Below are positions 1-64,000 of a stretch of DNA of 64,000 nt, in pieces (position 1 is the first letter of the stretch; every line of letters begins with the position of its first letter). The stretch lies in contig JAJRWA010000083.1 in NCBI GenBank assembly GCA_024277025.1, positions 1 to 64,000 on the forward strand, in the 5' to 3' direction. The translations under genes and the position numbers were made by a program. The notes under the pieces are model-generated. The model saw nothing but the letters and a program-made list of their open reading frames with translations, was not told the DNA's origin and did not search any database. This DNA comes from Candidatus Krumholzibacteriota bacterium (lineage in GTDB: Bacteria; Krumholzibacteriota; Krumholzibacteriia; LZORAL124-64-63).

Positions 1-1159
1 CCGCGGTCGCGACCACAAGGCGCTGGTCGTACTCGGTTCGGCGACGCCTGATCTTGAGAGCATGAACAACGCGCAGGGCGGTCGCTTCGAGCTGCTGGAA
101 CTGCCCGAACGCATGGGCGGCACCCTGCCGGTGGTCGAGGTGGTGGACATGCGGGGAACCGCGACCGCGTCCGGCTTCACGCCGGCCTTGATCACGGCCA
201 TGCAGGAGACCCTGGCTGTCGAGCGGCAGATCATCCTGTACTACAACCGGCGCGGATTTGCCCGGGTGATCCAGTGTACCGCCTGCGGTGAGGTCGTGAT
301 GTGCCCCAACTGCGACATCGGCCTGACCTACCATCTGCGGCCGCGGCGCCTGCTGTGCCACTACTGCGGCAGCACCAGGGACGTACCCGAGAACTGTCCG
401 GATTGCGGTTCCGACGAGACCAAACCCTCGGGCGGCGGCACCGAGAAGATCGAGCTGCACCTGCAGGCCCATTTCCCGGAGGCGCGGCTGCTGCGTCTGG
501 ACCGGGACACGACCAGTCGGCGGGGCAGCCACAAGCGCATCCTGGCCGCCTTCGCCCGCGGTGAGGCCGACATCCTGGTCGGCACCCAGATGGTGGCCAA
601 GGGGCATCATTTTCCGCGGGTGGATCTGGTCGGGGTGTTGGCGGCGGACGATGGCCTGGGGTTGCCGGATTTTCGGGCCGCCGAGCGCTCATTCCAACTG
701 CTGACCCAGGTGGCCGGGCGCTCCGGTCGCACGGGCACCGGACGGGTCATCTACCAGACCTGGCAGCCGGAGCACCCGGTGATTCAGGCCGCGGCGGCTC
801 ACGACTACGCGTCTTTCCTCGCGGCGGAACTGCCGGCCCGCAAGAGCCTCGGTTATCCACCGCACCGCCGGCTGCTGCGGCTGGGCGTGACGGGGCGGCG
901 GCAGCACGAAGTGGCGGCGGCGGCCGAGCGTCTGGCCGCGGTCCTGCGCCAGAGCTTCACGCGCGCCGGGTTGACGGTACTGGGGCCGGCGCCGGCGGTG
1001 TTTCCCCGGCTGCACGATCGGTACCGGTTCCAGATCCTGATCAAAGGCACCCTGAACAAGCGCGAAAAGACCTGGCTGACCGGCGTGCTGGCCGAGGTGC
1101 GCCAGGGCCTGCGCGGGATCGATGTGGTGCACGACGTGGACCCCGTTTCCGTTTATTGA
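1..1159 (+). CDS. priA: Primosomal protein N' (replication restart helicase PriA), C-terminal part
   Basis: The frame is open from base 2, so the N-terminus lies outside the window; about 385 codons are present. PriA is a 3' to 5' DNA helicase that reloads the replisome at stalled forks. Visible marks are GSATPDLES at the start, a zinc-binding block of four CxxC pairs (eight cysteines, codons near 272-416), the helicase motif V region GTQMVAKGHHFP and motif VI QVAGRSGR. The C-terminal domain follows and ends normally at TGA. The gene stands 5' of a secreted protease with an 88-nt gap holding a small AT-rich hairpin (1160-1173). Identification is secure; only the start is missing. Confidence 0.97.
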   Translation, partial: RGRDHKALVVLGSATPDLESMNNAQGGRFELLELPERMGGTLPVVEVVDMRGTATASGFTPALITAMQETLAVERQIILYYNRRGFARVIQCTACGEVVMCPNCDIGLTYHLRPRRLLCHYCGSTRDVPENCPDCGSDETKPSGGGTEKIELHLQAHFPEARLLRLDRDTTSRRGSHKRILAAFARGEADILVGTQMVAKGHHFPRVDLVGVLAADDGLGLPDFRAAERSFQLLTQVAGRSGRTGTGRVIYQTWQPEHPVIQAAAAHDYASFLAAELPARKSLGYPPHRRLLRLGVTGRRQHEVAAAAERLAAVLRQSFTRAGLTVLGPAPAVFPRLHDRYRFQILIKGTLNKREKTWLTGVLAEVRQGLRGIDVVHDVDPVSVY

Positions 1160-1247
1160 GATAATCTGTTATCATTAATTGGCCAGGTTTTTGCACAAGC
1201 CTCATCAATAGTGCCGCCAACGTGTCATTGTGCCCGAAAGGACCCTG

Positions 1248-4200
1248 ATGTCCCGCCATTCCGTTATGCCATTTGCCCTGATTCTGCTCGCGCTGCTGGT
1301 TCTGGTTCCCCTGACTGGGACCGCCAAGGCGGCCGGAGAACCGGATTTTGACGCCCTGCGTCGCCAGGCCCTGGAAAACGGGGGCCACTGGCAGGTCGAT
1401 GAGACCTTCAGCCGTTCGCTGACTCCCGAAAAGCGCGCCCACCTGCTGGGTTACGCGCCGCCGCCGGGCTATCAGGCCGAGCTGGATAGGCATCTGAAGA
1501 TCTACCCGCTGGACAAGGCGCTGCCCACGAGCCTGAACTGGCGTGATCTGGGCGGGATAACCCCGGTCAAGGACCAGGCTCAGTGCGGGTCCTGCTGGGC
1601 GTTCGCGGCCACCGGCGAGATGGAGGCCTTCGTCAAGATCTACTACGGCGTGGAATTGGACCTGTCGGAGCAGCAACTGGTCAGCTGCAACAACTACGGC
1701 GCCGGCTGTGACGGCGGCTGGGCTTCGGCGGCCTACTCGGTCTTTCAGCAGAACGGCGGCGTGCTGGAGAATTGCCATCCCTACCTGCAGGCCGACCCGC
1801 CCCTGGCACCGTGCGAACAGAACGGGCTCAAACCCTACGCCTGGGTCACGGGGTGGAATTCGATTGCCAACGATGTCGACCAGATCAAGGCCGCGCTGCA
1901 GGTCGGCCCGGTCTGTACCGGCATCGACGGCGGCCCGGACCTGCAGGCCTACGGCAGCGGCTGTTTCGACCTGCCGGGCAGTTCGGTCAACCATCTGGTG
2001 CTGATCGTCGGTTATGACGACCGCTCGTGCGGGGGCAACGGCGCCTGGCTGATCAAGAACAGCTGGGGACCGGGCTTCGGCGAAGGCGGCTATGTGTGGG
2101 TGGAGTACGGTGCGGCCATGACCGGCTTCAGCGTCTCCCAGCTGCAGTACACCGCACCGCCGGTCACCATCACCCTGGACAGCGAACTGGGTGCCGGTGG
2201 CCTGTATGGTGACCAGTTGACCGACATCAACTGGACGACCTACGGCGCGGCGGCGCCGACAGTCGACATCTGGCTGGGCATTGACGGGGAGTGTCACGAC
2301 CTGCTGGTCGCCGAGAACGTGCCCAACACGGGCACCTACAGCTGGGTGGTGCCCAATCTGGGCACCAACTACGCCAGCCTGGTGGTTTACCCCAGCGGCG
2401 GGACCAGCGAAGGCTACGGTCTGACGGCCGCCCCCATGCAGATTATCGGGCACAAGACGCGGTATGTCTCGGCCCTGGGCAGCGACACGCCGCCCTACGA
2501 GACCATCGCCACAGCGGCCCACAACATCGGCGACGCCGTCAGCGCCTGTACCGGCACCGACACCGTGCTGGTGGCCGGCGGCGACTACATCGGCAATGTC
2601 ACGGTCAGTTCGACCGTGCGGGTGATCGGTTCCTGGAACGAGTCGTTCACGGTGCAGGACATGGCGGCGCACCCGAGCCGGCTGCAGGGCGGCAACTCGG
2701 CCGTGCGCGTCTATTCGGGCGCCGCCGATTTCGGCTTGTTCGACAGCTTTGTCTTCCATGATTGCCTCGGCGGCTACTCGTCCGAACCGGTGGGCGGCCA
2801 GCACGGCGGCGCCGTCTACAGCAGCGGGGCATCGGTCACCTTCCGCAATTGCGAGTTCGTCAACAACCGGGCCGCCACCGGCAGCGGTATCGGCTATGGC
2901 GGGGCAGCCTGTGTGCTGGATGGAGCACCAGTCTTCGAGAATTGCGTGTTCACCGGCAACGTGGCCAGCAGTGGTGGCGCCGTCGGGGTCTTCGGGACGG
3001 CGGACGTTTCGTTCATCAATTGTGATTTCACGGGAAATGTGCTGAGCGACAGCCTGGATTCCAACACCGGTGGCGCCCTGCTTGTGCAGGACGGCGGGAT
3101 CAATCTCAGCGGCGGCTCACTGGTCAACAACGGGGCGGCCGGCCGTGGCGGCGCCCTGCATCTGACCAATGGTCAGGCCGTGTTCGATGGCGTTGAAGTG
3201 CGCAACAACCGGGCCCGCGGCGGCGGTGGCGCCATGACGACCACCGGCGGGTCACTGACCATAACGCGGTCGACGCTGGTGGAAAACACCACCCTGGGCG
3301 GCAACGGCGGCGCCATGGAAGCCTCGGGTACGGAGTTGACCCTGTCCAACGTGCGGCTGACCGGCAACACGGCCGCCAGTATCGGCGGCGGCGTCTGCGC
3401 CTTCTCCGGCACCGGACGCGTGGAGAGCTGCCAGTTCGACGCCAATGATGCGCCCAATGTCGGTGGCATCTTCTTTCTGGCCGGCGGTCCGACCACCGTG
3501 CGCAACAACATGGTGTTCGGCAACAGCGGCGGCGGCCTGCTGGTTTCCGGTGACGGGTCGCTGGAGGATTGGAACAACGTTTGGCAGAATACAGGCGGCG
3601 ACAACCTGAATACGACGCCGGGAATCCACTCCTGCAGCCTGGACCCCTTGTTTGTGGATGCGCCCGGCGGTGACTTCGGACTGGGACAGCATTCGCCCAA
3701 CGTGGACGGCGGCGCGGTTGACGCGAGTTGCCTGGATCCGGATGGTTCGGTGGCCGACATCGGCCTGAAGGGCGGCCCGCTGGCGGACTTCGTGGCCCCT
3801 GACCGGATAGCCGGTGCCGCGTTGACGGATCTGGGTGGCGGCACCTGGCAACTGGACTGGACCGCAGCGACGGCGCCGAACACCGACCACTACGTGGTGT
3901 ACCGCGACTCGACAGCCGTCTTTCGGCCCACGGCAGCCAAAGCCATGTCGATCGTGGCCCATCCGGCCCACAGCTACGTCGAGACACCACCGGCCGGCGA
4001 CTGGTACTATCTGGTTGCCGCCGTGGACACTGATGGCTACAGCGGCGGCTATTCGGACAAGGTCTACGTCAGCGGTGGCGCCATCAGTGGCGTGGCGGAC
4101 GGTGATCTGCCCCGGACGATGGCCATCACCGGCATCGCGCCCAACCCCTTCAACCCGATCACCACGATCTTCTACGATCTCCCCACGGCAGGCGAGGTCC

Positions 4201-4391
4201 GTCTCGGCGTCTATGACGTGCGGGGACGTCGAGTCCGCGAGCTGACGGCCGGTCAGGTTGCCGCCGGGCGGCACGAAGTCGTCTGGGACGGGCGGGATCA
4301 TGCCGGGCGCCTGAGCGCAGCCGGTGTCTACTTTGTGCTGCTGAAGGGGCCGCAGGGGACCACGACCAGCAAGATGGTATTGGCCAAATGA
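1248..4391 (+). CDS. Secreted papain-family (C1A) cysteine protease with beta-helix and FlgD-like C-terminal domain
   Basis: A 1047-residue exported protein. I chose ATG 1248 over an upstream in-frame GTG (1230) because AAAGGA lies 5 nt before it. A signal peptide fills residues 1-30. The papain triad is complete: Cys116 in CGSCWAF, His249 and Asn271 in NSWG. Residues about 400-830 are Gly/Asn-rich parallel beta-helix repeats (GGA, NN and CxF patterns) as in polymorphic membrane proteins and pectate-lyase-like folds. A fibronectin-III-like stretch follows (about 850-940), then a FlgD-like domain (about 960-1047) starting PNPFNP and ending SKMVLAK. Such tails resemble type IX secretion signals, so surface display or release is likely. 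The substrate is unknown. It is convergent with aroB, 6 nt away. Confidence 0.9.
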   Translation: MSRHSVMPFALILLALLVLVPLTGTAKAAGEPDFDALRRQALENGGHWQVDETFSRSLTPEKRAHLLGYAPPPGYQAELDRHLKIYPLDKALPTSLNWRDLGGITPVKDQAQCGSCWAFAATGEMEAFVKIYYGVELDLSEQQLVSCNNYGAGCDGGWASAAYSVFQQNGGVLENCHPYLQADPPLAPCEQNGLKPYAWVTGWNSIANDVDQIKAALQVGPVCTGIDGGPDLQAYGSGCFDLPGSSVNHLVLIVGYDDRSCGGNGAWLIKNSWGPGFGEGGYVWVEYGAAMTGFSVSQLQYTAPPVTITLDSELGAGGLYGDQLTDINWTTYGAAAPTVDIWLGIDGECHDLLVAENVPNTGTYSWVVPNLGTNYASLVVYPSGGTSEGYGLTAAPMQIIGHKTRYVSALGSDTPPYETIATAAHNIGDAVSACTGTDTVLVAGGDYIGNVTVSSTVRVIGSWNESFTVQDMAAHPSRLQGGNSAVRVYSGAADFGLFDSFVFHDCLGGYSSEPVGGQHGGAVYSSGASVTFRNCEFVNNRAATGSGIGYGGAACVLDGAPVFENCVFTGNVASSGGAVGVFGTADVSFINCDFTGNVLSDSLDSNTGGALLVQDGGINLSGGSLVNNGAAGRGGALHLTNGQAVFDGVEVRNNRARGGGGAMTTTGGSLTITRSTLVENTTLGGNGGAMEASGTELTLSNVRLTGNTAASIGGGVCAFSGTGRVESCQFDANDAPNVGGIFFLAGGPTTVRNNMVFGNSGGGLLVSGDGSLEDWNNVWQNTGGDNLNTTPGIHSCSLDPLFVDAPGGDFGLGQHSPNVDGGAVDASCLDPDGSVADIGLKGGPLADFVAPDRIAGAALTDLGGGTWQLDWTAATAPNTDHYVVYRDSTAVFRPTAAKAMSIVAHPAHSYVETPPAGDWYYLVAAVDTDGYSGGYSDKVYVSGGAISGVADGDLPRTMAITGIAPNPFNPITTIFYDLPTAGEVRLGVYDVRGRRVRELTAGQVAAGRHEVVWDGRDHAGRLSAAGVYFVLLKGPQGTTTSKMVLAK

Positions 4392-4397
4392 GTCCGG

Positions 4398-5528
4398 TCA
4401 ATCCAGCCATTTGATGATCTCGGCGGCCGTCACCCGGCCGTCGAGGTCCATCAGGCCCACCTTGCGGGGCAGAACCCACCGCACACCGTCGGTGCTGGTC
4501 GCCTTCTTGTCGCCCGCCAGCAGCGCCGTCAGCGTGGCCGGGGGGGGCGCCGGGCAACTGACCGGCAGGCCGCAGTCCATCAACAATTCGGTAACCTGCA
4601 CGGCCGTCGGCAGGGGGCAGGTTCCGCGTTCGGCGGCCACCTTGAAGACGGCCGCCATGCCGATGGCCACGGCCTCGCCATGGCTCAGGGGCGACTCGGT
4701 TTCCTGGCTCCAGGCCTCGACGACGTGGCCCAGGGTGTGGCCCAGATTCAGGGCCCGCCGCGGACCTATTTCCCGAAAATCCCGGTTGACCACATCAGCT
4801 TTCACGTAGGCGGCCTGACCGATCCATTCGGTCCAGGGCAGGGCGCCCAGGATGCCCGGCACCGGCAGGTCCGGATCTCCCTCGCGCAGCACGCGCGCCA
4901 GTTGATTGCGGCTGTGGTGCAGATGAGCGAAGAGGCGCGGGTCGCCGATCAGCGCGGTCTTGATCATCTCGGCCATGCCGTCGCGCCAGGCGCGCAGCGG
5001 CAGGCTGGACAGAAAGCCGCAGTCGGCCAGGATGCCGCTGGCCGGATGAAAAGTGCCGACGGGATTCTTCAGACCAGCGGCGTTGACCGCCGTCTTGCCG
5101 CCCAGGGCGGCGTCGACCATGGCCAGCAGCGTGGTCGGCAGGGCGACGAAATTCACGCCGCGTTTCCAGGTCGAAGCAGCCAGGCCCGCCAGGTCCAGGA
5201 TCGTGCCGCCGCCGACGGCGACGATGGTGCCGTCGCGGTTGACGCCGCAATCGGCCAGCCAGGCGTAGATCTCGGCCAGCCGGGCCAGGGATTTGATGTT
5301 CTCGCCGCCGGGCAGCACCAGCGTGCAGTGGCTGAAATGGTCGCATCCCTCCTGGATCTGCTCCAACCAGGAGGGATGCCTGCGAGACACGGTTTCGTCA
5401 ACGATGTAGACCGGCGGCGGCTGGGGCACGAAGCGGCTCAGCTCAAGTCCCGCCAGCGGCCCGAGCAAGTACTGGCTGGGCCTGCCGTCGAGATTCATGT
5501 TGATCGTACGGGGCTTGTTTTCCTTCAT
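4398..5528 (-). CDS. aroB: 3-dehydroquinate synthase
   Basis: A 376-residue AroB, the second enzyme of the shikimate pathway: it converts DAHP to 3-dehydroquinate using NAD and a divalent metal in the cytoplasm. Family marks are the glycine-rich NAD site (GGGTILDLAG), LPTTLLAMVDAALGGKTAVN, the lysine/glutamate stretch MAEMIKTALI, and the metal ligands in NLGHTLGHVVEAW and LSHGEAVAIGM. Length is typical. It stands alone on the minus strand, diverging from porG; the 249-nt gap holds an inverted repeat (TTGTG 5581-5585, CACAA 5600-5604) that could be an operator, with no further support. Confidence 0.96.
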   Translation of the reverse strand: MKENKPRTINMNLDGRPSQYLLGPLAGLELSRFVPQPPPVYIVDETVSRRHPSWLEQIQEGCDHFSHCTLVLPGGENIKSLARLAEIYAWLADCGVNRDGTIVAVGGGTILDLAGLAASTWKRGVNFVALPTTLLAMVDAALGGKTAVNAAGLKNPVGTFHPASGILADCGFLSSLPLRAWRDGMAEMIKTALIGDPRLFAHLHHSRNQLARVLREGDPDLPVPGILGALPWTEWIGQAAYVKADVVNRDFREIGPRRALNLGHTLGHVVEAWSQETESPLSHGEAVAIGMAAVFKVAAERGTCPLPTAVQVTELLMDCGLPVSCPAPPPATLTALLAGDKKATSTDGVRWVLPRKVGLMDLDGRVTAAEIIKWLD

Positions 5529-5688
5529 CCCGGGGTTTCCATTCCGGCCGGCGGCCTTTCGGCGGCGACCGTGTAACCAGTTGTGTTGATAGTGACTTTC
5601 ACAATCATCAGCACGGGTTTTCAGGTGCCGGTTTCGCTTGTTTGCGGCTGGAGCGGCGACTACTTTGGGGGCACAAAGAGGATCTCAG

Positions 5689-5717
5689 TTGAACCGCCGG
5701 CGGCCGATCTCCATACT
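5689..5717 (+). promoter_or_regulatory. Candidate sigma70-type promoter of the por operon
   Basis: TTGAAC at 5689-5694 and CATACT at 5712-5717 are separated by 17 nt. Each hexamer matches the consensus at 4 of 6 positions. It lies about 60 nt before porG ATG 5778. Found by eye only. Confidence 0.35.
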
Positions 5718-5777
5718 ACCGCCCCGAATCGCGGATGGCCAGTGGCGGCTTGGCAACCACCAGAAGGAGTGTAGCGA

Positions 5778-6359
5778 ATGTCAGGTAAAATGACGGAAAT
5801 CCGCTGGCACGCGCGAGGCGGACAGGGCGCCAAGACGGCGGCCATGTTCCTGGCCGAAGCCGTGCTGGAGAAGGGCAAGTTCGGGCAGGGTTTTCCCGAG
5901 TACGGACCCGAGCGCCGCGGCGCGCCCATGCGCGGTTACACCCGCATCGCTGACGCCCCGATCCGCCGCCACTGCATGATCGAACATCCCGGTATCGTTA
6001 TCGTCCTGGATCCGACCCTGATGGACAGCGCGGCCGCAGGCGTGACCGCGGGCACGGGCGAGGGCACGGTCTTCATCGTCAACACCACCGAGAAACCGGC
6101 CACCGTCGCCAGCAAGCTGGGCGTCAAGGGTGCCGTCGTGCACACGGTCGACGCCACGGGCATCGCCCTCGATACGATCGGCCGCCCCATTCCCAACATG
6201 CCGATGATCGGCGCCCTGCTGGCGGTCAACGACATGATGACCGTCGCCGAGCTGAAGAGCGCGCTGGTCGACCAGCTGAGCAGCAAGTTCTCCCAGGTGA
6301 TCATCGACGGCAACCTCAACGCGGTCGACCGCGCGAGCAAGGAGTTGGTGTCCGCATGA
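5778..6359 (+). CDS. porG: 2-oxoacid (pyruvate):ferredoxin oxidoreductase, gamma subunit
   Basis: A 193-residue PorG-type subunit. The HARGGQGAKTA start, the FPEYGPERRGAPMRGYTRI block and the later NMPMIGALL segment are typical of the gamma chain, which helps bind CoA in the alpha2-beta2-gamma2-delta2 enzyme. AAGGAG lies 8 nt before ATG 5778. It is the first gene of a porG-porD-porA-porB operon, the same order as in Thermotoga. The next gene's ATG overlaps its stop (ATGA at 6356-6359). Pyruvate is the likeliest substrate, but other 2-oxoacids cannot be excluded from sequence. Confidence 0.92.
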   Translation: MSGKMTEIRWHARGGQGAKTAAMFLAEAVLEKGKFGQGFPEYGPERRGAPMRGYTRIADAPIRRHCMIEHPGIVIVLDPTLMDSAAAGVTAGTGEGTVFIVNTTEKPATVASKLGVKGAVVHTVDATGIALDTIGRPIPNMPMIGALLAVNDMMTVAELKSALVDQLSSKFSQVIIDGNLNAVDRASKELVSA

Positions 6360-6664
6360 GCTTTCTCAGGAACGACGAACTGCACTAAGGCGGGATCATC
6401 CGCGAGGCGGGCAACGCCGCCGACTACAAGACCGGTGACTGGCGCACGTATGTGCCCGAGTTCATCGAGGCCAACTGCATCCAGTGCATGTTCTGCTGGA
6501 TCTACTGCCCCGATTCGGCCATCGACATCGATACCAGCGGTGACAAGCCCATCATGAAGGGCATCATCCTGGACCACTGCAAGGGCTGCGGCATCTGCGC
6601 CCACGAATGTCCTCCCGCCAAGAAGGGCAAGTCCGCCCTGGTCATGGTCCGGGAAGAGAAATAG
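6356..6664 (+). CDS. porD: 2-oxoacid:ferredoxin oxidoreductase, delta (2[4Fe-4S] ferredoxin) subunit, interrupted by in-frame TAA
   Basis: Starting at ATG 6356 (ATGA overlap with porG) the frame reads ten residues, hits TAA at 6386-6388, and continues in the same frame with GGIIREAGNAADYKTGDWR and then two [4Fe-4S] motifs (CIQCMFCWIYCP and CKGCGICAHECPP) to TAG 6662-6664. The sequence after the stop is normal PorD N-terminal sequence, so the ancestral gene clearly ran through it. Without read-through the first remaining start is GTG 6452, giving 70 residues that still hold both clusters but lack the usual N-terminal tail; no good ribosome site precedes it. The stop may be a mutation or a base-call error. 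Confidence 0.85.
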
Positions 6665-6690
6665 GCAACCCGCCGGAAAGGAATTGAGTC

Positions 6691-7866
6691 ATGGCACAGA
6701 AACTCGTGGCACTGTCCGGCAATGAGGCCGTGGCCTATGCGTTCAAGCAGGCCCGACCCCACGTTGCTGCGGCATTCCCGATCACGCCCCAGACCGAGAT
6801 GATGCACAAGTACGCCGAGTTCGTGGCCAACGGCGAATCGACCACGGAGATGATCCTGGTCGAATCGGAGCACTCGGCCATGAGTGCGGCCGTGGGTTCG
6901 GCCGCCGCCGGCGCCCGGACCTTCACCGCCACCAGCAGCGCGGGCTTTGCCCTGATGTGGGAAGTCGTGTACATCGCCGCTTCGTTGCGGCTGCCGATCT
7001 GCATGGCCCTGGTCAACCGCGCCCTGAGCGGCAACATCAACATCCACTGCGACCACTCCGACAGCATGGGCGGCCGCGACGCGGGCTGGATCCAACTGTT
7101 CGCCGAGAACGCGCAGGAAGCCTATGACAACGCGATCATGTCCTGGCGCATCGCCGAGCATATGGACGTGCGGCTGCCGACGATGGTCAACTACGACGGC
7201 TTCATCATCAGCCACACGGCCGACTCGCTGCACATGCTGTCGGACGAGGACGCGTACAAGTTCATCGGCAAGTACAAGGCCGACTACGCGCTGCTGGACG
7301 TGGAGAATCCGATCACCGTCGGGCCGCTGGATCTGACGGACTACTACTTCGAGCACAAGGCCAGCCAGTTGGCCGCCTATCCCCGGGCGCTGGAAGTCAT
7401 CAAGCAGGTCAGCGACGAATACGGCGATCTGACCGGCCGCTACTACGACCACTGCGAAGAGTACCTCATGGATGATGCGGAGATGGTCATGGTCATGCTC
7501 GGCAGCAGCGCCGGCACGGCCAAGGATGTCATCGACGAGTACCGTGAGAAGGGCGTCAAGGTGGGTCTGCTGAAGATCCGCACCTTCCGGCCCTTCCCGG
7601 TGGCCTATCTCGCCGAGAGACTGGCAGGCCGCAAGGCTGTCTGCGTCCTGGATCGTTCGGCCAGCTTCGGCGGCCAGGGCGGCCCCGTGTTCATGGAAGT
7701 CCGCAGCGCCATGTACGGCCTGCAGGTGCCGGTGCACGGCTACATCTACGGCCTCGGCGGTCGTGATTTCGATCTGGGCCAGGTGGCGACCGTGATCGAA
7801 GATCTGCAGAAGGTCGCCGCCGGCGGCGAAATGAACACCATCAACCTCCTGGGTATCAGGTCCTAG
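6691..7866 (+). CDS. porA: 2-oxoacid (pyruvate):ferredoxin oxidoreductase, alpha subunit
   Basis: A 391-residue alpha chain: GNEAVAYAFKQ at the start, AAFPITPQTEM (pyrimidine-binding region of the TPP enzyme), the E-SEHSAMSAAVGSAAAGAR block and a C-terminal transketolase-C-like part with FGGQGGPVF. Together with PorB it forms the active site that decarboxylates the 2-oxoacid to an acyl-CoA and passes electrons to ferredoxin. GGAAAGGA precedes ATG 6691; the gap to porD is 26 nt and to porB 17 nt. No damage is visible in this subunit. Confidence 0.94.
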   Translation: MAQKLVALSGNEAVAYAFKQARPHVAAAFPITPQTEMMHKYAEFVANGESTTEMILVESEHSAMSAAVGSAAAGARTFTATSSAGFALMWEVVYIAASLRLPICMALVNRALSGNINIHCDHSDSMGGRDAGWIQLFAENAQEAYDNAIMSWRIAEHMDVRLPTMVNYDGFIISHTADSLHMLSDEDAYKFIGKYKADYALLDVENPITVGPLDLTDYYFEHKASQLAAYPRALEVIKQVSDEYGDLTGRYYDHCEEYLMDDAEMVMVMLGSSAGTAKDVIDEYREKGVKVGLLKIRTFRPFPVAYLAERLAGRKAVCVLDRSASFGGQGGPVFMEVRSAMYGLQVPVHGYIYGLGGRDFDLGQVATVIEDLQKVAAGGEMNTINLLGIRS

Positions 7867-7883
7867 GAAAGGAGGCGCGAACA

Positions 7884-8822
7884 ATGGCAACGAATCTCAA
7901 GCAGTTGACCAGCAACGAAGACCTCCTTTGCGGAGGACACCGCGCGTGCGCGGGCTGCACCGGGTCGAACATCCTGCGTCAGATCATGCTGACTGCGGGC
8001 AGTGACACGGTGGTCGGCGGTGCGACCGGCTGCATGGAAGTGGTCACGACCATCTTCCCGTACACGGCCTGGAAGACGTCATTCATCCACAGCGCGTTCG
8101 AGAACTGCGCGGCGACCGTCAGCGGCGTCGAGACGGCTTTCCGCTCGCTGAAGAAGCACGGTGAGCTGCCGGTCGAGCGCGAGAAGATCAACTTCATCGC
8201 CTTCGGCGGCGACGGCGGCACCTACGACATCGGGCTGCAGTCGTTGAGCGGGGCCATGGAGCGCGGTCACAACATGCTGTACGTGTGCTACGACAACAAC
8301 GCCTACATGAACACCGGCATCCAGCGTTCGAGCGCGACCCCCGTGGGGGCCCACACCTCGACCGCGCCGGCAGGCAGCCACAGCACGGGCAAGACCCAGC
8401 TGCGCAAGGATCTGACCAAGATCCTGGTCGCGCACAATATCCCGTACGTGGCCCAGACCACGCCCTACCACTGGAAGGACCTGGCGGCCAAGGTCGAGAA
8501 GGCTCTGGCGGTCGATGGCCCGGCTTTCCTGAACATCCTGATGCCGTGCACGGTGGGCTGGCACTTCGATCCGGCCATCGGTATCGATCTGGCCCGCGAG
8601 GCGGTCGAGTGCGGCTACTGGCCGTTGTTCGAAGTGGAGAACGGCAAGTACATCATCAACAAGAAGCCCAAGGAGATGACGCCCATTGCCGACTGGATGC
8701 AGAAGCAGGGGCGGTTCAAGCACCTGTTCAAGCCGGGCAATGAGCACGTGCTGGAGTTTACCCAGAACTGGGTGAAAGAGGAGTGGGAGAAGCTGCTCCG
8801 GCTGGAGGCGAGTACGGCGTAG
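7884..8822 (+). CDS. porB: 2-oxoacid (pyruvate):ferredoxin oxidoreductase, beta (TPP-binding) subunit
   Basis: A 312-residue beta chain. It carries the cluster cysteines of CGGHRACAGC and GATGCME, the TPP/Mg motif GDGGTYDIG followed by DNNAYMNTG, and a later PCTVGW cysteine, all standard in PorB. AAAGGAGG lies 8 nt before ATG 7884, one of the strongest ribosome sites in the window. It is the last gene of the por operon and is followed by a strong intrinsic terminator at 8863-8897. Confidence 0.95.
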   Translation: MATNLKQLTSNEDLLCGGHRACAGCTGSNILRQIMLTAGSDTVVGGATGCMEVVTTIFPYTAWKTSFIHSAFENCAATVSGVETAFRSLKKHGELPVEREKINFIAFGGDGGTYDIGLQSLSGAMERGHNMLYVCYDNNAYMNTGIQRSSATPVGAHTSTAPAGSHSTGKTQLRKDLTKILVAHNIPYVAQTTPYHWKDLAAKVEKALAVDGPAFLNILMPCTVGWHFDPAIGIDLAREAVECGYWPLFEVENGKYIINKKPKEMTPIADWMQKQGRFKHLFKPGNEHVLEFTQNWVKEEWEKLLRLEASTA

Positions 8823-8862
8823 GCGGGCTGACAGCGAGTCTGGCCGCGACGGCGAGCGATAG

Positions 8863-8897
8863 GGCATCCCGGCTTTGGGCCGGGGTGCCTTTTTTTT
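8863..8897 (+). terminator. Rho-independent terminator of the por operon
   Basis: An 11-bp stem (8863-8873 with 8879-8889, one G-T pair, 5-nt loop) is followed at once by eight T residues (8890-8897). Confidence 0.93.
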
Positions 8898-8974
8898 GCG
8901 GTTCACGTTTCTTGCGGCGGAGACTCTTGTAGTATAGCGAAGTGATCTGAATCCCAACCCGCCGGGAGGCCGCC

Positions 8975-9502
8975 TTGCCGACTGCAGATGCGTCCGGATC
9001 CGAAGACACGACTGAAGAGATGCTGGAGCGGCATGGCCCGCTGGTGATGCAGGTCATCTGGAATCTGGTCCCGGTGGCGGACGACGCCCGGGACATCTTC
9101 CAGGATACTTTCCTGCAGCATTATCTGGCGATGCGCCAGGGACGGTCGATCCACAACCCGCGTGCCTGGCTTTGCCAGACGGCCCGGCATGGGGCTTTTC
9201 GCCTCTTTCGAGCCCGACAGTCGGCCCCGGACCGGGCGTCGAGCTGGGACGCGGATCAACACCCCGCGCCGGCGACAGATCCCGACCACCCGCTTCTGCT
9301 CGCCCGGATACGCACGGTCGCGGCGTCGCTGCCGGACCGCCAGGCTCAGGTCTTCATCATGCGTCACTTCGAACATCTGTCCTTTGCCGAGATTGCCGAC
9401 CAGTTGGGCTGCAGTGCCGCAGCAGCCCGGGCCAGCGGCTACAAGGCGCTGCAGAGAATCCGCTCCCTGCTGGGCGACAAGACGGAGGAATCGCATGTCT
9501 GA
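8975..9502 (+). CDS. RNA polymerase ECF-type sigma factor
   Basis: A 175-residue sigma70-family protein with the two-domain ECF layout. Region 2 contains VADDARDIFQDTFLQHYL and the helix NPRAWLCQTARH; region 4 contains LPDRQAQVFIMRHFEHLSFAEIADQLG followed by a helix-turn-helix. I take the TTG at 8975 as start because GGGAGG sits 5 nt upstream. The next gene starts inside it (8-nt overlap), the usual sign of a sigma/anti-sigma pair. Promoter targets and the inducing signal are not visible; regulation of the following envelope genes is plausible but unproven. Confidence 0.9.
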   Translation: MPTADASGSEDTTEEMLERHGPLVMQVIWNLVPVADDARDIFQDTFLQHYLAMRQGRSIHNPRAWLCQTARHGAFRLFRARQSAPDRASSWDADQHPAPATDPDHPLLLARIRTVAASLPDRQAQVFIMRHFEHLSFAEIADQLGCSAAAARASGYKALQRIRSLLGDKTEESHV

Positions 9503-11141
9503 GAAACTGAGCCGGACGGAATTCGAGAACAGGCTGGATGAGTATCTGCGCGGAGACTTGCCCGCATCCGCGCGGCTGGACTGCGAAGCATATCTGGCGG
9601 AACATCCGGCTGCCAGGCAGGAAGTTGCCGAGTTGCGGCGGATCCTGCCCTGGGCCGCACCGGCTGCCCTGCCCACACCGCCGGCCGACCTGACCGCTGC
9701 GGCCGCCAGGGACATTCGGCGCAGCCTGGCCGGCCGCCGCCGCTTCTGGCGGCCCGCGGTTGCCTGGAGCCTGGCTGCTTCGCTGTTGCTGGCGGTGGGG
9801 CTGACGCTCTGGCCCAGCGGCTCGTCCCTGATGTTTGCCGACGTCATCGCCCGCCTGCAGACCGTGCAAAGCGTGGCGGTCAACGGCTGGGTGCGCGGCG
9901 AGGGCGGCCACGTGGTTCCCTTCCGGCAGTGGCTGCTGGCGGACGGCACGCTGCGCGCCGAGGTGGGGGAAGGCGGCCAGGCGCGCATCGTGGTCGTCAA
10001 GGGGCATGAGCGCCTGATCCAGGATCGTGGCGGACGACTCTATGCCGCCGGGATCCCGGCGGGCCAGCGGCTGGATCTGGATCTTGTGCTGCGGGGGCTG
10101 CAGGCGGCCTATCAGCGCCCGGATGCGGCCGACAACAGCTATGAGTTCTCCAAACAGGACCTCGGTGAGGTCATGCGTTTCACGCGCCGGGATCGGGCCA
10201 GTCTCGGGTACGGACCGTCCAATCGCAAGTGGGTGATCGAAGTGGACAAGCGGACGGCCCTGCCGGTTCTGGCCCAACTGCACCAACTCGTGGACGGGCA
10301 TTGGGTGCAGATCAGCGAGCTGCACTACGCGGGATTCGACCGGCCGGTCGCGGCGGAGATTTTCGAGCTGACGGGCCCGGCGCTGCCGTTGACAGCCGCC
10401 GACCGGCAGCGTTTCTGGTTCGAGCTGTTCATCTCTCCCGACTCCATTCGACGCCCTGCGGTGTATGTGCCGGCCGGCGGCCTGCAGCTCTACTGGTCGG
10501 CGGCCGACGAGATGCCGGCTGGGGTTTCCAGCGGCGGATCTACCTTTGCCGCCGGCGGAATCTCGACCCTGGAATTCCGCAATCTGCCGCTGACGCAGGT
10601 CGTCCGGGACGTGACAGGGCTGCCGGCAGCGGCGGGTGAGCTGGGGAAGCGGCGGGTGTCCCTGGTGATGAGTGCCAAGACGGTGCTGCCCTGGCGGTAC
10701 AAGCTGGGGGCTGTGCTCGATCATCTCGGCCTGGCGTACGAAGTGGTCCGTCGCGATACGACGCGCCGCCGCTACGTCTTCAGCCACGACGGCTGGCCAA
10801 TCGCACCGAGCGCTCACCGGTTCACGAGCGCCCGGGTGGTCGCGGATTCGGCGGGCTATCACTACGTCTTTGAGCGCGTGGAATTGCAGGCCGTGATCAG
10901 AAGCCTGCTGGGAAACTGCGATCGGCAGGGCCACCTGGGCAGTCGGGACACGTTGGATTTCGCCTGGGAGGGCTCGCCCGCGGAGAATCCGTTCCGCCAG
11001 CGGTTGGACCTGGTCTGCGATATTCCCGGCGCGACGTTTGCGACCAATATCCGGTATCTGCGGGAGGATCTGGGGGTGAAGGTGCGGGTCGAGGAAGAGG
11101 TCCACCGGGTGCGGGAGATCCGATTGCTGCCGGGGGACTGA
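9495..11141 (+). CDS. Membrane anti-sigma factor with large periplasmic sensor part
   Basis: A 548-residue protein overlapping the sigma gene by 8 nt (ATG 9495, with GGAGG just upstream). Residues 1-85 form an acidic, helical cytoplasmic part like anti-sigma N-termini, but no zinc-finger HxxxCxxC is present. One membrane helix spans about 87-106. The outside part has a region (about 110-300) whose pattern suggests a RseB/LolA-like beta fold, then near residues 355-420 a stretch (LEFRNLPLTQVVRDVTG onward) resembling the STN/secretin N-terminal fold. The role as anti-sigma follows from position and topology; the domain guesses need profile searches. Confidence 0.75.
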   Translation: MSEKLSRTEFENRLDEYLRGDLPASARLDCEAYLAEHPAARQEVAELRRILPWAAPAALPTPPADLTAAAARDIRRSLAGRRRFWRPAVAWSLAASLLLAVGLTLWPSGSSLMFADVIARLQTVQSVAVNGWVRGEGGHVVPFRQWLLADGTLRAEVGEGGQARIVVVKGHERLIQDRGGRLYAAGIPAGQRLDLDLVLRGLQAAYQRPDAADNSYEFSKQDLGEVMRFTRRDRASLGYGPSNRKWVIEVDKRTALPVLAQLHQLVDGHWVQISELHYAGFDRPVAAEIFELTGPALPLTAADRQRFWFELFISPDSIRRPAVYVPAGGLQLYWSAADEMPAGVSSGGSTFAAGGISTLEFRNLPLTQVVRDVTGLPAAAGELGKRRVSLVMSAKTVLPWRYKLGAVLDHLGLAYEVVRRDTTRRRYVFSHDGWPIAPSAHRFTSARVVADSAGYHYVFERVELQAVIRSLLGNCDRQGHLGSRDTLDFAWEGSPAENPFRQRLDLVCDIPGATFATNIRYLREDLGVKVRVEEEVHRVREIRLLPGD

Positions 11142-11230
11142 TGCACGCATGAGGTTGCAGATGACAATGATTGGTAATAACAATGTCAGGGCAAGTCATC
11201 CCCACTGCCGCCCCTGAATGGAGGGCCGTC

Positions 11231-11701
11231 ATGCTCAAATCCCGATCCCCGCTCAACTGGGCAGGACTGACTCTCCTGCTGCTGGCCCTGACCATGCCGG
11301 CCTCTGCCGCGACTATCTACACTGCGGTTCTGGACGGCCCCACCGCCAACACCCCGTCCCCGGCGACGGGCACCGCCACCCTGACCCTCAACGATGCCGA
11401 GACCGAGGTGCGCTACGAGATCCAGTTCAGCGAGTTGGTCGGTATCGAGCAGATGTCCCATTTCCACGCGTCGCTGCGGGGGATGGACGGGCCTATCCTG
11501 ACCACGCTGGCGGTGGGCTCGCCCAAGGTGGGGACCTGGGAGGTCGGCCCCTACGAAGTGGGCGAGCTGCAGGCGGGCCGCGTCTACATCAACGTCCACA
11601 CCGACCTGTATGCCGTCGGCGAGATCAGGGGCAACGTGGTGTTCTCCTCGGTGGCGAACGAGGCCGTGGCCTGGAGCGCGGTCAAGGCGCTGTACCGCTG
11701 A
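11231..11701 (+). CDS. Secreted CHRD-domain protein with C-terminal W-x-x-V-K-x-L-Y-R tag
   Basis: A 156-residue protein. ATG 11231 is chosen because GGAGGG lies 5 nt upstream; upstream in-frame starts lack one. A signal peptide fills residues 1-26 or so. The rest is a single CHRD domain: YTAVLDGP, GTATLTLNDAETEVRYEIQ, the histidine pair in MSHFH, and GRVYINVHTDLYAVGEIRGNV. CHRD proteins are extracellular beta proteins of poorly known function. The last nine residues, WSAVKALYR, match the end of the unrelated protein at 16682-17299. Confidence 0.86.
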   Translation: MLKSRSPLNWAGLTLLLLALTMPASAATIYTAVLDGPTANTPSPATGTATLTLNDAETEVRYEIQFSELVGIEQMSHFHASLRGMDGPILTTLAVGSPKVGTWEVGPYEVGELQAGRVYINVHTDLYAVGEIRGNVVFSSVANEAVAWSAVKALYR

Positions 11702-11789
11702 GCCGGCCGCCGCAGTCTGCAACGCCGCTGGCCGCCTCCCGTATGTGCTGACGATGCCGCATGCTCTCCCAACCCGAAAAGGTGAGTCG

Positions 11790-12770
11790 ATGTCCGCCAC
11801 CAGGTATCCGGCGCGCGCCGGGATCATGTTGTTCTGCGTCCTGATCACGTCCGCCGCCGGTCTGCCGGCGGTGGCGGCCGGCGACTGGCCCGGTGGGGGA
11901 CGCCCCGGCCCCGAGGTCGGCGTCTTCGCCGCCGGGGTGATCTCGACCGACCTGGCCGAGCGCGATCTCAGCGTTGCGGCGTCGGGGGACTGGCTGGCCT
12001 ACACGATCATGGTCGGACGGCAGGGAGTGATCGTCCTGATGCACCGCCAGGATGGTCGGTGGCAGGCGCCGTCTATCGCTCCGTTTTCCGGGGCGGCCAG
12101 CGATCTTGAACCTTTCTTTGCGCCGGATGGGCGCCTCTATTTTGCCTCCCAGCGGGAGCCCGTGAGCGAGCAGCCCAACTACGACATCTGGTCGGTTGGG
12201 CTGGCAGACAACCAGTGGGGCGAGCCGGTGCGCCTGGGCGCCGAGATCAACACCGACGCCAACGAGTTCTATCCGGCGCTGAACCGCGCCGGCGACATCT
12301 TCTTCACCGCGACCCGCGAGAACGGCGTGGGGGACGAGGATATCTTCGTCTGCCGGCGTGACGGCTCGGGCTACCTGCCGGCCGTGCCGGTGCCCGGCGA
12401 ACTCAACACATCCGGGCCGGAATTCAACGCCACCGTCAGCCCGGATGACGATTTCATTCTCTTTTCGGCGTGGGGGCGGCCCGACAGCGCCGGCGGCGGC
12501 GACCTGTATGTCAGCTACCGGCTGGTCGACGGCACCTACGGACGGGCGGTCGATCTGCCGTTCAACTCGCCGGCCCTCGACTACTGCCCGAGCCTGAGCC
12601 CGGACGGCCGCATCCTTTTCTTCAGCAGCAAGCGCAGCGGCGTGGTCCTGGACCGGCAGCAGAACTGGACCCTGGACCGGCTGGGGGCGGCGCTGCGGCG
12701 GCCGCTCAACGGCGCGGGGGATATCTTCTGGGTGAAAATGGCGGATTGGCGCCCGCGGGACGACGGCTGA
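11790..12770 (+). CDS. Exported WD40-like (PD40) beta-propeller protein
   Basis: A 326-residue exported protein. ATG 11790 follows AAAAGGTGA at good spacing and starts a clear signal peptide (cleavage near AVAAGDW). At least four PD40 repeats are visible, each with an acidic start and a P-D/N-G/D-x-I/L-[FY]F pattern: LEPFFAPDGRLYFAS, EFYPALNRAGDIFFT, EFNATVSPDDDFILFS and DYCPSLSPDGRILFFS. Such TolB-like propellers bind peptides or glycans in the periplasm; several are OmpA-linked but no OmpA domain is present here. The specific role is unknown. Confidence 0.8.
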   Translation: MSATRYPARAGIMLFCVLITSAAGLPAVAAGDWPGGGRPGPEVGVFAAGVISTDLAERDLSVAASGDWLAYTIMVGRQGVIVLMHRQDGRWQAPSIAPFSGAASDLEPFFAPDGRLYFASQREPVSEQPNYDIWSVGLADNQWGEPVRLGAEINTDANEFYPALNRAGDIFFTATRENGVGDEDIFVCRRDGSGYLPAVPVPGELNTSGPEFNATVSPDDDFILFSAWGRPDSAGGGDLYVSYRLVDGTYGRAVDLPFNSPALDYCPSLSPDGRILFFSSKRSGVVLDRQQNWTLDRLGAALRRPLNGAGDIFWVKMADWRPRDDG

Positions 12771-12856
12771 GCCGGATCCTGGATTTCAGCCGGCCCCGCA
12801 CTATATTGGCGGCCACAGACGTGCCACCGGGACACCACGACAGGGAAGTCGTCACC

Positions 12857-13615
12857 ATGCCGAGACCTGCAGCTGCCGCACTTGTTCTGCTGTTTCTATC
12901 GTTGGCCGGGCAGTCTTCGGCCGGCGTTATCCTCAACACCCTGCAGGGCTACGACGACAAGGAACCCGGTTGGAGCGGCCATCTGGACGGCCTGTTCTCC
13001 GCCAGCGGCGGCAACACCGACCGCATCGCGGCCGAGGCCGGCGGCCGGACCCAATACCGCGGCGAGCATCATCGCTGGCGGCTGCAGATCAACGGCGGCT
13101 ACCAGGAAAGCGACGGCGTGGAAACCGCGCGCAACGTCGTGATCCACTTGCGGCACAACCGGGAACTGGGCGGCCGCTGGTCCTCTGTTTCGTTCGTGCA
13201 GGTGCAGCACAACCCCTTTCAACGCCTGCGCTCGCGGTGGCTGACCGGCATCGGCCCGCGCTTTGATCTGGCCCGCGACGAGGGGGGCGTGGTGTCGGTG
13301 GGGGCGATCCCCATGCTGGAAGTGGAGCGCCTGGAAAACGAAACCGGTCATGTGGCGCGCGGCCGGATGTCGGTTTTCCTGCACGTGGCCCATCGGCTGA
13401 GCGCAACCACCCGGCTGGACGCGGTGGTTTTCTGGCAGCCGTTGTTCAGCGACATCACGGCCGCGCGCACGGTCGGAAACCTGACTCTGGCCGTCGATGT
13501 GACCGGATCGGTCGAACTGAAGGTGGGGGCGGCAGTCGAAGACAACGCCCGGCCGCCGGTCGGCGTGCTGCGCACCGATTGGAGCACGTTCACGGGGCTG
13601 GGCGTGCGCTTCTAG
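12857..13615 (+). CDS. Outer-membrane protein of the DUF481 (YdiY-like) type
   Basis: A 252-residue protein with a signal peptide (MPRPAAAALVLLFLSLAG, cleavage near SSAG) and alternating beta-strand sequence with GWSGHLDGLFSASGGNTD near the start and a final aromatic residue (GLGVRF-end), typical of a beta-barrel assembled by BAM. DUF481 proteins are salt-induced outer-membrane proteins of unknown function; the assignment rests on pattern only. Its stop TAG shares the palindrome CTAG (13612-13615) with the stop of the HNH gene on the other strand. Confidence 0.7.
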   Translation: MPRPAAAALVLLFLSLAGQSSAGVILNTLQGYDDKEPGWSGHLDGLFSASGGNTDRIAAEAGGRTQYRGEHHRWRLQINGGYQESDGVETARNVVIHLRHNRELGGRWSSVSFVQVQHNPFQRLRSRWLTGIGPRFDLARDEGGVVSVGAIPMLEVERLENETGHVARGRMSVFLHVAHRLSATTRLDAVVFWQPLFSDITAARTVGNLTLAVDVTGSVELKVGAAVEDNARPPVGVLRTDWSTFTGLGVRF

Positions 13616-14733
13616 GCGTGTTCCTGCCGCTGATAAGACGGATCTTTCGGTCTTGGCCGGGCCCGGTGGGCCGCAGGCGGCCCGGAACGCCATCTGTAGA
13701 CCGCCGCCGGCGATTTCACCCAGGACACGGCCAGATTTTTCTCGTGCGCCAGCCGGTGGCAGGCGCTGCAGAGGCAGATCAGGTTGTGCGGGTCGTTGGT
13801 TCCGCCTTGCGATCTGGGAGTCTTGTGGTGGACCTCGAGGTAGCGCGTGTGGTTGCAGCCGGGCCTTTGGCATTTGTGGCGGGCTGCCGCCAGAATACGG
13901 CGCCTGGCCGCCGGCGGGACTGAAGTGGTGTTGCGCTCGCCCGGCCGACCGATCCGGCAGTCGCACTGCGCCTGCGCCAGTTCCGCCGGGCCGATCGGTA
14001 TCTCGCCACGACTGGTTTGAACCGAAGCCTGGCCGCAGTCTTCGCACTGGTGGATATGGATTTGCGCCGGCGGTTCCGAGCCCCGGTCTTGCGGCCCCCG
14101 GGGGCCACCCGACACGGTGAATGACTGCATCACCGCCAGCAGCGCTTCGACCGGATCAGTCGGCACGCCGCCTCGCTTGCGGATCCGCTCCCGCGGTTCT
14201 TCATAGCGGGCAAACTGGGTCGGCGTCATTTCCAGACTCACCCGCACCGGCACCACGGCAGCGGGATTGGTCTTCGGTGGCGGCAATAGTGCTGGCTGGC
14301 CTTGCGCGGCTCCAACCGCTTCCCGTTTGGCGGTCTTGACCTCGCGCTCCAGCTCGCGGCGCGAATGGGTCGTCGCATACTCCACCCAACCCTGTTCGTT
14401 GGACTGGTCAACAATCGGCGCAATGACTCGAGCGGCAGTGTAGCCCAGCTTGCCGGACTCCACTTCCGCCTTCAGCCGCGGCAAGTCCGCCAGCTTCCGG
14501 GACAAGGCCACGAAGTCGCGCGTGCGGCGGGCCGATAACCCGAGCTCCGCCTCGGCGTAGTGGTTGATCGAGCCATAGCCCAACTCGCGATAAAGCTTGC
14601 GGGCCATGATCTCCCCAAAGCAGATCACAGCGCATTTCTCGGCCTCGGCCATCTTCTGCAAAGCCGATTTCGGGGCAAGATGCACCTCACGGGCCGACTG
14701 GCCGGAGCGGGTCCCCTGACGAATTTCGAGCAT
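13612..14733 (-). CDS. HNH endonuclease-domain protein
   Basis: A 373-residue protein from ATG 14733, which has GAGGGA at good spacing (a longer frame reaches 14793 without such a site). The N-terminal two-thirds is helical (DUF222-like in character), with Cys pairs in the middle (CEDCG, CDCR). The C-terminus holds a complete HNH module: CQRPGCN, the catalytic LEVHHKTPRSQGG, then HNLICLCSACHRLAHE. Proteins of this type often occur in many copies per genome. Biological role unknown; it may be mobile or defensive. The upstream 14740-14950 stretch is AT-rich compared with its surroundings. Confidence 0.85.
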   Translation of the reverse strand: MLEIRQGTRSGQSAREVHLAPKSALQKMAEAEKCAVICFGEIMARKLYRELGYGSINHYAEAELGLSARRTRDFVALSRKLADLPRLKAEVESGKLGYTAARVIAPIVDQSNEQGWVEYATTHSRRELEREVKTAKREAVGAAQGQPALLPPPKTNPAAVVPVRVSLEMTPTQFARYEEPRERIRKRGGVPTDPVEALLAVMQSFTVSGGPRGPQDRGSEPPAQIHIHQCEDCGQASVQTSRGEIPIGPAELAQAQCDCRIGRPGERNTTSVPPAARRRILAAARHKCQRPGCNHTRYLEVHHKTPRSQGGTNDPHNLICLCSACHRLAHEKNLAVSWVKSPAAVYRWRSGPPAAHRARPRPKDPSYQRQEHA

Positions 14734-14814
14734 GGTTTTTCCCTCACATATGGAGTCGAAATGGAGCCTTGGGGAGGTGCAATCAATATACAAACAAACG
14801 ACAGCGAAAGCAAG

Positions 14815-14838
14815 CTAATATACTGAAATATATATTAG
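14815..14838. repeat. AT-rich inverted repeat upstream of the HNH gene
   Basis: CTAATATA (14815-14822) and its exact complement TATATTAG (14831-14838) flank an 8-nt centre in an AT-rich intergenic stretch. It could be an operator or a cruciform-forming site. Confidence 0.5.
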
Positions 14839-14955
14839 TTAAAACAATAGACACGCCCACCCCAGGCACGAAGAATGCACCATAAACAAGCCGAAAATCG
14901 CCCACCATAAGAGCCACCAGCACAACCCGATCCAGCCCGCCCCACCCCACAAGCG

Positions 14956-14981
14956 AACGGCCGGACCGAGGCCCGGCCGTT
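14956..14981 (-). terminator. GC-rich hairpin after the small lipoprotein gene
   Basis: A perfect 9-bp stem (14956-14964 with 14973-14981, 8-nt loop) lies 22 nt past the stop of the minus-strand lipoprotein gene. No T-run follows on either strand, so it may act with Rho or only protect the 3' end. Confidence 0.45.
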
Positions 14982-15003
14982 GCGCTGCAGTTCCGAGGCG
15001 ACG

Positions 15004-15279
15004 TCACCCGTGGGGATGCTCCGCGCTCTCTTCGGTCTTGGCCTTGGCCGCACAGCCGGCACAATAGAACTTGCCGTTGATCTCGGTGAGTTTGTCCAAC
15101 GGCACCGCCTTCATGCCGCAGCCGCCGTCGCAGTCGTGGGTCTCGGCAAGCTGAGTGGCGTCCCCGGTTGCCGGTGGCGTCGCGGCCTCGTCGGTTTGTC
15201 CGCCGCCACAGCCGCCGATCACCGCGAGCAGCAGCACCAGGGCGGCCGCCAGCACAATCATGGTTCCTTTTCTCATCAT
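15004..15279 (-). CDS. Small cysteine-rich putative lipoprotein
   Basis: A 91-residue protein with GGGGAG 5 nt before ATG 15279 (a second ATG follows directly). A hydrophobic signal ends in a lipobox-like IGGC, so residue Cys24 or so would be lipidated. The mature part carries CDGGCGM, then LDKLTEINGKFYCAGC and a His-rich tail ending EHPHG: four or five cysteines and histidines that could bind zinc, copper or another metal, resembling a small zinc ribbon. I do not recognise a named family. It may trap or deliver metal at the membrane. Confidence 0.72.
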   Translation of the reverse strand: MMRKGTMIVLAAALVLLLAVIGGCGGGQTDEAATPPATGDATQLAETHDCDGGCGMKAVPLDKLTEINGKFYCAGCAAKAKTEESAEHPHG

Positions 15280-15368
15280 CTAGTCTCCCCTGAAGTGTTC
15301 CTCAAGTGGCTCCCATGTATAGATTGCCTTCTGACGGAGCTGATGTACAGCGCGAATGCTGCGCCTGG

Positions 15369-15959
15369 CTAATCAGCCCTGATCCCCTCAATCTCCAGCG
15401 AAATCCTGACCTCCTCGCCGATCAACAGCCCGCCACTTTCCAGCGCCGAGTTGTACGTCAATCCCCAGTCCTTGCGGTTGAGCTTGCCGGTGGCGCTGAA
15501 GCCGGCCCGCTGGTTGCCCCAGGGGTCGGCCACCGAACCGTTGTACTCCAGTTCCAGCGTGACCGGATGGGTGGCCCCATGCAGGGTCAGTTCCCCGTGC
15601 AGCACACCCTCGGTGTCGCTGGTCATCTCGACCCGTGTCGACTTGAAGACCATGGTCGGGTATTGCGCGGTGTCGAAGAATTCGTCACTGCGCAGGTGGT
15701 CGTCGCGTTTGGCGTTGCCGGTGTCGACTGAAGCCAGATCGATCGTGGCGGTCGCCTGCCAGGCGGCCGGGTCGTCTTCCTGGAAGGTGAACGAGCCGGC
15801 GACCGTACCAAAAGTGCCGTTGACCTTGCTGATCGTCAGGTGCTTGATGCGAAAACGCACCGAGGAGTGGTCGGGGTCGATCCGGTAGGTGGCCGCCTGC
15901 AGCGGCACCGCCGCCAGCAGCATGATGGCTATGGCGGCCTGAATCAGGTTCTTCTTCAT
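15369..15959 (-). CDS. YceI-family periplasmic protein
   Basis: A 196-residue YceI protein: signal peptide, then TYRIDPDHSSVRFRIKHL, GTFGTVAGSFTF, ASVDTGNAKRDDHLRSDEFFD and a C-terminal AGFSATGKLNRKDWGLTYN. This lipocalin-like fold binds isoprenoid or amide lipids in the periplasm. ATG 15959 lies 2 nt after the end of the marR gene, whose last codons contain the ribosome site (AGGAGA), so the two are translationally linked and share the promoter at 16472-16500. Confidence 0.95.
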   Translation of the reverse strand: MKKNLIQAAIAIMLLAAVPLQAATYRIDPDHSSVRFRIKHLTISKVNGTFGTVAGSFTFQEDDPAAWQATATIDLASVDTGNAKRDDHLRSDEFFDTAQYPTMVFKSTRVEMTSDTEGVLHGELTLHGATHPVTLELEYNGSVADPWGNQRAGFSATGKLNRKDWGLTYNSALESGGLLIGEEVRISLEIEGIRAD

Positions 15960-15961
15960 GG

Positions 15962-16435
15962 TCAGTCTCCTGTATTGGTTGTCCTGGCCTTGACCAGTAG
16001 TTTGTTCAATTTCCGCAACTCGGCCGCACTCATGTGCGCCAGAGACTGCCGATGGACCGCAGCCAGGGGCTTGTCCAACTGCTTGAGCACTTTCAGTCCC
16101 GCCGACGTAATCGAAATCAGCACCACGCGTCGATCGTCGGTCGAGCGCTGCCGTACGGCCAGGCCCAGCCGGATCAGCTTGTCGACCAGGCGCGTCACAT
16201 CGGGCACCCGGCTCACCATGCGCTCGCCGATCGGGGTGCAGGCCAGGCCCTCGCCGGCCTGCCCGCGCAGGATCCGCAGCACGTTGTACTGCGACGGGCT
16301 CAAGCCGTGTTCCTTCAGCATCTGGTCCAGCGGACCGGCCAGCAGGCCCGCTGTGCGTTGCAGATTGAGGAAGGTCTCCTGTTCCAGCGAATCGAAATCG
16401 CGGGTCTGCTGCAGCTCCCGGCGCAAGGTGGACAT
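15962..16435 (-). CDS. MarR-family transcriptional regulator
   Basis: A 157-residue winged-helix regulator. LSPSQYNVLRILRGQAGEG and the recognition segment RMVSRVPDVTRLVDKLIRLGLAVRQRS, followed by the wing DDRRVVLISIT, are standard MarR. It is first in a two-gene operon with yceI. MarR proteins usually repress their own operon; the inverted repeat TTGTC/GACAA (16461-16488) overlying the -10 of its promoter is a good operator candidate. The ligand is unknown; a lipid or phenolic carried by YceI is conceivable. Confidence 0.93.
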   Translation of the reverse strand: MSTLRRELQQTRDFDSLEQETFLNLQRTAGLLAGPLDQMLKEHGLSPSQYNVLRILRGQAGEGLACTPIGERMVSRVPDVTRLVDKLIRLGLAVRQRSTDDRRVVLISITSAGLKVLKQLDKPLAAVHRQSLAHMSAAELRKLNKLLVKARTTNTGD

Positions 16436-16471
16436 GGCGGCTCTTTCGTTGAGGGAACGGTTGTCGGCAGT

Positions 16472-16500
16472 AATATACGTATGGACAAAAGTTGTGGCAA
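16472..16500 (-). promoter_or_regulatory. Promoter of the marR-yceI operon with candidate operator
   Basis: On the minus strand TTGCCA (16500-16495) and TATATT (16477-16472) are 17 nt apart; both match consensus at 5 of 6 positions. An inverted repeat TTGTC/GACAA (16461-16465, 16484-16488) covers the -10 and GTTG-tgg-CAAC (16491-16501) covers the -35. The 5' leader would be about 30 nt. Confidence 0.75.
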
Positions 16501-16681
16501 CAAGGAAATGCTGCGACTGACGTATTGTGCCGCAGCGGCCCTTGGCGTACCATGATACAGCTCGCAGATTCTTCTTCAGTGCGGCCGGGATCTTCGCCGA
16601 CCCGGCGCCAACCGCAACAGAGCTCCCGGACAGGCTGCCGGTGTTGGATTCTCGCCATCACTCGTTCCCTGGAGAGCTGTC

Positions 16682-17299
16682 ATGAAATTTGCGCTCGCTC
16701 GAATTTTTCTGCTGACAATGTTTGCTGCCGCCCTGCCGGCCGGGGCCACCCTGGCCCTGGATGACAATGTACTCGGTCTCTACTACGACGCCGACGCCAG
16801 CATCCACGAAGTCGAGGTGGCGCCCAACTCGACCCACTCCCTCTACCTGGTCCTGCTCAATCCGGTCAACGAGGATTTCGACGGTGGCGGTATCCGCGAC
16901 GTCGAATACGTGTCGGGTTTCGAGTGCGCCATCGAACATCCGAGCGGCGACATGCTGCTGGGCATGACCTTCCCCACCCAGGGCCTCAATCTGGGCACGC
17001 CGGAAAACATCGTGGCGGGCTTTGCCACGGCCGTCCCGGTCAGCAGCCAGCGCGCGGCCATGCTGGCGACCCTGACCGTGTTGACGATGGGCAACAACCC
17101 GGAGGGCTATCGGCTGGTGCCGACTGCGGCCGCCACCCATGCCAACACGATGGCCTATGTGGACTCCGATGATCCGGACGACAACATCGTCGACATGGCG
17201 CCGGTCTCCGGCTCGTTCGACCGGCCGGTCTTCACCTTTGGCGACTACACTGTCGATCGCGTGGCCAAGTGGGGCGAAGTGAAGTCGCTGTACCGCTAG
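16682..17299 (+). CDS. Exported protein of unknown function with C-terminal W-x-x-V-K-x-L-Y-R tag
   Basis: A 205-residue protein with GGAGAG upstream of ATG 16682 and a signal peptide (cleavage near TLALDD). The mature part is acidic and beta-rich (DDNVLGLYYDADASI, GGGIRDVEYVSGFECAIEHP), reminiscent of cohesin- or dockerin-less secreted proteins, but I do not recognise a family. It ends VAKWGEVKSLYR; the same ending (W-x-x-V-K-x-L-Y-R) terminates the CHRD protein at 11231-11701. The gene is transcribed divergently from marR-yceI. Confidence 0.75.
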   Translation: MKFALARIFLLTMFAAALPAGATLALDDNVLGLYYDADASIHEVEVAPNSTHSLYLVLLNPVNEDFDGGGIRDVEYVSGFECAIEHPSGDMLLGMTFPTQGLNLGTPENIVAGFATAVPVSSQRAAMLATLTVLTMGNNPEGYRLVPTAAATHANTMAYVDSDDPDDNIVDMAPVSGSFDRPVFTFGDYTVDRVAKWGEVKSLYR

Positions 17300-17385
17300 C
17301 AAGTGGGGGTGGACGATCCGGCCTGGGCGGTCCTATGATGGTGTGGTGCTCATGACCGCGGCCGCCACCCAACCGAAGGACCGTC

Positions 17386-18996
17386 TTGCCCGCTTCCGCT
17401 GCTGACATCCCCGGCGGCCGCCGCCTTGGTGCCTGGCTCACCGTTGGTCTGTTGATCCTGGGCACGGGGTTGCTCTCGCGGGCGGCGATTCCCCTGCGCG
17501 CCCTGTGGCCGCCGCTGGTGGCCCTGGCGGTGATCATGCTGACCCGCCACGCCCTGGTCGGTCTGCTGGTCGGCGGCCTGGCCGGGGCGATCCTGGCCTG
17601 CGGCGGCGATCCCTGGGCCGCCTATCTTTCGCTTTTTGCCGACCATCTGGTCCCCAGCCTGCAAAGCTCCTGGAAGACCGGCGCCATCGCGTTCACGCTC
17701 CTGCTCGGGGGCTTCGCGGCGGTGCTGGAAGCGGGCGGCGGGTTCACCGCCCTGCTCAACCGCCTGGCTGCACCGGGCCGGGATGCCACGGCCAGGGTGG
17801 AGATGGCGGCCGGAGCCCTGGGGCTGCTCTGCTTCTTCGACGGGCTGGCCAACAGCATGGTCGTCGGCCGGGTCAGTCGGCGCCTGGCCGACCGCAGCGG
17901 CGTGGCCCGCGTCAAGCTGGCCTACATCGTTGATTCGACCAGCAGCGCGGTGGCCTGTGTCGCGTTGATCTCGACCTGGATCGCCTTTCAGCTGTCGATG
18001 ATCGGCGAGGCGTACGAACTGGCCGGACATCAGGTCAACCCCTACCTGGTCTTCCTGCAGTCGCTGCCCTACAACTTCCACAGCTGGTTCACCCTGGTGA
18101 TGCTCTTTGTGGCCATCCGGTTCCGCTTTCATCCGGGGCCGATGGCCGCGATGGTACGCTCCGCGCAGAGCGAGAACCACGCTGAAGCCGGTGATCAGGA
18201 AGCCGCGGCGGGGCATCCGGCCACAGCCCTGGTTCCACTGCTGATCCTGCTGTTGGCCTTTTTTCTCGGGTTCCTGGCCTTCGGTGATCCGGAACCGGGC
18301 TGGCCTGACAGCCGGGCCCGCCTGGTGGCGGCCTTCGGCTCGAACGCCGGGCCGCTGGTGCTGGTCCTGGCCAGCCTGATCGCGACCGTGGTGGCGCTGC
18401 TGATGTTCCCGGCAGCCCGCGGTCCGCGGCCGGAGGTGCCGCTGCGGGCCTTTGGCGGGGGCGTGGGTGCGATGATCGCGCCGGTGGGCATTCTGGTGGC
18501 GGCCTGGATCATGGGCAGCGTCATGGACGCCCTGGGCACCGCCGAACTCATTGCCGGGGCCCTGCGGGGCAGCAACATCCTGTGGCTCATGCCGACGCTC
18601 ACTTTCCTGACCGGCGCGGCCATTTCTTTCGCCACGGGCACTTCGTGGGGCACGATAGGCCTGCTGTTTCCCCTGGCGGTGCCGGCGGCGGCGGGGCTGG
18701 GGGCGGGGCCGCACCTGTTGGCGGTCATCGTGGCGGCCGTGTTCAGCGGGGCGGTCTTCGGCGATCACTGCTCACCGTTCAGCGACACGACCATCGTCTC
18801 GTCGATCTCCTGTGGCGTGGAGCCTCATGACCATGTGCGGACGCAATTGCCCTACGCCCTGCTGACGGCGCTGGTCGCGGTCCTGGTGGGGTTCCTGCCC
18901 GCGGGGCTGGGCGTGCCCGCCTGGATCTCGTTGCTGGGCGGCGTCATCGTCATTGTCCTGCTGCCGCGCTTGCCGCTTTGGCGCGCTCGCCCATGA
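17386..18996 (+). CDS. nhaC: Na+/H+ antiporter, NhaC family
   Basis: A 536-residue inner-membrane protein with about 11-12 hydrophobic segments. FFDGLANSMVVGRVSRRLAD, KLAYIVDSTSSAVACVALISTW and the later FATGTSWGTIGLLFPLAVP and FGDHCSPFSDTTIVSS motifs are characteristic of the NhaC/ion-transporter superfamily. TTG 17386 is used as start because GAAGGA lies just upstream; no ATG fits. It would exchange protons for Na+ (or carry an organic substrate, as some NhaC relatives do). It stands alone between a secreted-protein gene and a small barrel gene. Confidence 0.88.
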   Translation: MPASAADIPGGRRLGAWLTVGLLILGTGLLSRAAIPLRALWPPLVALAVIMLTRHALVGLLVGGLAGAILACGGDPWAAYLSLFADHLVPSLQSSWKTGAIAFTLLLGGFAAVLEAGGGFTALLNRLAAPGRDATARVEMAAGALGLLCFFDGLANSMVVGRVSRRLADRSGVARVKLAYIVDSTSSAVACVALISTWIAFQLSMIGEAYELAGHQVNPYLVFLQSLPYNFHSWFTLVMLFVAIRFRFHPGPMAAMVRSAQSENHAEAGDQEAAAGHPATALVPLLILLLAFFLGFLAFGDPEPGWPDSRARLVAAFGSNAGPLVLVLASLIATVVALLMFPAARGPRPEVPLRAFGGGVGAMIAPVGILVAAWIMGSVMDALGTAELIAGALRGSNILWLMPTLTFLTGAAISFATGTSWGTIGLLFPLAVPAAAGLGAGPHLLAVIVAAVFSGAVFGDHCSPFSDTTIVSSISCGVEPHDHVRTQLPYALLTALVAVLVGFLPAGLGVPAWISLLGGVIVIVLLPRLPLWRARP

Positions 18997-19112
18997 ACTG
19001 GCCCGATGCCATGCGCCGGCGCCGGGAGTTTCTGCTATAGTACGGAGGTGGACAGCGCCGCCCCGGTGGGCGGTGGCGCAGCTTTCAAGAACCGAATCTG
19101 AGGAGATACGTA

Positions 19113-19595
19113 GTGCGCAATCTCATGCTGCTGATCGTTCTGCTGCTGGCCGGGCCGGCTGTGGCCCAGGAGACGGTGCCAACAACGGCCCCGGATCATG
19201 CGCCCTGGCATTCGGGCAAGTACTGGGGCGCCGGCGCCCAGTGGTCGGTGCCGCGCGGTGCCTTTGCCGACGATTTTTCTTCGGGATTCGGGGTGCAGGG
19301 CATGTTCAATTACCCGTTGATCGCGCTGATCGATCTGAGCGGCAGTGTGGGCTGGAACCACTTTGGCGGGGCCAACGATGGTGACGGTGCCGACATCTGG
19401 GAAGTCGCTTTCGGGGGCCGCTTCGCCCTCGGCGCCTTCTTCATGAACGGTGAGGCGGGCTACTTCTCGAAGGTCGACCAGTGGAACTTCATTCCCGGCC
19501 TGGGGCTGCGCTACGACCACTGGGAATTCGCGCTGCGGACCAAGGCCGTCGGCAGCAATGCCTGGTCCAGCCTCAGGATCGGCTATTATTTTTGA
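19113..19595 (+). CDS. Small outer-membrane beta-barrel-like protein
   Basis: A 160-residue protein starting at GTG 19113 behind GAGGAGATA. A signal peptide (cleavage near AVAQE) precedes a barrel-like sequence with alternating glycine/aromatic strands (YWGAGAQWSVPRGAF, FGVQGMFNYPLI, GAFFMNGEAGYFS) and a terminal aromatic (RIGYYF-end), the usual BAM signal. Likely an eight-stranded OmpW/OmpX-like barrel. Its last 23 nt overlap the end of rlmG on the opposite strand. Confidence 0.72.
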   Translation: MRNLMLLIVLLLAGPAVAQETVPTTAPDHAPWHSGKYWGAGAQWSVPRGAFADDFSSGFGVQGMFNYPLIALIDLSGSVGWNHFGGANDGDGADIWEVAFGGRFALGAFFMNGEAGYFSKVDQWNFIPGLGLRYDHWEFALRTKAVGSNAWSSLRIGYYF

Positions 19596-20718
19596 CGGCG
19601 CTCAGGACGACGAAACGCGCGTCCGAGGCCACCAGATCGATCCGTCCGAAGAGTCTCCGCAACTTGGCGTGATAGCCCAGGTGGCGGTTGCCCACGACCC
19701 GCAGCTCGCCGCCCGGCCGCAGCACGCGGGCTGACTCGGCGAACATCGTCCAGGCCGGCAGGTCGCCCGTGGCCTGGCACTGGTGGAAGGGCGGGTTGCA
19801 CACCACCAGATCACGCGACTCGTTCGCTTCCTCGCTCAGGCCATCGGCAGCCCGGAAGCTGAGCTGCTCACCGGCGGTGCCCAACTGCGCCGCGTTCAAG
19901 CGGGCGCTGGCCACCGCCTGGTACGACTCGTCCACGCCCAGGATCTGCGCCCGGGGGCAGGCCTGCGCCAGGGCCAGGGCCAGCACACCGTTGCCGCAAC
20001 CCAGGTCGACCGCCGCCAGCTCAGTCTCGGTCCGCGGCAGATTGGCCAGCAGCAGCCGTGTGCCCGCGTCGAGCTTCTCCCGCGAAAACACGTTGGGCAG
20101 GTTCTGCAGGATCAGGTCGGTACCGGGCAGTTCGTACGTGACCGGCGGGACGCCGGGGGGCAGGTCCGTCTGGTCGGTCAGCCGGCTGACCGCCAGCCGC
20201 GCCTTCTTCCAGCCCAGGGTGGTCTCGGTGGGGCCGATGATCGCGGCCAACAGGTCGTAGGCGCGTTTCGGCGTGTGCTTGATCATGCCGCCGGTCAGCA
20301 CCACGGCTCCGGGTGCCAGCACCGACCGCAGCCGCAGCAGCTGGTCCTCGAAGAAGGCCAGGCTCTTGGGCAGCTTGATCAGCGCCAGGGAGAACGGCCC
20401 GGGCGGGGTCTCGTCGGCCGGCACAAAGACCATCGCTTCGGCATCCAGCTTGTTCTCGAACATGTTGTAACGCCAGGCCTGCCGGCCCAGATACGAGTCG
20501 CCCCAGCCAACCGGCGTCCGGTCGGACAGCGCCACACCGAGGGCGCCGAAGGTGTCGTTGACCAAGAGGATATCACCGTCCGGAATCTCGGTTTGCCCGG
20601 CATCAAGCCACTGCAGCAGGTATTCGTCGGCGGCGTCCCAGGCCCGCAGCCGGTCATCCTTCTTCAGGGGAAAACGGCGCAGGCGGTACTCGCGTTCCTG
20701 ATGAACGAGCAGTTCCAC
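19573..20718 (-). CDS. rlmG: 23S rRNA (guanine-N2) methyltransferase RlmG-like
   Basis: A 381-residue protein close in length to RlmG (about 378 in E. coli), which methylates G1835 of 23S rRNA. It has the family's two halves: a degenerate N-terminal methyltransferase fold, and a catalytic half with AVDLGCGNGVLALALA (SAM site), LGVDESYQAVASARLN and the NPPFHQ catalytic loop. RsmC (16S G1207) is the sister family and cannot be fully excluded. Start is GTG 20718; 3 nt separate it from the upstream redoxin-like gene, so it is probably translated by coupling. Confidence 0.88.
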   Translation of the reverse strand: MELLVHQEREYRLRRFPLKKDDRLRAWDAADEYLLQWLDAGQTEIPDGDILLVNDTFGALGVALSDRTPVGWGDSYLGRQAWRYNMFENKLDAEAMVFVPADETPPGPFSLALIKLPKSLAFFEDQLLRLRSVLAPGAVVLTGGMIKHTPKRAYDLLAAIIGPTETTLGWKKARLAVSRLTDQTDLPPGVPPVTYELPGTDLILQNLPNVFSREKLDAGTRLLLANLPRTETELAAVDLGCGNGVLALALAQACPRAQILGVDESYQAVASARLNAAQLGTAGEQLSFRAADGLSEEANESRDLVVCNPPFHQCQATGDLPAWTMFAESARVLRPGGELRVVGNRHLGYHAKLRRLFGRIDLVASDARFVVLSAVKNNSRS

Positions 20719-20721
20719 GGC

Positions 20722-21183
20722 CTACAGACCCTGCAGGGCCGTCAGCACGGCCTGGTCCAGCTCGGCGCCCTGGACGCGGGTCACGATCCGGCCACCGGTG
20801 TCTGCGACCAGGGCGACCGCCTCGTCGGTGGAACCCGCGACCCCGCAGGCCTTGTGGGCACTGCCCTGCCAGTCGGGCAGCAGAACGACGAACTCGGCCG
20901 GATCCGCGCCGGCGGGCAGTTTGTCCGCGGCCTTGCGGTAGGCCTTTTCCAGCTCGGGGCGCACCATGGCGTGGAACATCTGCGGAAACTGGCGCAGGTC
21001 GATGATCGAGGCGATCAGCACCTGGTCGGGCGAGGCGAAGGCCGTCCGCACCGTATTGTTGACCTGGATGGCGGCCCGGGCGGTGTCCTGCCCGTGGAAG
21101 ATCAGCACGGTCGGTCGGCCGGTGGCGTTCAGGGTGATTTCGCGGTCGGACACGACGGCGGTCAGGCTCAGGTCAGGCAGCAT
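20722..21183 (-). CDS. Small thioredoxin-fold-like protein of unknown function
   Basis: A 153-residue protein from ATG 21183 (GGAG just upstream). The order of segments, a strand with PTVLIFHGQDTARAAIQVNN, then LIASIIDLRQFPQMFHAM and EFVVLLPDWQGSAHKACG and a final IVTRVQG, resembles a redoxin/TlpA fold in which the usual CxxC is absent. I do not recognise a named family. It is the first gene of a two-gene unit with rlmG, 3 nt apart. Confidence 0.65.
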   Translation of the reverse strand: MLPDLSLTAVVSDREITLNATGRPTVLIFHGQDTARAAIQVNNTVRTAFASPDQVLIASIIDLRQFPQMFHAMVRPELEKAYRKAADKLPAGADPAEFVVLLPDWQGSAHKACGVAGSTDEAVALVADTGGRIVTRVQGAELDQAVLTALQGL

Positions 21184-21315
21184 GGGCAGCTCCGGGTTGG
21201 GGGACGAGGATTCGTCCGCCAAGGATAAGGCCTGCCGCCGGATATACCATGGATTTTCCGGCCCGGTCCCTGCTATGCTGGCGCCCGACCAAACCCCTTC
21301 AGCCAAGGAGACCTC

Positions 21316-22704
21316 ATGGCCGCCGCCGCCGATTTCACGCCTGTCGCTGAGCGCATGCGCACCGCCGATCTGCCCGAGATCGTGATCCGGACTTTTGCCC
21401 ACTACTTCGAGCAGTTGGCGGCCGGCCGGAAGGGTTTGATTCCGGAGACGGACATCCGGCCCGTGAGCGAGTTGCCGGGGACCGAAGACATCACCCCTGC
21501 CGAAGAGGAGGCGGGGCGCGGCGCGTTGCCGCATACGATTCTGCTCAAGCTCAACGGCGGTCTGGGTACCGGCATGGGCCTGGCCCGGGCCAAATCCCTG
21601 CTGACGGTCAAGGATGGCCACACATTTCTGGATATCATCGCGCAGCAGGCGGCCCGGGGCGGTGTGCCGCTGGTGCTGATGAACAGTTTCAGCACCCGCG
21701 ACGACACCCTGGCGGCGCTGGCGGCGTACCCGGAGCTGGGCCGGGATCTGCCCCTGGATTTCCTGCAGCACAAAGTACCCAAGCTGGACGCGCAGACCCT
21801 GCGGCCGGTCGAGTGGCCCGACGATCCGGCCTTGACCTGGTGCCCACCGGGTCATGGGGATATCTACACCGCCCTGGTGACCAGCGGTCTGCTGGACCAG
21901 TTGCTGGCGGCGGGTTACCGCACGGCGTTCGTCTCGAACTCCGACAATCTGGGCGCCGTGATGGACCCGGCCATCCTGGGCTACTTCGTGGCGCGGGATC
22001 TGCCGTTCATGATGGAGGTTGCCGACCGGGCGGAGGCCGACAAGAAGGGAGGCCATCTGGCCCAGTCGCCGGCTGGGCAGTTGCTGCTGCGCGAGTCGGC
22101 CCAGTGTCCGCCCGCCGATGTCGCAACTTTCCAGGACATCGCCCGGCACCGCTTCTTCAACACCAACAACCTGTGGCTGAACCTGCCGGCGCTGCGGGCG
22201 ATGCTGGACCAAAAGGACGGCATCCTCGGGCTGCCGATGATCTGCAACACCAAGACCGTCGATCCGCGCGACGCGGCATCGACGCGCGTCTACCAGCTGG
22301 AGACGGCCATGGGTTCGGCCATCGAGGTCTTCCCCGGGGCCGGGGCGCTGCGCATCGACAAGTCGCGCTTCGCGCCCATCAAGAATACCAACGACCTGCT
22401 GGACGTGCGTTCGGACAACTACGTGCTGACTGACGACTTCCAGGTGCGCGCCAATCCGGAGCGCCACTTGCCGCGGGCGGTCATCGACCTGGATCCCCGG
22501 CACTACGCCTTCGTGGACCAGTTGGACGCCCATTTCCCCTGGGGTGCGCCGTCGCTCGTGGCCTGCGAGCGTTTGAGCGTGCGCGGGGACATTGTTTTTG
22601 GTCGCGACGTGGTGCTCAGCGGCGTGGTCGAACTGCGCAACGAAACCGGCGGCCCGCTGACCGTGCCCGACGGGGCCCGTTTGACCGGGGTCTGGACCGG
22701 CTGA
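21316..22704 (+). CDS. UTP-glucose-1-phosphate (or UDP-sugar) uridylyltransferase, UDPGP family
   Basis: A 462-residue nucleotidyltransferase of the eukaryote-like UDPGP family, not the bacterial GalU family. The signature is LLKLNGGLGTGMGLARAKSLL, then LDIIAQQ, LMNSFSTRDDT, the GHGDIYTAL and FVSNSDNLGA substrate loops, NTNNLWLNL and the AIEVFPGAGALRIDKSRFAPIK block. It makes UDP-glucose (or UDP-GlcNAc) from UTP and sugar-1-phosphate in the cytoplasm. AAGGAGA precedes ATG 21316. It is transcribed divergently from the redoxin-rlmG unit. Confidence 0.92.
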   Translation: MAAAADFTPVAERMRTADLPEIVIRTFAHYFEQLAAGRKGLIPETDIRPVSELPGTEDITPAEEEAGRGALPHTILLKLNGGLGTGMGLARAKSLLTVKDGHTFLDIIAQQAARGGVPLVLMNSFSTRDDTLAALAAYPELGRDLPLDFLQHKVPKLDAQTLRPVEWPDDPALTWCPPGHGDIYTALVTSGLLDQLLAAGYRTAFVSNSDNLGAVMDPAILGYFVARDLPFMMEVADRAEADKKGGHLAQSPAGQLLLRESAQCPPADVATFQDIARHRFFNTNNLWLNLPALRAMLDQKDGILGLPMICNTKTVDPRDAASTRVYQLETAMGSAIEVFPGAGALRIDKSRFAPIKNTNDLLDVRSDNYVLTDDFQVRANPERHLPRAVIDLDPRHYAFVDQLDAHFPWGAPSLVACERLSVRGDIVFGRDVVLSGVVELRNETGGPLTVPDGARLTGVWTG

Positions 22705-22859
22705 ATCAGTTTCGGGCCCGGCGGCCCGCCTCTTGCACATTCTCCCCGGCAGAGTCTTTTGTCAGGGTATTTCGCCCGGACCGGATGGTCCGTGGCCGCA
22801 ATGCCGTGCAATTTGAACGATGGCGGGCGGGATGCCCATATCGCCGGAGGCGAAGCGAG

Positions 22860-23669
22860 ATGCGTAAGCTGAAGATCGTACTTGTCATGACCGTATTGTT
22901 GGGATTGGCGGCTGGACTGGCCGGCTGCGGCGGGGATGAAGACAATCCGGTCAATGTGCAGGCGGACACCATGACCCTGGACAGCAACACGGCCGAGGAT
23001 TTCTCTCTGCAGGCGCTCGATGTCGTCAGCGAGATGGTCACCGAGGTGCCTGATATCGCCGCGGCCGACTTCGGCGCCTGGGCCATGAGCAAGACCAGTC
23101 TGGCCAAGGCCAATTCCGACAGCGTGACCTGGGATCCTGCCCATAATGCCTGGGTCTTCACCTACGCCGGCCCGCTGCTGGAGACCACGCCGCCCAACTA
23201 CTGGAACTTCAGCCTCGACCTGTGGGTGCAGTACCGCAACGCCATGGGGCCCATGCAGTACCCGCTGGGCGCGACCCAGATGGAAATGCGCTACGGAACC
23301 GGCATGGACATGCACCTGGAAGAGGGCGGCGACATGTCCGAGATGACGTACCAGATGGACACGCGCCTGACGGTCAGCTATCTCGGCGAGGGCGGCGCCT
23401 ACGGTGTCGTCGGCTCCGGCAACACGGTCGTGGACGTCAACCAGGTGACCGCGTCCCATTCCGAAAGCGGGCACTTCGCCATGGATTGGTCCCTGGATGT
23501 GACGGTCAGCGATCAGGGCTGTCCGTCCGGTACCGCGACAGTCAACGCCCAGGAATTCCAGTTGCTGGCCAGTTACGACGGCCAGGGCAACGTGACCTGG
23601 ACCCTGACCGGGCCGAACTACAACGCGACCGGCACCGACATCGTCGGCTGCGGCAGCCCTGTCCAGTAG
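22860..23669 (+). CDS. Lipoprotein of unknown function
   Basis: A 269-residue protein; ATG 22860 follows GGAGG at good spacing. The signal ends in a lipobox (GLAAGLAGC then GGDED), so the protein is lipid-anchored. The mature part has beta-rich, Met/Gly/Asp-rich strands (YRNAMGPMQYPLGATQMEMRYGTGMDMHL, split by variable loops) and a C-terminal pair of cysteines (DQGC, VGCGSPVQ). No family recognised. A GC-rich hairpin (23687-23711) follows the gene. Confidence 0.75.
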   Translation: MRKLKIVLVMTVLLGLAAGLAGCGGDEDNPVNVQADTMTLDSNTAEDFSLQALDVVSEMVTEVPDIAAADFGAWAMSKTSLAKANSDSVTWDPAHNAWVFTYAGPLLETTPPNYWNFSLDLWVQYRNAMGPMQYPLGATQMEMRYGTGMDMHLEEGGDMSEMTYQMDTRLTVSYLGEGGAYGVVGSGNTVVDVNQVTASHSESGHFAMDWSLDVTVSDQGCPSGTATVNAQEFQLLASYDGQGNVTWTLTGPNYNATGTDIVGCGSPVQ

Positions 23670-23686
23670 AACCGAAACAGTCCTGG

Positions 23687-23711
23687 GGGCCACCGTCACT
23701 GGTGGTGGCCC
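23687..23711 (+). terminator. Hairpin after the lipoprotein gene
   Basis: GGGCCACC (23687-23694) pairs perfectly with GGTGGCCC (23704-23711) around a 9-nt loop, 17 nt after the stop codon. There is no T-run, so its action as a terminator is uncertain. Confidence 0.45.
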
Positions 23712-23810
23712 ACCAAGTAAGTCTTAATTGATCCCTGATGCTGCCGAACAAAGTACGGTAGCGGAAACAAGGACCTCCCAACCGGGCAGCCTGCCCAAGG
23801 AACGGAAATC

Positions 23811-25508
<1,698 letters not shown>

Positions 25509-25542
25509 ACCCGGTCTCCGCTGAACAGCCTGAGCAACTGAT

Positions 25543-26448
25543 CTAGCCGTGGCCTTCCATGGCCCGGGCGCCCGGAGCTTCGACAAAGCCGGCCCGGCGG
25601 TTCTGGGCCTGGACCAGCCGCTCGATCATGCGCAGGTCACGGCTGGTGAGGTTCAGCGCGGCGTCAACCCAGATGCGGGTGATGCGAATCAGTTCTTCAT
25701 AGGTGATGGGATTGACACAATGGGCAATGCGCCGCATAGCCATGTGCGAGTTGCCCCGCTTGCCGTGGCGGCGCACGAAGTTCAGCGTGGCCATTTCGCC
25801 CTCACCGTCCTCGGCCAGCACGTCGACCAGACCCATTTCGTACATTTCCTGGGCCGAGATCAACTCGCCGCTCATCATCAGGCGCTCGGCCGTGTCCGGG
25901 CTGGTCTTGCGGATCAGAAAACTGTAGGCACCCATGCCGGGTATCAGATTGAACAGGACCTCGGGCAGACCAAATTTGGCGCTGCGTTCGGCGATCACGA
26001 CGTTGCTGCTGATGGCCGCCTCGAAGCCGCCGCCCAGGGCGTCACCCTGCACCAGGGTGATTGTGGTCAGGGGCTGGTCGAAGTTGACGGCATTGGGATA
26101 CAGGACGTCGATGCAGGACTTGGCGTACTGGAAGAGGCCGTCCCGGTCGTGGGCGCGAATCAGGCCGGCGAAAAGTTGGAGATCACCACCGAGATTGAAC
26201 ACGCCCGGCGCGCGGCTGGCCAGGATCAGATAGCGAATGGGCAGGGCGTCGGCGTCCGCATGGTCATCCCCGTTGACTTGCACCACCCGCTGTTGGAAGC
26301 GATTCAGTTCCGCCAGCAGATCAAGGTTGAAGCAGGGACGGCCCTTGGCCGCCAGGTGGTACCAGAGAGCCTTCAGCTGCGGGTCGTATTCGACCTCCAA
26401 CTGCGCATAGGAACCCCACGCGGTCACGGTGTCGATATTGGGCCTCAT
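25543..26448 (-). CDS. rpfF: RpfF-like crotonase-fold enzyme (DSF synthase candidate)
   Basis: A 301-residue protein from ATG 26448, chosen because GGGAGG (26457-26462) precedes it by 8 nt. It matches RpfF, the enzyme that makes cis-2-unsaturated fatty acid signals from acyl-ACP by dehydration and thioester cleavage. Shared blocks are FNLGGDLQLFAGLIRAHDR, LVQGDALGGGFEAAIS, GLPEVLFNLIPGMGAYSF and ITRIWVDAALNL...LRMIERLVQAQNRR. The two catalytic glutamates fall at 143 and 163, the same 20-residue spacing as Glu141/Glu161 of Xanthomonas RpfF. It converges on an RpfC-like kinase. An ordinary enoyl-CoA hydratase is the alternative but would not share these blocks. Confidence 0.87.
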   Translation of the reverse strand: MRPNIDTVTAWGSYAQLEVEYDPQLKALWYHLAAKGRPCFNLDLLAELNRFQQRVVQVNGDDHADADALPIRYLILASRAPGVFNLGGDLQLFAGLIRAHDRDGLFQYAKSCIDVLYPNAVNFDQPLTTITLVQGDALGGGFEAAISSNVVIAERSAKFGLPEVLFNLIPGMGAYSFLIRKTSPDTAERLMMSGELISAQEMYEMGLVDVLAEDGEGEMATLNFVRRHGKRGNSHMAMRRIAHCVNPITYEELIRITRIWVDAALNLTSRDLRMIERLVQAQNRRAGFVEAPGARAMEGHG

Positions 26449-26507
26449 AAACTCATCCTCCCAGGTTCTCCCGGTGCCTGTCGGCACGACGGGCGGGAAC
26501 CCGCAAG

Positions 26508-26544
26508 ATTATATCCCCATCCGGGAATAGCTTTGTCCCCATCC
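26508..26544 (-). promoter_or_regulatory. Candidate promoter of the rpfF-like gene with paired direct repeats
   Basis: On the minus strand a perfect TATAAT (26513-26508) is directly preceded by GGATGGGGA (26522-26514), and the same nonamer recurs one pitch of 22 bp upstream (26544-26536). No good -35 exists at 17 nt, which fits an activator-dependent promoter with two bound protomers two helical turns apart. The leader to ATG 26448 would be about 53 nt. Confidence 0.55.
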
Positions 26545-26706
26545 TCCCTAGGGTGGGAATCATATCATGGTTTTTCATAACGCGTAAATCCATATGTTTC
26601 TCAATGTTATTAGTTTTATCTTTAGTATATTCTGCATATCTGCGGTCAAAATCCTAACCTCACAACGTGATAGATATTGATAAATCTTAATCCTGGTCGC
26701 ATCGGG

Positions 26707-26735
26707 CCGATAATCGGAACAGTGAATTGTATAAA
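26707..26735 (+). promoter_or_regulatory. Candidate regulated promoter of the TPR gene
   Basis: TATAAA (26730-26735) is a good -10; the -35 position is occupied instead by the 11-bp palindrome CCGATAATCGG (26707-26717), which could be a regulator site. The leader would be about 38 nt. Confidence 0.4.
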
Positions 26736-26779
26736 ATCGCCATTAAAGATCATGACTTCATTGTATTGAGGGAGACAAT

Positions 26780-27307
26780 ATGGCTCAGACAACCAGCACT
26801 CCTGCGGTCCAGGCCGGCCGATATCCGCCGTCGAGAATAATCCAGCAAGCGTCCGGCAAGGACTTGGACTTCTGCGCCGAGCAGGTGCGGCGGTCCGGGC
26901 GCTGCCTGGAACTCGGCCGGATCGAAGCGGCCGAAGCCTGCCTGCGGCAAGGACTGGCCCTCGTGCCCGGCCATCCCGAATGCACGGCCTATCTGGCGGT
27001 GTGCCTCGCGGCAGGCAAGCGCAAATACGTGACGGCGGAAAACCTGGTGCGCGATATCCTGGACCACAACCCGTACGACCCGACGGCCTGGTACGCTCTG
27101 GGTCGCATCAATCTGCTGGGCGGTCGCCGCGAGCAGGCCTTTACCGCCTTCGCCGAGGCCAAGCGCGTCTCACGCAATGACGCCCAGGTCGGGCGCGTGG
27201 TCGACGAGATGGATCCGCGCCAGGAACCGGTTCTCGGGTTCCTGGCCCGCGACAACTTCCTGAACGTCGCGCTCGGCCGGATCCGGGGCGTTTTCCGGTC
27301 CGGCTAG
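26780..27307 (+). CDS. Small TPR-repeat protein
   Basis: A 175-residue soluble protein; GAGGGAGA precedes ATG 26780. Three helix pairs with TPR spacing are visible: CLELGRIEAAEACLRQGLALVPGHPE, the AENLVRDILDHNPYDPTAWYALGRINLLGG pair and REQAFTAFAEAKRVS. TPRs mediate protein binding; there is no signal peptide or other domain. It lies divergent from the rpfF-like gene with an AT-rich promoter region, so a link to that system is possible but unproven. It overlaps the end of ovoA by 4 nt tail to tail. Confidence 0.75.
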   Translation: MAQTTSTPAVQAGRYPPSRIIQQASGKDLDFCAEQVRRSGRCLELGRIEAAEACLRQGLALVPGHPECTAYLAVCLAAGKRKYVTAENLVRDILDHNPYDPTAWYALGRINLLGGRREQAFTAFAEAKRVSRNDAQVGRVVDEMDPRQEPVLGFLARDNFLNVALGRIRGVFRSG

Positions 27308-29415
27308 GACAGCTTCCGCCAGACCGTCATCTGGCTGACCGAGTGCTGGAATTTGCGCGCGGTCTCGCGGATCACGAACTCCACATCCCGGGGCTCGCCC
27401 ACCGGTTCGAAGTGGGGCGCCAGTTCCGCGTGCAGGCCGTCCAGTGTCGTCACATTCTCGCCATCGACCTTGCGGCCGCCCAGCCACTGCTCCGGTGGCG
27501 TGAATTCCGCCAGCCAAGTATACGGTGAGAAGAGGACCAGCAGCGCACCGTCGTTCATCCGGCCGCGGATGTTGGCCAGGAAACGCCGCGGTTCATACAG
27601 GCGGTCGATCAGGTTGCAGGCCAGCACCAGGTCGTAGTCCTTGAACTGGGGCTTGAGGTTGTGGGCGTCGCCCTGCCAGAACTCGACCTTGTCCTTGACC
27701 GCCGCCAGCCCCATCCCGGCCAGGCTCTTCTCATGATAGGAAACGAGTTCGCCCTCTTCGGGAATGGTGTAGCGGACGTGGCCTTTCTCCTGCATCTCGT
27801 AGCCCACCTTGACAAAACGGGCCGAGAAATCGATGCCGGTGACGAAGTCGCAGAAGCGGGCCAGTTCGAAGGTGGCCCGGCCGGTGGCGCAACCCAGATC
27901 CAGGGCGCGCCTGATCGGTCGGTCACCGACCACCTCGCGACACAGTTCGGCGGTGCGGCGCGGGAAATTCGCCACTCCGTAATAGTCGGCCCCGTAGTGG
28001 AACTCGCAGTACTGGCTGATCAACTCGTCGGACTCGTAGATGTCCACGCTCTGGTCCGCGGGCTGTTCCGACTCGATGTAGCGAAAGCCGGCATGCTGGT
28101 AGAAGTGGCGCCGGAAGGCGTAGCGCGCGTCGCGCGTGGCCTCGTTGCCGGTGCTGATCCAGGAGCCGCCTTTCATCAGATTGTGCTGCGTGTCAAACGT
28201 GGGCATGGAGAAATCGTCGTACCAGGGGTGCACGCCAAAGCCGGGGAAGCCGCTGATCGGTGTTTCGGTCCACTGCCACACGTTGCCCTGCACATCGCCG
28301 AATCCGGCCTGCAGGTGCCGGTCCACCGGACAGGACGAGGCGTACTCGGCCAGATTGATGTTGCCTTCGCTGCCGTCCCAGTCCGGCTGGTCCGGCAGGC
28401 CGCTGTGGTCGCGCAGGCGGTGCCATTCCGCTTCGGTGGGCAGGCGCACCGGCCGGCCGGTCGTCGCGGCCTTCCAGTTGCAGAAGGCCTTGGCCTCCAG
28501 TTGGTTCACCTCGACGGGCCAGTTCCACGGCATGTCGATGACCTCGGCCAGGCAGCGCAGCCGGTAGCCCTGGTCGGCATCGCCCCGCCAGAACAGGGGC
28601 ATGGTCGCCTGCTTGTAGGATTTCCAGGCCCAGCCCTCTTCGGTCCACCACTGCTCGGTCTGATAACCGCCCGCGTCGATGAACTCGCGGTACTCGCCAT
28701 TGCTGACCAGGAAACGCGAGACCTTGAAGTCCACGATCTCGTGTTCCTGGCAGCCATACTCGTTGTCCCAGCCGTACAGGGGGTGGGCGCGGTCCTTGCC
28801 GAGAGTCACCGTGCTGCCGGGCACCGTTGCCAGTTCGTTGACCGGCGCCGGTCCGCTGTCCGGGCAGACCGGCCAGTCGGCGCTGGACTGCAACTGGTCC
28901 AGGGGCAACTGCCGCATGAGCACCGAACTGGTCTCCAGGTGAATGCGCTCGTGCTCGATGCCCATCAGGAGCGCCCACCAGGGTGTATCCCAGGTCACGG
29001 GCATCTGCAGGGGCATCTCGTCGATCACTTTTTCGATCACCCGGCGCACTTCGTCGCGGTAGGCGAAGACCTCGCTGACGGCCGGCCAGTCGTAGTTGCG
29101 GCTGTCCAGGTCATCCCAGCTCATCTCGTCCACGCCGATGGCGAAAATGGACTCGAAGCGCGGGTTCACCCGCTCGGTGATGATCTTGGCCAGGACCAGT
29201 TTGTTGATGAAGAACGTCGCCGTGTGGCCCAGATAAAAGATCAGTGGGTGGCGCAGGGGATCGGCCCGCAGGTAGTAGGCCTCATCGCTCTTCATCAGGC
29301 CGAAGAGGTCCTCGTACAGTTCCCAGGTCGAGGTGAAATAGTCGTGGATTTCCTGACGCTTGGCGTCATCGGTGCCCTGGTTGAGCACCGGAGTGGTCTG
29401 CACCTTGGTCGGCAT
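27304..29415 (-). CDS. ovoA: 5-histidylcysteine sulfoxide synthase / methyltransferase OvoA (ovothiol biosynthesis)
   Basis: A 703-residue three-domain protein of the OvoA layout: DinB-like N-terminus (about 20-190) with the iron ligands His64 (LGHTATF) and His155/His159 in EHERIHLE; a formylglycine-generating-like (SUMF1) middle (about 200-450) with LPTEAEWHRLRD, GNVWQWTETP and KGGSWIS; and a C-terminal SAM methyltransferase (about 460-703) with ALDLGCATGRATFELA. OvoA joins cysteine to histidine C5 as a sulfoxide and later N-methylates the thiohistidine, giving the antioxidant ovothiol A. The fused methyltransferase separates it from the EgtB of ergothioneine synthesis. CGGAGA precedes ATG 29415. 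Confidence 0.92.
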   Translation of the reverse strand: MPTKVQTTPVLNQGTDDAKRQEIHDYFTSTWELYEDLFGLMKSDEAYYLRADPLRHPLIFYLGHTATFFINKLVLAKIITERVNPRFESIFAIGVDEMSWDDLDSRNYDWPAVSEVFAYRDEVRRVIEKVIDEMPLQMPVTWDTPWWALLMGIEHERIHLETSSVLMRQLPLDQLQSSADWPVCPDSGPAPVNELATVPGSTVTLGKDRAHPLYGWDNEYGCQEHEIVDFKVSRFLVSNGEYREFIDAGGYQTEQWWTEEGWAWKSYKQATMPLFWRGDADQGYRLRCLAEVIDMPWNWPVEVNQLEAKAFCNWKAATTGRPVRLPTEAEWHRLRDHSGLPDQPDWDGSEGNINLAEYASSCPVDRHLQAGFGDVQGNVWQWTETPISGFPGFGVHPWYDDFSMPTFDTQHNLMKGGSWISTGNEATRDARYAFRRHFYQHAGFRYIESEQPADQSVDIYESDELISQYCEFHYGADYYGVANFPRRTAELCREVVGDRPIRRALDLGCATGRATFELARFCDFVTGIDFSARFVKVGYEMQEKGHVRYTIPEEGELVSYHEKSLAGMGLAAVKDKVEFWQGDAHNLKPQFKDYDLVLACNLIDRLYEPRRFLANIRGRMNDGALLVLFSPYTWLAEFTPPEQWLGGRKVDGENVTTLDGLHAELAPHFEPVGEPRDVEFVIRETARKFQHSVSQMTVWRKLS

Positions 29416-29514
29416 GGGTTTCTCCGGCGGGTTTCGGTCGCGATTGAGGGCTTCGAGTCAGAATAGCGTTTTTACAGTTTAAGACCATGTCAAAAATCCG
29501 CCGGGGGTATTATC

Positions 29515-32406
29515 ATGTTCCTCATGAAAAACACACTCGCTATCAGCTGTTTCTTCCTGTCCGGCTTCGCCGGCCTGGTCTACGAGGTGGCCTGGATTCG
29601 CCGGGCCTCCCTGGTCTTCGGTTCGACAACCTGGGCGCTCAGCACCGTGCTGGCTGTCTTTTTCGCCGGTCTGGCGCTGGGCAGCTGGTTGTTCGGCCGC
29701 TGGGGCCAGCGGGTGCGCCGGCCCATCCGGCTCTACGGCTTTCTGGAACTGGGCCTGGCTGGATTGGCCTTGCTTTCCCTGTGGGCTTTTGGCGCGGTGG
29801 ACGGGCTCTATGGCGCGGTCTACCGCAGCTCCGTGGCGGTCGTCGCTGACAGTTCGGGCCTGCCGTGGCTGACCGTCGGCGGGCAACTGGTCGTGGTGCG
29901 GGTGCTGCTGGTGGCCGTGGTGCTGCTGCCGCCGACGATTCTGATGGGGGGCACGCTGCCGTTGTTCTGCCGCCGGTTTGTGCTGGAGCGCGGTCAGGTC
30001 ATGCGCCAGCTCGGCTTCCTGTACGGCATCAATACGCTGGGCGCGGTGCTGGGGACCCTGGCGGCCGGCTTCGTGTTGATTCCCCGGATCGGGGTCACCG
30101 GTGCGGTGCAGACCGCTGCCGGCATCAACCTGCTGCTGGGGGCAACGGCCGTGGCCCTGCGCCTGCCGACCCTGACGCCGACGGCGGCGCTGCCGGACAG
30201 CAAGGAACCGGACGTTCGCGGCGCGCGTGGACCGGCAACCCGCTTTGTCATGCCGGCGCTGTTCTTCAGTTCGGGCCTGGTCGTGGTCGGTGCCGAGGTC
30301 TTCTGGTCGCGGTTCCTGTCGCTGGTGATTCGCGACAGCGTGACGACCTACACCATCACCCTGAGTGTCGTGCTGGCCGGTATCGTGCTGGGCAGTCTGC
30401 TGGTCAGTCTGCTGGACCGGGGCGGACGGCTGGCCCGCGTCTCGCTGCCTCTGCTGTTCGGTGTGTTTCAGCTGGCTGCCGCCCTGGCGGTGATCCTGCT
30501 GATGTCCCTGCCGGCCGAGGTGTGGTTGGGCCTTGGGCAGGGCGTGGGGCCCTTCTTCCTGCTGCTGTTGCCGGCGACGATCCTCTCGGGCGCCAGCTTT
30601 CCCCTGGCCAACCGGCTGGTCCTGCACGATGCGTCTCTGGCCTCGGTCAGTGTGGGCCGGATGACCGCTCTGAACACCATCGGCGGCATCGTCGGTTCCC
30701 TGGCGGTCGGCTTCTGGGTGCTGCCCCACTTGGGCCTGGCGGCGGGCGTGCGACTGACCACGCTGGTGGGTTTGTTGACCGCGGCGGCGGCCTTGCTGCT
30801 GCTCGAACCGTTGTCCGGTCGCGCCCGAAGCTGGCGACTGGGCCTGGTCGCCGGTGGGGGCGCGGTCTGGCTGGGCGTCGTGCTGCTCGGCACCACGCAG
30901 TTGCCGGCCAGTTTCCTGGGCCGCAACGGCCGGTTGCTGGACTACGCCGAGGGTCACAGCGCGACCCTGTCCGCGGTCGATGTCGACGGTGTGGTGCGCC
31001 TGGAGATCGACAACCTCTGGCAGGGAATCGATGCGAAGGGGCACCAGATCATGGCCGCTCATCTGCCGGCCCTGCTGCATCCGAACGCGAGGGATGTGTT
31101 GGTCATCGGCGTCGGAGTGGGCCAGACCGCGGGGCGCTTTCTCGAGCATCCGATTGCTTCGCTGGACTGTGTGGACATCGAACCGGCGATTTTCCCTTTC
31201 ATCGACCGCAATTTCCCCAACCAGTGGCTGCGTGACCAGCGGGTCAATCTGGTGGCCGAGGATGGGCGCACATTCACCGCCCACACCGACCGGCGCTACG
31301 ACATCATTTCGGTGGAAGTCGGTCAGACCTTCCGGCCGGGGATCGACGTTTTCTACACCCGCGAGTTCTACACCGATGCCCGTGCCAACCTGCGTCCGGG
31401 CGGGCTGGTGGCCCAGTTCGTGCCGTTGGGTTTCCTGGCCAAGGAGTCGTTCCAATCGGTTGTGGCGACCTTCCTGGCGGTCTTTCCGGCCGCTGACCTG
31501 TGGTACAACACGCAGGAACTGCTGTTGATCGGGTCGCTCGAACCGGTGCCGCGCCTGGATTTGAATCGGTTGCGCGGGCTGAGCAGGGCTCTGGAAGGTG
31601 AGACGCCCGACCCGGACCAGGTTCGCCTGCGGCAGGATCTGGCCTGGAGTCACTGGGGCGGCGAGCGCCACTACCTGTACCATCCCGGCGCCCTGCTGGG
31701 CAGCTTCCTGGCCGGACCGGCCCAGTTGCAGGAGATGACTCGCGGCGCCCGGATCTATGTGGACGACGTGCCGCGTCTGGCCTACGAGACCCGGGGCGCC
31801 GATGTGCTGGACCACAACGAGGAACCGATGGCGCGCTTCATCGGTGAGCACCTGACAGCCTTTGACCAGGCCGTCGAGGGCCGCGCGACGCCGGCGGAAT
31901 TGAAGCTGGCCGCCGAGACGCGGCGGCTGAACCTGCGGGATATCGTGGCGTCGGGATTGATCGGCCAGGCGACGCTGGGTCAGAACGCCGTGGCGCCCGA
32001 AGCCAATCTGCGCCTGTTGCAGAAAGCGTTGAAACTCAATCCGGAGAGTTATCTGGCCAATGCCAACGTCGGCAAGCTGCTGTTGATGACGGGCCAGGCC
32101 CAGACCGCGACGCCCTACCTGGAACGGGCGGTGAGTCTGCGGCCGGCAGCGGTGCCCGCCCTGCGCGACCTGGGCATGGTCTACGTCGTGACCAAGCGGC
32201 CGGCCCGGGCGCTGCCGCTGTTGGAGCGTGCGGTTGGTATGGCGCCGGAAAATTTTGCGGTGCACAATTATCTGGGCAGTGCGCTGGCCATGACCGGTGA
32301 TCCCGCGCGGGCGGTCGTCCATTTCGAGAAAGCGCTGGCCCTGCAGCCCGACGATACCGCCGTGCAACAGAACCTGGCCCGCGCACGGCGTGCGGCCGGA
32401 CTCTAG
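29515..32406 (+). CDS. Membrane protein fused to spermidine-synthase-like domain and TPR repeats
   Basis: A 963-residue fusion. Residues 1-450 form about 11-12 membrane helices of the transporter-like type seen in fused MFS/spermidine synthases (SGFAGLVYEVAWIRR start, STVLAVFFAGLALGSWLFGRW). Residues about 500-700 carry a spermidine-synthase-like Rossmann fold: VLVIGVGVGQTAGRFLEHP, LDCVDIEPAIFPFIDRNF and YDIISVEVGQ. Whether it makes polyamines is doubtful: the usual catalytic Asp region is altered (VEVGQTF). Residues about 850-960 are three TPR repeats (ESYLANANVGKLLL, PALRDLGMVYVVTKRP, NYLGSALAMTGD). ATG 29515 is used; ATG 29524 is an alternative. Confidence 0.85.
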   Translation: MFLMKNTLAISCFFLSGFAGLVYEVAWIRRASLVFGSTTWALSTVLAVFFAGLALGSWLFGRWGQRVRRPIRLYGFLELGLAGLALLSLWAFGAVDGLYGAVYRSSVAVVADSSGLPWLTVGGQLVVVRVLLVAVVLLPPTILMGGTLPLFCRRFVLERGQVMRQLGFLYGINTLGAVLGTLAAGFVLIPRIGVTGAVQTAAGINLLLGATAVALRLPTLTPTAALPDSKEPDVRGARGPATRFVMPALFFSSGLVVVGAEVFWSRFLSLVIRDSVTTYTITLSVVLAGIVLGSLLVSLLDRGGRLARVSLPLLFGVFQLAAALAVILLMSLPAEVWLGLGQGVGPFFLLLLPATILSGASFPLANRLVLHDASLASVSVGRMTALNTIGGIVGSLAVGFWVLPHLGLAAGVRLTTLVGLLTAAAALLLLEPLSGRARSWRLGLVAGGGAVWLGVVLLGTTQLPASFLGRNGRLLDYAEGHSATLSAVDVDGVVRLEIDNLWQGIDAKGHQIMAAHLPALLHPNARDVLVIGVGVGQTAGRFLEHPIASLDCVDIEPAIFPFIDRNFPNQWLRDQRVNLVAEDGRTFTAHTDRRYDIISVEVGQTFRPGIDVFYTREFYTDARANLRPGGLVAQFVPLGFLAKESFQSVVATFLAVFPAADLWYNTQELLLIGSLEPVPRLDLNRLRGLSRALEGETPDPDQVRLRQDLAWSHWGGERHYLYHPGALLGSFLAGPAQLQEMTRGARIYVDDVPRLAYETRGADVLDHNEEPMARFIGEHLTAFDQAVEGRATPAELKLAAETRRLNLRDIVASGLIGQATLGQNAVAPEANLRLLQKALKLNPESYLANANVGKLLLMTGQAQTATPYLERAVSLRPAAVPALRDLGMVYVVTKRPARALPLLERAVGMAPENFAVHNYLGSALAMTGDPARAVVHFEKALALQPDDTAVQQNLARARRAAGL

Positions 32407-32416
32407 TCGAGGCGGC

Positions 32417-34321
32417 TCAAGGTGTCGGGCGGGCGGTGCTCAATTCGTTGATCTCTTCGGCTGTGTAGCCGAGTTGCCGCCAGTCCAGAATGCCTTGCGG
32501 CCCGTGACAATCAGCGCACTGCAGGGCGCCGTCCCGCCGGATGGCGTGGCTGATCTCCAGCATGGCATCGGTTGGCAACCAGCGGGGGGCGACCTTGCGG
32601 CCAGCCCGCACATCAACGTAACTGCCGGTGTCCCATTCATCTATCGCCATGAAAGACATGAATTTGTCCATCATGTAGTACTTGAACAACAAGCCGTACA
32701 TCATACCCATCATGCTCTTGTCCAACTCGAGCCGGGCGGCCAGGGACGGCTGACCCGTGCGGTAGTAGGTGGGCAGGTTGTAGGGCACGAACATGCCGCC
32801 GAAGGGGCCCATGTTCTGCAGGTCGATGTGTTGCCGTCCGTTGAACCGTTTCATCGCGTACAGTTTTGAGGGCCGCCCCGCCTGGGCGATGGGGCGCATG
32901 ACTGTGTCATACCAGCCGGCGTAGTCGAAGTCCGCGAATTCGGGCCAGCGCTGCGCCGCATCGTAGAAACGGTACAGTCCGGCACCGTTGGGATTGTCAC
33001 CGATGGGATTGCCCAGGAAGGTGGCGTCACCGTTCCACCACACATAGGCGATGCCGCGGCCGGGTGCCGACTCCTTTGCCACGTCGTCATAGATGTAGAT
33101 GTCCGCCTCTTCCTCGAAGACGGCCTGGCTGAAGTCGCGCCGCGTGGCGTTGTCCTCGTGCAGCGAGGGGATGTGGCAGGTCTGGCAGGCGACGCGGGCC
33201 AGATGGTCGTTGATCGCACGCCCGTCTTCGGTTGCCGAATCGTGGGGCGGGTCGTCGTGGCACTGGATGCAGCTGACTTCAACGGTGGGTAGATCGTTAG
33301 CCATCATGGTCGTCGTGTGGGTGCCTTTGGCGATGAAGTGCCCGCGGGCCTGATGGCAGTCCAGGCAGCTGAGTCCGGCGGCGGCGTGCACGTCCCAGCT
33401 CGGACTGTAGGGCGTGCCGCGCTTGCTGCCGGGATGGGCCACGCGTGGCCGGTCGCGACCCGGATTGGTCATACTCGGCATGAATTCCGGCCCGGTGGGG
33501 TCGACGTAGATGTCGCCACCGAAATTGTGCTGGTGGCAGCGCAGGCAGGCTGGTGCCGTGGGCGTCGTGACTGAAAGAGCGGCTCGCAGGCTGCGGTCCT
33601 GATCCCAGCGCCGGCGACCATCCGCGTCTGTGACGACCTGCTTGCGGTTCATGTCGTACACAGTGGCGTGACAGATCAGGCAGTCGATGGCCGCGGATTC
33701 GACGACGGTCGTTTCGTAGAGGGGCATGATTTCGCCCAGCGGGGCCTGGTACTGTCCACCGATATGGCACTGTCCGCAGCCCTCGCTCAGGGTGTCGCCG
33801 CTGGTGGTGATCACCAGTTCGGCCCAGGCTGTCATGGCGAACGAGCCCGGCTTGGGGCAGGGGCGGTTCAGTTTGCCCATGGCAAAGTTATCGGCCAGCT
33901 TGCCGTTGAAGCCGTACACGTTCGGATGCCTGGTGGTGAAGAAGCGGTAGTGGGCGGAATCGGTGACATTGTCCATCAGGTCAACGGTCACTTCGGTGCC
34001 GTGGTCGTCCTGATAGTGCAGTTCCTGGTGGCACTGCAGACAGGTGGACGGTCCGGCGTAGTTGCGCAATCCGGCCTCGTTGAAGAGGGCGATATGCTTG
34101 AGGTCAACACCGTTGGCTTCAGCCGCTGCGGCCAGCTCGGCGGTCAGGACCGCATACTCGGTCTCGTTGACGGTCAGGACAGGGAACTCGATCGCGGCGG
34201 GGCGGCTGTCGGCCGGCAGCATGCTGTTGACCAGGCGGGACCAGTTCAGCGCCAGGCTGACCAGGACCACGGCCAGCACGACCGGAACGGCAAGGCGGCG
34301 GCGCAGACGGGGAGCCGGCAT
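32417..34321 (-). CDS. Octaheme c-type cytochrome
   Basis: A 634-residue protein with an N-terminal membrane anchor or signal (residues about 10-30) and exactly eight CxxCH heme sites: CLQCH (from Cys94), CGQCH, CLICH, CLRCH, CLDCH, CIQCH, CQTCH and CADCH. The spacing and the blocks DVHAAAGLSCLDCHQ and VACQTCHIPSLHE recall the octaheme tetrathionate reductase family (OTR), a relative of octaheme nitrite and hydroxylamine enzymes, but I am not certain. All sites are CxxCH, and no CxxCK is seen. It would sit in the periplasm and move electrons or reduce S or N compounds. AGAGGA precedes ATG 34321; no maturation genes are near. Confidence 0.83.
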   Translation of the reverse strand: MPAPRLRRRLAVPVVLAVVLVSLALNWSRLVNSMLPADSRPAAIEFPVLTVNETEYAVLTAELAAAAEANGVDLKHIALFNEAGLRNYAGPSTCLQCHQELHYQDDHGTEVTVDLMDNVTDSAHYRFFTTRHPNVYGFNGKLADNFAMGKLNRPCPKPGSFAMTAWAELVITTSGDTLSEGCGQCHIGGQYQAPLGEIMPLYETTVVESAAIDCLICHATVYDMNRKQVVTDADGRRRWDQDRSLRAALSVTTPTAPACLRCHQHNFGGDIYVDPTGPEFMPSMTNPGRDRPRVAHPGSKRGTPYSPSWDVHAAAGLSCLDCHQARGHFIAKGTHTTTMMANDLPTVEVSCIQCHDDPPHDSATEDGRAINDHLARVACQTCHIPSLHEDNATRRDFSQAVFEEEADIYIYDDVAKESAPGRGIAYVWWNGDATFLGNPIGDNPNGAGLYRFYDAAQRWPEFADFDYAGWYDTVMRPIAQAGRPSKLYAMKRFNGRQHIDLQNMGPFGGMFVPYNLPTYYRTGQPSLAARLELDKSMMGMMYGLLFKYYMMDKFMSFMAIDEWDTGSYVDVRAGRKVAPRWLPTDAMLEISHAIRRDGALQCADCHGPQGILDWRQLGYTAEEINELSTARPTP

Positions 34322-34413
34322 GGCGGTTCCTCTCGGTAGCGGTGGGTGGACCTTGACTATCCTTGATCAAAGTTGACAGCCGCCCGTCGCCGGGTCAAGC
34401 AATATGAACCGTC

Positions 34414-34989
34414 TCAGAAGTGCAGGTTGAGGCCCGGCAGCCACTGCAGCCCGCGGGGGTTGTTCCCGGCGTGGTTCAACAGGCCGATCTGCAAGCCCCG
34501 CAGGTTCTCGGTGCTGTTGAACAGTCCGATGGTTACTCCGGTCGTCGTCTGGGTCCGCGTATAGGCGCCCGTGCCGATTCCGTTCAGCGCCCCGCTGCGC
34601 AGGTAGCCCACCGACAGGGCGATGCCTGCGATGGTCTCGGCGCCAACGCCCAGTCCGCCCGCAAAAACTCCGGTCAGATTGTCGCCGCCGACGCCAAGCC
34701 CCGCGATGATCAGCCCCGTGCTGCCGCCGGCACCATGTCCGAGCAGGTCCAGCGATATCCCGGTGTATCGCGCGTTGTCGTTATGTCCGGGCACACCCAG
34801 TGTGATGTTCAGACCTGAGACCCGCTGCACACCGTTGTCGATGATATTCAGGCGGATACCGGAAAAATCGGTCAGGTTGCCGAAGCCCAGGCCGTGATGG
34901 GCTGAGGGCAGGCCCAAGCCGCCGGCCCGGACCGGCGCCGCGCACAGAAGCAGGATGCAAATGGCGAATGCCGAACGGGAGGTTCTCAT
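34414..34989 (-). CDS. Exported glycine-rich surface-repeat protein (LA_2272-like)
   Basis: A 191-residue protein with AAAGGA before ATG 34989 and a signal peptide ending near VRAGG. The mature chain consists of about nine short repeats of the pattern G-[IL]-x-[IL]-G/S-[LV]-[LIG] (for example STGLIIAGLGVGG, LTGVFAGGLGVG, AGIALSVGYL, LRGLQIGLLNHAG), as in LA_2272-type surface-repeat proteins of Leptospira and other phyla. The regular strands suggest a beta-barrel or beta-solenoid; the chain ends NLHF with a terminal aromatic. Function unknown. Confidence 0.78.
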   Translation of the reverse strand: MRTSRSAFAICILLLCAAPVRAGGLGLPSAHHGLGFGNLTDFSGIRLNIIDNGVQRVSGLNITLGVPGHNDNARYTGISLDLLGHGAGGSTGLIIAGLGVGGDNLTGVFAGGLGVGAETIAGIALSVGYLRSGALNGIGTGAYTRTQTTTGVTIGLFNSTENLRGLQIGLLNHAGNNPRGLQWLPGLNLHF

Positions 34990-35172
34990 GATTGTCCTTT
35001 CGGGAGCCTGGACCAGGGAAGTCTGTTCCCCAAGGACGCACGAACGGCACAACGGTTTCAGGTCTTTTTCGGCATCGCTTGACGCCGCCGCTATTTCTGG
35101 TTGTTTTTACAGTCCACCGGACGATAATTCAGGTGCGCAGACCAGACTGATTTCGTACAGAGAACGGAGAGC

Positions 35173-35262
35173 ATGATGAAGACACGTCGCCTGTCCGCTT
35201 TTACCCTCACATCCATCCTGCTGCTTGGTGCCGCGGTGCTGATCACCGTCCTGTCCATGTGA
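35173..35262 (+). CDS. 29-residue single-membrane-span microprotein
   Basis: ATG 35173 (with a second ATG directly after) follows ACGGAGAG and reads 29 codons to TGA 35260-35262. After a basic start (MKTRR) one hydrophobic helix fills the rest (SILLLGAAVLITVLSM). Its stop overlaps the GTG start of the next membrane protein by four bases (GTGA), so the two are likely made together. It could be a leader peptide or a small subunit of the next protein. No family recognised. Confidence 0.55.
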   Translation: MMKTRRLSAFTLTSILLLGAAVLITVLSM

Positions 35263-35675
35263 GGATTCCACCCTCGCGTTTGCTCTCACGCTGGGCCACC
35301 CTGATTTGGGTCGGTCTGCTCTTGGCCTATGTCCTGCTCCAGATCGGACGCGCCCACGGCCTGCGCGGCACCATATTGGATTGGTATCTGACCGATGTGA
35401 TCTGCCTGCCGCTGGTGCTGGGCCTGATCCTGGCGGTGCAGCGTTGGTACCGCCGGGCGCCCGCCTGGCTCCTGCCGCGCTGGCACGGGCTGGTCGCCGC
35501 AGTGGCCTACGCGGCCTGGTTCGAGGCCGCCTTGCACCACTTCAGAGCCTCGGCGGTCGGTGATGCGCGGGACGCGTTGAGCTACCTTGTGGGCTGGCTG
35601 CTGTTCGAGATCCTGATCAACCGTCCGGCACAGAAAAGCCGCGCTCCGAAGAACGCGGCTTTCCCCTCTGTCTGA
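35259..35675 (+). CDS. Small integral membrane protein of unknown function
   Basis: A 138-residue protein with four hydrophobic helices (LIWVGLLLAYVLLQIG, VICLPLVLGLILAVQ, GLVAAVAYAAWFEAAL, LSYLVGWLLFEILI). The DWYLTDVICLPLVL stretch resembles small membrane proteins of Bacteroidetes-type genomes annotated loosely as transporters, but no function can be given. It starts at GTG 35259, overlapping the microprotein stop. Its last codons contain the stem of a terminator hairpin (35635-35662). Confidence 0.7.
   Translation: MRIPPSRLLSRWATLIWVGLLLAYVLLQIGRAHGLRGTILDWYLTDVICLPLVLGLILAVQRWYRRAPAWLLPRWHGLVAAVAYAAWFEAALHHFRASAVGDARDALSYLVGWLLFEILINRPAQKSRAPKNAAFPSV
35635..35662. terminator. Bidirectional terminator hairpin between the membrane-protein gene and nifJ
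   Basis: A perfect 9-bp stem (AAAGCCGCG 35635-35643 with CGCGGCTTT 35654-35662). On the minus strand it is followed by TTTTCT, fitting termination of nifJ 30 nt after its stop; on the plus strand only the stem T's are present. It lies inside the end of the plus-strand gene. Confidence 0.75.
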
Positions 35676-35693
35676 ACTCCCAGCCGAGCCTGC

Positions 35694-36764
35694 CTAGTCC
35701 GTCAGCGTTCCCGCTTCGTAGGTCAGCTGCGCCTTGTGCTTCAGCTCGGTCCACTTGCGCTGGATGTGCATCTGGCCCAGTTCGGCCAGGCGCGCGGCCT
35801 CCTCGGGGTTGCTCTTGGCCAGCATCCGGAAGCGGTTTTCCTTGCTGATGAAATCAGAGAAGGTCACCGTCGGCTCCTTGCTGTCCAGCTTCAACGGGGC
35901 CTCACCCTTGATGATGCGCCGCGGATCGAAGCGATACAGGGGCCAGTAGCCCGACTTGACCGCCAGATCCTGCTGACTGCCGCCCTCGCCCAGATCGTAG
36001 CCGTGCTCGATGCAGGGGCTGTAGGCGATGATCAGCGAGGGGCCGTCGTAGGATACGGCCTCCAGCATGGCGTTGACCGTCTGGGCGTCCTTGGCCCCGA
36101 ACGCGACCTGGGCCACATACACATGGCCGTAGGACATGGCCTGCATGCCCAGATCCTTTTTGCCGATGTGCTTGCCGCCGGTGGCGAACTTGGCAACTGC
36201 CGCGAGCGGCGTGGCCTTGGATGCCTGGCCACCGGTGTTGGAGTAGACCTCGGTGTCCAGCACCAGGATGTTCACATTCTTGTCCGAAGCCAGCACGTGA
36301 TCCAGGCCGCCGTAGCCGATGTCGTAGGCCCAGCCGTCGCCGCCGACGATCCAGACGCTCTTTTCCACCAGGTAGTCCGACAATTCGAGCAGGCGCCGGG
36401 CGGTCGCGCTGTTGTCACTGTTCAGCTTGGTCTGCAGGTCGGCCACACGCTCGCGCTGGGCGGCCACCGCGGTCTCGTCCTCGGCCCGGGCTGCCAGCAC
36501 GGCCTCGACCAGCTCGCTGCCCAGGGAATCGCCCAGCTCGGCGGTGAGCTTGCGGGCTTCCTCGGTCAGCTTGTCGATAGCCAGGCGGAAGCCCATGCCG
36601 AACTCGGCGTTGTCCTCGAACAGGCTGTTGGCCCAGGCCGGACCGCGGCCCTCGCAGTTCACCGTGTACGGCGTCGTCGGCAGGTTGCCGCCGTAGATGC
36701 TCGAACAGCCGGTGGCGTTGGCGATCAGGGTGCGGTCGCCCCACAGCTGGGTCATCAGCTTCAT
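35694..36764 (-). CDS. nifJ: Pyruvate:ferredoxin (flavodoxin) oxidoreductase, C-terminal TPP-domain piece after in-frame TAG
   Basis: The 356-residue remainder of NifJ, in the same frame as the upstream piece. ATG 36764 lies 9 nt past the TAG (36774-36776), so restart at this codon is physically possible. It contains LIANATGCSSIYGGNLPTTPY, the TPP site GGDGWAYDIGYGGLDH with DTEVYSNTGGQ, and the late SPCIEHGYDLGEG cysteine that binds the proximal cluster in this family. On its own it lacks the first two cluster ligands (in ACPGCG of the other piece), so a free fragment is unlikely to be active. Terminated by the hairpin at 35635-35662. Confidence 0.88.
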   Translation of the reverse strand: MKLMTQLWGDRTLIANATGCSSIYGGNLPTTPYTVNCEGRGPAWANSLFEDNAEFGMGFRLAIDKLTEEARKLTAELGDSLGSELVEAVLAARAEDETAVAAQRERVADLQTKLNSDNSATARRLLELSDYLVEKSVWIVGGDGWAYDIGYGGLDHVLASDKNVNILVLDTEVYSNTGGQASKATPLAAVAKFATGGKHIGKKDLGMQAMSYGHVYVAQVAFGAKDAQTVNAMLEAVSYDGPSLIIAYSPCIEHGYDLGEGGSQQDLAVKSGYWPLYRFDPRRIIKGEAPLKLDSKEPTVTFSDFISKENRFRMLAKSNPEEAARLAELGQMHIQRKWTELKHKAQLTYEAGTLTD

Positions 36765-36773
36765 GTAGGGCGT

Positions 36774-39263
36774 CTAGCCGCAACCGGGGCAGGCGCCCGA
36801 GAACTCGAACAGGGGTTCGAGAAACTGGGTGCCCTTGACGTTGGTCCGCAGCTTGGTCCGGTCCGGATCAGGCAGGCTGAGGAAGAAGTCCCAGTTCTCG
36901 GGCTCCGTGTCCCGCAGGGGCATCTGCTCATGCATGAACAGGGCCTTGCGCTCGGGGTTCTCCCGGTCCTTGCCCGGGCAGACCTGCACGCACAGGTCGC
37001 AGCCGGTGCAATCCTCGGGCGCGACCTGGATCGTGTACTTGGCGCCCTTGAAATCAGGGGCCGTGTAGTCCAGGGACTTGAAGGTCTCGGGGCTGCCCTC
37101 CAGGTGCTCCGGATCATAGACCTTGGCCCGGATCGCGGCGTGGGGGCAAACAAAGGCGCATTTGTTGCATTGGATGCACAGCTCTTCTTCCCAGACCGGA
37201 ATCTCCTGGGCGATGTTGCGCTTCTCCCACTTGGCCGTGCCGGTGGGCCAGGTGCCGTCGGGGGTGAAGGCGCTGACCGGCAGCAGGTCGCCGTTGCCGG
37301 CGAGCATCATCGCGGCCACCTGCTTGACGTGGTCGGGGGCTTCGTCGGCCACTACCGGCGGCCGCACGCGGTCGCTGGTCACGGCGTCCGGCACCGTCAC
37401 CTCATGCAGGTTGGCCAGTGAGGCGTCCACCGCGGCGTAGTTCATCTGGACGACCTTTTCGCCCTTCTTGCCGTAGGTCTTCTCGATGGCGTGCTTGATC
37501 GCGGCGATGGCTTCGTCGCGGGGCAGCACCCCGCTGATCGCAAAGAAGCAGGTCTGCATCACGGTGTTGATGCGGCCGCCCATACCCGACTCGCGGGCCA
37601 CCTTGACCGCGTCAATGACGTGGAATTTGGCCTTCTTCTCGATCAGACCGTTCTGCACCTCAAGCGGCAACTTGTCCCACACGTCAGCCGCCCCAAAGGG
37701 GCTGTTGAGCAGGAAGGTGCCGCCGGGCATCAGCTTGTCCAGCATCTCGAACTGGTCCAGGAAGGTCCACTGGTGGCAGGCCACGAAGTTCGCCTTGCGG
37801 ATCAGGTAGGGCGTGCGCAGGGTGCGCGGGCCGAAGCGCAGGTGACTGATCGTGACGGCGCCCGCCTTCTTCGAGTCATACACGAAGTAGCCCTGGGCGT
37901 GGTTGTCGGTGCCGTCGCCGATGATCTTGATGCTGTTCTTGTTGGCGCCCACGGTGCCGTCCGAACCCAAGCCGAAGAACACGGCGCGCACCACGTCGTC
38001 ATCCTCGAAGTCCAGGTCGGCGTCGTAGTCCAGCGAGGTGCCCGAGACATCGTCGTTGATGCCGATGGTGAAGTGGTTGCGCGGCGTGTCCTGGCTCATC
38101 TCGGCGTAGATGCCCTGGATCATCGCCGGGTTGAATTCCTTGGACGACAGACCGTAGCGACCGCCGATGATGACCAGATCGTCGGCCAGGGGACTGTTAC
38201 CCGCCGCCCGGGCCTCGTTCAGGGTGGTCACCACGTCCATGTACATGGGCTCGCCCGGTCCGCCCGGCTCCTTGGTGCGGTCGAGCACCGCGAGCGTCCT
38301 GACCGTGGCCGGCAGCGCGGCCAGGAAATGCTCGGCGCTGAACGGGCGGTACAGGCGCACCTTCAGCACGCCGGTCTTCTGGCCCTGGGCGTTCAGCATG
38401 TCCACCGTGTTGTGGATGGCTTCGCAGCCGCTGCCCATGGCGATGATCACACGGTCGGCGTCGGGCGCACCGTGGTACTGGAACAGTTCGTAGTGGCGGC
38501 CGGTCAGGGCGCCGAACTTCTCCATGGCCGCGATCACGGCGCCGGGACAGGCGCGATAGAACGGCGAGACCGCTTCACGGGCCTGGAAGAAGGCGTCCGG
38601 ATTCTGGGCCGAGCCGCGCAGGACCGGCCGGTCCGGCGTCAGGGCGCGGGACCGGTGGGCCGAGACCATTTCGTCGGTGATCATGTGCCTGATGTCGTCA
38701 TCGGTCAGCTGCTCGATCTTGGCCACTTCGTGGCTGGTGCGGAAGCCGTCGAAGAAGTGCAGGAACGGAATCCGGCTCTCCAGCGAGGCGGCCTGGGCGA
38801 TCAGGGCGAAGTCGTGCACTTCCTGCACGCTGTTGGACGCGAGCATGCCCCAGCCCGTCTGGCGGCAGGCGTACACATCGGAGTGGTCGCCGAAGATCGA
38901 CAGGGCGTGGGTGGCGATGGTTCGCGCGGCGATGTGGAAAACCGCGGCGGTCAGCTCGCCGGCGATCTTGTACAGATTGGGGATCATCAGCAGCAGGCCC
39001 TGACTGGCGGTGAAGGTCGTGGTCAACGCGCCGGCCTGCAGGGCGCCGTGTACCGCACCGGCCGCCCCGCCCTCGGACTGCATCTCGGTCACATCCGGCA
39101 CGATGCCCCAGACGTTCTTCTGCCCGGCGCTCGACCAGGCGTCGGAGTGTTCGCCCATGGGGCTGGACGGTGTGATGGGATAGATCGCGATGACCTCGTT
39201 GGCCCGGTGGGCCACCGACGCGGCGGCTTCGTTGCCGTCTACCAGAATCTTCTTGCGCGCCAT
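36774..39263 (-). CDS. nifJ: Pyruvate:ferredoxin (flavodoxin) oxidoreductase, N-terminal piece ended by in-frame TAG
   Basis: From ATG 39263 (GGGAG 8 nt upstream) 829 residues are read before TAG 36774-36776 at codon 830. Order of domains: TPP pyrimidine domain (YPITPSSPMGEHSD), transketolase-C, the gamma-like domain (FGLGSDGTVGANKNS), and two ferredoxin [4Fe-4S] motifs (CIQCNKCAFVCP and CTGCDLCVQVCP), ending FSGACPGCG. In relatives the next residues are Glu-Thr-Pro-Tyr; here the frame reads stop-T-P-Y, so GAG has become TAG by one base. Together with the following piece it makes a normal 1189-codon single-chain PFOR, the enzyme converting pyruvate to acetyl-CoA. Confidence 0.92.
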   Translation of the reverse strand: MARKKILVDGNEAAASVAHRANEVIAIYPITPSSPMGEHSDAWSSAGQKNVWGIVPDVTEMQSEGGAAGAVHGALQAGALTTTFTASQGLLLMIPNLYKIAGELTAAVFHIAARTIATHALSIFGDHSDVYACRQTGWGMLASNSVQEVHDFALIAQAASLESRIPFLHFFDGFRTSHEVAKIEQLTDDDIRHMITDEMVSAHRSRALTPDRPVLRGSAQNPDAFFQAREAVSPFYRACPGAVIAAMEKFGALTGRHYELFQYHGAPDADRVIIAMGSGCEAIHNTVDMLNAQGQKTGVLKVRLYRPFSAEHFLAALPATVRTLAVLDRTKEPGGPGEPMYMDVVTTLNEARAAGNSPLADDLVIIGGRYGLSSKEFNPAMIQGIYAEMSQDTPRNHFTIGINDDVSGTSLDYDADLDFEDDDVVRAVFFGLGSDGTVGANKNSIKIIGDGTDNHAQGYFVYDSKKAGAVTISHLRFGPRTLRTPYLIRKANFVACHQWTFLDQFEMLDKLMPGGTFLLNSPFGAADVWDKLPLEVQNGLIEKKAKFHVIDAVKVARESGMGGRINTVMQTCFFAISGVLPRDEAIAAIKHAIEKTYGKKGEKVVQMNYAAVDASLANLHEVTVPDAVTSDRVRPPVVADEAPDHVKQVAAMMLAGNGDLLPVSAFTPDGTWPTGTAKWEKRNIAQEIPVWEEELCIQCNKCAFVCPHAAIRAKVYDPEHLEGSPETFKSLDYTAPDFKGAKYTIQVAPEDCTGCDLCVQVCPGKDRENPERKALFMHEQMPLRDTEPENWDFFLSLPDPDRTKLRTNVKGTQFLEPLFEFSGACPGCG

Positions 39264-39469
39264 GTTTCGACTCCCGTCAGGAAGGCCCCCGGCAGGGGGG
39301 CAGGTATCGTTCAATGTGTTGCCTTGTTGCCAAACTAATCAACAGGGACCCACTGGTCCACCCCAAGCTGGCAAATGTGGAGCAATCAAGGCTGAATTCT
39401 TGCGCAATGGGTCGTTTGCCCGGATCATATTCAGAGGTCATAGGCAGAATCACCCCTCCAGGAGGCAAC

Positions 39470-40078
39470 GTGGATACTTTTACGGCAATCAGCGAGCGAC
39501 GCTCCATCAAGCAATTCGATCCGGATCATCGCTTCAGCGAAGCGGAGATCGAACAGCTGATGGCGGCCGCCATTCTGTCACCGACGGCGTTCAACATCCA
39601 GAACTGGCGATTCGTGGTGATCACCGACCAGGCGCAGAAGCAGAAGATCCGGGATATCGGCTGGAATCAGGAGCAGTTCAGCCACTGCTCACTGCTGGTG
39701 TTGATCTGCGGTGACCGCGACGCCTACAACCAGGAGACCGAGCGCTACTGGGCCAACGCGCCGGCCGAGACGGGGCAGATGCTCGTCAGCATGATTCGGC
39801 AGTACTACGACGCCAACCCGGAGGCGCGGCGGGACGAGAATCTGCGTTCCGGCGGCATGGCGGCCCAGACCCTGATGCTGGCGGCCAAGGCGCTGGGGTA
39901 TGATTCGTGTCCCATGTCCGGTTTCGATTTTGCGGCGGCGGCCGGGATCGTCAATCTGCCCGCCGAGAATGACATCGTCATGGCCGTGGCCGTCGGCCGG
40001 GCTCTGGAGCCGGCCCGGCCGCGGGGCGGGCAATTGCCCCTGGCCGAGGTTGTCCACCGCGACAGGTTCCCCTCCTAG
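39470..40078 (+). CDS. Nitroreductase-family flavoprotein
   Basis: A 202-residue FMN-dependent oxidoreductase. GTG 39470 is chosen because AGGAGG (39460-39465) stands 4 nt before it; an open frame continues further up but has no such site. Family marks are the N-terminal AISERRSIKQFDPDHRFSE, the FMN-contacting LSPTAFNIQNWRFVVITD, and the C-terminal GYDSCPMSGFD and DIVMAVAVGRA. Substrate unknown (quinones, nitro compounds or enals). It is transcribed divergently from nifJ across a 206-nt gap. Confidence 0.92.
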   Translation: MDTFTAISERRSIKQFDPDHRFSEAEIEQLMAAAILSPTAFNIQNWRFVVITDQAQKQKIRDIGWNQEQFSHCSLLVLICGDRDAYNQETERYWANAPAETGQMLVSMIRQYYDANPEARRDENLRSGGMAAQTLMLAAKALGYDSCPMSGFDFAAAAGIVNLPAENDIVMAVAVGRALEPARPRGGQLPLAEVVHRDRFPS

Positions 40079-40085
40079 CCGGCTG

Positions 40086-40790
40086 CTAGTTTCGTTTCTG
40101 TTTCTTGCCGGCGGGTTGGGTCTTGTTCCAGTCATGTTCCGGGTTGTTGAAGTCGTCGAAGTCCGAGTGGCCCGACTCGTAGATCATCCTGGCCCAGCGG
40201 TCTTCCTCGTGCCGGATGGAAGTGCCCAGATGCAGGAGGGCCGCCGACAGGAACAGCAACAGGACCGCGTCCAGCAGCGGGTCCAGGGGCTGACCCAGGT
40301 CGGGCAGGTAGCCCATGCCGCGCACGAAGACTTTCAGCAACTCCAGGCCGGTCGCCGCGCCCAGCAGCTTTACCGTGCGGCGGCTCAGCGATTCCCTCTC
40401 GAACCAGACGAACAACGCGGTGGCCACCAGGCGGCCGACTGTCAGGCTGATGGGCGGGACGGTGGCGGGGGTGAAGGTGAACAGGACGATCAGCAGTTGC
40501 ACCCCCTGCAGCGCGTACAGGGTTCCGACCAGAAAACCGAACCGGGTGAGGAATGGATTGGAGGCGACCCAGATGAAGCCGCCGGCAAGCAGCCACAATC
40601 CGAGAATGAACAGCAGCCAGGAGACAATCGTCAGGGGCGTCGAGGCATCACCGCGTCCGGCCAGCAACTGGGTTCCGAGATTGGCCAGGGCACCCAGGGC
40701 CGTGGCCACCGCGCCCAGACGCAGCATGACGCTGCTGCGGAAGCCGCCGTCGATTTCGGACCAGTACTTGATGGTTTCCGTATCCTGCAT
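40086..40790 (-). CDS. Integral membrane protein of unknown function
   Basis: A 234-residue protein from ATG 40790 (GGAGAAG upstream) with about six hydrophobic helices, for example SVMLRLGAVATALGALANLG, TIVSWLLFILGLWLLAGGF, GFLVGTLYALQGVQLLIVLF and LDAVLLLFLSAALLHLG. The C-terminus is polar, acidic then basic (DFDDFNNPEHDWNKTQPAGKKQKRN in pieces) and cytoplasmic by the positive-inside rule. No family recognised. Convergent with the nitroreductase, 7 nt apart. Confidence 0.7.
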   Translation of the reverse strand: MQDTETIKYWSEIDGGFRSSVMLRLGAVATALGALANLGTQLLAGRGDASTPLTIVSWLLFILGLWLLAGGFIWVASNPFLTRFGFLVGTLYALQGVQLLIVLFTFTPATVPPISLTVGRLVATALFVWFERESLSRRTVKLLGAATGLELLKVFVRGMGYLPDLGQPLDPLLDAVLLLFLSAALLHLGTSIRHEEDRWARMIYESGHSDFDDFNNPEHDWNKTQPAGKKQKRN

Positions 40791-40984
40791 GGCCGTCTTC
40801 TCCAGGGATTTCAAGGCGCTCCAGCAACCGTCTGCCCTGCAGACTAATCGCACGCCGGGAATTGGGCAACCCGCCGCGAGGACTTTTTGTACCACAGGGA
40901 GTTGGCGGGGTTCCGATCTGTTATCGGCCGGGTCTGCGCGACCTGAATCTGGACATTCCGGTCCCTGAACCTTAGCTTGCTCCC

Positions 40985-41536
40985 ATGAAACTGGCGTTCA
41001 TCGGCACCCATGGGGTGGGCAAGACCACCCTCTGTTTCGAACTGGCGGCGACCCTGAAGAGATTGGACCTGAGTGTCGATCTGGTCAAGGAAGTGGCCCG
41101 GTCCTGCCCGTTGCCCATCAACCAGGCGACCACCGACGCGGCTCAGAACTGGATTCTGCACACCCAGGTGGCGCGTGAGATCGAACTTTCCGATAGTTAT
41201 GACGCCATTGTCTGTGACCGGGCCGTGCTGGACAACTACGCCTATATGGTCCATGCCGCAGGCCGGCGCCCCGAGTTGGAGCCCTTCATCCGGCACTGGA
41301 TGACGACCTACGACCTGCTGGTCAAGGTACCGGTGATCTCGCCGCCGTCTTTTGACGGCACCCGGGACACGTCGGTGGATTTTCAACTGGGCATTGACCG
41401 ACTGATCGACGAGCTGCTCACCGAATTTGCCCTCGAGGCGGTGCCCTTGCCGGGCGATACCCGCACGGGCTGGCTGGAACTGATCCTGCGCGCCCTGGAA
41501 TTGCCCGCGGAACCGCCGCAACTGGATCTGTTCTGA
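40985..41536 (+). CDS. P-loop ATPase/kinase of the AAA_28 (NadR-like) type
   Basis: A 183-residue protein beginning MKLAFIGTHGVGKTTL, a perfect Walker A. A central YDAIVCDRAVLDNYAYM provides the Walker-B-like Asp and the substrate-side Arg/Asp seen in nucleoside or nicotinamide-riboside kinases. The rest is helical with LGIDRLIDELL near the end. It probably phosphorylates a small molecule, but the substrate cannot be named. No clear ribosome site precedes ATG 40985. Confidence 0.8.
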   Translation: MKLAFIGTHGVGKTTLCFELAATLKRLDLSVDLVKEVARSCPLPINQATTDAAQNWILHTQVAREIELSDSYDAIVCDRAVLDNYAYMVHAAGRRPELEPFIRHWMTTYDLLVKVPVISPPSFDGTRDTSVDFQLGIDRLIDELLTEFALEAVPLPGDTRTGWLELILRALELPAEPPQLDLF

Positions 41537-41751
41537 GTCCGCGACCATTCGGCTGCCGCGGAACCCGATTTGCGGAATGGAATTTGCGTTGCGATGGGCA
41601 CTGGGCGGGAATTCGGGAACAGGCGGGCGAATTGCCCGGAACATTTGGGCTTCCGGCTCCGTTAGAGGACAGGACAGAACCCTACAGGGCACAGAAACAG
41701 GCCGCGAAAGAATTAGCAACTCCCAGCGCGACAATGAAATCCGGGAATGGA

Positions 41752-42621
41752 ATGAACGATAAACTGAATCTCCGCGTGATGACTTTCAATCTTTTGACTG
41801 CGACCAAGAAGCGGCGCAGCCATCCCTGGCGTCTGCGAAAACGCAACATCGCCAAGATCATTGCCCACCTGCAGCCGGATGTGATCGGCACCCAGGAGGC
41901 CAATTTTCAGCAGTTGCGTGAACTGGCGGCCCTGCTGCCCCAGTACGATTTCCTGGGCGAGGGCAATCTGGGCCGGGACCAGGCCCACAGCGAGCGCAAC
42001 TGGTACTGCGCCACGTTCTACCGCAAGGACCGGATCCGGCCGGTGGACGGCGACAATGAATGGCTGTCGCCCACGCCCTCGGTGCCGGCTTCCCAGTACA
42101 ATCTGGGCACGCGGCCCCGGCTGGTGACCTGGAATACCTTCGAGATGATCGGGACCGGCCGCCATTTCGTGTTCGGGACCACGCACCTCGAGGCCATCAA
42201 TCGCGGCCACCGCAAGAAGAGCGCCGTGCAATTGCGGCAGTACATCTCGCGCAAGGTGGCGGAGATGGGGCCCGATACGGCCGTGTTTCTGACCGGTGAC
42301 TTCAACGCGGTCAGCTCGAGCCCCGAGATTCGCGCCATGGGGTCGGATCTGGGCAACGACCTGATGCCGATGTTCGACGCCTGGGCCGAGGTGCGCAGTG
42401 ACGACGACTGTGAGGCCGGCGGGACTTTCCGTGGGCTGGGCCTGCGAGACCGGGTCGGCCACAAGCTGCTCGGGCCGCGGCGTATCGACTACGTATTCTT
42501 CCGGCCGCAGCCGATGATCCAGTCGGTGACGCGCATCGACTTCGCCGATCTTGAGCATCGGGAAAGGGCTCTGCCGTCAGACCACTATCCGGTTGTTGCC
42601 GAGTTCTCCCTGGCGGGTTAG
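41752..42621 (+). CDS. Endonuclease/exonuclease/phosphatase (EEP) family hydrolase
   Basis: A 289-residue metal-dependent phosphodiesterase fold. Visible motifs in order: LRVMTFNLLTATKK (Asn ligand), DVIGTQEANFQQLREL (metal Glu), FVFGTTHLEAINRGHRKKSA (catalytic His), VFLTGDFNAVSSSPEIRAM (Asp/Asn), RIDYVFF and the final LPSDHYPVVAEF (Asp-His). All catalytic residues are present. No signal peptide, so cytoplasmic. Substrates may be DNA, lipids or sugar phosphates. I use ATG 41752 (GGGAA upstream); ATG 41734 is in frame. It sits 215 nt after the AAA_28 gene; that gap shows no gene. Confidence 0.88.
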   Translation: MNDKLNLRVMTFNLLTATKKRRSHPWRLRKRNIAKIIAHLQPDVIGTQEANFQQLRELAALLPQYDFLGEGNLGRDQAHSERNWYCATFYRKDRIRPVDGDNEWLSPTPSVPASQYNLGTRPRLVTWNTFEMIGTGRHFVFGTTHLEAINRGHRKKSAVQLRQYISRKVAEMGPDTAVFLTGDFNAVSSSPEIRAMGSDLGNDLMPMFDAWAEVRSDDDCEAGGTFRGLGLRDRVGHKLLGPRRIDYVFFRPQPMIQSVTRIDFADLEHRERALPSDHYPVVAEFSLAG

Positions 42622-42630
42622 GCTGGGTTC

Positions 42631-43122
42631 ATGAAACCGACTCCCACTCCCTTTGACGAGGCGTTGCGCCTGTTGCCGGCACCGGTAACGGTTGTCGGTG
42701 TCCGGGGTGAGAACCAGTTGGGCGGCCTGACGGCGGCCTGGGTGACCCGCGTTTCCCTGGCTCCGGCCCTGCTGTTGGTGTCCATCGGGCACGAACGCCG
42801 TACCTGGGAGTTGTTGCAGGAAGTGGACGAATTCACCGTCTCGGTGCTGCACGAGGACCAGGTCGAGGTTGCGCGCCTGTTCGGTCTGCATTCCCGCCGC
42901 GAGGTCGACAAGTGGGCCCGGACCGAACACGTCCTGCTGGGCCATGGCACCCCGGCGGTGGCCGGTTGTACGGCGCGGTATCTGTGCCGCCTGGTGTCCC
43001 GCCACGTCACCGGGGATCACGACTGCCTGGTGGGTGAAATCGTGATTGCCGAGACCGACCGCGGCGCACCGGCGCTGCCCATGCGGGGGCGCGACTATGC
43101 TCCCCGACCGGCGGACGATTGA
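42631..43122 (+). CDS. Flavin reductase-like FMN-binding split-barrel protein
   Basis: A 163-residue protein with the flavin-reductase pattern: LRLLPAPVTVVGVRG, GLTAAWVTRVSLAPALLLVSIG, HERRTWELLQEVDEFTVSVLHEDQVEVARLF in pieces, and the later ARYLCRLVSRHVTGDHDCLVGEIV, where the His-x-x-Gly-Asp-His segment is family-typical. It would bind FMN and reduce it with NAD(P)H or serve another flavoprotein. It follows the EEP gene by 9 nt, so co-transcription is likely. Confidence 0.88.
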   Translation: MKPTPTPFDEALRLLPAPVTVVGVRGENQLGGLTAAWVTRVSLAPALLLVSIGHERRTWELLQEVDEFTVSVLHEDQVEVARLFGLHSRREVDKWARTEHVLLGHGTPAVAGCTARYLCRLVSRHVTGDHDCLVGEIVIAETDRGAPALPMRGRDYAPRPADD

Positions 43123-43245
43123 ACGATGCGGGGTTGGCCGCCGGTGGTTGCCAATCCAGGAGGTTGTGTTAAGTTGTCATCACCCGACCGGAACCGCGCG
43201 TTGCGGGCGGGTTACGCGAGCCGCACACTACAGGAGGCCTGACGT

Positions 43246-43602
43246 ATGGAAGCTGTGAATCCCCAGAGTGTCGAAAACATCTTTCCCGCCGAAATTCTTT
43301 CCTTGCCCCAGGTCGCCGTGCCGGTCGCCGGCGTGTCCGGATACTGCCTCGGCAACGACGAGAAGCAGGTGGTCTTCTTCGTGTTCGACGAAGGCGTGAA
43401 CTTCCCCGATCACAGCCACTGCGAACAACGCGGCATGGTCGTCAGCGGGGAGATGGTCATCGAGGTCGACGGCAAGTCGAATCTTTATCAGGCCGGGGAT
43501 CACTATGTGGTGCCCGGAGGTGTGAATCACCGCGCCATGTTCAGCCAGCAGACAGTACTGATCGATATGTCGGCGGCGCCGGATCGTTACGAGACGGTCT
43601 AG
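43246..43602 (+). CDS. Single-domain cupin
   Basis: A 118-residue Cupin_2 protein with AGGAGG before ATG 43246. Metal ligands appear in FPDHSHCEQRGMVVSGEM (two His and a Glu/Gln) and in GDHYVVPGGVNHRAMF (the second-motif His). Members of this group are small sensors, isomerases or dioxygenases; no specific reaction can be given. The gene ends in a perfect intrinsic terminator at 43624-43653. Confidence 0.88.
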   Translation: MEAVNPQSVENIFPAEILSLPQVAVPVAGVSGYCLGNDEKQVVFFVFDEGVNFPDHSHCEQRGMVVSGEMVIEVDGKSNLYQAGDHYVVPGGVNHRAMFSQQTVLIDMSAAPDRYETV

Positions 43603-43623
43603 TCCGCAGTGAATCCAGGCTGA

Positions 43624-43653
43624 GGGCGGGACTTCCGGGTCCCGCCCTTTTTT
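43624..43653 (+). terminator. Rho-independent terminator after the cupin gene
   Basis: GGGCGGGAC (43624-43632) pairs perfectly with GTCCCGCCC (43639-43647) around a 6-nt loop and is followed by six T residues. Confidence 0.95.
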
Positions 43654-43667
43654 CGACAGGATCCCGC

Positions 43668-46385
43668 CTAGTCCGGACCGAGCGAAACCTCGTACCGATT
43701 CTCCCGTGAGAACAGGCGCCCGGCCACGTCCCTGACCGCCTCGGCGCCACAGTCCCTGACCTGGGCGATCAATTCGGCCAGATTATTGGCGCTGCGGCCG
43801 TAGATGCGGTCCCGCGCCGCCCGGGTGACCCGCGAGCCGTTGGACTGGGACGAGATCAACATGTGGCCGAGCAACTCGGCCCGGGCGCGCTCGAACTCGG
43901 CGTCTGGAACCAGTTCCTGTTGCAGGCCGATGATCTCGTCCACCAGGGCGTCCCGGGCCTGGCTCGCCGTGTCCGGCGCGGTCAGCACGTAACCCATGAA
44001 CAGGCCCTGGCCGAAGCCGGCCGTGCTCATGGTGCCGGTGTTGTAGCACAGGCTCTGCCGGTTGCGCAGGGTTTCGAACAGGCGGCCGCTCTGGCCGTTG
44101 AGCACTTCCTTGAGCAGCATCAGCGGCACCCGGTCGGCCTCGGTGTCGGCCGGACCGGGCCAGGCCACCAGGACGACGCTCTGGTTCTGCTGCCGGATCA
44201 TCGTCTTGCTGACGATGCCATCGGGAATGCGCGCCGGACCCGGCTTCGGCAGGTCGGCGCCGGTGCCGGCCGGCAGGTCGGCCAGCAGGTCTTCCAGGCG
44301 CGGCAGCAGTTCGTCAGGGTCCAGATCGCCCCCGATCGTGATCCGCAGCCGGTCCGCGGTCCAGGTTTGGCGGTGTCGGGCCAGCAGGTCCTCCCGCGTG
44401 TGGCGGGGGATGCTCTCGGCCAGACCCGACAGGGGGCGCCCGTAGGGGTGGTCCCCATACATCAATTTCCGCAGACGCAGAGCCGCCGCCTGGATCGGGT
44501 TGTCTTCCACGGCCGCCAACTGCTCCAGAGCGAGGCGTTTCTCCTGCTCGATCTCGACCGGTGCGAAGCCGGGTTCGGCGATGGTCAGGCCCAGCAGTTC
44601 CAGGGCCCGGTCCTTGCGGCCGGACAGGACCGAAAGGAACAGGCCGCCGAAATCCCGGTCGATCTGGGGCCCGAGCGAAGCGCCTTCCCCTTCGAGGATC
44701 TCGTGCAAGGCTTCTGCGCCCAGATCACCGGCGCCCTTGACCTGGACGATCTGGGTCAAGGCGGCCAGGCCGGCGTCCTGTGCGGTCTCGGCCGTGGCGC
44801 CGCCGGGACTGGTCAGGCTCAGCGTCAGGATGGGCAGGGCGCGGTCCACGCGGTAGCACACCTCGACGCCGTTGCCCAGCCGGACGGTTTCGAACCGGGG
44901 ATTGGCCGCCGGGCCACCGTTCTTGTGCGGTCGATCCGCCTGCCGGGCGTGGTCCGCCGGCCGGGCAATGGCCCGCGCCGGTCCGGTCGACAGGGTCGGC
45001 GCCAGCAGGGCCGCCAACTGACCGGCGTCGGTCGGAATACCGGTGGCCCGGGGATCGGTGCCCTCCGGCAGGTAGATCACCAGATTCAGATTGCCCAGCC
45101 GGAAGACCGTCCGGCAGTAGCGGGACACGTCCCGGGCGGTGACGGCGGTTACCTGGTCGGGGAAGGTGAAGGCACCGGCCAGATCTTCGTTCAGGTCATA
45201 GTGGCCCAGATTGGCCGCCCGGCCCTGCACCGTCTCGGCCCCGAACAGGAATCCGCGCGAGACCCGGGTGATCGCGCGCTGCAGTTCGGCATCGGTGCAG
45301 CCGTCGGTCTTGAGATCTTCCAGGACCCGGGCGATTTCAGTCACGGCGCCGGCCAGACGATCGGCACTGGTCTCCAGATCGATCATGATGATCCCCTCGC
45401 GGGGCCCGGTCTCGGTCATGACCGCAAAGTCATCCACCAGTTTCTTCTCTTCCTGGACTTCGCGGTAGAGACGGCAACTGCGCCCGTCGGACAGCACCCG
45501 GCGCACAACGCCGAGGATGGCGTCCAGCCCGTCTACCTCACCCGGGGCCGGGAAGACCAGCTTGGCGTACGCCTTCTTGATATCCCCGTACTCCAGCCGC
45601 AACCGCGGCGCGGCGTGGTCCGGTTCGGTCGGTGGCTCGGCGACGATCGCCTGCGGCCCGGACGGTCCGCCAAAGAGGGCGGCGTCGACCGCGCCGAATT
45701 TTTCCCGCACCTGGCTGAAGACCGCCGCCGGATCCACGGCCCCGGCCACCACCACGGTCATGTTGTCCGGCCGGTAGGCCGAGCGCCAGAAGGCCAGGAT
45801 TTCGTCTCGGTCCCGCTCGATGAGATTCTCGTCGCGGCCGCCGATCGGGTGCTGATAGGGGCTGATATCGAAGCTCAGTTCGCAGCCCCAGCGCCAGGTC
45901 ACGCCGAAGCCGAAGGGGATGTCATCATACATGTGGTTCTCGTGCACGAGCACCTGCCGTTCGGCGTCCAGGCTTTCGGCGGCAAAGGCCGAATGAAACA
46001 GGGCGTCACTGAGGATATCGATCGTGCGCGGCAGATTCTCGCTGGGCACCGTGATGTGGTAGTTGGTCGACTCGTACCCCGTGCCGGCGTTGGTGGCGCC
46101 CCCGGCGGTGGCCACCTCGCGCGCGAAATCCCCCTCGTTGCGGCGGCCGGTGCCCTTGAAAAGCATGTGTTCGATGCCGTGGGACCAGCCCCGCAGGGGC
46201 TCGGGTTCGCGGTTGCTGCCGACCCGGACCCAGACGTTGCAGATGGCCACCGCGGTCCGGTGGTCCTCCTGGATGATCACGCGCAGGCCGTTGGCCAGGC
46301 GGGCGGTGTGCAGTCCCGGGGCCAGCGCACAGGGCTCAAGGACATCGGTCCGGGCAGGGTAGGGTGCAGGCTTCGCGGTGGCCAT
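43668..46385 (-). CDS. M16-family zinc metallopeptidase (two-domain, pitrilysin/PqqF-like)
   Basis: A 905-residue protein with two M16 halves. The active half has the inverted zinc motif HxxEH at His69-His73 (HGIEH) and the third ligand Glu149, exactly 76 residues later, in VLVHENHMYDD. The second half (from about residue 460) has the fold but no HxxEH, as is usual for the inactive partner domain. No obvious signal peptide follows ATG 46385, so it may be cytoplasmic. It would degrade peptides in a clamshell chamber. It starts divergent from the ClC operon. Confidence 0.93.
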   Translation of the reverse strand: MATAKPAPYPARTDVLEPCALAPGLHTARLANGLRVIIQEDHRTAVAICNVWVRVGSNREPEPLRGWSHGIEHMLFKGTGRRNEGDFAREVATAGGATNAGTGYESTNYHITVPSENLPRTIDILSDALFHSAFAAESLDAERQVLVHENHMYDDIPFGFGVTWRWGCELSFDISPYQHPIGGRDENLIERDRDEILAFWRSAYRPDNMTVVVAGAVDPAAVFSQVREKFGAVDAALFGGPSGPQAIVAEPPTEPDHAAPRLRLEYGDIKKAYAKLVFPAPGEVDGLDAILGVVRRVLSDGRSCRLYREVQEEKKLVDDFAVMTETGPREGIIMIDLETSADRLAGAVTEIARVLEDLKTDGCTDAELQRAITRVSRGFLFGAETVQGRAANLGHYDLNEDLAGAFTFPDQVTAVTARDVSRYCRTVFRLGNLNLVIYLPEGTDPRATGIPTDAGQLAALLAPTLSTGPARAIARPADHARQADRPHKNGGPAANPRFETVRLGNGVEVCYRVDRALPILTLSLTSPGGATAETAQDAGLAALTQIVQVKGAGDLGAEALHEILEGEGASLGPQIDRDFGGLFLSVLSGRKDRALELLGLTIAEPGFAPVEIEQEKRLALEQLAAVEDNPIQAAALRLRKLMYGDHPYGRPLSGLAESIPRHTREDLLARHRQTWTADRLRITIGGDLDPDELLPRLEDLLADLPAGTGADLPKPGPARIPDGIVSKTMIRQQNQSVVLVAWPGPADTEADRVPLMLLKEVLNGQSGRLFETLRNRQSLCYNTGTMSTAGFGQGLFMGYVLTAPDTASQARDALVDEIIGLQQELVPDAEFERARAELLGHMLISSQSNGSRVTRAARDRIYGRSANNLAELIAQVRDCGAEAVRDVAGRLFSRENRYEVSLGPD

Positions 46386-46536
46386 GGCTTCTCTCTCGGT
46401 TGGGGGTTCGCTACAGCAATAACCGCAGTTGCGAGGGATGACAACCTCGGAAGCGATCATCGATCCGGGATTGACTCCCTGCACCCTGTTTCCCAGTATT
46501 GGGCCAGCGAATCCCCCGACCGAAGCAGGAGCAGTC

Positions 46537-48639
46537 ATGACGTCCAGCCAGGCCGGACCCGGTTTCAACCGGTTCCGGCGTGCCCTCTTTGCAGTTGTCG
46601 AACGGTTCAGCCCGGACGAAACCACGCTGATGGTGGTTGTGGCCGCAGTCGTGGGCCTGATGGGTGGCTTCGGCGCCATCATCTTCAGGTACCTGGTGGA
46701 ATTCTTCCAGTCGATGGCCCTGGGCAGCGGCGAGAATACCGTGGCCCTGCTGGCTGCGGTTCCCTGGTGGCAGAAAATGCTGCTGCCGATCGTCGGTGGA
46801 CTGGTGGTCGGCCCCCTGATCCATTTTCTGGCCCGCGAGGCCAAGGGACATGGCGTGCCCGAAGTCATGGAGGCGATGATCTTCCGCAAGGGCGTGATTC
46901 GCCCGGCGGTCGCCGCGGTGAAGATCGTGGCCAGCGCGATCACCATCGCCTTCGGTGGCTCGGTCGGCCGCGAGGGGCCGATTGTGCAGATCGGGGCCGG
47001 TCTGGGCAGCACCCTGGGCCAGATCCTGCGCTACTCGCCCCAGCGCTTGCGCACCCTGATCGGCTGCGGAGCCGCGGCCGGTATCGCCGCGACTTTCAAC
47101 GCGCCCATTGCCGGCGCCTTCTTCGCCCTGGAAATCCTGACCCGGGACTTCGCCGTCGTCACTTTCAGTCCGATCATCGTCGCCAGCGTGGTCGCCACGG
47201 CCGTCAGCCGCGAGTTCCTGGGGGACACACCCGCGTTCCCGGTGCCCGACTTCAGCATCGCCGGCTATCACGAGCTGCCCTTGTACCTGCTGCTGGGCCT
47301 GGTGGTCGGCGTCGTGGCCATGGTCTATGTCCGCACTTTGTACGGCACCGAGGATTTCTTCGAGCGCCTGCACCTGCCGGACTGGCTGAAGCCGACGGTG
47401 GGCGGCGTCGTACTCGGCGTGCTGTTCCTGTTCTTTCCGCAGGTCTACGGTGTCGGCTATTCGTCGATGGTCGAGGCCCTGGACGGGGAAATGGCCCTGC
47501 GGATGATGGCCCTGCTGGTGGTGGTCAAGCTCGTGGCCGTCAACATCACTCTGGGGTCGGGCTACTCCGGCGGTATTTTCGCCCCGGGCCTGTTCCTGGG
47601 CGGTATGCTGGGCGGCGCCTTCGGGGCCCTGGTCGAGCTGTGGGTGCCCGGTTCGCACGGGGCGATCGGGACCTTCGCCATGGTCGGCATGTGCGCCATG
47701 GTCGGCTCGGTGACCGGCGCGCCGCTGACGGCGATCCTGATCCTGTTCGAGATGACGGGGCAGTACACGGTGATCCTGCCGCTGATGCTCGCGAGCATCG
47801 GGGCGGCCCTGGTCTATCGGGCGATCATGAAGGACACGATCTTTTCGCTGAAATTCAGTCGGCGGGGGCAGGATCTCAGCTTCGGCCGCGAGTCGGCGAT
47901 CCTGCGCGACTTCCACGTGGAAGACATCATGGAGGTCAATCCGGTCTCGATCCCCCGCGAGCAGCGGCTGGACCACGTGCTGGAATTGTTCCTGTCCCAT
48001 AGCGAAGAGCACTACTATGTGGTCGACGAGCAGGGCATGCTGGCCGGCCGGATCTCGATCCACGACGTGAAGGACCTGCTGCGCGAGGAGAATCTCCAGG
48101 ACATCGTGATCGCCGACGACATCTGCAATCCCGTCGAGGATGTCGTCTACCGGCAGGACAACCTGGAGGATTGCCTGCTCAAGCTGGGCCATCGCGACAC
48201 GACGGATTTGCCTGTACTGTATAATCGGACCCATCCGGTGCTGGTGGGCCTGATCTCGCGGCGGGCGATCATGGAGATCTACAACCGCGAGGTGCTGCAG
48301 CACCAGGACATGGGGATCAATCTGGTGACCGGTGCGGCCCGCATGCACGACTGCGTGGAATTGCCCGAGTCGTACAAGGTCCAGTTGTTCACGCCGCCGA
48401 CCGAGTGGCTCGGCCGCAACCTCAAGGAACTGGCTTTGCGGCCGAATTTCAATATTGCCGTGCTGGCGGTCCAGCACCGCGACCGGATGGGCGGCTGGCA
48501 CAACGAGATGCCGGATCCCGACCACCCGCTGGGCCCCGACGAGCGTCTGATCATCGTCGGCGAAGTCGGCAAGCTGGAAGAGTTGCTGTTGGCCACCAGA
48601 CGGGGCGGACAGCTCCCCCTGGAGAGGCCGGAGACCTGA
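46537..48639 (+). CDS. ClC-family chloride channel/antiporter with CBS pair and TrkA-C domain
   Basis: A 700-residue protein from ATG 46537 (AGGAG upstream). The membrane part has the ClC filter signatures: KGHGVPEV, the gating GSVGREGPIVQIG (Glu present) and GSGYSGGIFAPGLFLGG. Cytoplasmic CBS domains follow (about 460-590: VEDIMEVNPVSIP, YVVDEQGMLAGRISIHD, DLPVLYN), then a TrkA-C (RCK-C) domain with VELPESYKV and PDERLIIVGE. The TrkA-C tail suggests control by a small ligand. Its TGA overlaps the next ATG by one base. Confidence 0.93.
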   Translation: MTSSQAGPGFNRFRRALFAVVERFSPDETTLMVVVAAVVGLMGGFGAIIFRYLVEFFQSMALGSGENTVALLAAVPWWQKMLLPIVGGLVVGPLIHFLAREAKGHGVPEVMEAMIFRKGVIRPAVAAVKIVASAITIAFGGSVGREGPIVQIGAGLGSTLGQILRYSPQRLRTLIGCGAAAGIAATFNAPIAGAFFALEILTRDFAVVTFSPIIVASVVATAVSREFLGDTPAFPVPDFSIAGYHELPLYLLLGLVVGVVAMVYVRTLYGTEDFFERLHLPDWLKPTVGGVVLGVLFLFFPQVYGVGYSSMVEALDGEMALRMMALLVVVKLVAVNITLGSGYSGGIFAPGLFLGGMLGGAFGALVELWVPGSHGAIGTFAMVGMCAMVGSVTGAPLTAILILFEMTGQYTVILPLMLASIGAALVYRAIMKDTIFSLKFSRRGQDLSFGRESAILRDFHVEDIMEVNPVSIPREQRLDHVLELFLSHSEEHYYVVDEQGMLAGRISIHDVKDLLREENLQDIVIADDICNPVEDVVYRQDNLEDCLLKLGHRDTTDLPVLYNRTHPVLVGLISRRAIMEIYNREVLQHQDMGINLVTGAARMHDCVELPESYKVQLFTPPTEWLGRNLKELALRPNFNIAVLAVQHRDRMGGWHNEMPDPDHPLGPDERLIIVGEVGKLEELLLATRRGGQLPLERPET

Positions 48640-49304
48640 TGACCACTGAGGCCAAAGCCCCGGAGTACTATGGACGCCCGCGACGCGAGATGATCGCGCA
48701 GGTACCGGCCACCGCGGCGGTGGTGCTGGATGTCGGCTGTGGGGCGGGTGCTTTCGGGGCTGGTCTGAAGGCCGAGTGGAACCGACAGGGGCGCACCCTT
48801 GCGGTGTGGGGCGTCGAACTGGACACCGCCGCCGCCGCGCGGGCCGCTGAAGTCCTGGACCGGGTCATCGTCGGCGATGCCGGCGTGGTGCTGGCCGACC
48901 TGCCGGCCGGGGGCTTCGACACGGTCATCCTCAATGATATTCTGGAGCACGTGGTCGAACCTGAGGCCCTGCTGCGCAGCCTGCGGCCGTTGCTGACGAC
49001 CGACGGGTGCGTGGTGGCTTCGCTGCCCAACGTGCGGCATTTCCCCAATGTGGTGAACCTGGTGATCCATGGCCGCTGGGACTACACCGACGAAGGCATC
49101 CTGGACCGCACCCATCTGCGGTTCTTCACGCGCTCGAGCATGGTGGATCTGTTCACCGGTTGCGGGTTCGCTGTCGAACGCACCGTGGGCCTCAACCCCA
49201 CCGGTTCGCTGAAGTTCAAACTCCTGAATCTGTTGACCCTGGGGCGCTGGGCGGATATGCGTTTTCTGCAGTTCGCCGTCACCGCCCGGCTGGGGGAGAA
49301 GTAG
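48639..49304 (+). CDS. SAM-dependent methyltransferase (class I, MetW/UbiE-like)
   Basis: A 221-residue enzyme beginning in the stop codon of the ClC gene (TGATG). The SAM site is VVLDVGCGAGAFGAGL, followed by VWGVELD, then FDTVILNDILEHVVEP (motif with catalytic-side Glu-His) and the LRPLLTTDGCVVASLPNVRHFPNV block typical of glycan- and lipid-cluster methyltransferases. The two-nucleotide gap to a polysaccharide deacetylase suggests a role on envelope sugars, but the substrate is unknown. Confidence 0.87.
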   Translation: MTTEAKAPEYYGRPRREMIAQVPATAAVVLDVGCGAGAFGAGLKAEWNRQGRTLAVWGVELDTAAAARAAEVLDRVIVGDAGVVLADLPAGGFDTVILNDILEHVVEPEALLRSLRPLLTTDGCVVASLPNVRHFPNVVNLVIHGRWDYTDEGILDRTHLRFFTRSSMVDLFTGCGFAVERTVGLNPTGSLKFKLLNLLTLGRWADMRFLQFAVTARLGEK

Positions 49305-49306
49305 CC

Positions 49307-50185
49307 ATGGCCCGCCACGGCAATATCCTGACGGTCGATGTGGAGGAGTGGTTTCATGGCCACAACTATCTGGACCATGTGCCGCCCGGGCAGTGGGACA
49401 GTCAGGAGTCGCGGGTTGAAAAGGGCACGCTTCGCTGCCTGGATCTACTGGACCGCCACCAGGTCCGGGCGACGTTCTTCGTGCTGGGCTGGACGGCGGA
49501 GCGCCACCCGGACCTGATTGCCGAGATCGCCCGCCGCGGCCATGAGATCGGCTGCCACAGCCACCGCCATCCCGAGGTCTTCAAGCTCAGCCCGACGGAG
49601 TTCCGGGCCGATTGCCGGCAGGCCCTGAATGCCCTGGCGGCTGCGGGGATCGACGAGGTGGCCGGCTACCGTGCTCCGAGCTTCAGCATCACCCCGCCGG
49701 TGCATGACTACCTGCATATTCTGGCCGAGCTGGGGTTCCGCTATGACTGCTCCATTTTTCCGGTGCGGCATCCGCGCTACGGTCAGCCGGGCTCGCCACG
49801 GGCGGCCTACCGCCTGCCCGGCAAGTCGTCGACGTTGACGGTCGTGCCCATGCCCACCTGGCGCGTCCTGGGCCAGAACATTCCCTTCTCGGGCGGCGGC
49901 TACATGCGGCTGCTGCCCTGGCCGGCCTATCGTTTCCTGCGAGCCATGGCTGCGCGGCAGAACCAACCCTGCATCGTGTACATCCATCCCTGGGAACTGG
50001 ACGACTACAAGCCCCGGGCCGGCCAGTCGGCGGCCACCAGCCTGCGCAGCCAGGGTGGCCAGGATTCGGTGCTGGGCAAATTGGAAAAGCTGCTGGGCGA
50101 GGGCGGGTTTCAGACCATGGGCGAGTATGTCGCCGGTCTGGCTAGGGACGCCGCAGGTCAGCCGGTCGCAGAACCGACCCCCTGA
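49307..50185 (+). CDS. Polysaccharide deacetylase (XrtA-system/NodB type)
   Basis: A 292-residue carbohydrate esterase. NodB motif 1 is LTVDVEEWFHG (catalytic Asp and the second Asp position), motif 2 is HEIGCHSHRHPEV (metal His pair), and later GYRAPSFS and HPWELDDYKP complete the site. The EEWFHGHN-type start and the IVYIHPWELD ending are characteristic of the deacetylases of exopolysaccharide/exosortase clusters. It would remove N-acetyl groups from a surface glycan. Its last 44 nt overlap the end of the amidohydrolase on the other strand. Confidence 0.92.
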   Translation: MARHGNILTVDVEEWFHGHNYLDHVPPGQWDSQESRVEKGTLRCLDLLDRHQVRATFFVLGWTAERHPDLIAEIARRGHEIGCHSHRHPEVFKLSPTEFRADCRQALNALAAAGIDEVAGYRAPSFSITPPVHDYLHILAELGFRYDCSIFPVRHPRYGQPGSPRAAYRLPGKSSTLTVVPMPTWRVLGQNIPFSGGGYMRLLPWPAYRFLRAMAARQNQPCIVYIHPWELDDYKPRAGQSAATSLRSQGGQDSVLGKLEKLLGEGGFQTMGEYVAGLARDAAGQPVAEPTP

Positions 50186-51476
50186 GAATCATCGCTTCGA
50201 TGGTCTGCAGGTTGGTGATGTCCAGCCGGGGGTCATCCGTCAGGACCAGGATGTCAGCCCGACAGCCCGGGGTCACTCCCCCCAGTTCAGACCAGCCGTA
50301 CGCCAACGCGTAATTGCCTGTGGCTGCGGCCAGGGCCTCGCGGGGGCTCAGGCCCCAGCGCACCAGAGCGGCCAACTCGGTGTGCAGGCTGATGCCCGGC
50401 ATCGTGCCCCAGACATCGGTGCCGCTGCCGGCCAGATAGTGGCAGCCGGCAGCCCGGTTGATGATCTCGATCCGTTCGGTGGCGGCCGCCAGTTTGCCGT
50501 AGGCTTCGTGCTGGGCCGCTGTCCAGTCCTGGCGGCCGGTGACCTTGTCGGCGGGACGGTTGATGTCGGCCGGATCCAGCAGAGCCGCCGCCGGCCACGA
50601 CCAGGGATTCACCGCACCAGGCTGGTGCAGATACAGCAGGCTGGCCGTCGGCAGCAGGAAAGTGCCGGAAGCGGCCAGGCGAGCCGCGTACCCGGCCACA
50701 CCGGGTGAGGTGCCACCAAGCCCGGACAGCCAGCGGTAGTAGCGCCACTTGGGACTGTCCAGTTCGTCGCTGAACGGTTCGCGCGCCACGCCGGCGATCA
50801 TCTCATCGTCAGCCAGGCCCAGGCTGTAACGCGTGGTGTGGACGAAGGCGTCGACGCCGCAATTCATGGCGTCGGTGTAGCGGGCGGTGGCCAGTTCGCC
50901 AATCGTGGCGAGGCCGCGTTGGTGGGCGTGGTGGTTCACCAGACGCAGCTTGGCGGCCGGCAGGCCGTACATCAGCAGGGCCACCCGGACGCCGGCGTCG
51001 GCCAGGCTGTCCACGCGCGCCAGCAGGTCGGCCAGCGGACGGTCCTCGAAGCCGACATCCTCGAGTCTGTAGATTGCCGGGCCGGGATCGGCGTCCAGGT
51101 ACAGCGGCCCCCGACGGCCGCCCCCGACTCCCACGATCGTGGTGATGCCCAGGGACAGATAGGCCTGGGCGTAGGCCTGGTTGTTCAACACGGCGAAACC
51201 ATCGACCAGACCCGGCGTGAGGTAGCGGCCGGCCGCCTTGATGACCCTCATCCCGGCCGGGATTTCCACTTCGGCGCTCGGCCCGACCGCGGTGATGAAA
51301 CCGTCCTCAATGAGAACTGTCTGCCCGGTGTGATCTGTGGTTCCGCGGCCCAGGTCGCTGACATCGATGATGGTGCCGCCGACAATGGCCAAATCGTTCC
51401 GGGCCAGACCGGGCGCGGCGGCCAGGACCAGTGTCGCCGCCAGCAGGATCCAGGACAGTTCGGCGTGGTCTCGCAT
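50142..51476 (-). CDS. Amidohydrolase-fold protein lacking the HxH metal motif
   Basis: A 444-residue exported protein (signal peptide to about residue 25, LAAAPGLARND). The N-terminal beta sandwich (AIVGGTIIDVSDLGRG, VLIEDGFITAVG, GMRVIKAAGRYLTPGLVDG) and C-terminal LSPREALAAATGNYALAYGW and ADILVLTDDP are classic amidohydrolase. But where the HxH should follow PGLVD the chain reads GFAVLNNQ, so both first metal ligands are missing, while the HHAHQRG histidines and the late GTDVWG Asp remain. It is probably a mono-metal or inactive binding protein. Confidence 0.87.
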   Translation of the reverse strand: MRDHAELSWILLAATLVLAAAPGLARNDLAIVGGTIIDVSDLGRGTTDHTGQTVLIEDGFITAVGPSAEVEIPAGMRVIKAAGRYLTPGLVDGFAVLNNQAYAQAYLSLGITTIVGVGGGRRGPLYLDADPGPAIYRLEDVGFEDRPLADLLARVDSLADAGVRVALLMYGLPAAKLRLVNHHAHQRGLATIGELATARYTDAMNCGVDAFVHTTRYSLGLADDEMIAGVAREPFSDELDSPKWRYYRWLSGLGGTSPGVAGYAARLAASGTFLLPTASLLYLHQPGAVNPWSWPAAALLDPADINRPADKVTGRQDWTAAQHEAYGKLAAATERIEIINRAAGCHYLAGSGTDVWGTMPGISLHTELAALVRWGLSPREALAAATGNYALAYGWSELGGVTPGCRADILVLTDDPRLDITNLQTIEAMILRGSVLRPADLRRP

Positions 51477-51534
51477 CGGACACTCCCGGTTTGGTCAAAA
51501 CCCGAGGTTGGACCCAACCTCGCAGCTAGCTGCT

Positions 51535-51714
51535 TCAGGTCGGGCCTTTGCAGGCTGCGTTCTGTTTGGCGGTGAAGAAGTCGCGATCAGCCTGGTGGTG
51601 GCAGTGCTTGTACTTCTTGCCCGAGCCACACCAGCACGGGGCGTTTCGGCTCAGGTTGCGGGCCGCTTCCGGTGGGACCGGATCGCTTGAAAAGAGTTTT
51701 TGCCAGAAGCCCAT
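51535..51714 (-). CDS. Small SEC-C motif protein
   Basis: A 59-residue protein from ATG 51714. Its C-terminal half is a SEC-C zinc motif ([16 protein letters not shown]), the same module found at the end of SecA and used to bind SecB or ribosomes. The N-terminal part is [10 protein letters not shown]-like and basic/amphipathic. Stand-alone SEC-C proteins are common and of unknown function. Confidence 0.85.
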
Positions 51715-51794
51715 GCTGTCGCCTCGCCATGGTCCTTGTTGTGATGGATGAGTTGGGAACCAATTTATGCCTGATCCGTGCAAAGACCAAAGAA

Positions 51795-51821
51795 AACGGA
51801 CCCTTCGCCGTGGGGTCCGTT
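51795..51821. terminator. Orphan GC-rich hairpin in the galT-SEC-C intergenic region
   Basis: AACGGACCC (51795-51803) pairs perfectly with GGGTCCGTT (51813-51821). T-rich sequence follows on both strands (TCTCTTTC on plus, TTCTTTGG on minus), but no annotated gene ends here. It may be an attenuator ahead of the SEC-C gene or the end of a short RNA. Confidence 0.5.
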
Positions 51822-51974
51822 CTCTTTCGCTCGCCCGTATCTTCTCGCCGTTGTCATCAGTTGTGCCGCAAGGGGGGAAGCGGGTTGGCCGATGTCCTGG
51901 TTCGGTGTATTCTACGCAGCAGCCTGGGGGAAGGTTCCCCGGAAAATGGAAATAATTGAGAGGACTCCCCAGAA

Positions 51975-53003
51975 ATGTCCATGCTCAGGCAGGATCCCCT
52001 GACCGGGCGGTGGGTGATCATCGCCGCAGGCCGCAGCACCCGTCCCAACGAATTTCCGTCCCGGCGGTGGGAGCGCAGCCCGGCCGCGAAGTGCCCTTTC
52101 TGTCCCGGCCACGAGGATCAGACCACTCCCGAGGTGCTGGCCCTGGGCCGGCCGGACGGCGCGGTGCCCAATGGGGACCGCTGGCGGCTGCGAGCCTTTC
52201 CGAACCTGTATCCGGCTCTGGTGCCGGACGGCACCAAACCCGGGTTCGGCCTGCCCGAGGGGTCCGAGCAGGACCTGTTCCGGCATGCCCCGGGCGTGGG
52301 GCGTCACGAGGTCGTGGTCTACACACCGGATCATCTGGGCAGTCCGGCCAGTCTGGCGCCGAGCCAGTGGACCGACCTGCTCCTTGTCCTGCGGGACCGG
52401 GCGCGGGACTTCGCCGGTCACCCCGATGTGCGTTATGTCTCGGCTTTCTGCAACCACGGTCCCGACGCCGGGGCCACCCTGGCCCACCCCCACATGCAGA
52501 TCATCGGGGCGCCGGAGGTGCCGCTGCTGGCGGTCAACAAGGCGGCCCGCAGCCTCCGGTACCTGACAGATACGGGATGCTGCCTCGTCTGTGACCTGGC
52601 TGTCGCCGAACGCGAGCTCGGCGCCCGGCTGATCGCGGCGAACGACGACTGGACGGTCTGGGCGCCCTGGGCCAGCCGGTTCCCCTGGGAAATGCTGTTT
52701 GCGCCGCGCCGGCACCAGGCTTCGCTGACGGCGGCCGGCGACAGCGAGTTGGCGTCCCTGGCCAGGGTGCTGGCCCCGACCCTGCGCAAGCTGTTCGCCA
52801 TCCACGAGGATCCGTCCTTGAATATTGTCATCCACAGCACGACAGTCGATGCCGTGGGCAACGACCAGGACGCTGCGGCCTTCCACTGGCATCTGGAAGT
52901 GCTGCCGCGCCTGAGCCGTCCGGCCGGATTCGAGGTGGGCACGGGGTACACCATCAACTCGGTGGTGCCTGAGGACGCAGCGGCCAAGCTGCGCCAGGAG
53001 TGA
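51975..53003 (+). CDS. galT: Galactose-1-phosphate uridylyltransferase-family protein
   Basis: A 342-residue GalT-type HIT-superfamily enzyme: zinc pair CPFCPGHE near residue 40, the PNLYPAL segment, [34 protein letters not shown] holding the catalytic His-Pro-His-x-Gln, and the second-half [15 protein letters not shown]. It transfers a nucleotidyl group between sugar-1-phosphates. As the first gene of a glycogen operon it may really work as an ADP/UDP-sugar phosphorylase feeding or draining GlgA substrate; sequence alone cannot decide. ATG 51975 has weak upstream GGA; ATG 51981 is an alternative. Confidence 0.92.
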
Positions 53004-53010
53004 GGTAGCA

Positions 53011-54510
53011 ATGAACGTCCTGATGATCAGTGCCGAGATGACGCCCTTTGCCAAGGTGGGCGGGCTGGCAGACGTGGTGGACGCCCTGTCCCGGGCCCTG
53101 GCTGACCGCAAGCACGACGTGCGCGTGGTGCTGCCGTTGTATGGGCATCTGGATCGGACCGCCGAGAAGATCGTGCCGATCAGGTCGCTGCCGCCGCTGA
53201 CGGCCCGCGTGGGGCAGCGGATTCACGATTTTCGCTTCTGGCGCCGCGGATCAGCCCAGGCGCGGGTCAAGATCTATCTCGTGGAATGCGACGATCTGTT
53301 CGGGCGGCCGGGAATCTACACCCAGCCGGGGGGCGACGCGTTCGGCGACTCCCTGGCGCGGGCGTCGCTGCACGCCCAGGCGGCGCTGCTGCTGCCCCGG
53401 TTGTTCGACTGGCCGGTCGAGGTGATTCATGCCCACGACGCCGAGGCGGTGCCGGCCCTGTTGTATCGGCGCCAGTGGTACGCCGAGCGCGGGCTGCCGG
53501 GCCCCGGCGGCACCCTGCTGACGATCCACAATCTGGCCCACCAGGAAGTGCATCCCGCCGCGGCCGTCGAGACCCTGGGCCTGCCGGCGGGGATGGCCGC
53601 CTATCCGGGGCTGCTCGAGTTCCAGGGGCAGTTGAATCTGCTGAAGGCCGGCATCCTGGCGGCGGATCAGGTCAACACGGTGAGTCCGAACTACGCCAAC
53701 GAGACCCGCACCACACGGATGTTCGGCTGCGGGTTGGAAGAGATGCTCGCCAGTCGGCAGGACAGCTACACCGGCATCCTCAACGGCGCTGACTACGGCA
53801 CCTGGGATCCCGCCCGTGACCGCAATCTGCCGGCGAACTATTCGTCGACCCGGCTGGAGGGCAAGGAAAAGTGTCGCGAGGCCCTCTGTGCCGAGCTGAA
53901 ACTGGCTGTGGCCGGGAAGGCCGCTGACCAGGGTCCGTTGTGCGGTTTCGTCGGCCGCCTGGTCCGCCAGAAGGGTGTTGATCTGCTGCTGCCCTTGCTG
54001 GACCGCCTGGCTGCCGACGGTTTTCGCTTCGCCATCCTGGGGACCGGCGAGGCGCGCCTGGAAGACGCGATGCGAGTGGTGGCGGCGAAGCATCCGGGCC
54101 GGATTTCCTTCAGCGGACAATTCGACGAGGGTCTGGCCCACCGGATCTATGCGGGTAGCGATCTGTTCCTGATGCCGAGCGAGTTCGAGCCTTGCGGGCT
54201 GTCCCAGATGTATGCGCTGAAGTACGGCACGCCTCCGGTCGTGCGCCGCACCGGCGGCCTGGCCGACACGGTCGTGGACGCGACCGCGACCGGGCCGGGC
54301 CGCAAGGGCACGGGCTTTGTCTTTGACGAGGCGCGGCCGGAAGCCTTGCTGGGGGCCTTGCGGCGTGCTGAAAAGCTGTGGCGCAACCCCGATGACTGGG
54401 GCCGGTTGCAAAGGCGCGGCATGGCCTGTGACTTCAGCTGGGCCGAGGCGGCGGCAACCTACGAAGGTGTCTACCAGCGTGCCGTGACGACGGGGGCGAG
54501 CCATGAATGA
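53011..54510 (+). CDS. glgA: Glycogen (starch) synthase
   Basis: A 499-residue GT5 enzyme with Lys15 in KVGGLADV (substrate contact), VVLPLYGHLD, IHAHDAEAVPALLYRR, NTVSPNYANE, NGADYGTWDPARD and the C-terminal LVRQKGVDLLLPLLDR and PSEFEPCGLSQMYALKYGTPPVVRRTGGLADTV in pieces, the catalytic Glu region. It adds glucose from ADP-glucose to glycogen. GAGG precedes ATG 53011; it follows galT by 7 nt and overlaps the kinase gene by 8 nt, so these are one operon. Confidence 0.97.
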   Translation: MNVLMISAEMTPFAKVGGLADVVDALSRALADRKHDVRVVLPLYGHLDRTAEKIVPIRSLPPLTARVGQRIHDFRFWRRGSAQARVKIYLVECDDLFGRPGIYTQPGGDAFGDSLARASLHAQAALLLPRLFDWPVEVIHAHDAEAVPALLYRRQWYAERGLPGPGGTLLTIHNLAHQEVHPAAAVETLGLPAGMAAYPGLLEFQGQLNLLKAGILAADQVNTVSPNYANETRTTRMFGCGLEEMLASRQDSYTGILNGADYGTWDPARDRNLPANYSSTRLEGKEKCREALCAELKLAVAGKAADQGPLCGFVGRLVRQKGVDLLLPLLDRLAADGFRFAILGTGEARLEDAMRVVAAKHPGRISFSGQFDEGLAHRIYAGSDLFLMPSEFEPCGLSQMYALKYGTPPVVRRTGGLADTVVDATATGPGRKGTGFVFDEARPEALLGALRRAEKLWRNPDDWGRLQRRGMACDFSWAEAAATYEGVYQRAVTTGASHE

Positions 54511-56269
54511 GGGACAGAACAGCCGGGCTGGTGCGGCGGAACTGCTGGCGGCCGGCTTTCGGCAGTCGGACATGTCCCTGATCCTGGTGCAGGGGACCGG
54601 TACGGTCGTGACGGCCAGCCGGGGCGCCGAAGTCCTGCTGGGCTGCGAGCCGGAGCAACTGGCTGGCCAGTACCTGGCCCAGAGATTCAGCGACCCGGGC
54701 GCTTTGCGCAGGCTTCTGGCGGATCAGAAAACCGGCACCGTGGGGCGGGTCCAGTTGGAGGCGCGGCGCCAGGACGGCAAGCTGATCCCGGTGGAAGTCA
54801 GCTGCAGCAGACTTGAGACCGGTGAGGCGCCGGACGCCTACTTCATGATCCGGGTCAGTGACATTCGTGAGCGTCAGCACGAGGACGAACTGCGGGCGGC
54901 GCGGTTGGCCAAGCTTACGCTGCTCAACCAGGTGAGCGAAGCCCTGTATGGGGCGCGGTTGAACCTGGACCAGATCCTGCAGGCGATCCTGGTCTGCATG
55001 ACCGCGGGGCAGGGCCTGCGCTTCAACCGCGCGTTCTTGCTGCTGGTCGACCCCAGCACCAATTCGTTGCAGGGGCGCATGGCCATCGGGCCGAGCAATG
55101 CCGACGAGGCGGCCCGCATCTGGCAGGATCTGGCCGACCAGTCGAGCGACCTGTTCGGCATGGTGACTCAGTATGACCAGTCGGTGCGGCAGACCGATGT
55201 GGCGGTCAACGAGATCGTCAGGCACATGAGCATTCCCATGGATGACGAAGCGAACATCATGATCCGGATCATGGGCCAGGGGCACGTGCGGCGGATCGCC
55301 GGTGACGTGGACCAGCCGGGAGTGGAGACGCTGCGCCACTGGCTGGGCTGCCATGAATTCGCCATTGCACCGATGAGCACGCGGCGCGGACCGGTGGGTG
55401 TGATTGTGGCGGACAATGCCATCTCGGGCACGACGATCACCGACCTGGATCTGGAGTTCCTGCAGATGTTCGCCAACCAGAGTGCGGGCGCCATCGAGAA
55501 CAGCCGCCTGCATTCGGAGCTGTCCCGGCGGCTGGCGGATTTGCACGCCGCCCACCGCAAGCAGCGCGAAGACCAGGAGACGCTGTTGAAGATGGAACGT
55601 TTGAGCGTGATGGGGGAAACGAGTGCGATTGTGGCCCACGAGCTGCGCAATCCGCTGGTGGCCATTGGTGGGTTTGCCCGCAGCCTGACCCGCAGCATCG
55701 ACGCCGGTGATCCCAACCGGGTCGCCGCGACGATCATCGTCGAAGAGGTCGCGCGCATGGAGCGGATCATTCATGATCTGCTGGACTTCATCAGGCCGCC
55801 GAAGATGCTGCGGACGGCCATGGTCGTGGACGAGGTTGTCGCCCAGGTCGTGCAGAAATTCCAGCCGCGCGCCCAGGAGGCCGAGGTCGAGTTGGTGTCG
55901 GATCTGCAGGCGGAAAACCTGACGGTGTCGATGAATCCGGGTGAGATACAGCAGGTGTTGCAGAACTTCCTGGTCAACGCCCTGCAGGCCCTTGATGGGC
56001 CGGGTCGGGTGGAAGTCCGCTCGCGCGGGGTCGACGGCGGGGTGGAAGTGACGGTGGCGGACAACGGGCCGGGCTTTGAGCCGGAGCTGGTCGAGAAACT
56101 GCAGATGCCCTTCTTTTCCACCAAACCGACCGGATCCGGTCTTGGTTTAACCATTTGTGCCCAAATCGTCAAGGCGCACGGCGGGGTTCTGCGGGCCGAG
56201 AATCGAGCTGACGGTGGCGCGGAGTTTTCATTCATCCTGCCGAGGCACAAGCCGGAAGAGGAAAGTTAA
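54503..56269 (+). CDS. Soluble PAS-GAF sensor histidine kinase
   Basis: A 588-residue kinase with no membrane segments. PAS about 20-125 (LVQGTGTVVTASRGAEVLLG ... GTVGRVQLEARRQDGKLIPVEVS), GAF about 145-345 (LLNQVSEALYGARLNLDQILQAIL ... GPVGVIVADN ... QMFANQSAGAIENSRL), then HisKA with His379 in VAHELRNPL and a HATPase (NALQALDGPGRV, DNGPGFEPE, GSGLGLTICAQIV). It overlaps glgA by 8 nt, so it is translated with the glycogen genes. Its partner is probably the receiver at 56421-56792. The signal is likely cytoplasmic. Confidence 0.93.
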   Translation: MNEGQNSRAGAAELLAAGFRQSDMSLILVQGTGTVVTASRGAEVLLGCEPEQLAGQYLAQRFSDPGALRRLLADQKTGTVGRVQLEARRQDGKLIPVEVSCSRLETGEAPDAYFMIRVSDIRERQHEDELRAARLAKLTLLNQVSEALYGARLNLDQILQAILVCMTAGQGLRFNRAFLLLVDPSTNSLQGRMAIGPSNADEAARIWQDLADQSSDLFGMVTQYDQSVRQTDVAVNEIVRHMSIPMDDEANIMIRIMGQGHVRRIAGDVDQPGVETLRHWLGCHEFAIAPMSTRRGPVGVIVADNAISGTTITDLDLEFLQMFANQSAGAIENSRLHSELSRRLADLHAAHRKQREDQETLLKMERLSVMGETSAIVAHELRNPLVAIGGFARSLTRSIDAGDPNRVAATIIVEEVARMERIIHDLLDFIRPPKMLRTAMVVDEVVAQVVQKFQPRAQEAEVELVSDLQAENLTVSMNPGEIQQVLQNFLVNALQALDGPGRVEVRSRGVDGGVEVTVADNGPGFEPELVEKLQMPFFSTKPTGSGLGLTICAQIVKAHGGVLRAENRADGGAEFSFILPRHKPEEES

Positions 56270-56420
56270 TAACAGGTAATTTCCGCGGATCCCGGTAGCC
56301 GGGTCGAACCGAATCTGATACATTTGGTTGGAGCGAACCGAGTTGAGATCGCCACCGGTGACAGGGAAGTCACGGGCGTCGGGACGGGGACCGGCAGGAA
56401 TGCCACCAGGAGGTAAGGCA

Positions 56421-56792
56421 ATGAGCAAGGTGCTGATCGTCGATGATGAACCCCATCTGCGTTTGCTGTATGAGACCGAATTGCGCCGCGCCGGCTACGA
56501 GACCATGACCGCCAGCAACGCCCAGCAGGGCCTGGAATTCGTGGAGACCATGAGCCCGGATCTGGTCGTGCTGGATATCCGGATGGCCGGTATGGACGGT
56601 ATCGAGGCCCTGCAGCGCATTCTGGAGCGGGACAACAGCATTCCGGTTATTCTGAATACGGCTTTCTCGAGCTACCGGGACAACTACCTGACCTGGGCCG
56701 CCGATGCCTACGTCACCAAGTCGGCCGATGTCACCGAGTTGCTGGAAACGGTGCACGGACTGTTGCACCAGGGGCTGAAAGCCGAGAACTGA
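56421..56792 (+). CDS. Single-domain response regulator (CheY-like)
   Basis: A 123-residue receiver with no output domain. AGGAGG lies upstream of ATG 56421. The acidic pair VDDEP, phosphoacceptor Asp52 (VVLDIRMAGMDG), switch Thr in NTAFSS and Lys in YVTKSAD are all present. It sits 151 nt after the sensor kinase and 67 nt before glgC in the same orientation, so it probably receives phosphate from that kinase and acts by protein contact, for example on a glycogen enzyme or on another kinase. Confidence 0.93.
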   Translation: MSKVLIVDDEPHLRLLYETELRRAGYETMTASNAQQGLEFVETMSPDLVVLDIRMAGMDGIEALQRILERDNSIPVILNTAFSSYRDNYLTWAADAYVTKSADVTELLETVHGLLHQGLKAEN

Positions 56793-56859
56793 CCAGGCAC
56801 GATCCGGTGCGTGGCACGGATCCCGAATCAACCATCACAGGTGATGGCGAGGAGCGGTC

Positions 56860-58122
56860 TTGAATAACACCGTGCTCAGTACGCGCGACCTGGTGAGTGA
56901 TACCCTGACCCTGATTCTGGCCGGCGGCCAGGGCGAGAGACTGTCCCCCCTGACCAAGGACCGCTCCAAGCCTGCGGTGCCCTTCGGTGGGGCCTACCGC
57001 ATTATCGATTTCACCCTGAGCAACTGCATCAACAGTGGCCTGCGCCAGATCTATGTGCTGACCCAGTACAAGAGCTACTCCCTGGACAAGCACCTGCAGC
57101 GCGGCTGGAACATCTTCAGCTACGAGAGCGGCGAGTTCTGCTACCGCATCCCGCCCCAGCACCGGGTGGGGCAGAAGTGGTACACCGGCACGGCCGATGC
57201 CGTGTATCAGAATATCTATCTGCTGGAGAACCGGCGACCCCACTACGTGCTCATCCTGTCGGGCGACCACATCTACCGCATGGATTACGCCAGCATGCTC
57301 AAGCACCACGCCGGTCACGACGGCTGCCTGACCCTGAGCGCCGCGGTGGTGCCCAAGGCGGGCGCGGACCAGTTCGGTATTCTGGAAGTCGACGAGAACT
57401 GGCAGGTGATCGGATTCGAGGAGAAGCCCAGCGAGCCCAAGACCATACCGGGTGATCCGGACCACTGCCTGGTCAACATGGGCGTCTATATTTTCGACAC
57501 GAACGAACTGGTGCGCGAACTGTGCCTGGATGTGAAGCAGACCGACAGCCACCATGATTTCGGCAAGAACATCATCCCGTCACTGGTCAGCCAGGGACAA
57601 GTGCACGCTTTCCCCTTCCGGGATCCGGCCACCCTGGGGCAGGCCTACTGGCGGGACATCGGCACCCTGGACAGCTACTACGAGACGTCCATGGAACTGG
57701 TGTCGCGTGAACCGCAATTCGAGCTCTATGATCCGAAGTGGGTCTTTCGGGCCTGGCAGCCGCCGGTGCCGCCGTTCAAGTCGGTCCATGGCTTCACCGA
57801 GGACGGCAACCTGCCGGGCCGGGTCGAGGACAGCATCGTCGGGGGCGGCACGATCATCTCCGGCGGCAATGTCGTGCGGTCGATCGTCGGGCGCGGGGTG
57901 CGCGTCAATTCCTTCAGCCGTATCACCGATTCGATCCTGATGGACGACGTGACGGTGGGCCGCTACGCCGAACTCAAGCGCTGCATCATCGACAAGGATG
58001 TGATCATCCCCGAGGGCTTCCGCATCGGGTTCGACGAAGAACAGGACCGGCGCCTGTTCACCGTTTCGGCCGCCGGCATCGTGGTCGTGCCCAAGGGCAT
58101 GAACCTGACCGATCAGGCCTGA
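56860..58122 (+). CDS. glgC: Glucose-1-phosphate adenylyltransferase (ADP-glucose pyrophosphorylase)
   Basis: A 420-residue GlgC making ADP-glucose, the substrate of GlgA. It has LILAGGQGERLSPLTKDRSKPAVPFGG in pieces, RIIDFTLSNCINSGLRQIYVLTQYKS, the GTADAVYQNI nucleotide site, the sugar site FGILEVDE and the C-terminal left-handed helix repeats (SIVGGGTIISGG, VRRSIVGRG-like, SILMDDVTVG). TTG 56860 is the start behind GAGGAG; there is no ATG at a good distance. It is the last gene of the galT-glgA-kinase-receiver-glgC operon and overlaps the nitrilase gene by 10 nt at its end. Confidence 0.96.
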   Translation: MNNTVLSTRDLVSDTLTLILAGGQGERLSPLTKDRSKPAVPFGGAYRIIDFTLSNCINSGLRQIYVLTQYKSYSLDKHLQRGWNIFSYESGEFCYRIPPQHRVGQKWYTGTADAVYQNIYLLENRRPHYVLILSGDHIYRMDYASMLKHHAGHDGCLTLSAAVVPKAGADQFGILEVDENWQVIGFEEKPSEPKTIPGDPDHCLVNMGVYIFDTNELVRELCLDVKQTDSHHDFGKNIIPSLVSQGQVHAFPFRDPATLGQAYWRDIGTLDSYYETSMELVSREPQFELYDPKWVFRAWQPPVPPFKSVHGFTEDGNLPGRVEDSIVGGGTIISGGNVVRSIVGRGVRVNSFSRITDSILMDDVTVGRYAELKRCIIDKDVIIPEGFRIGFDEEQDRRLFTVSAAGIVVVPKGMNLTDQA

Positions 58123-58934
58123 TCCGGCGCCGGGTCCCGGCGGTACATGTCGGGGCGCCGGTCGCCCCACAGGTCGTTGCGCGGCGTGAACAGTTTGTCC
58201 TTTTCGAAAATCTCAAGGGTCGCCACCGCGGCACCCGTGTCGTCTTTGGCCTTGGCGGCCAACCGATCTCCCATTCGTGAAACAATCTGGCTGCGCCCGC
58301 TGAAAGCCAGCGGCGTGCCCGTGCGGTTCTCGGTGCCGATGCGGTTGCTGGTCACGATGGCCACCATGTTCTCCTGGCTGCGGGTGACCATGGCGGCCTG
58401 GCACCAGGGCAGCAGCAGGTTCGAGGGGTGGCAGATGATTTCGGCCCCGCCGAAGGCCAGGCTGCGGGCCGCCTCGGGGAAGATCCAGTCGAAGCAGATC
58501 ATCAGGCCGATGGTCGTCCCGCAGGCTGCAAACACGGGGAAACCCAGGTCGCCCGGCGCAAAGAGGGACTTTTCGTCGTAGTAGAGATGCACCTTGCGGT
58601 AGAGCCCGCGGCTGCCGTCCGGCCGCACGAGCACCGCCGAGTTGTACAGCGTGTCGCCGCAGACCTCGGCCAGGCCGGCGACCACGGTGGTGCCCGTGTC
58701 CCCGGCGAACTGGGCCAGGCGGGCGCCGGTGGGGCCGGGCTGGTCCGCGGTCAGGTTCTCGGCAAACCCGAGTGCCTCTGCGCGCGACGTGAACTGGTAG
58801 CCGGTGCTGAACAGTTCCGGCAGCACGGCCAGATCGCAGCCCTGCGGCACGAAGCCGAGGGCGGTGTCGATGTTGCGGTCCACGGCGCCGAATTCCGGGT
58901 GGGTCTGGATCGCGGCGATCTGGAGCTTCTTCAT
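58113..58934 (-). CDS. Carbon-nitrogen hydrolase (nitrilase superfamily)
   Basis: A 273-residue cytoplasmic amidase with the full triad: Glu40 (LPELFSTGY), Lys114 (YRKVHLYYDE) and Cys147 (MICFDWIFPEA). The fold also shows IQTHPEFGAVDRNID at the start and IVTSNRIG late on. Substrate could be an omega-amide, N-carbamoyl compound or small nitrile; the close family cannot be fixed. Its start (58934) overlaps the glycosyltransferase stop by four bases (ATGA on the minus strand), so the two are co-translated. Confidence 0.92.
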   Translation of the reverse strand: MKKLQIAAIQTHPEFGAVDRNIDTALGFVPQGCDLAVLPELFSTGYQFTSRAEALGFAENLTADQPGPTGARLAQFAGDTGTTVVAGLAEVCGDTLYNSAVLVRPDGSRGLYRKVHLYYDEKSLFAPGDLGFPVFAACGTTIGLMICFDWIFPEAARSLAFGGAEIICHPSNLLLPWCQAAMVTRSQENMVAIVTSNRIGTENRTGTPLAFSGRSQIVSRMGDRLAAKAKDDTGAAVATLEIFEKDKLFTPRNDLWGDRRPDMYRRDPAPDQA

Positions 58935-60043
58935 CTTGGGTTTCCTTCCGTGTCGAAATCCGGATGGCCGGTCAGGCCCAGGAAGCGGTCCAAAGTCTTC
59001 TCGCGGGGATAGCGGCTGAGCACCAGTTCGCGTCCGGTGCGGCCCAGGCGCCGGGCCAGTTCAGGGTCGTCCAGCAGGCGGCTCAGGGCCGCGTGCAGGG
59101 CACTGCTGTCACCGGGCGGCACCAGCAGTCCGGTCTCGCCATCGATGACGATCTCGGGCAGGCTGCTGGCGTCCCCGGCAATGACCGGCACGCCGCAGGC
59201 CAGGGCCTCGGCGGCCGCCAGACCAAAGCCTTCGGCGTGCGAAGGCATGGCCAGGATGGTCAGGCCGCGGTAGAACTCTTCCACGTCTTCGGTGTAGCCG
59301 AGCAATTCCACATCCTCGGGGTGGGGCAGGGTCAGGCGCCAACGTTCCAGTTCGGGGCGCAGCCGGCCCTCGCCGGCCAACCGTAGCCGGGGACGGGGCG
59401 TGCGCGCCTGCGCGGTGAGCGCCGTCCAGGCCTGCATCAATTCGGGGATGCCCTTGCGGGCGATCAACTGGCCGACCGCGCCGACGACCGGCCGGTCGGC
59501 CGGCGGCTCACCCGGCGTGAAGCGGTCGATATCGATGCCCTTGTACAACAAGTGAACCCGCGCGGGATCCAGCCACGGCCCGCTGGCCAGGATCGTGCGG
59601 CGCGTGGCCTGGCTGTTGACCAGCACGCCGGTGCACAGGGTGTGGAAATTCCAGCGGTAGTCCCAGCGGTCTTTCAGGGGGAAATCACTTTCGCGGGTGG
59701 CCAGGATCACCGGCACGCCGGCCAATCGTCCGGCCGGAGCGGCGACCTTCACATCCTTGGTGCGGTTGGCGACCAGGGCGGTGACGCCGGACCGCCGCAG
59801 GTGCGCGGTCACCGCGGCGATCGTCCAGGGGGCGCCGTCAATCCGAATGGCCAGGGGCTTGACCGGCAGGTCGGCGGCCTCGGCGCGCCGCTGCAGTTCG
59901 CTGTCCGGATTGGCCACGAAGCCGACCGCATGGCCGCGATCCCGCAGGGCCAGGGCCGTCTCCAGCATCCAGACCTCGGCCCCGCCCCAACTGCGCATGG
60001 AGTTGACGAAGCAAAGGCGGTATGGTCGCTGAGGGCTGGGCAC
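58931..60043 (-). CDS. GT4-family glycosyltransferase
   Basis: A 370-residue GT-B enzyme: LCFVNSMRSWGGAEVWMLE near the N-terminus, VNSQATRR and YKGIDIDRF in the linker, then VVGAVGQLIARKGIPELMQAW, LLGYTEDVEEFYRG and MPSHAEGFGLAAAEALACGVPVIAGDASSLPEIV in pieces, holding the donor-binding Glu. It transfers a sugar from NDP-sugar to a lipid or glycan acceptor at the membrane face. Acceptor unknown. It is first in a minus-strand operon with the nitrilase. Confidence 0.92.
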   Translation of the reverse strand: MPSPQRPYRLCFVNSMRSWGGAEVWMLETALALRDRGHAVGFVANPDSELQRRAEAADLPVKPLAIRIDGAPWTIAAVTAHLRRSGVTALVANRTKDVKVAAPAGRLAGVPVILATRESDFPLKDRWDYRWNFHTLCTGVLVNSQATRRTILASGPWLDPARVHLLYKGIDIDRFTPGEPPADRPVVGAVGQLIARKGIPELMQAWTALTAQARTPRPRLRLAGEGRLRPELERWRLTLPHPEDVELLGYTEDVEEFYRGLTILAMPSHAEGFGLAAAEALACGVPVIAGDASSLPEIVIDGETGLLVPPGDSSALHAALSRLLDDPELARRLGRTGRELVLSRYPREKTLDRFLGLTGHPDFDTEGNPR

Positions 60044-60200
60044 GGTGCTGCTCCGGGGTTGGGGACGCGGGCTCGCCGTTCAGCATAGTACCGTCCGGAG
60101 CGGTGGCCAAGCAGATTGCCATCATCTTGCCGGACGACTATTTTGGCACAGCCCGACCACAGACCGATCAACGCTGACTGGCCCACGGCCGGAGGCCCCC

Positions 60201-61253
60201 GTGACCGACACCGTTCTGAAACGAAAAGCCGTTCGCCTGGACCCGCGCCTGGCGTGGTTTGGCGACGTGCGCCGACTGCTGTCGCCCATGGCCGGGGTCA
60301 CCGATCGCCCTTTTCGCGAAATCTGCCGCCGCTATGGGGCTGATATGGGGTTTTGCGAGTTCGCGTCCGCCGCGGGCCTGACCTACGGCGGCGAGGCCAC
60401 CTGGGCGCTGGTCGACACCGAGGGCGAAGCGGGCCGCGTGGGCATCCAGATTTTCGGTTCGGACCCCGAGCATATGATGGCCGCCACGCGTCTGCTCAAC
60501 GAACGCCGGATGGACGTGCTGGACATCAATTTCGGCTGCCCGGCCAAGAAAGTCGTCAAGAAATGCGGCGGCAGCGCCCTGCTGGCCGATTTGCCCCTGC
60601 TCGAACGCATCGTGCAGGCGGTGGTGGCCGAAGCGCGGGTGCCGGTCACGGCCAAGATCCGCACCGGCTGGGACGAGGACTCGGTCAACTACCGGGAAGT
60701 GGGCCTGCTGCTGCAGGAAGCGGGTATGGGCTGGGTCACGATGCACGGCCGCACCCGGGCCCAGAAATACAAGGGCGAGGCCAACTGGGACCGCATCGCC
60801 GCGCTGGTCGAGACCCTGGACATCCCGGTCGTCGGCAATGGCGACGTTGTCGACGGCGAGAGCTACCGCCGGATGGTTGAGCATACCGGCTGCCACGCCG
60901 TGATGATCGGGCGCGGCGCCATCGGCAACCCCTGGCTGTTCGGCCAGATGCGGGCCGTCGACGAAGGCCGGCCGGTCCCGACGGTCGACTTTCGCGAGAT
61001 GTGCCTGACGACGATCGACCACCTGCTGGGCGAGGTGGCCCTGCGCGGCGAGCCCCAGGGTTCGTACGTCGTGCGCAAGCACATCGCCCGTTGCTTCAAG
61101 GGCTACCCCGGTGCTGCGGTGCTGCGGCGCAGACTCTACGCCACGACGGTGGCCCAGGAGATGGTTGGGATTCTTGAACAGGCCGCTGCGGCGGGTGATC
61201 CGCGCTATGATGAAGCGGTGGAAACCGGGGGAGACCATCATGAACAGAACTAG
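60201..61253 (+). CDS. dusB: tRNA-dihydrouridine synthase B
   Basis: A 350-residue FMN enzyme reducing uridine in the tRNA D-loop. GTG 60201 is used because GGAGG (60191-60195) stands 5 nt before it. Signatures are LLSPMAGVTDRPFREICRRYG, the catalytic Cys in NFGCPAKKVVKKCGGSALL, VTAKIRTGWDED, MHGRTRAQKYKG and GNGDVVDGES with MIGRGAIGNPWLF. The length and motif order fit DusB. The next gene starts 14 nt before its stop. Confidence 0.95.
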   Translation: MTDTVLKRKAVRLDPRLAWFGDVRRLLSPMAGVTDRPFREICRRYGADMGFCEFASAAGLTYGGEATWALVDTEGEAGRVGIQIFGSDPEHMMAATRLLNERRMDVLDINFGCPAKKVVKKCGGSALLADLPLLERIVQAVVAEARVPVTAKIRTGWDEDSVNYREVGLLLQEAGMGWVTMHGRTRAQKYKGEANWDRIAALVETLDIPVVGNGDVVDGESYRRMVEHTGCHAVMIGRGAIGNPWLFGQMRAVDEGRPVPTVDFREMCLTTIDHLLGEVALRGEPQGSYVVRKHIARCFKGYPGAAVLRRRLYATTVAQEMVGILEQAAAAGDPRYDEAVETGGDHHEQN

Positions 61254-62025
61254 GGACCGGGCGCGCAACCGGATCTTCATCGCGGCCGCCGGCCTGCTGA
61301 TCGTGGTCGGCGGCTGCGCCAAACAGGTCGCCTCGCCGGAATCCGGGCCGCGGTTGCCGGCGGCGGATCAGCGCGTGATCGAGCATGTGGTGGGTCCCGG
61401 CGAATCCCTGGCCCGCATCGCCGACAACTATTACGGGGATCCGGATCGCTACGCGGACATCGCCCGCCAGAACACCATCACCGACCCCGGGCGAATCGTG
61501 CCCGGTTCGGTGCTGCGCCTGCAGTTCAGTGCCGCAGAGTGGGATGCCGCCCAGAAGCGGGCGGCCGCCCTGAAGCCCTACAACAAGGGCGTTGACCTGC
61601 TGGCCAACGAGCGCGTGGGCGAAGCGGAAAAACAGTTCAAACTGGCCCTGGCCACGGCGCCCGACCTGCGGGCGGCCAAGTACAATCTGGCGCTGGTCTA
61701 CCTCAAGCGCGGGCGCAACGACCGGGCGCTCACGCTGCTCGAGCAACTGACCACCGAACGGCCGGATGACCCTGATTTTCTGTTCGCGCGCGGCAATGCG
61801 CTGTTCCAGTCGACCCGCTTTGACGAGGCGACGGTGCAGTTCGCGGCCGCCCTGGACAATCGCCCCGGATTCAAGCGGGCCGCTTTCGGCCTGGCGCGCA
61901 GCTACCAGGAGGGTGGCCACACGCAGCGCGCCATCGTGGCCTGGCAGAACTACCTCAAGCTGGACGACTCGTCGGGTTGGGCGTCCACCGCCCGCCGCAA
62001 CCTGCGCCAGCTGCAGGGTGAGTAG
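61240..62025 (+). CDS. Lipoprotein with LysM-like and TPR repeats
   Basis: A 261-residue lipoprotein; ATG 61240 follows GGGGGAGA and overlaps the dusB end by 14 nt. The signal ends in a lipobox VVGGC. Residues about 45-90 form a LysM-like peptidoglycan-binding unit (HVVGPGESLARIADNYYGDPDRY, then NTITDPGRIVPGSVLRL), and three TPR pairs follow (RVGEAEKQFKLALATAPD, AKYNLALVYLKRGRND, FDEATVQFAAALDNRPG). It probably sits in the periplasm or inner side of the outer membrane and organises protein complexes on the wall. Confidence 0.88.
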   Translation: MNRTRDRARNRIFIAAAGLLIVVGGCAKQVASPESGPRLPAADQRVIEHVVGPGESLARIADNYYGDPDRYADIARQNTITDPGRIVPGSVLRLQFSAAEWDAAQKRAAALKPYNKGVDLLANERVGEAEKQFKLALATAPDLRAAKYNLALVYLKRGRNDRALTLLEQLTTERPDDPDFLFARGNALFQSTRFDEATVQFAAALDNRPGFKRAAFGLARSYQEGGHTQRAIVAWQNYLKLDDSSGWASTARRNLRQLQGE

Positions 62026-63337
62026 CCCGCTGCTGTCGCTGCGGAGCTGGTCGCTGGACCGGCAGACGGCCGACGGCTGCCGGACCGTGCTGAGCAATAT
62101 CGACCTGGATATCCACGCCGGCCGCTGGCTGGTCATCGTCGGAGCCAATGGATCCGGCAAGTCCTCCCTGCTGAAATACCTCGCCGCCGAGGAATCACCC
62201 CTGGCCGATCAGGCCGCCATCATGTTCCAGGATCCGGACGAGCAGATTTTTGCCACCGGAGTGGACCGCGAGATCACCCTGGGCCGTCCCGGGCGGGACA
62301 CCGCCGCGATCCGGGCCGAGTTCGGCCTCGGAGACACCGGTGAGCTGAACCCGCGCCTGCTGTCGGCGGGACAAAAGCAGCGGCTGGTGCTGGCCGTTGC
62401 CCTGAGCGACAACCCGCAGGTGCTGCTGGGCGACGAGCCGACCAGCCTGCAGGATGCCGGGCAGGCCCAGTGGGTGCTGGACCGGTTGGATCGGTGGCGC
62501 CACGAGACGGGCGGCGCGCTGGTCACGGCGACCTGTGACCGTCGCGAGGTTGAGCGGGCCGACGAAGTGGTGGTGCTGGCCGAGGGGCGTATCGTCGCCC
62601 AGGGGCCGACAGCCGAGATGCTGGCCGATGCCCGGGTCGTGGCGCTGCTGGGTGCCGAGGGGCTGCCGCCGGTGGCAGCTGAGCGGACCGCAGTGCCTGG
62701 CGCGCCGGTCCTGGAGTTGAAGGAGGTGGCCTGTGATTTTCCGGTTGGCCGGGGCTTGCAGGGTGTGGAGTTGAGTCTGCCGCCCGGCGCCAGAGTCGGT
62801 CTGGTGGGTCCCAACGGCTGCGGCAAGTCGACCCTGCTGGCGGTGTGCGCCGGCGCGCGTCGGCCGGACGGCGGTATGGTGCGACTGGCCGGTCGGCGGC
62901 TCTACGCCGCGCCGGGTCTGGATCTGGATCACGGCGCGGCTTTGCTGGCGCCCCAGTTTCCCGAGTACCTGTTCACCCGCTCGACCGTGGCGGCTGAAAT
63001 CGCGGTGGACCCGAGCCTGGCCCATATGGCACCGGCCGGGTTCCTGGTCTCGCTGGGCCTGGCGGCAGAGTTGGCCGGGCGCAATCCCCACGATCTGAGC
63101 AGCGGTCAGCGGCGGCGGTTGGCTTTGGGGCTGGTTCTGCATGCCGGACGCCCCCTGATTCTGCTGGACGAGCCGACGGCCGCCCTGGACCGGCCCGGCC
63201 GCCAGCGCGTGCTCGAGCTGCTGTCCCGTCTGCCTGCGGCCACGGCGCTCCTGATCGCCTCGCACGACCGGGAGTTTCTGGCCGAGGCCGGGTGTCGGAT
63301 GCTGACGGTCGCCTCCGGAGGGCTGGCGGAACCCTGA
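62018..63337 (+). CDS. Fused energy-coupling (ECF-type) ABC transporter ATPase, EcfA1-EcfA2-like
   Basis: A 439-residue protein with two nucleotide-binding domains, starting at GTG 62018, 8 nt inside the previous gene. Domain 1: Walker A GANGSGKSS, FQDPDEQIF (the ECF/CbiO Q-loop style), signature LLSAGQKQR, Walker B LLGDEPTS, but the H-loop reads TATCD instead of a His. Domain 2: Walker A GPNGCGKST, LLAPQFPEYLF, signature LSSGQRRR, LLDEPTAALD and the normal H-loop SHD. Such pairs drive uptake of cobalt, nickel or vitamins with a T component, which is not in the window. Confidence 0.9.
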   Translation: MSSPLLSLRSWSLDRQTADGCRTVLSNIDLDIHAGRWLVIVGANGSGKSSLLKYLAAEESPLADQAAIMFQDPDEQIFATGVDREITLGRPGRDTAAIRAEFGLGDTGELNPRLLSAGQKQRLVLAVALSDNPQVLLGDEPTSLQDAGQAQWVLDRLDRWRHETGGALVTATCDRREVERADEVVVLAEGRIVAQGPTAEMLADARVVALLGAEGLPPVAAERTAVPGAPVLELKEVACDFPVGRGLQGVELSLPPGARVGLVGPNGCGKSTLLAVCAGARRPDGGMVRLAGRRLYAAPGLDLDHGAALLAPQFPEYLFTRSTVAAEIAVDPSLAHMAPAGFLVSLGLAAELAGRNPHDLSSGQRRRLALGLVLHAGRPLILLDEPTAALDRPGRQRVLELLSRLPAATALLIASHDREFLAEAGCRMLTVASGGLAEP

Positions 63338-63415
63338 GCTGACCAGAGCGAGAGATTGCCCTTGCTGGCATCCCGCCCGGTTGTTAGATTCCTGCCGACA
63401 AGTTTTTCAGTGTCC

Positions 63416-64000
<585 letters not shown>

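Follow-up and report, generated by a model that had tools for sequence, protein, structure and literature searches.

A short C-terminal tag on exported proteins of Krumholzibacteriota and Eisenbacteria, with a PorU-like C25 protease as its candidate partner

The PEP-CTERM, GlyGly-CTERM and MYXO-CTERM systems each serve many cargo proteins with one dedicated enzyme (PMC1569441, PMC3237569, PMC11980579); their tags contain a transmembrane segment, and the enzymes, exosortase, rhombosortase and myxosortase, are intramembrane ones. The C-terminal domains of type IX cargo, known as type A (TIGR04183, PorV/PorU) and type B (TIGR04131, PorP/SprF), are built of strands and span about 40-235 residues (PMC11969387, PMC12618676), those of type B depending on separate shuttle proteins (PMC12618676). 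Short type IX signals of ~40-55 aa exist in Prevotella intermedia, and the last 22 residues of HBP35 are enough for its secretion (PMC11969387); type IX signals in general tolerate C-terminal extensions but not the loss of their last residues (PMC11285876). Against this background a further class of signal is plausible, though none of those known is as short as the tag described here.

The tag comprises 9-16 residues. Like the type IX domains, including the short ones of P. intermedia, it is C-terminal, accompanies a Sec signal peptide, is portable, tolerates extensions (PMC11285876) and coexists with SprA and a C25-family sortase; unlike them, it has no beta-sandwich, is predicted to form a helix rather than strands, matches neither TIGR04183 nor TIGR04131, does not resemble type A or B domains in sequence, and is linked not to PorU but to a separate clade of C25 proteases. 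With the PEP-CTERM/exosortase, GlyGly-CTERM/rhombosortase and MYXO-CTERM/myxosortase pairs it has in common a many-to-one C-terminal tag, exported cargo and a candidate dedicated enzyme, but it lacks their transmembrane segment and is paired with a C25 cysteine protease. It is thus a member neither of the type A or B type IX domains nor of the membrane-anchored CTERM signals, although by analogy it would work much as they do, as a many-to-one address tag. In the literature on Krumholzibacteria/Krumholzibacteriota, Eisenbacteria and Latescibacteria that our search covered, which leaves most subscription journals outside, we found neither a description of the motif nor type IX sorting.

The tag in the window and in its genome

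The window analyzed here is the first 64,000 nucleotides of a contig (JAJRWA010000083.1) from a Candidatus Krumholzibacteriota bacterium, and the features of interest within it are the following.

1230..4391, forward strand (+): exported papain-family (C1)/beta-helix protein with an FlgD-like (type IX type) C-terminal domain (PF00112, PF13229, PF13860)
11231..11701, forward strand (+): CHRD-domain secreted protein with the tag, 156 aa from the ATG at 11231, signal peptide MLKSRSPLNWAGLTLLLLALTMPASA (PF07452, E 2.5e-20)
11672..11701, forward strand (+): C-terminal tag WSAVKALYR and stop codon (sequence; genome-wide pattern)
16682..17299, forward strand (+): secreted protein with a predicted cohesin-like beta-sandwich and the tag (phmmer, AlphaFold2 model, Foldseek)
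17270..17299, forward strand (+): C-terminal tag WGEVKSLYR and stop codon (sequence pattern; AlphaFold2 model: short helix, residues 197-203)

The original prediction, made from the letters of the window alone, held that two exported proteins of different fold end in W-x-x-V-K-x-L-Y-R. Both tags are indeed located at the C-termini, and the hosts do differ, one being a CHRD protein (PF07452) and the other predicted to be cohesin-like. The position given for the first tag was right to within two bases: 11674 is the third base of the Trp codon, which begins at 11672, so that the nine codons run from 11672 to 11698 and, with the stop at 11699-11701, close the CHRD protein. Those of the second occupy 17270-17296. 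Also borne out was the distinction from the FlgD-like tail of the protein at 1230-4391, which matches PF13860 (E 1.5e-9) and represents another kind of C-terminal signal in the same genome. Within the window the pattern W-x-x-[VIM]-K-x-[LMIVF]-[YF]-[RKQ...]-stop matches these two proteins only, with 0 matches in 100 dinucleotide shuffles. Pfam and NCBIfam hold no model matching either tail; an NCBIfam profile search of the two window proteins up to E 10, TIGR04183 and TIGR04131 included, returned no match, and Pfam none for the protein at 16682-17299. Homologues of the CHRD protein end in versions of the same tag, SWGAVKALFQ in one from the same genome (L019, 60% identity) and TWGKVKSLYR in a more distant one (L051, 39% identity). 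A short distance upstream of the CHRD gene lies a gene for an ECF-type sigma factor (8975-9502; Sigma70 r2 and r4), whose 3' end is overlapped by an ORF that could encode its anti-sigma factor.

Genome-wide counts were obtained by pattern searches. The search for the tag at C-termini that had been proposed at the outset yielded 20 proteins of the window's own genome ending in W-x-x-[VI]-K-x-[LMIV]-[YF]-[RQ] when the stop was part of the pattern, with 0 in the reversed control. Dropping the stop also gave 20 matches, 19 of them immediately preceding a stop codon and the twentieth (contig C141) belonging to a reading frame of 26 aa whose end, ...STVKIMYRQTL, overshoots the tag by three residues. 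A looser pattern gave 24 matches versus 2 in the control, and the additional ones, SWSSVKATYR and SWGSIKSTYR among them, likewise close exported proteins. When the ORFs picked from every fetched locus (795,252 residues) were scanned for the core [ST]-W-G-x-[VI]-K, it was found 202 times within 12 residues of the C-terminus and once internally; the figure of 202 is inflated by selection, since many loci were fetched for a tag, but the scarcity of internal matches is unaffected by it. The observation is real and far from chance. Some tagged proteins, those of the cohesin-like family, are homologous to each other, which could suggest that the likeness of the tails reflects chance or shared ancestry; given the unrelated folds that carry the tag (CHRD, cohesin-like, beta-helix, X25/CBM20), the empty reversed controls and the 202 to 1 C-terminal bias, we regard the probability of such an origin as next to negligible, the own-genome counts and the positional bias ruling it out.

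Alignment of 243 non-redundant tails on their Trp gave the per-position consensus (in percent) V48/T18-A37/P33-T32/V24-E52-x-x-S56/T34-W87/F12-G82-x-V72/I25-K97-S37/A37-L77-Y74/F18-R72, or V-[AP]-[TV]-E-x-x-[ST]-W-G-x-[VI]-K-[AS]-L-[YF]-R in short form. The Trp stands nine residues from the C-terminus in 210 of 277 tails. Of the remainder, 36 fall short of this by one residue and 31 extend past it; a free Arg at the C-terminus is therefore the rule rather than a requirement. In the AlphaFold2 model of the protein at 16682-17299, the domain is predicted with pLDDT above 90 over most of its length, and the tag forms a separate helix (residues 197-203, pLDDT about 60) behind a low-confidence linker (below 50 at residues 190-193). 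The model of the CHRD protein, of low confidence overall, also ends with a short helix.

Tagged cargo and its distribution

A lack of C-terminal enrichment on exported proteins had been set beforehand as the refuting outcome. That refutation fails, because 133 of 139 tagged ORFs begin with a signal-peptide-like N-terminus compared with 282 of 622 untagged ORFs of the same loci (Fisher p 3e-32, with signal peptides called by a permissive home-made rule). In a set of 275 tagged ORFs with a median length of 223 aa, a signal peptide is present in 256, a lipobox in 7 and a C-terminal hydrophobic or membrane segment in 1; measured against the 256 with a signal peptide, that single case agrees with the earlier claim that the tag does without a membrane segment.

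The carriers belong to unrelated folds, namely CHRD, X25/CBM20, beta-helix and cohesin-like, and by eye also include a TlpA/thioredoxin-like protein (L013) and a calcium-binding-repeat protein (L018). Tag and FlgD-like tail can replace one another on related cargo: homologous beta-helix proteins end in the tag or in the FlgD-like type IX tail (L161 vs L079/L098), and two neighboring genes, L052:4077-6293 with an FlgD-like end and 6290-6985 with the tag, encode ~220 common N-terminal residues at 38% identity. By a crude rule, no ORF has both signals. The short, C-terminal and basic-ended tag might also serve a periplasmic function, such as being recognized by a protease or a factor in quality control, as the TlpA/thioredoxin-like carrier could be taken to indicate. 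We consider this very improbable, as the cargo is of secretion type (CHRD, beta-helix, X25/CBM20, cohesin-like), the protease linked to it, described below, has an FlgD-like domain, and HBP35 provides a precedent for thioredoxin-type type IX cargo.

Of 80 genomes sampled from the window's phylum, Krumholzibacteriota, 78 have the strict tag, at 1 to 32 copies with reversed controls at or near zero, as do 39 of 47 genomes from an Eisenbacteria phylum, that of G096. Among the GTDB matches listed, carriers are Krumholzibacteriia/Krumholzibacteriota, Eisenbacteria and some MAGs under other names; the highest copy number among named genomes is 59, in an Eisenbacteria MAG, and a Coatesbacteria genome has 6. 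Single chance matches occur in Pedobacter, Piscirickettsiaceae, Methylococcaceae and Doudnabacteria genomes, each sampled because of that match. Presence or absence of the strict tag is a poor profile, as G037, which seems tag-less, has tags without the final Arg (DATWGAIKALY), and these adjoin its copy of the protease described below.

Bacteroidota failed as a clean negative control. About one-third of the sampled genomes (63 of 198) have one to three matches, many with W-G-[SM]-I-K-x-[LM]-F-R in common and many in one conserved secreted protein, and the 12 carriers fetched form one secreted family of ~135 aa, Fn3-like by eye, that ends in [RK]-[TS]-W-G-x-I-K-x-[LM]-F-R. The motif is consequently not restricted to the two high-copy phyla. 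In the loci of this family (L274-L285, relatives of G080) there is one such protein per genome; in two of them, L282 and L285, a SpoIID/LytB gene adjoins the tagged gene, and six have a Maf-like gene close by.

An apparent spread to Latescibacterota proved mostly a naming artefact, for the MAGs that yielded L050 and L085 correspond in size, tag counts or identical contigs to genomes of the window's phylum: G088, the source of L085, shares a contig with G031, L242 and L197 carrying the same genes, and G086 resembles G074. Tag-bearing contigs also turned up in ill-fitting MAGs labeled Planctomycetota (SJ778, L080), Verrucomicrobia (L116) and Fibrobacter (L052), bins that are probably mislabeled or contaminated. 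In G093, all three tags are on one contig, and the protease described below is absent.

A second C25 protease linked to tagged genes

Type IX components accompany the tag. Of 78 genomes from the window's phylum, 66 contain SprA_N (PF14349), against 0 of 14 control genomes, and in 53 of the 78 PorU (NF033707) scores above its cut-off. The window's own genome has both, SprA at L184:6416-12922 (TIGR04189, 503 bits against a cut-off of 200) and a true PorU on contig C246 (NF033707, 485 bits against 420). Taken with the FlgD-tailed papain-family protein of the window, they indicate that a type IX system exists beside the tag. The search detected no SprA in some tag-bearing genomes, such as G014, G031 and G051, possibly for technical reasons.

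In low-tag genomes, a tagged gene was first seen beside a gene for a C25 protease with an FlgD-like tail (L158, L165). This protease, here called C25B, is a second PorU-like C25 cysteine protease (PF01364, E 8e-47), and its catalytic His (QGHA) and Cys (GCH) are invariant in 16 sequences. It resembles PorU and the putative PorU2 (NF052324) in combining a C25 domain with a large N-terminal region and an FlgD-like C-terminal domain, but differs from both in its scores, its best NCBIfam match being NF033707 at 131-168 bits (168 for the own-genome copy), far below the cut-off of 420 and also far below that of NF052324 (450). It forms its own clade apart from PorU (FastTree support 0.88 for C25B and 0.995 for PorU, on 427 columns of the C25 domain and with only 10 PorU sequences passing the length filter), and the low-tag genomes that bear it have a true PorU elsewhere. 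A third group of C25 proteases (L231-L233), of 1600-1700 aa with FlgD-like ends and no tagged neighbors, is probably type IX cargo rather than sortase.

In the window's own genome, C25B lies directly after two tagged genes on contig C13 (L214).

L214:366-992: tagged protein, ending SFGSVKSLFR
L214:1376-2008: tagged protein, ending SWGGVKALFR
L214:2023-6585: C25B, followed by a SpoIID/LytB gene

The protein at 16682-17299 is a paralogue of the one encoded directly upstream of C25B (L214:1376-2008; phmmer E 1.3e-18), which ties the window to this cluster. The original prediction had supposed a matching processing enzyme elsewhere in the genome, and C25B, a member of the PorU sortase superfamily, is a candidate for it on the grounds of gene position and family. 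A SpoIID/LytB gene also stands 3' of C25B in L200, L215 and L217, as in L214.

The comparison of loci that followed took in 36 C25B regions from Krumholzibacteriota, further ones from other genomes and, as a control, 20 PorU regions. Counting loci with at least 1.5 kb upstream of C25B, 31 of 39 C25B loci have at least one tagged gene in the same orientation no more than 3 kb upstream, compared with 0 of 26 PorU/other C25 loci (p 2e-11; with one duplicate and the four loci already seen left out, 5e-10). In Eisenbacteria the linkage is looser: tagged genes adjoin C25B or lie near it in L290 and L291 and are 4-8 kb away in L235 and L236, the other loci having none nearby. Most tagged genes are away from C25B, and randomly sampled ones share only FlgD-tail proteins and cargo paralogues as neighbors. 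Most of the tag-bearing Eisenbacteria examined have full-length C25B. Two tag-less Eisenbacteria genomes lack it, as do Pedobacter and four further genomes whose tag match is due to chance, and three Eisenbacteria genomes without the strict tag (G124, G145, G146) possess it. The tagged Bacteroidota genomes tested, with one tagged protein each, have no C25B and only C25 proteases at PorU-level scores, so that the pairing of tag and C25B is not universal.

Since the linked genes mostly belong to one cohesin-like family, the linkage could concern that cargo rather than the tag. The tag would then be sorted by ordinary type IX machinery (PorV/PorU) or by some other enzyme, with a different role for C25B, as the tagged Bacteroidota and the exchange of tag and FlgD-like tail on homologous cargo would allow. 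We hold this to be quite unlikely, given that none of 21 PorU regions has a tag nearby and that, in both large phyla, most of the genomes rich in tags have C25B.

A proposed sorting signal and its cohesin-like cargo

Judged from sequence, the initial reading of the tag as a sorting or anchoring signal gains support from its exclusively C-terminal position, its almost exclusive occurrence on exported cargo, its portability and its multiple copies in two phyla. It looks like a surface address label because it is terminal on unrelated exported proteins and its genes lie beside a second sortase-type protease. On balance, we lean toward the view that the tag directs cargo into a type IX-like pathway as a short C-terminal sorting signal without a membrane segment, and that C25B is probably the sortase dedicated to it. 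Cargo would be exported by Sec via its ordinary signal peptide and then follow a type IX route, with translocation by SprA; at the surface, C25B would recognize the tag and probably cut it off, with covalent anchoring of the cargo, and this class of tag would be used in phyla of the FCB superphylum. We put somewhat less than even weight on a wider version, an FCB pathway in which a minimal helical C-terminal signal and its own C25 sortase would run parallel to PorU and the beta-sandwich signals of type IX, would display cohesin-like proteins among others, and would have in Bacteroidota an older form limited to one protein, its gene lying beside SpoIID/LytB.

If the sorting proposal is right, the fate of many unannotated exported proteins becomes predictable in phyla with few or no cultured members, type IX-like sorting would be possible without a folded beta-sandwich signal, and PorU-type sortases would have diversified with their own signals, much like sortases and exosortases. 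In any case, a compact, portable tag and a candidate protease are offered for testing.

As for the linked cargo, the best PDB match of the model for the protein at 16682-17299 is a cohesin (Foldseek E 1.7e-3, prob 1.0), with no match to the Pfam cohesin family; at a Foldseek E of about 2e-3, the likeness is a lead only. Secreted proteins with dockerin-like C-termini, assigned by eye with weak Pfam support, are encoded near cohesin-like tagged proteins and C25B.

L158:6754-7398; L165:8637-9284; L202:10208-10873; L208:13702-14340; L290:9164-9757: dockerin-like secreted proteins

Some of the cargo may plausibly be displayed on the surface through cohesin-dockerin contacts. ScaE of Ruminococcus flavefaciens, a sortase-anchored cohesin, likewise joins a cohesin-type protein to a C-terminal sorting signal, but it belongs to a Gram-positive LPXTG-type system, whereas the cohesin-like fold here is only predicted.

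These clusters, the detached and amphipathic helix of the model and the tolerance for residues past the tag would also suit an uncleaved docking peptide, whose helix would attach to a protein at the surface (C25B itself, a PorV-like barrel or an assembly factor) and tether the cargo there without a covalent bond, in the manner of a dockerin. We regard such docking as unlikely, for the linked gene encodes a sortase-superfamily protease with intact catalytic residues, and strict C-terminal placement is more typical of a sorting signal.

At the other end of the cargo, by a crude rule, A-x-A followed by Gln near the end of the signal peptide is commoner in tagged than in untagged exported proteins (84 of 256 vs 101 of 755). 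A peptidase M28 family gene, possibly for a glutaminyl cyclase, lies directly 3' of SprA in distant members of the phylum.

L184:12912-13862; L185:6563-7516; L188:12709-13644: peptidase M28 family genes after SprA
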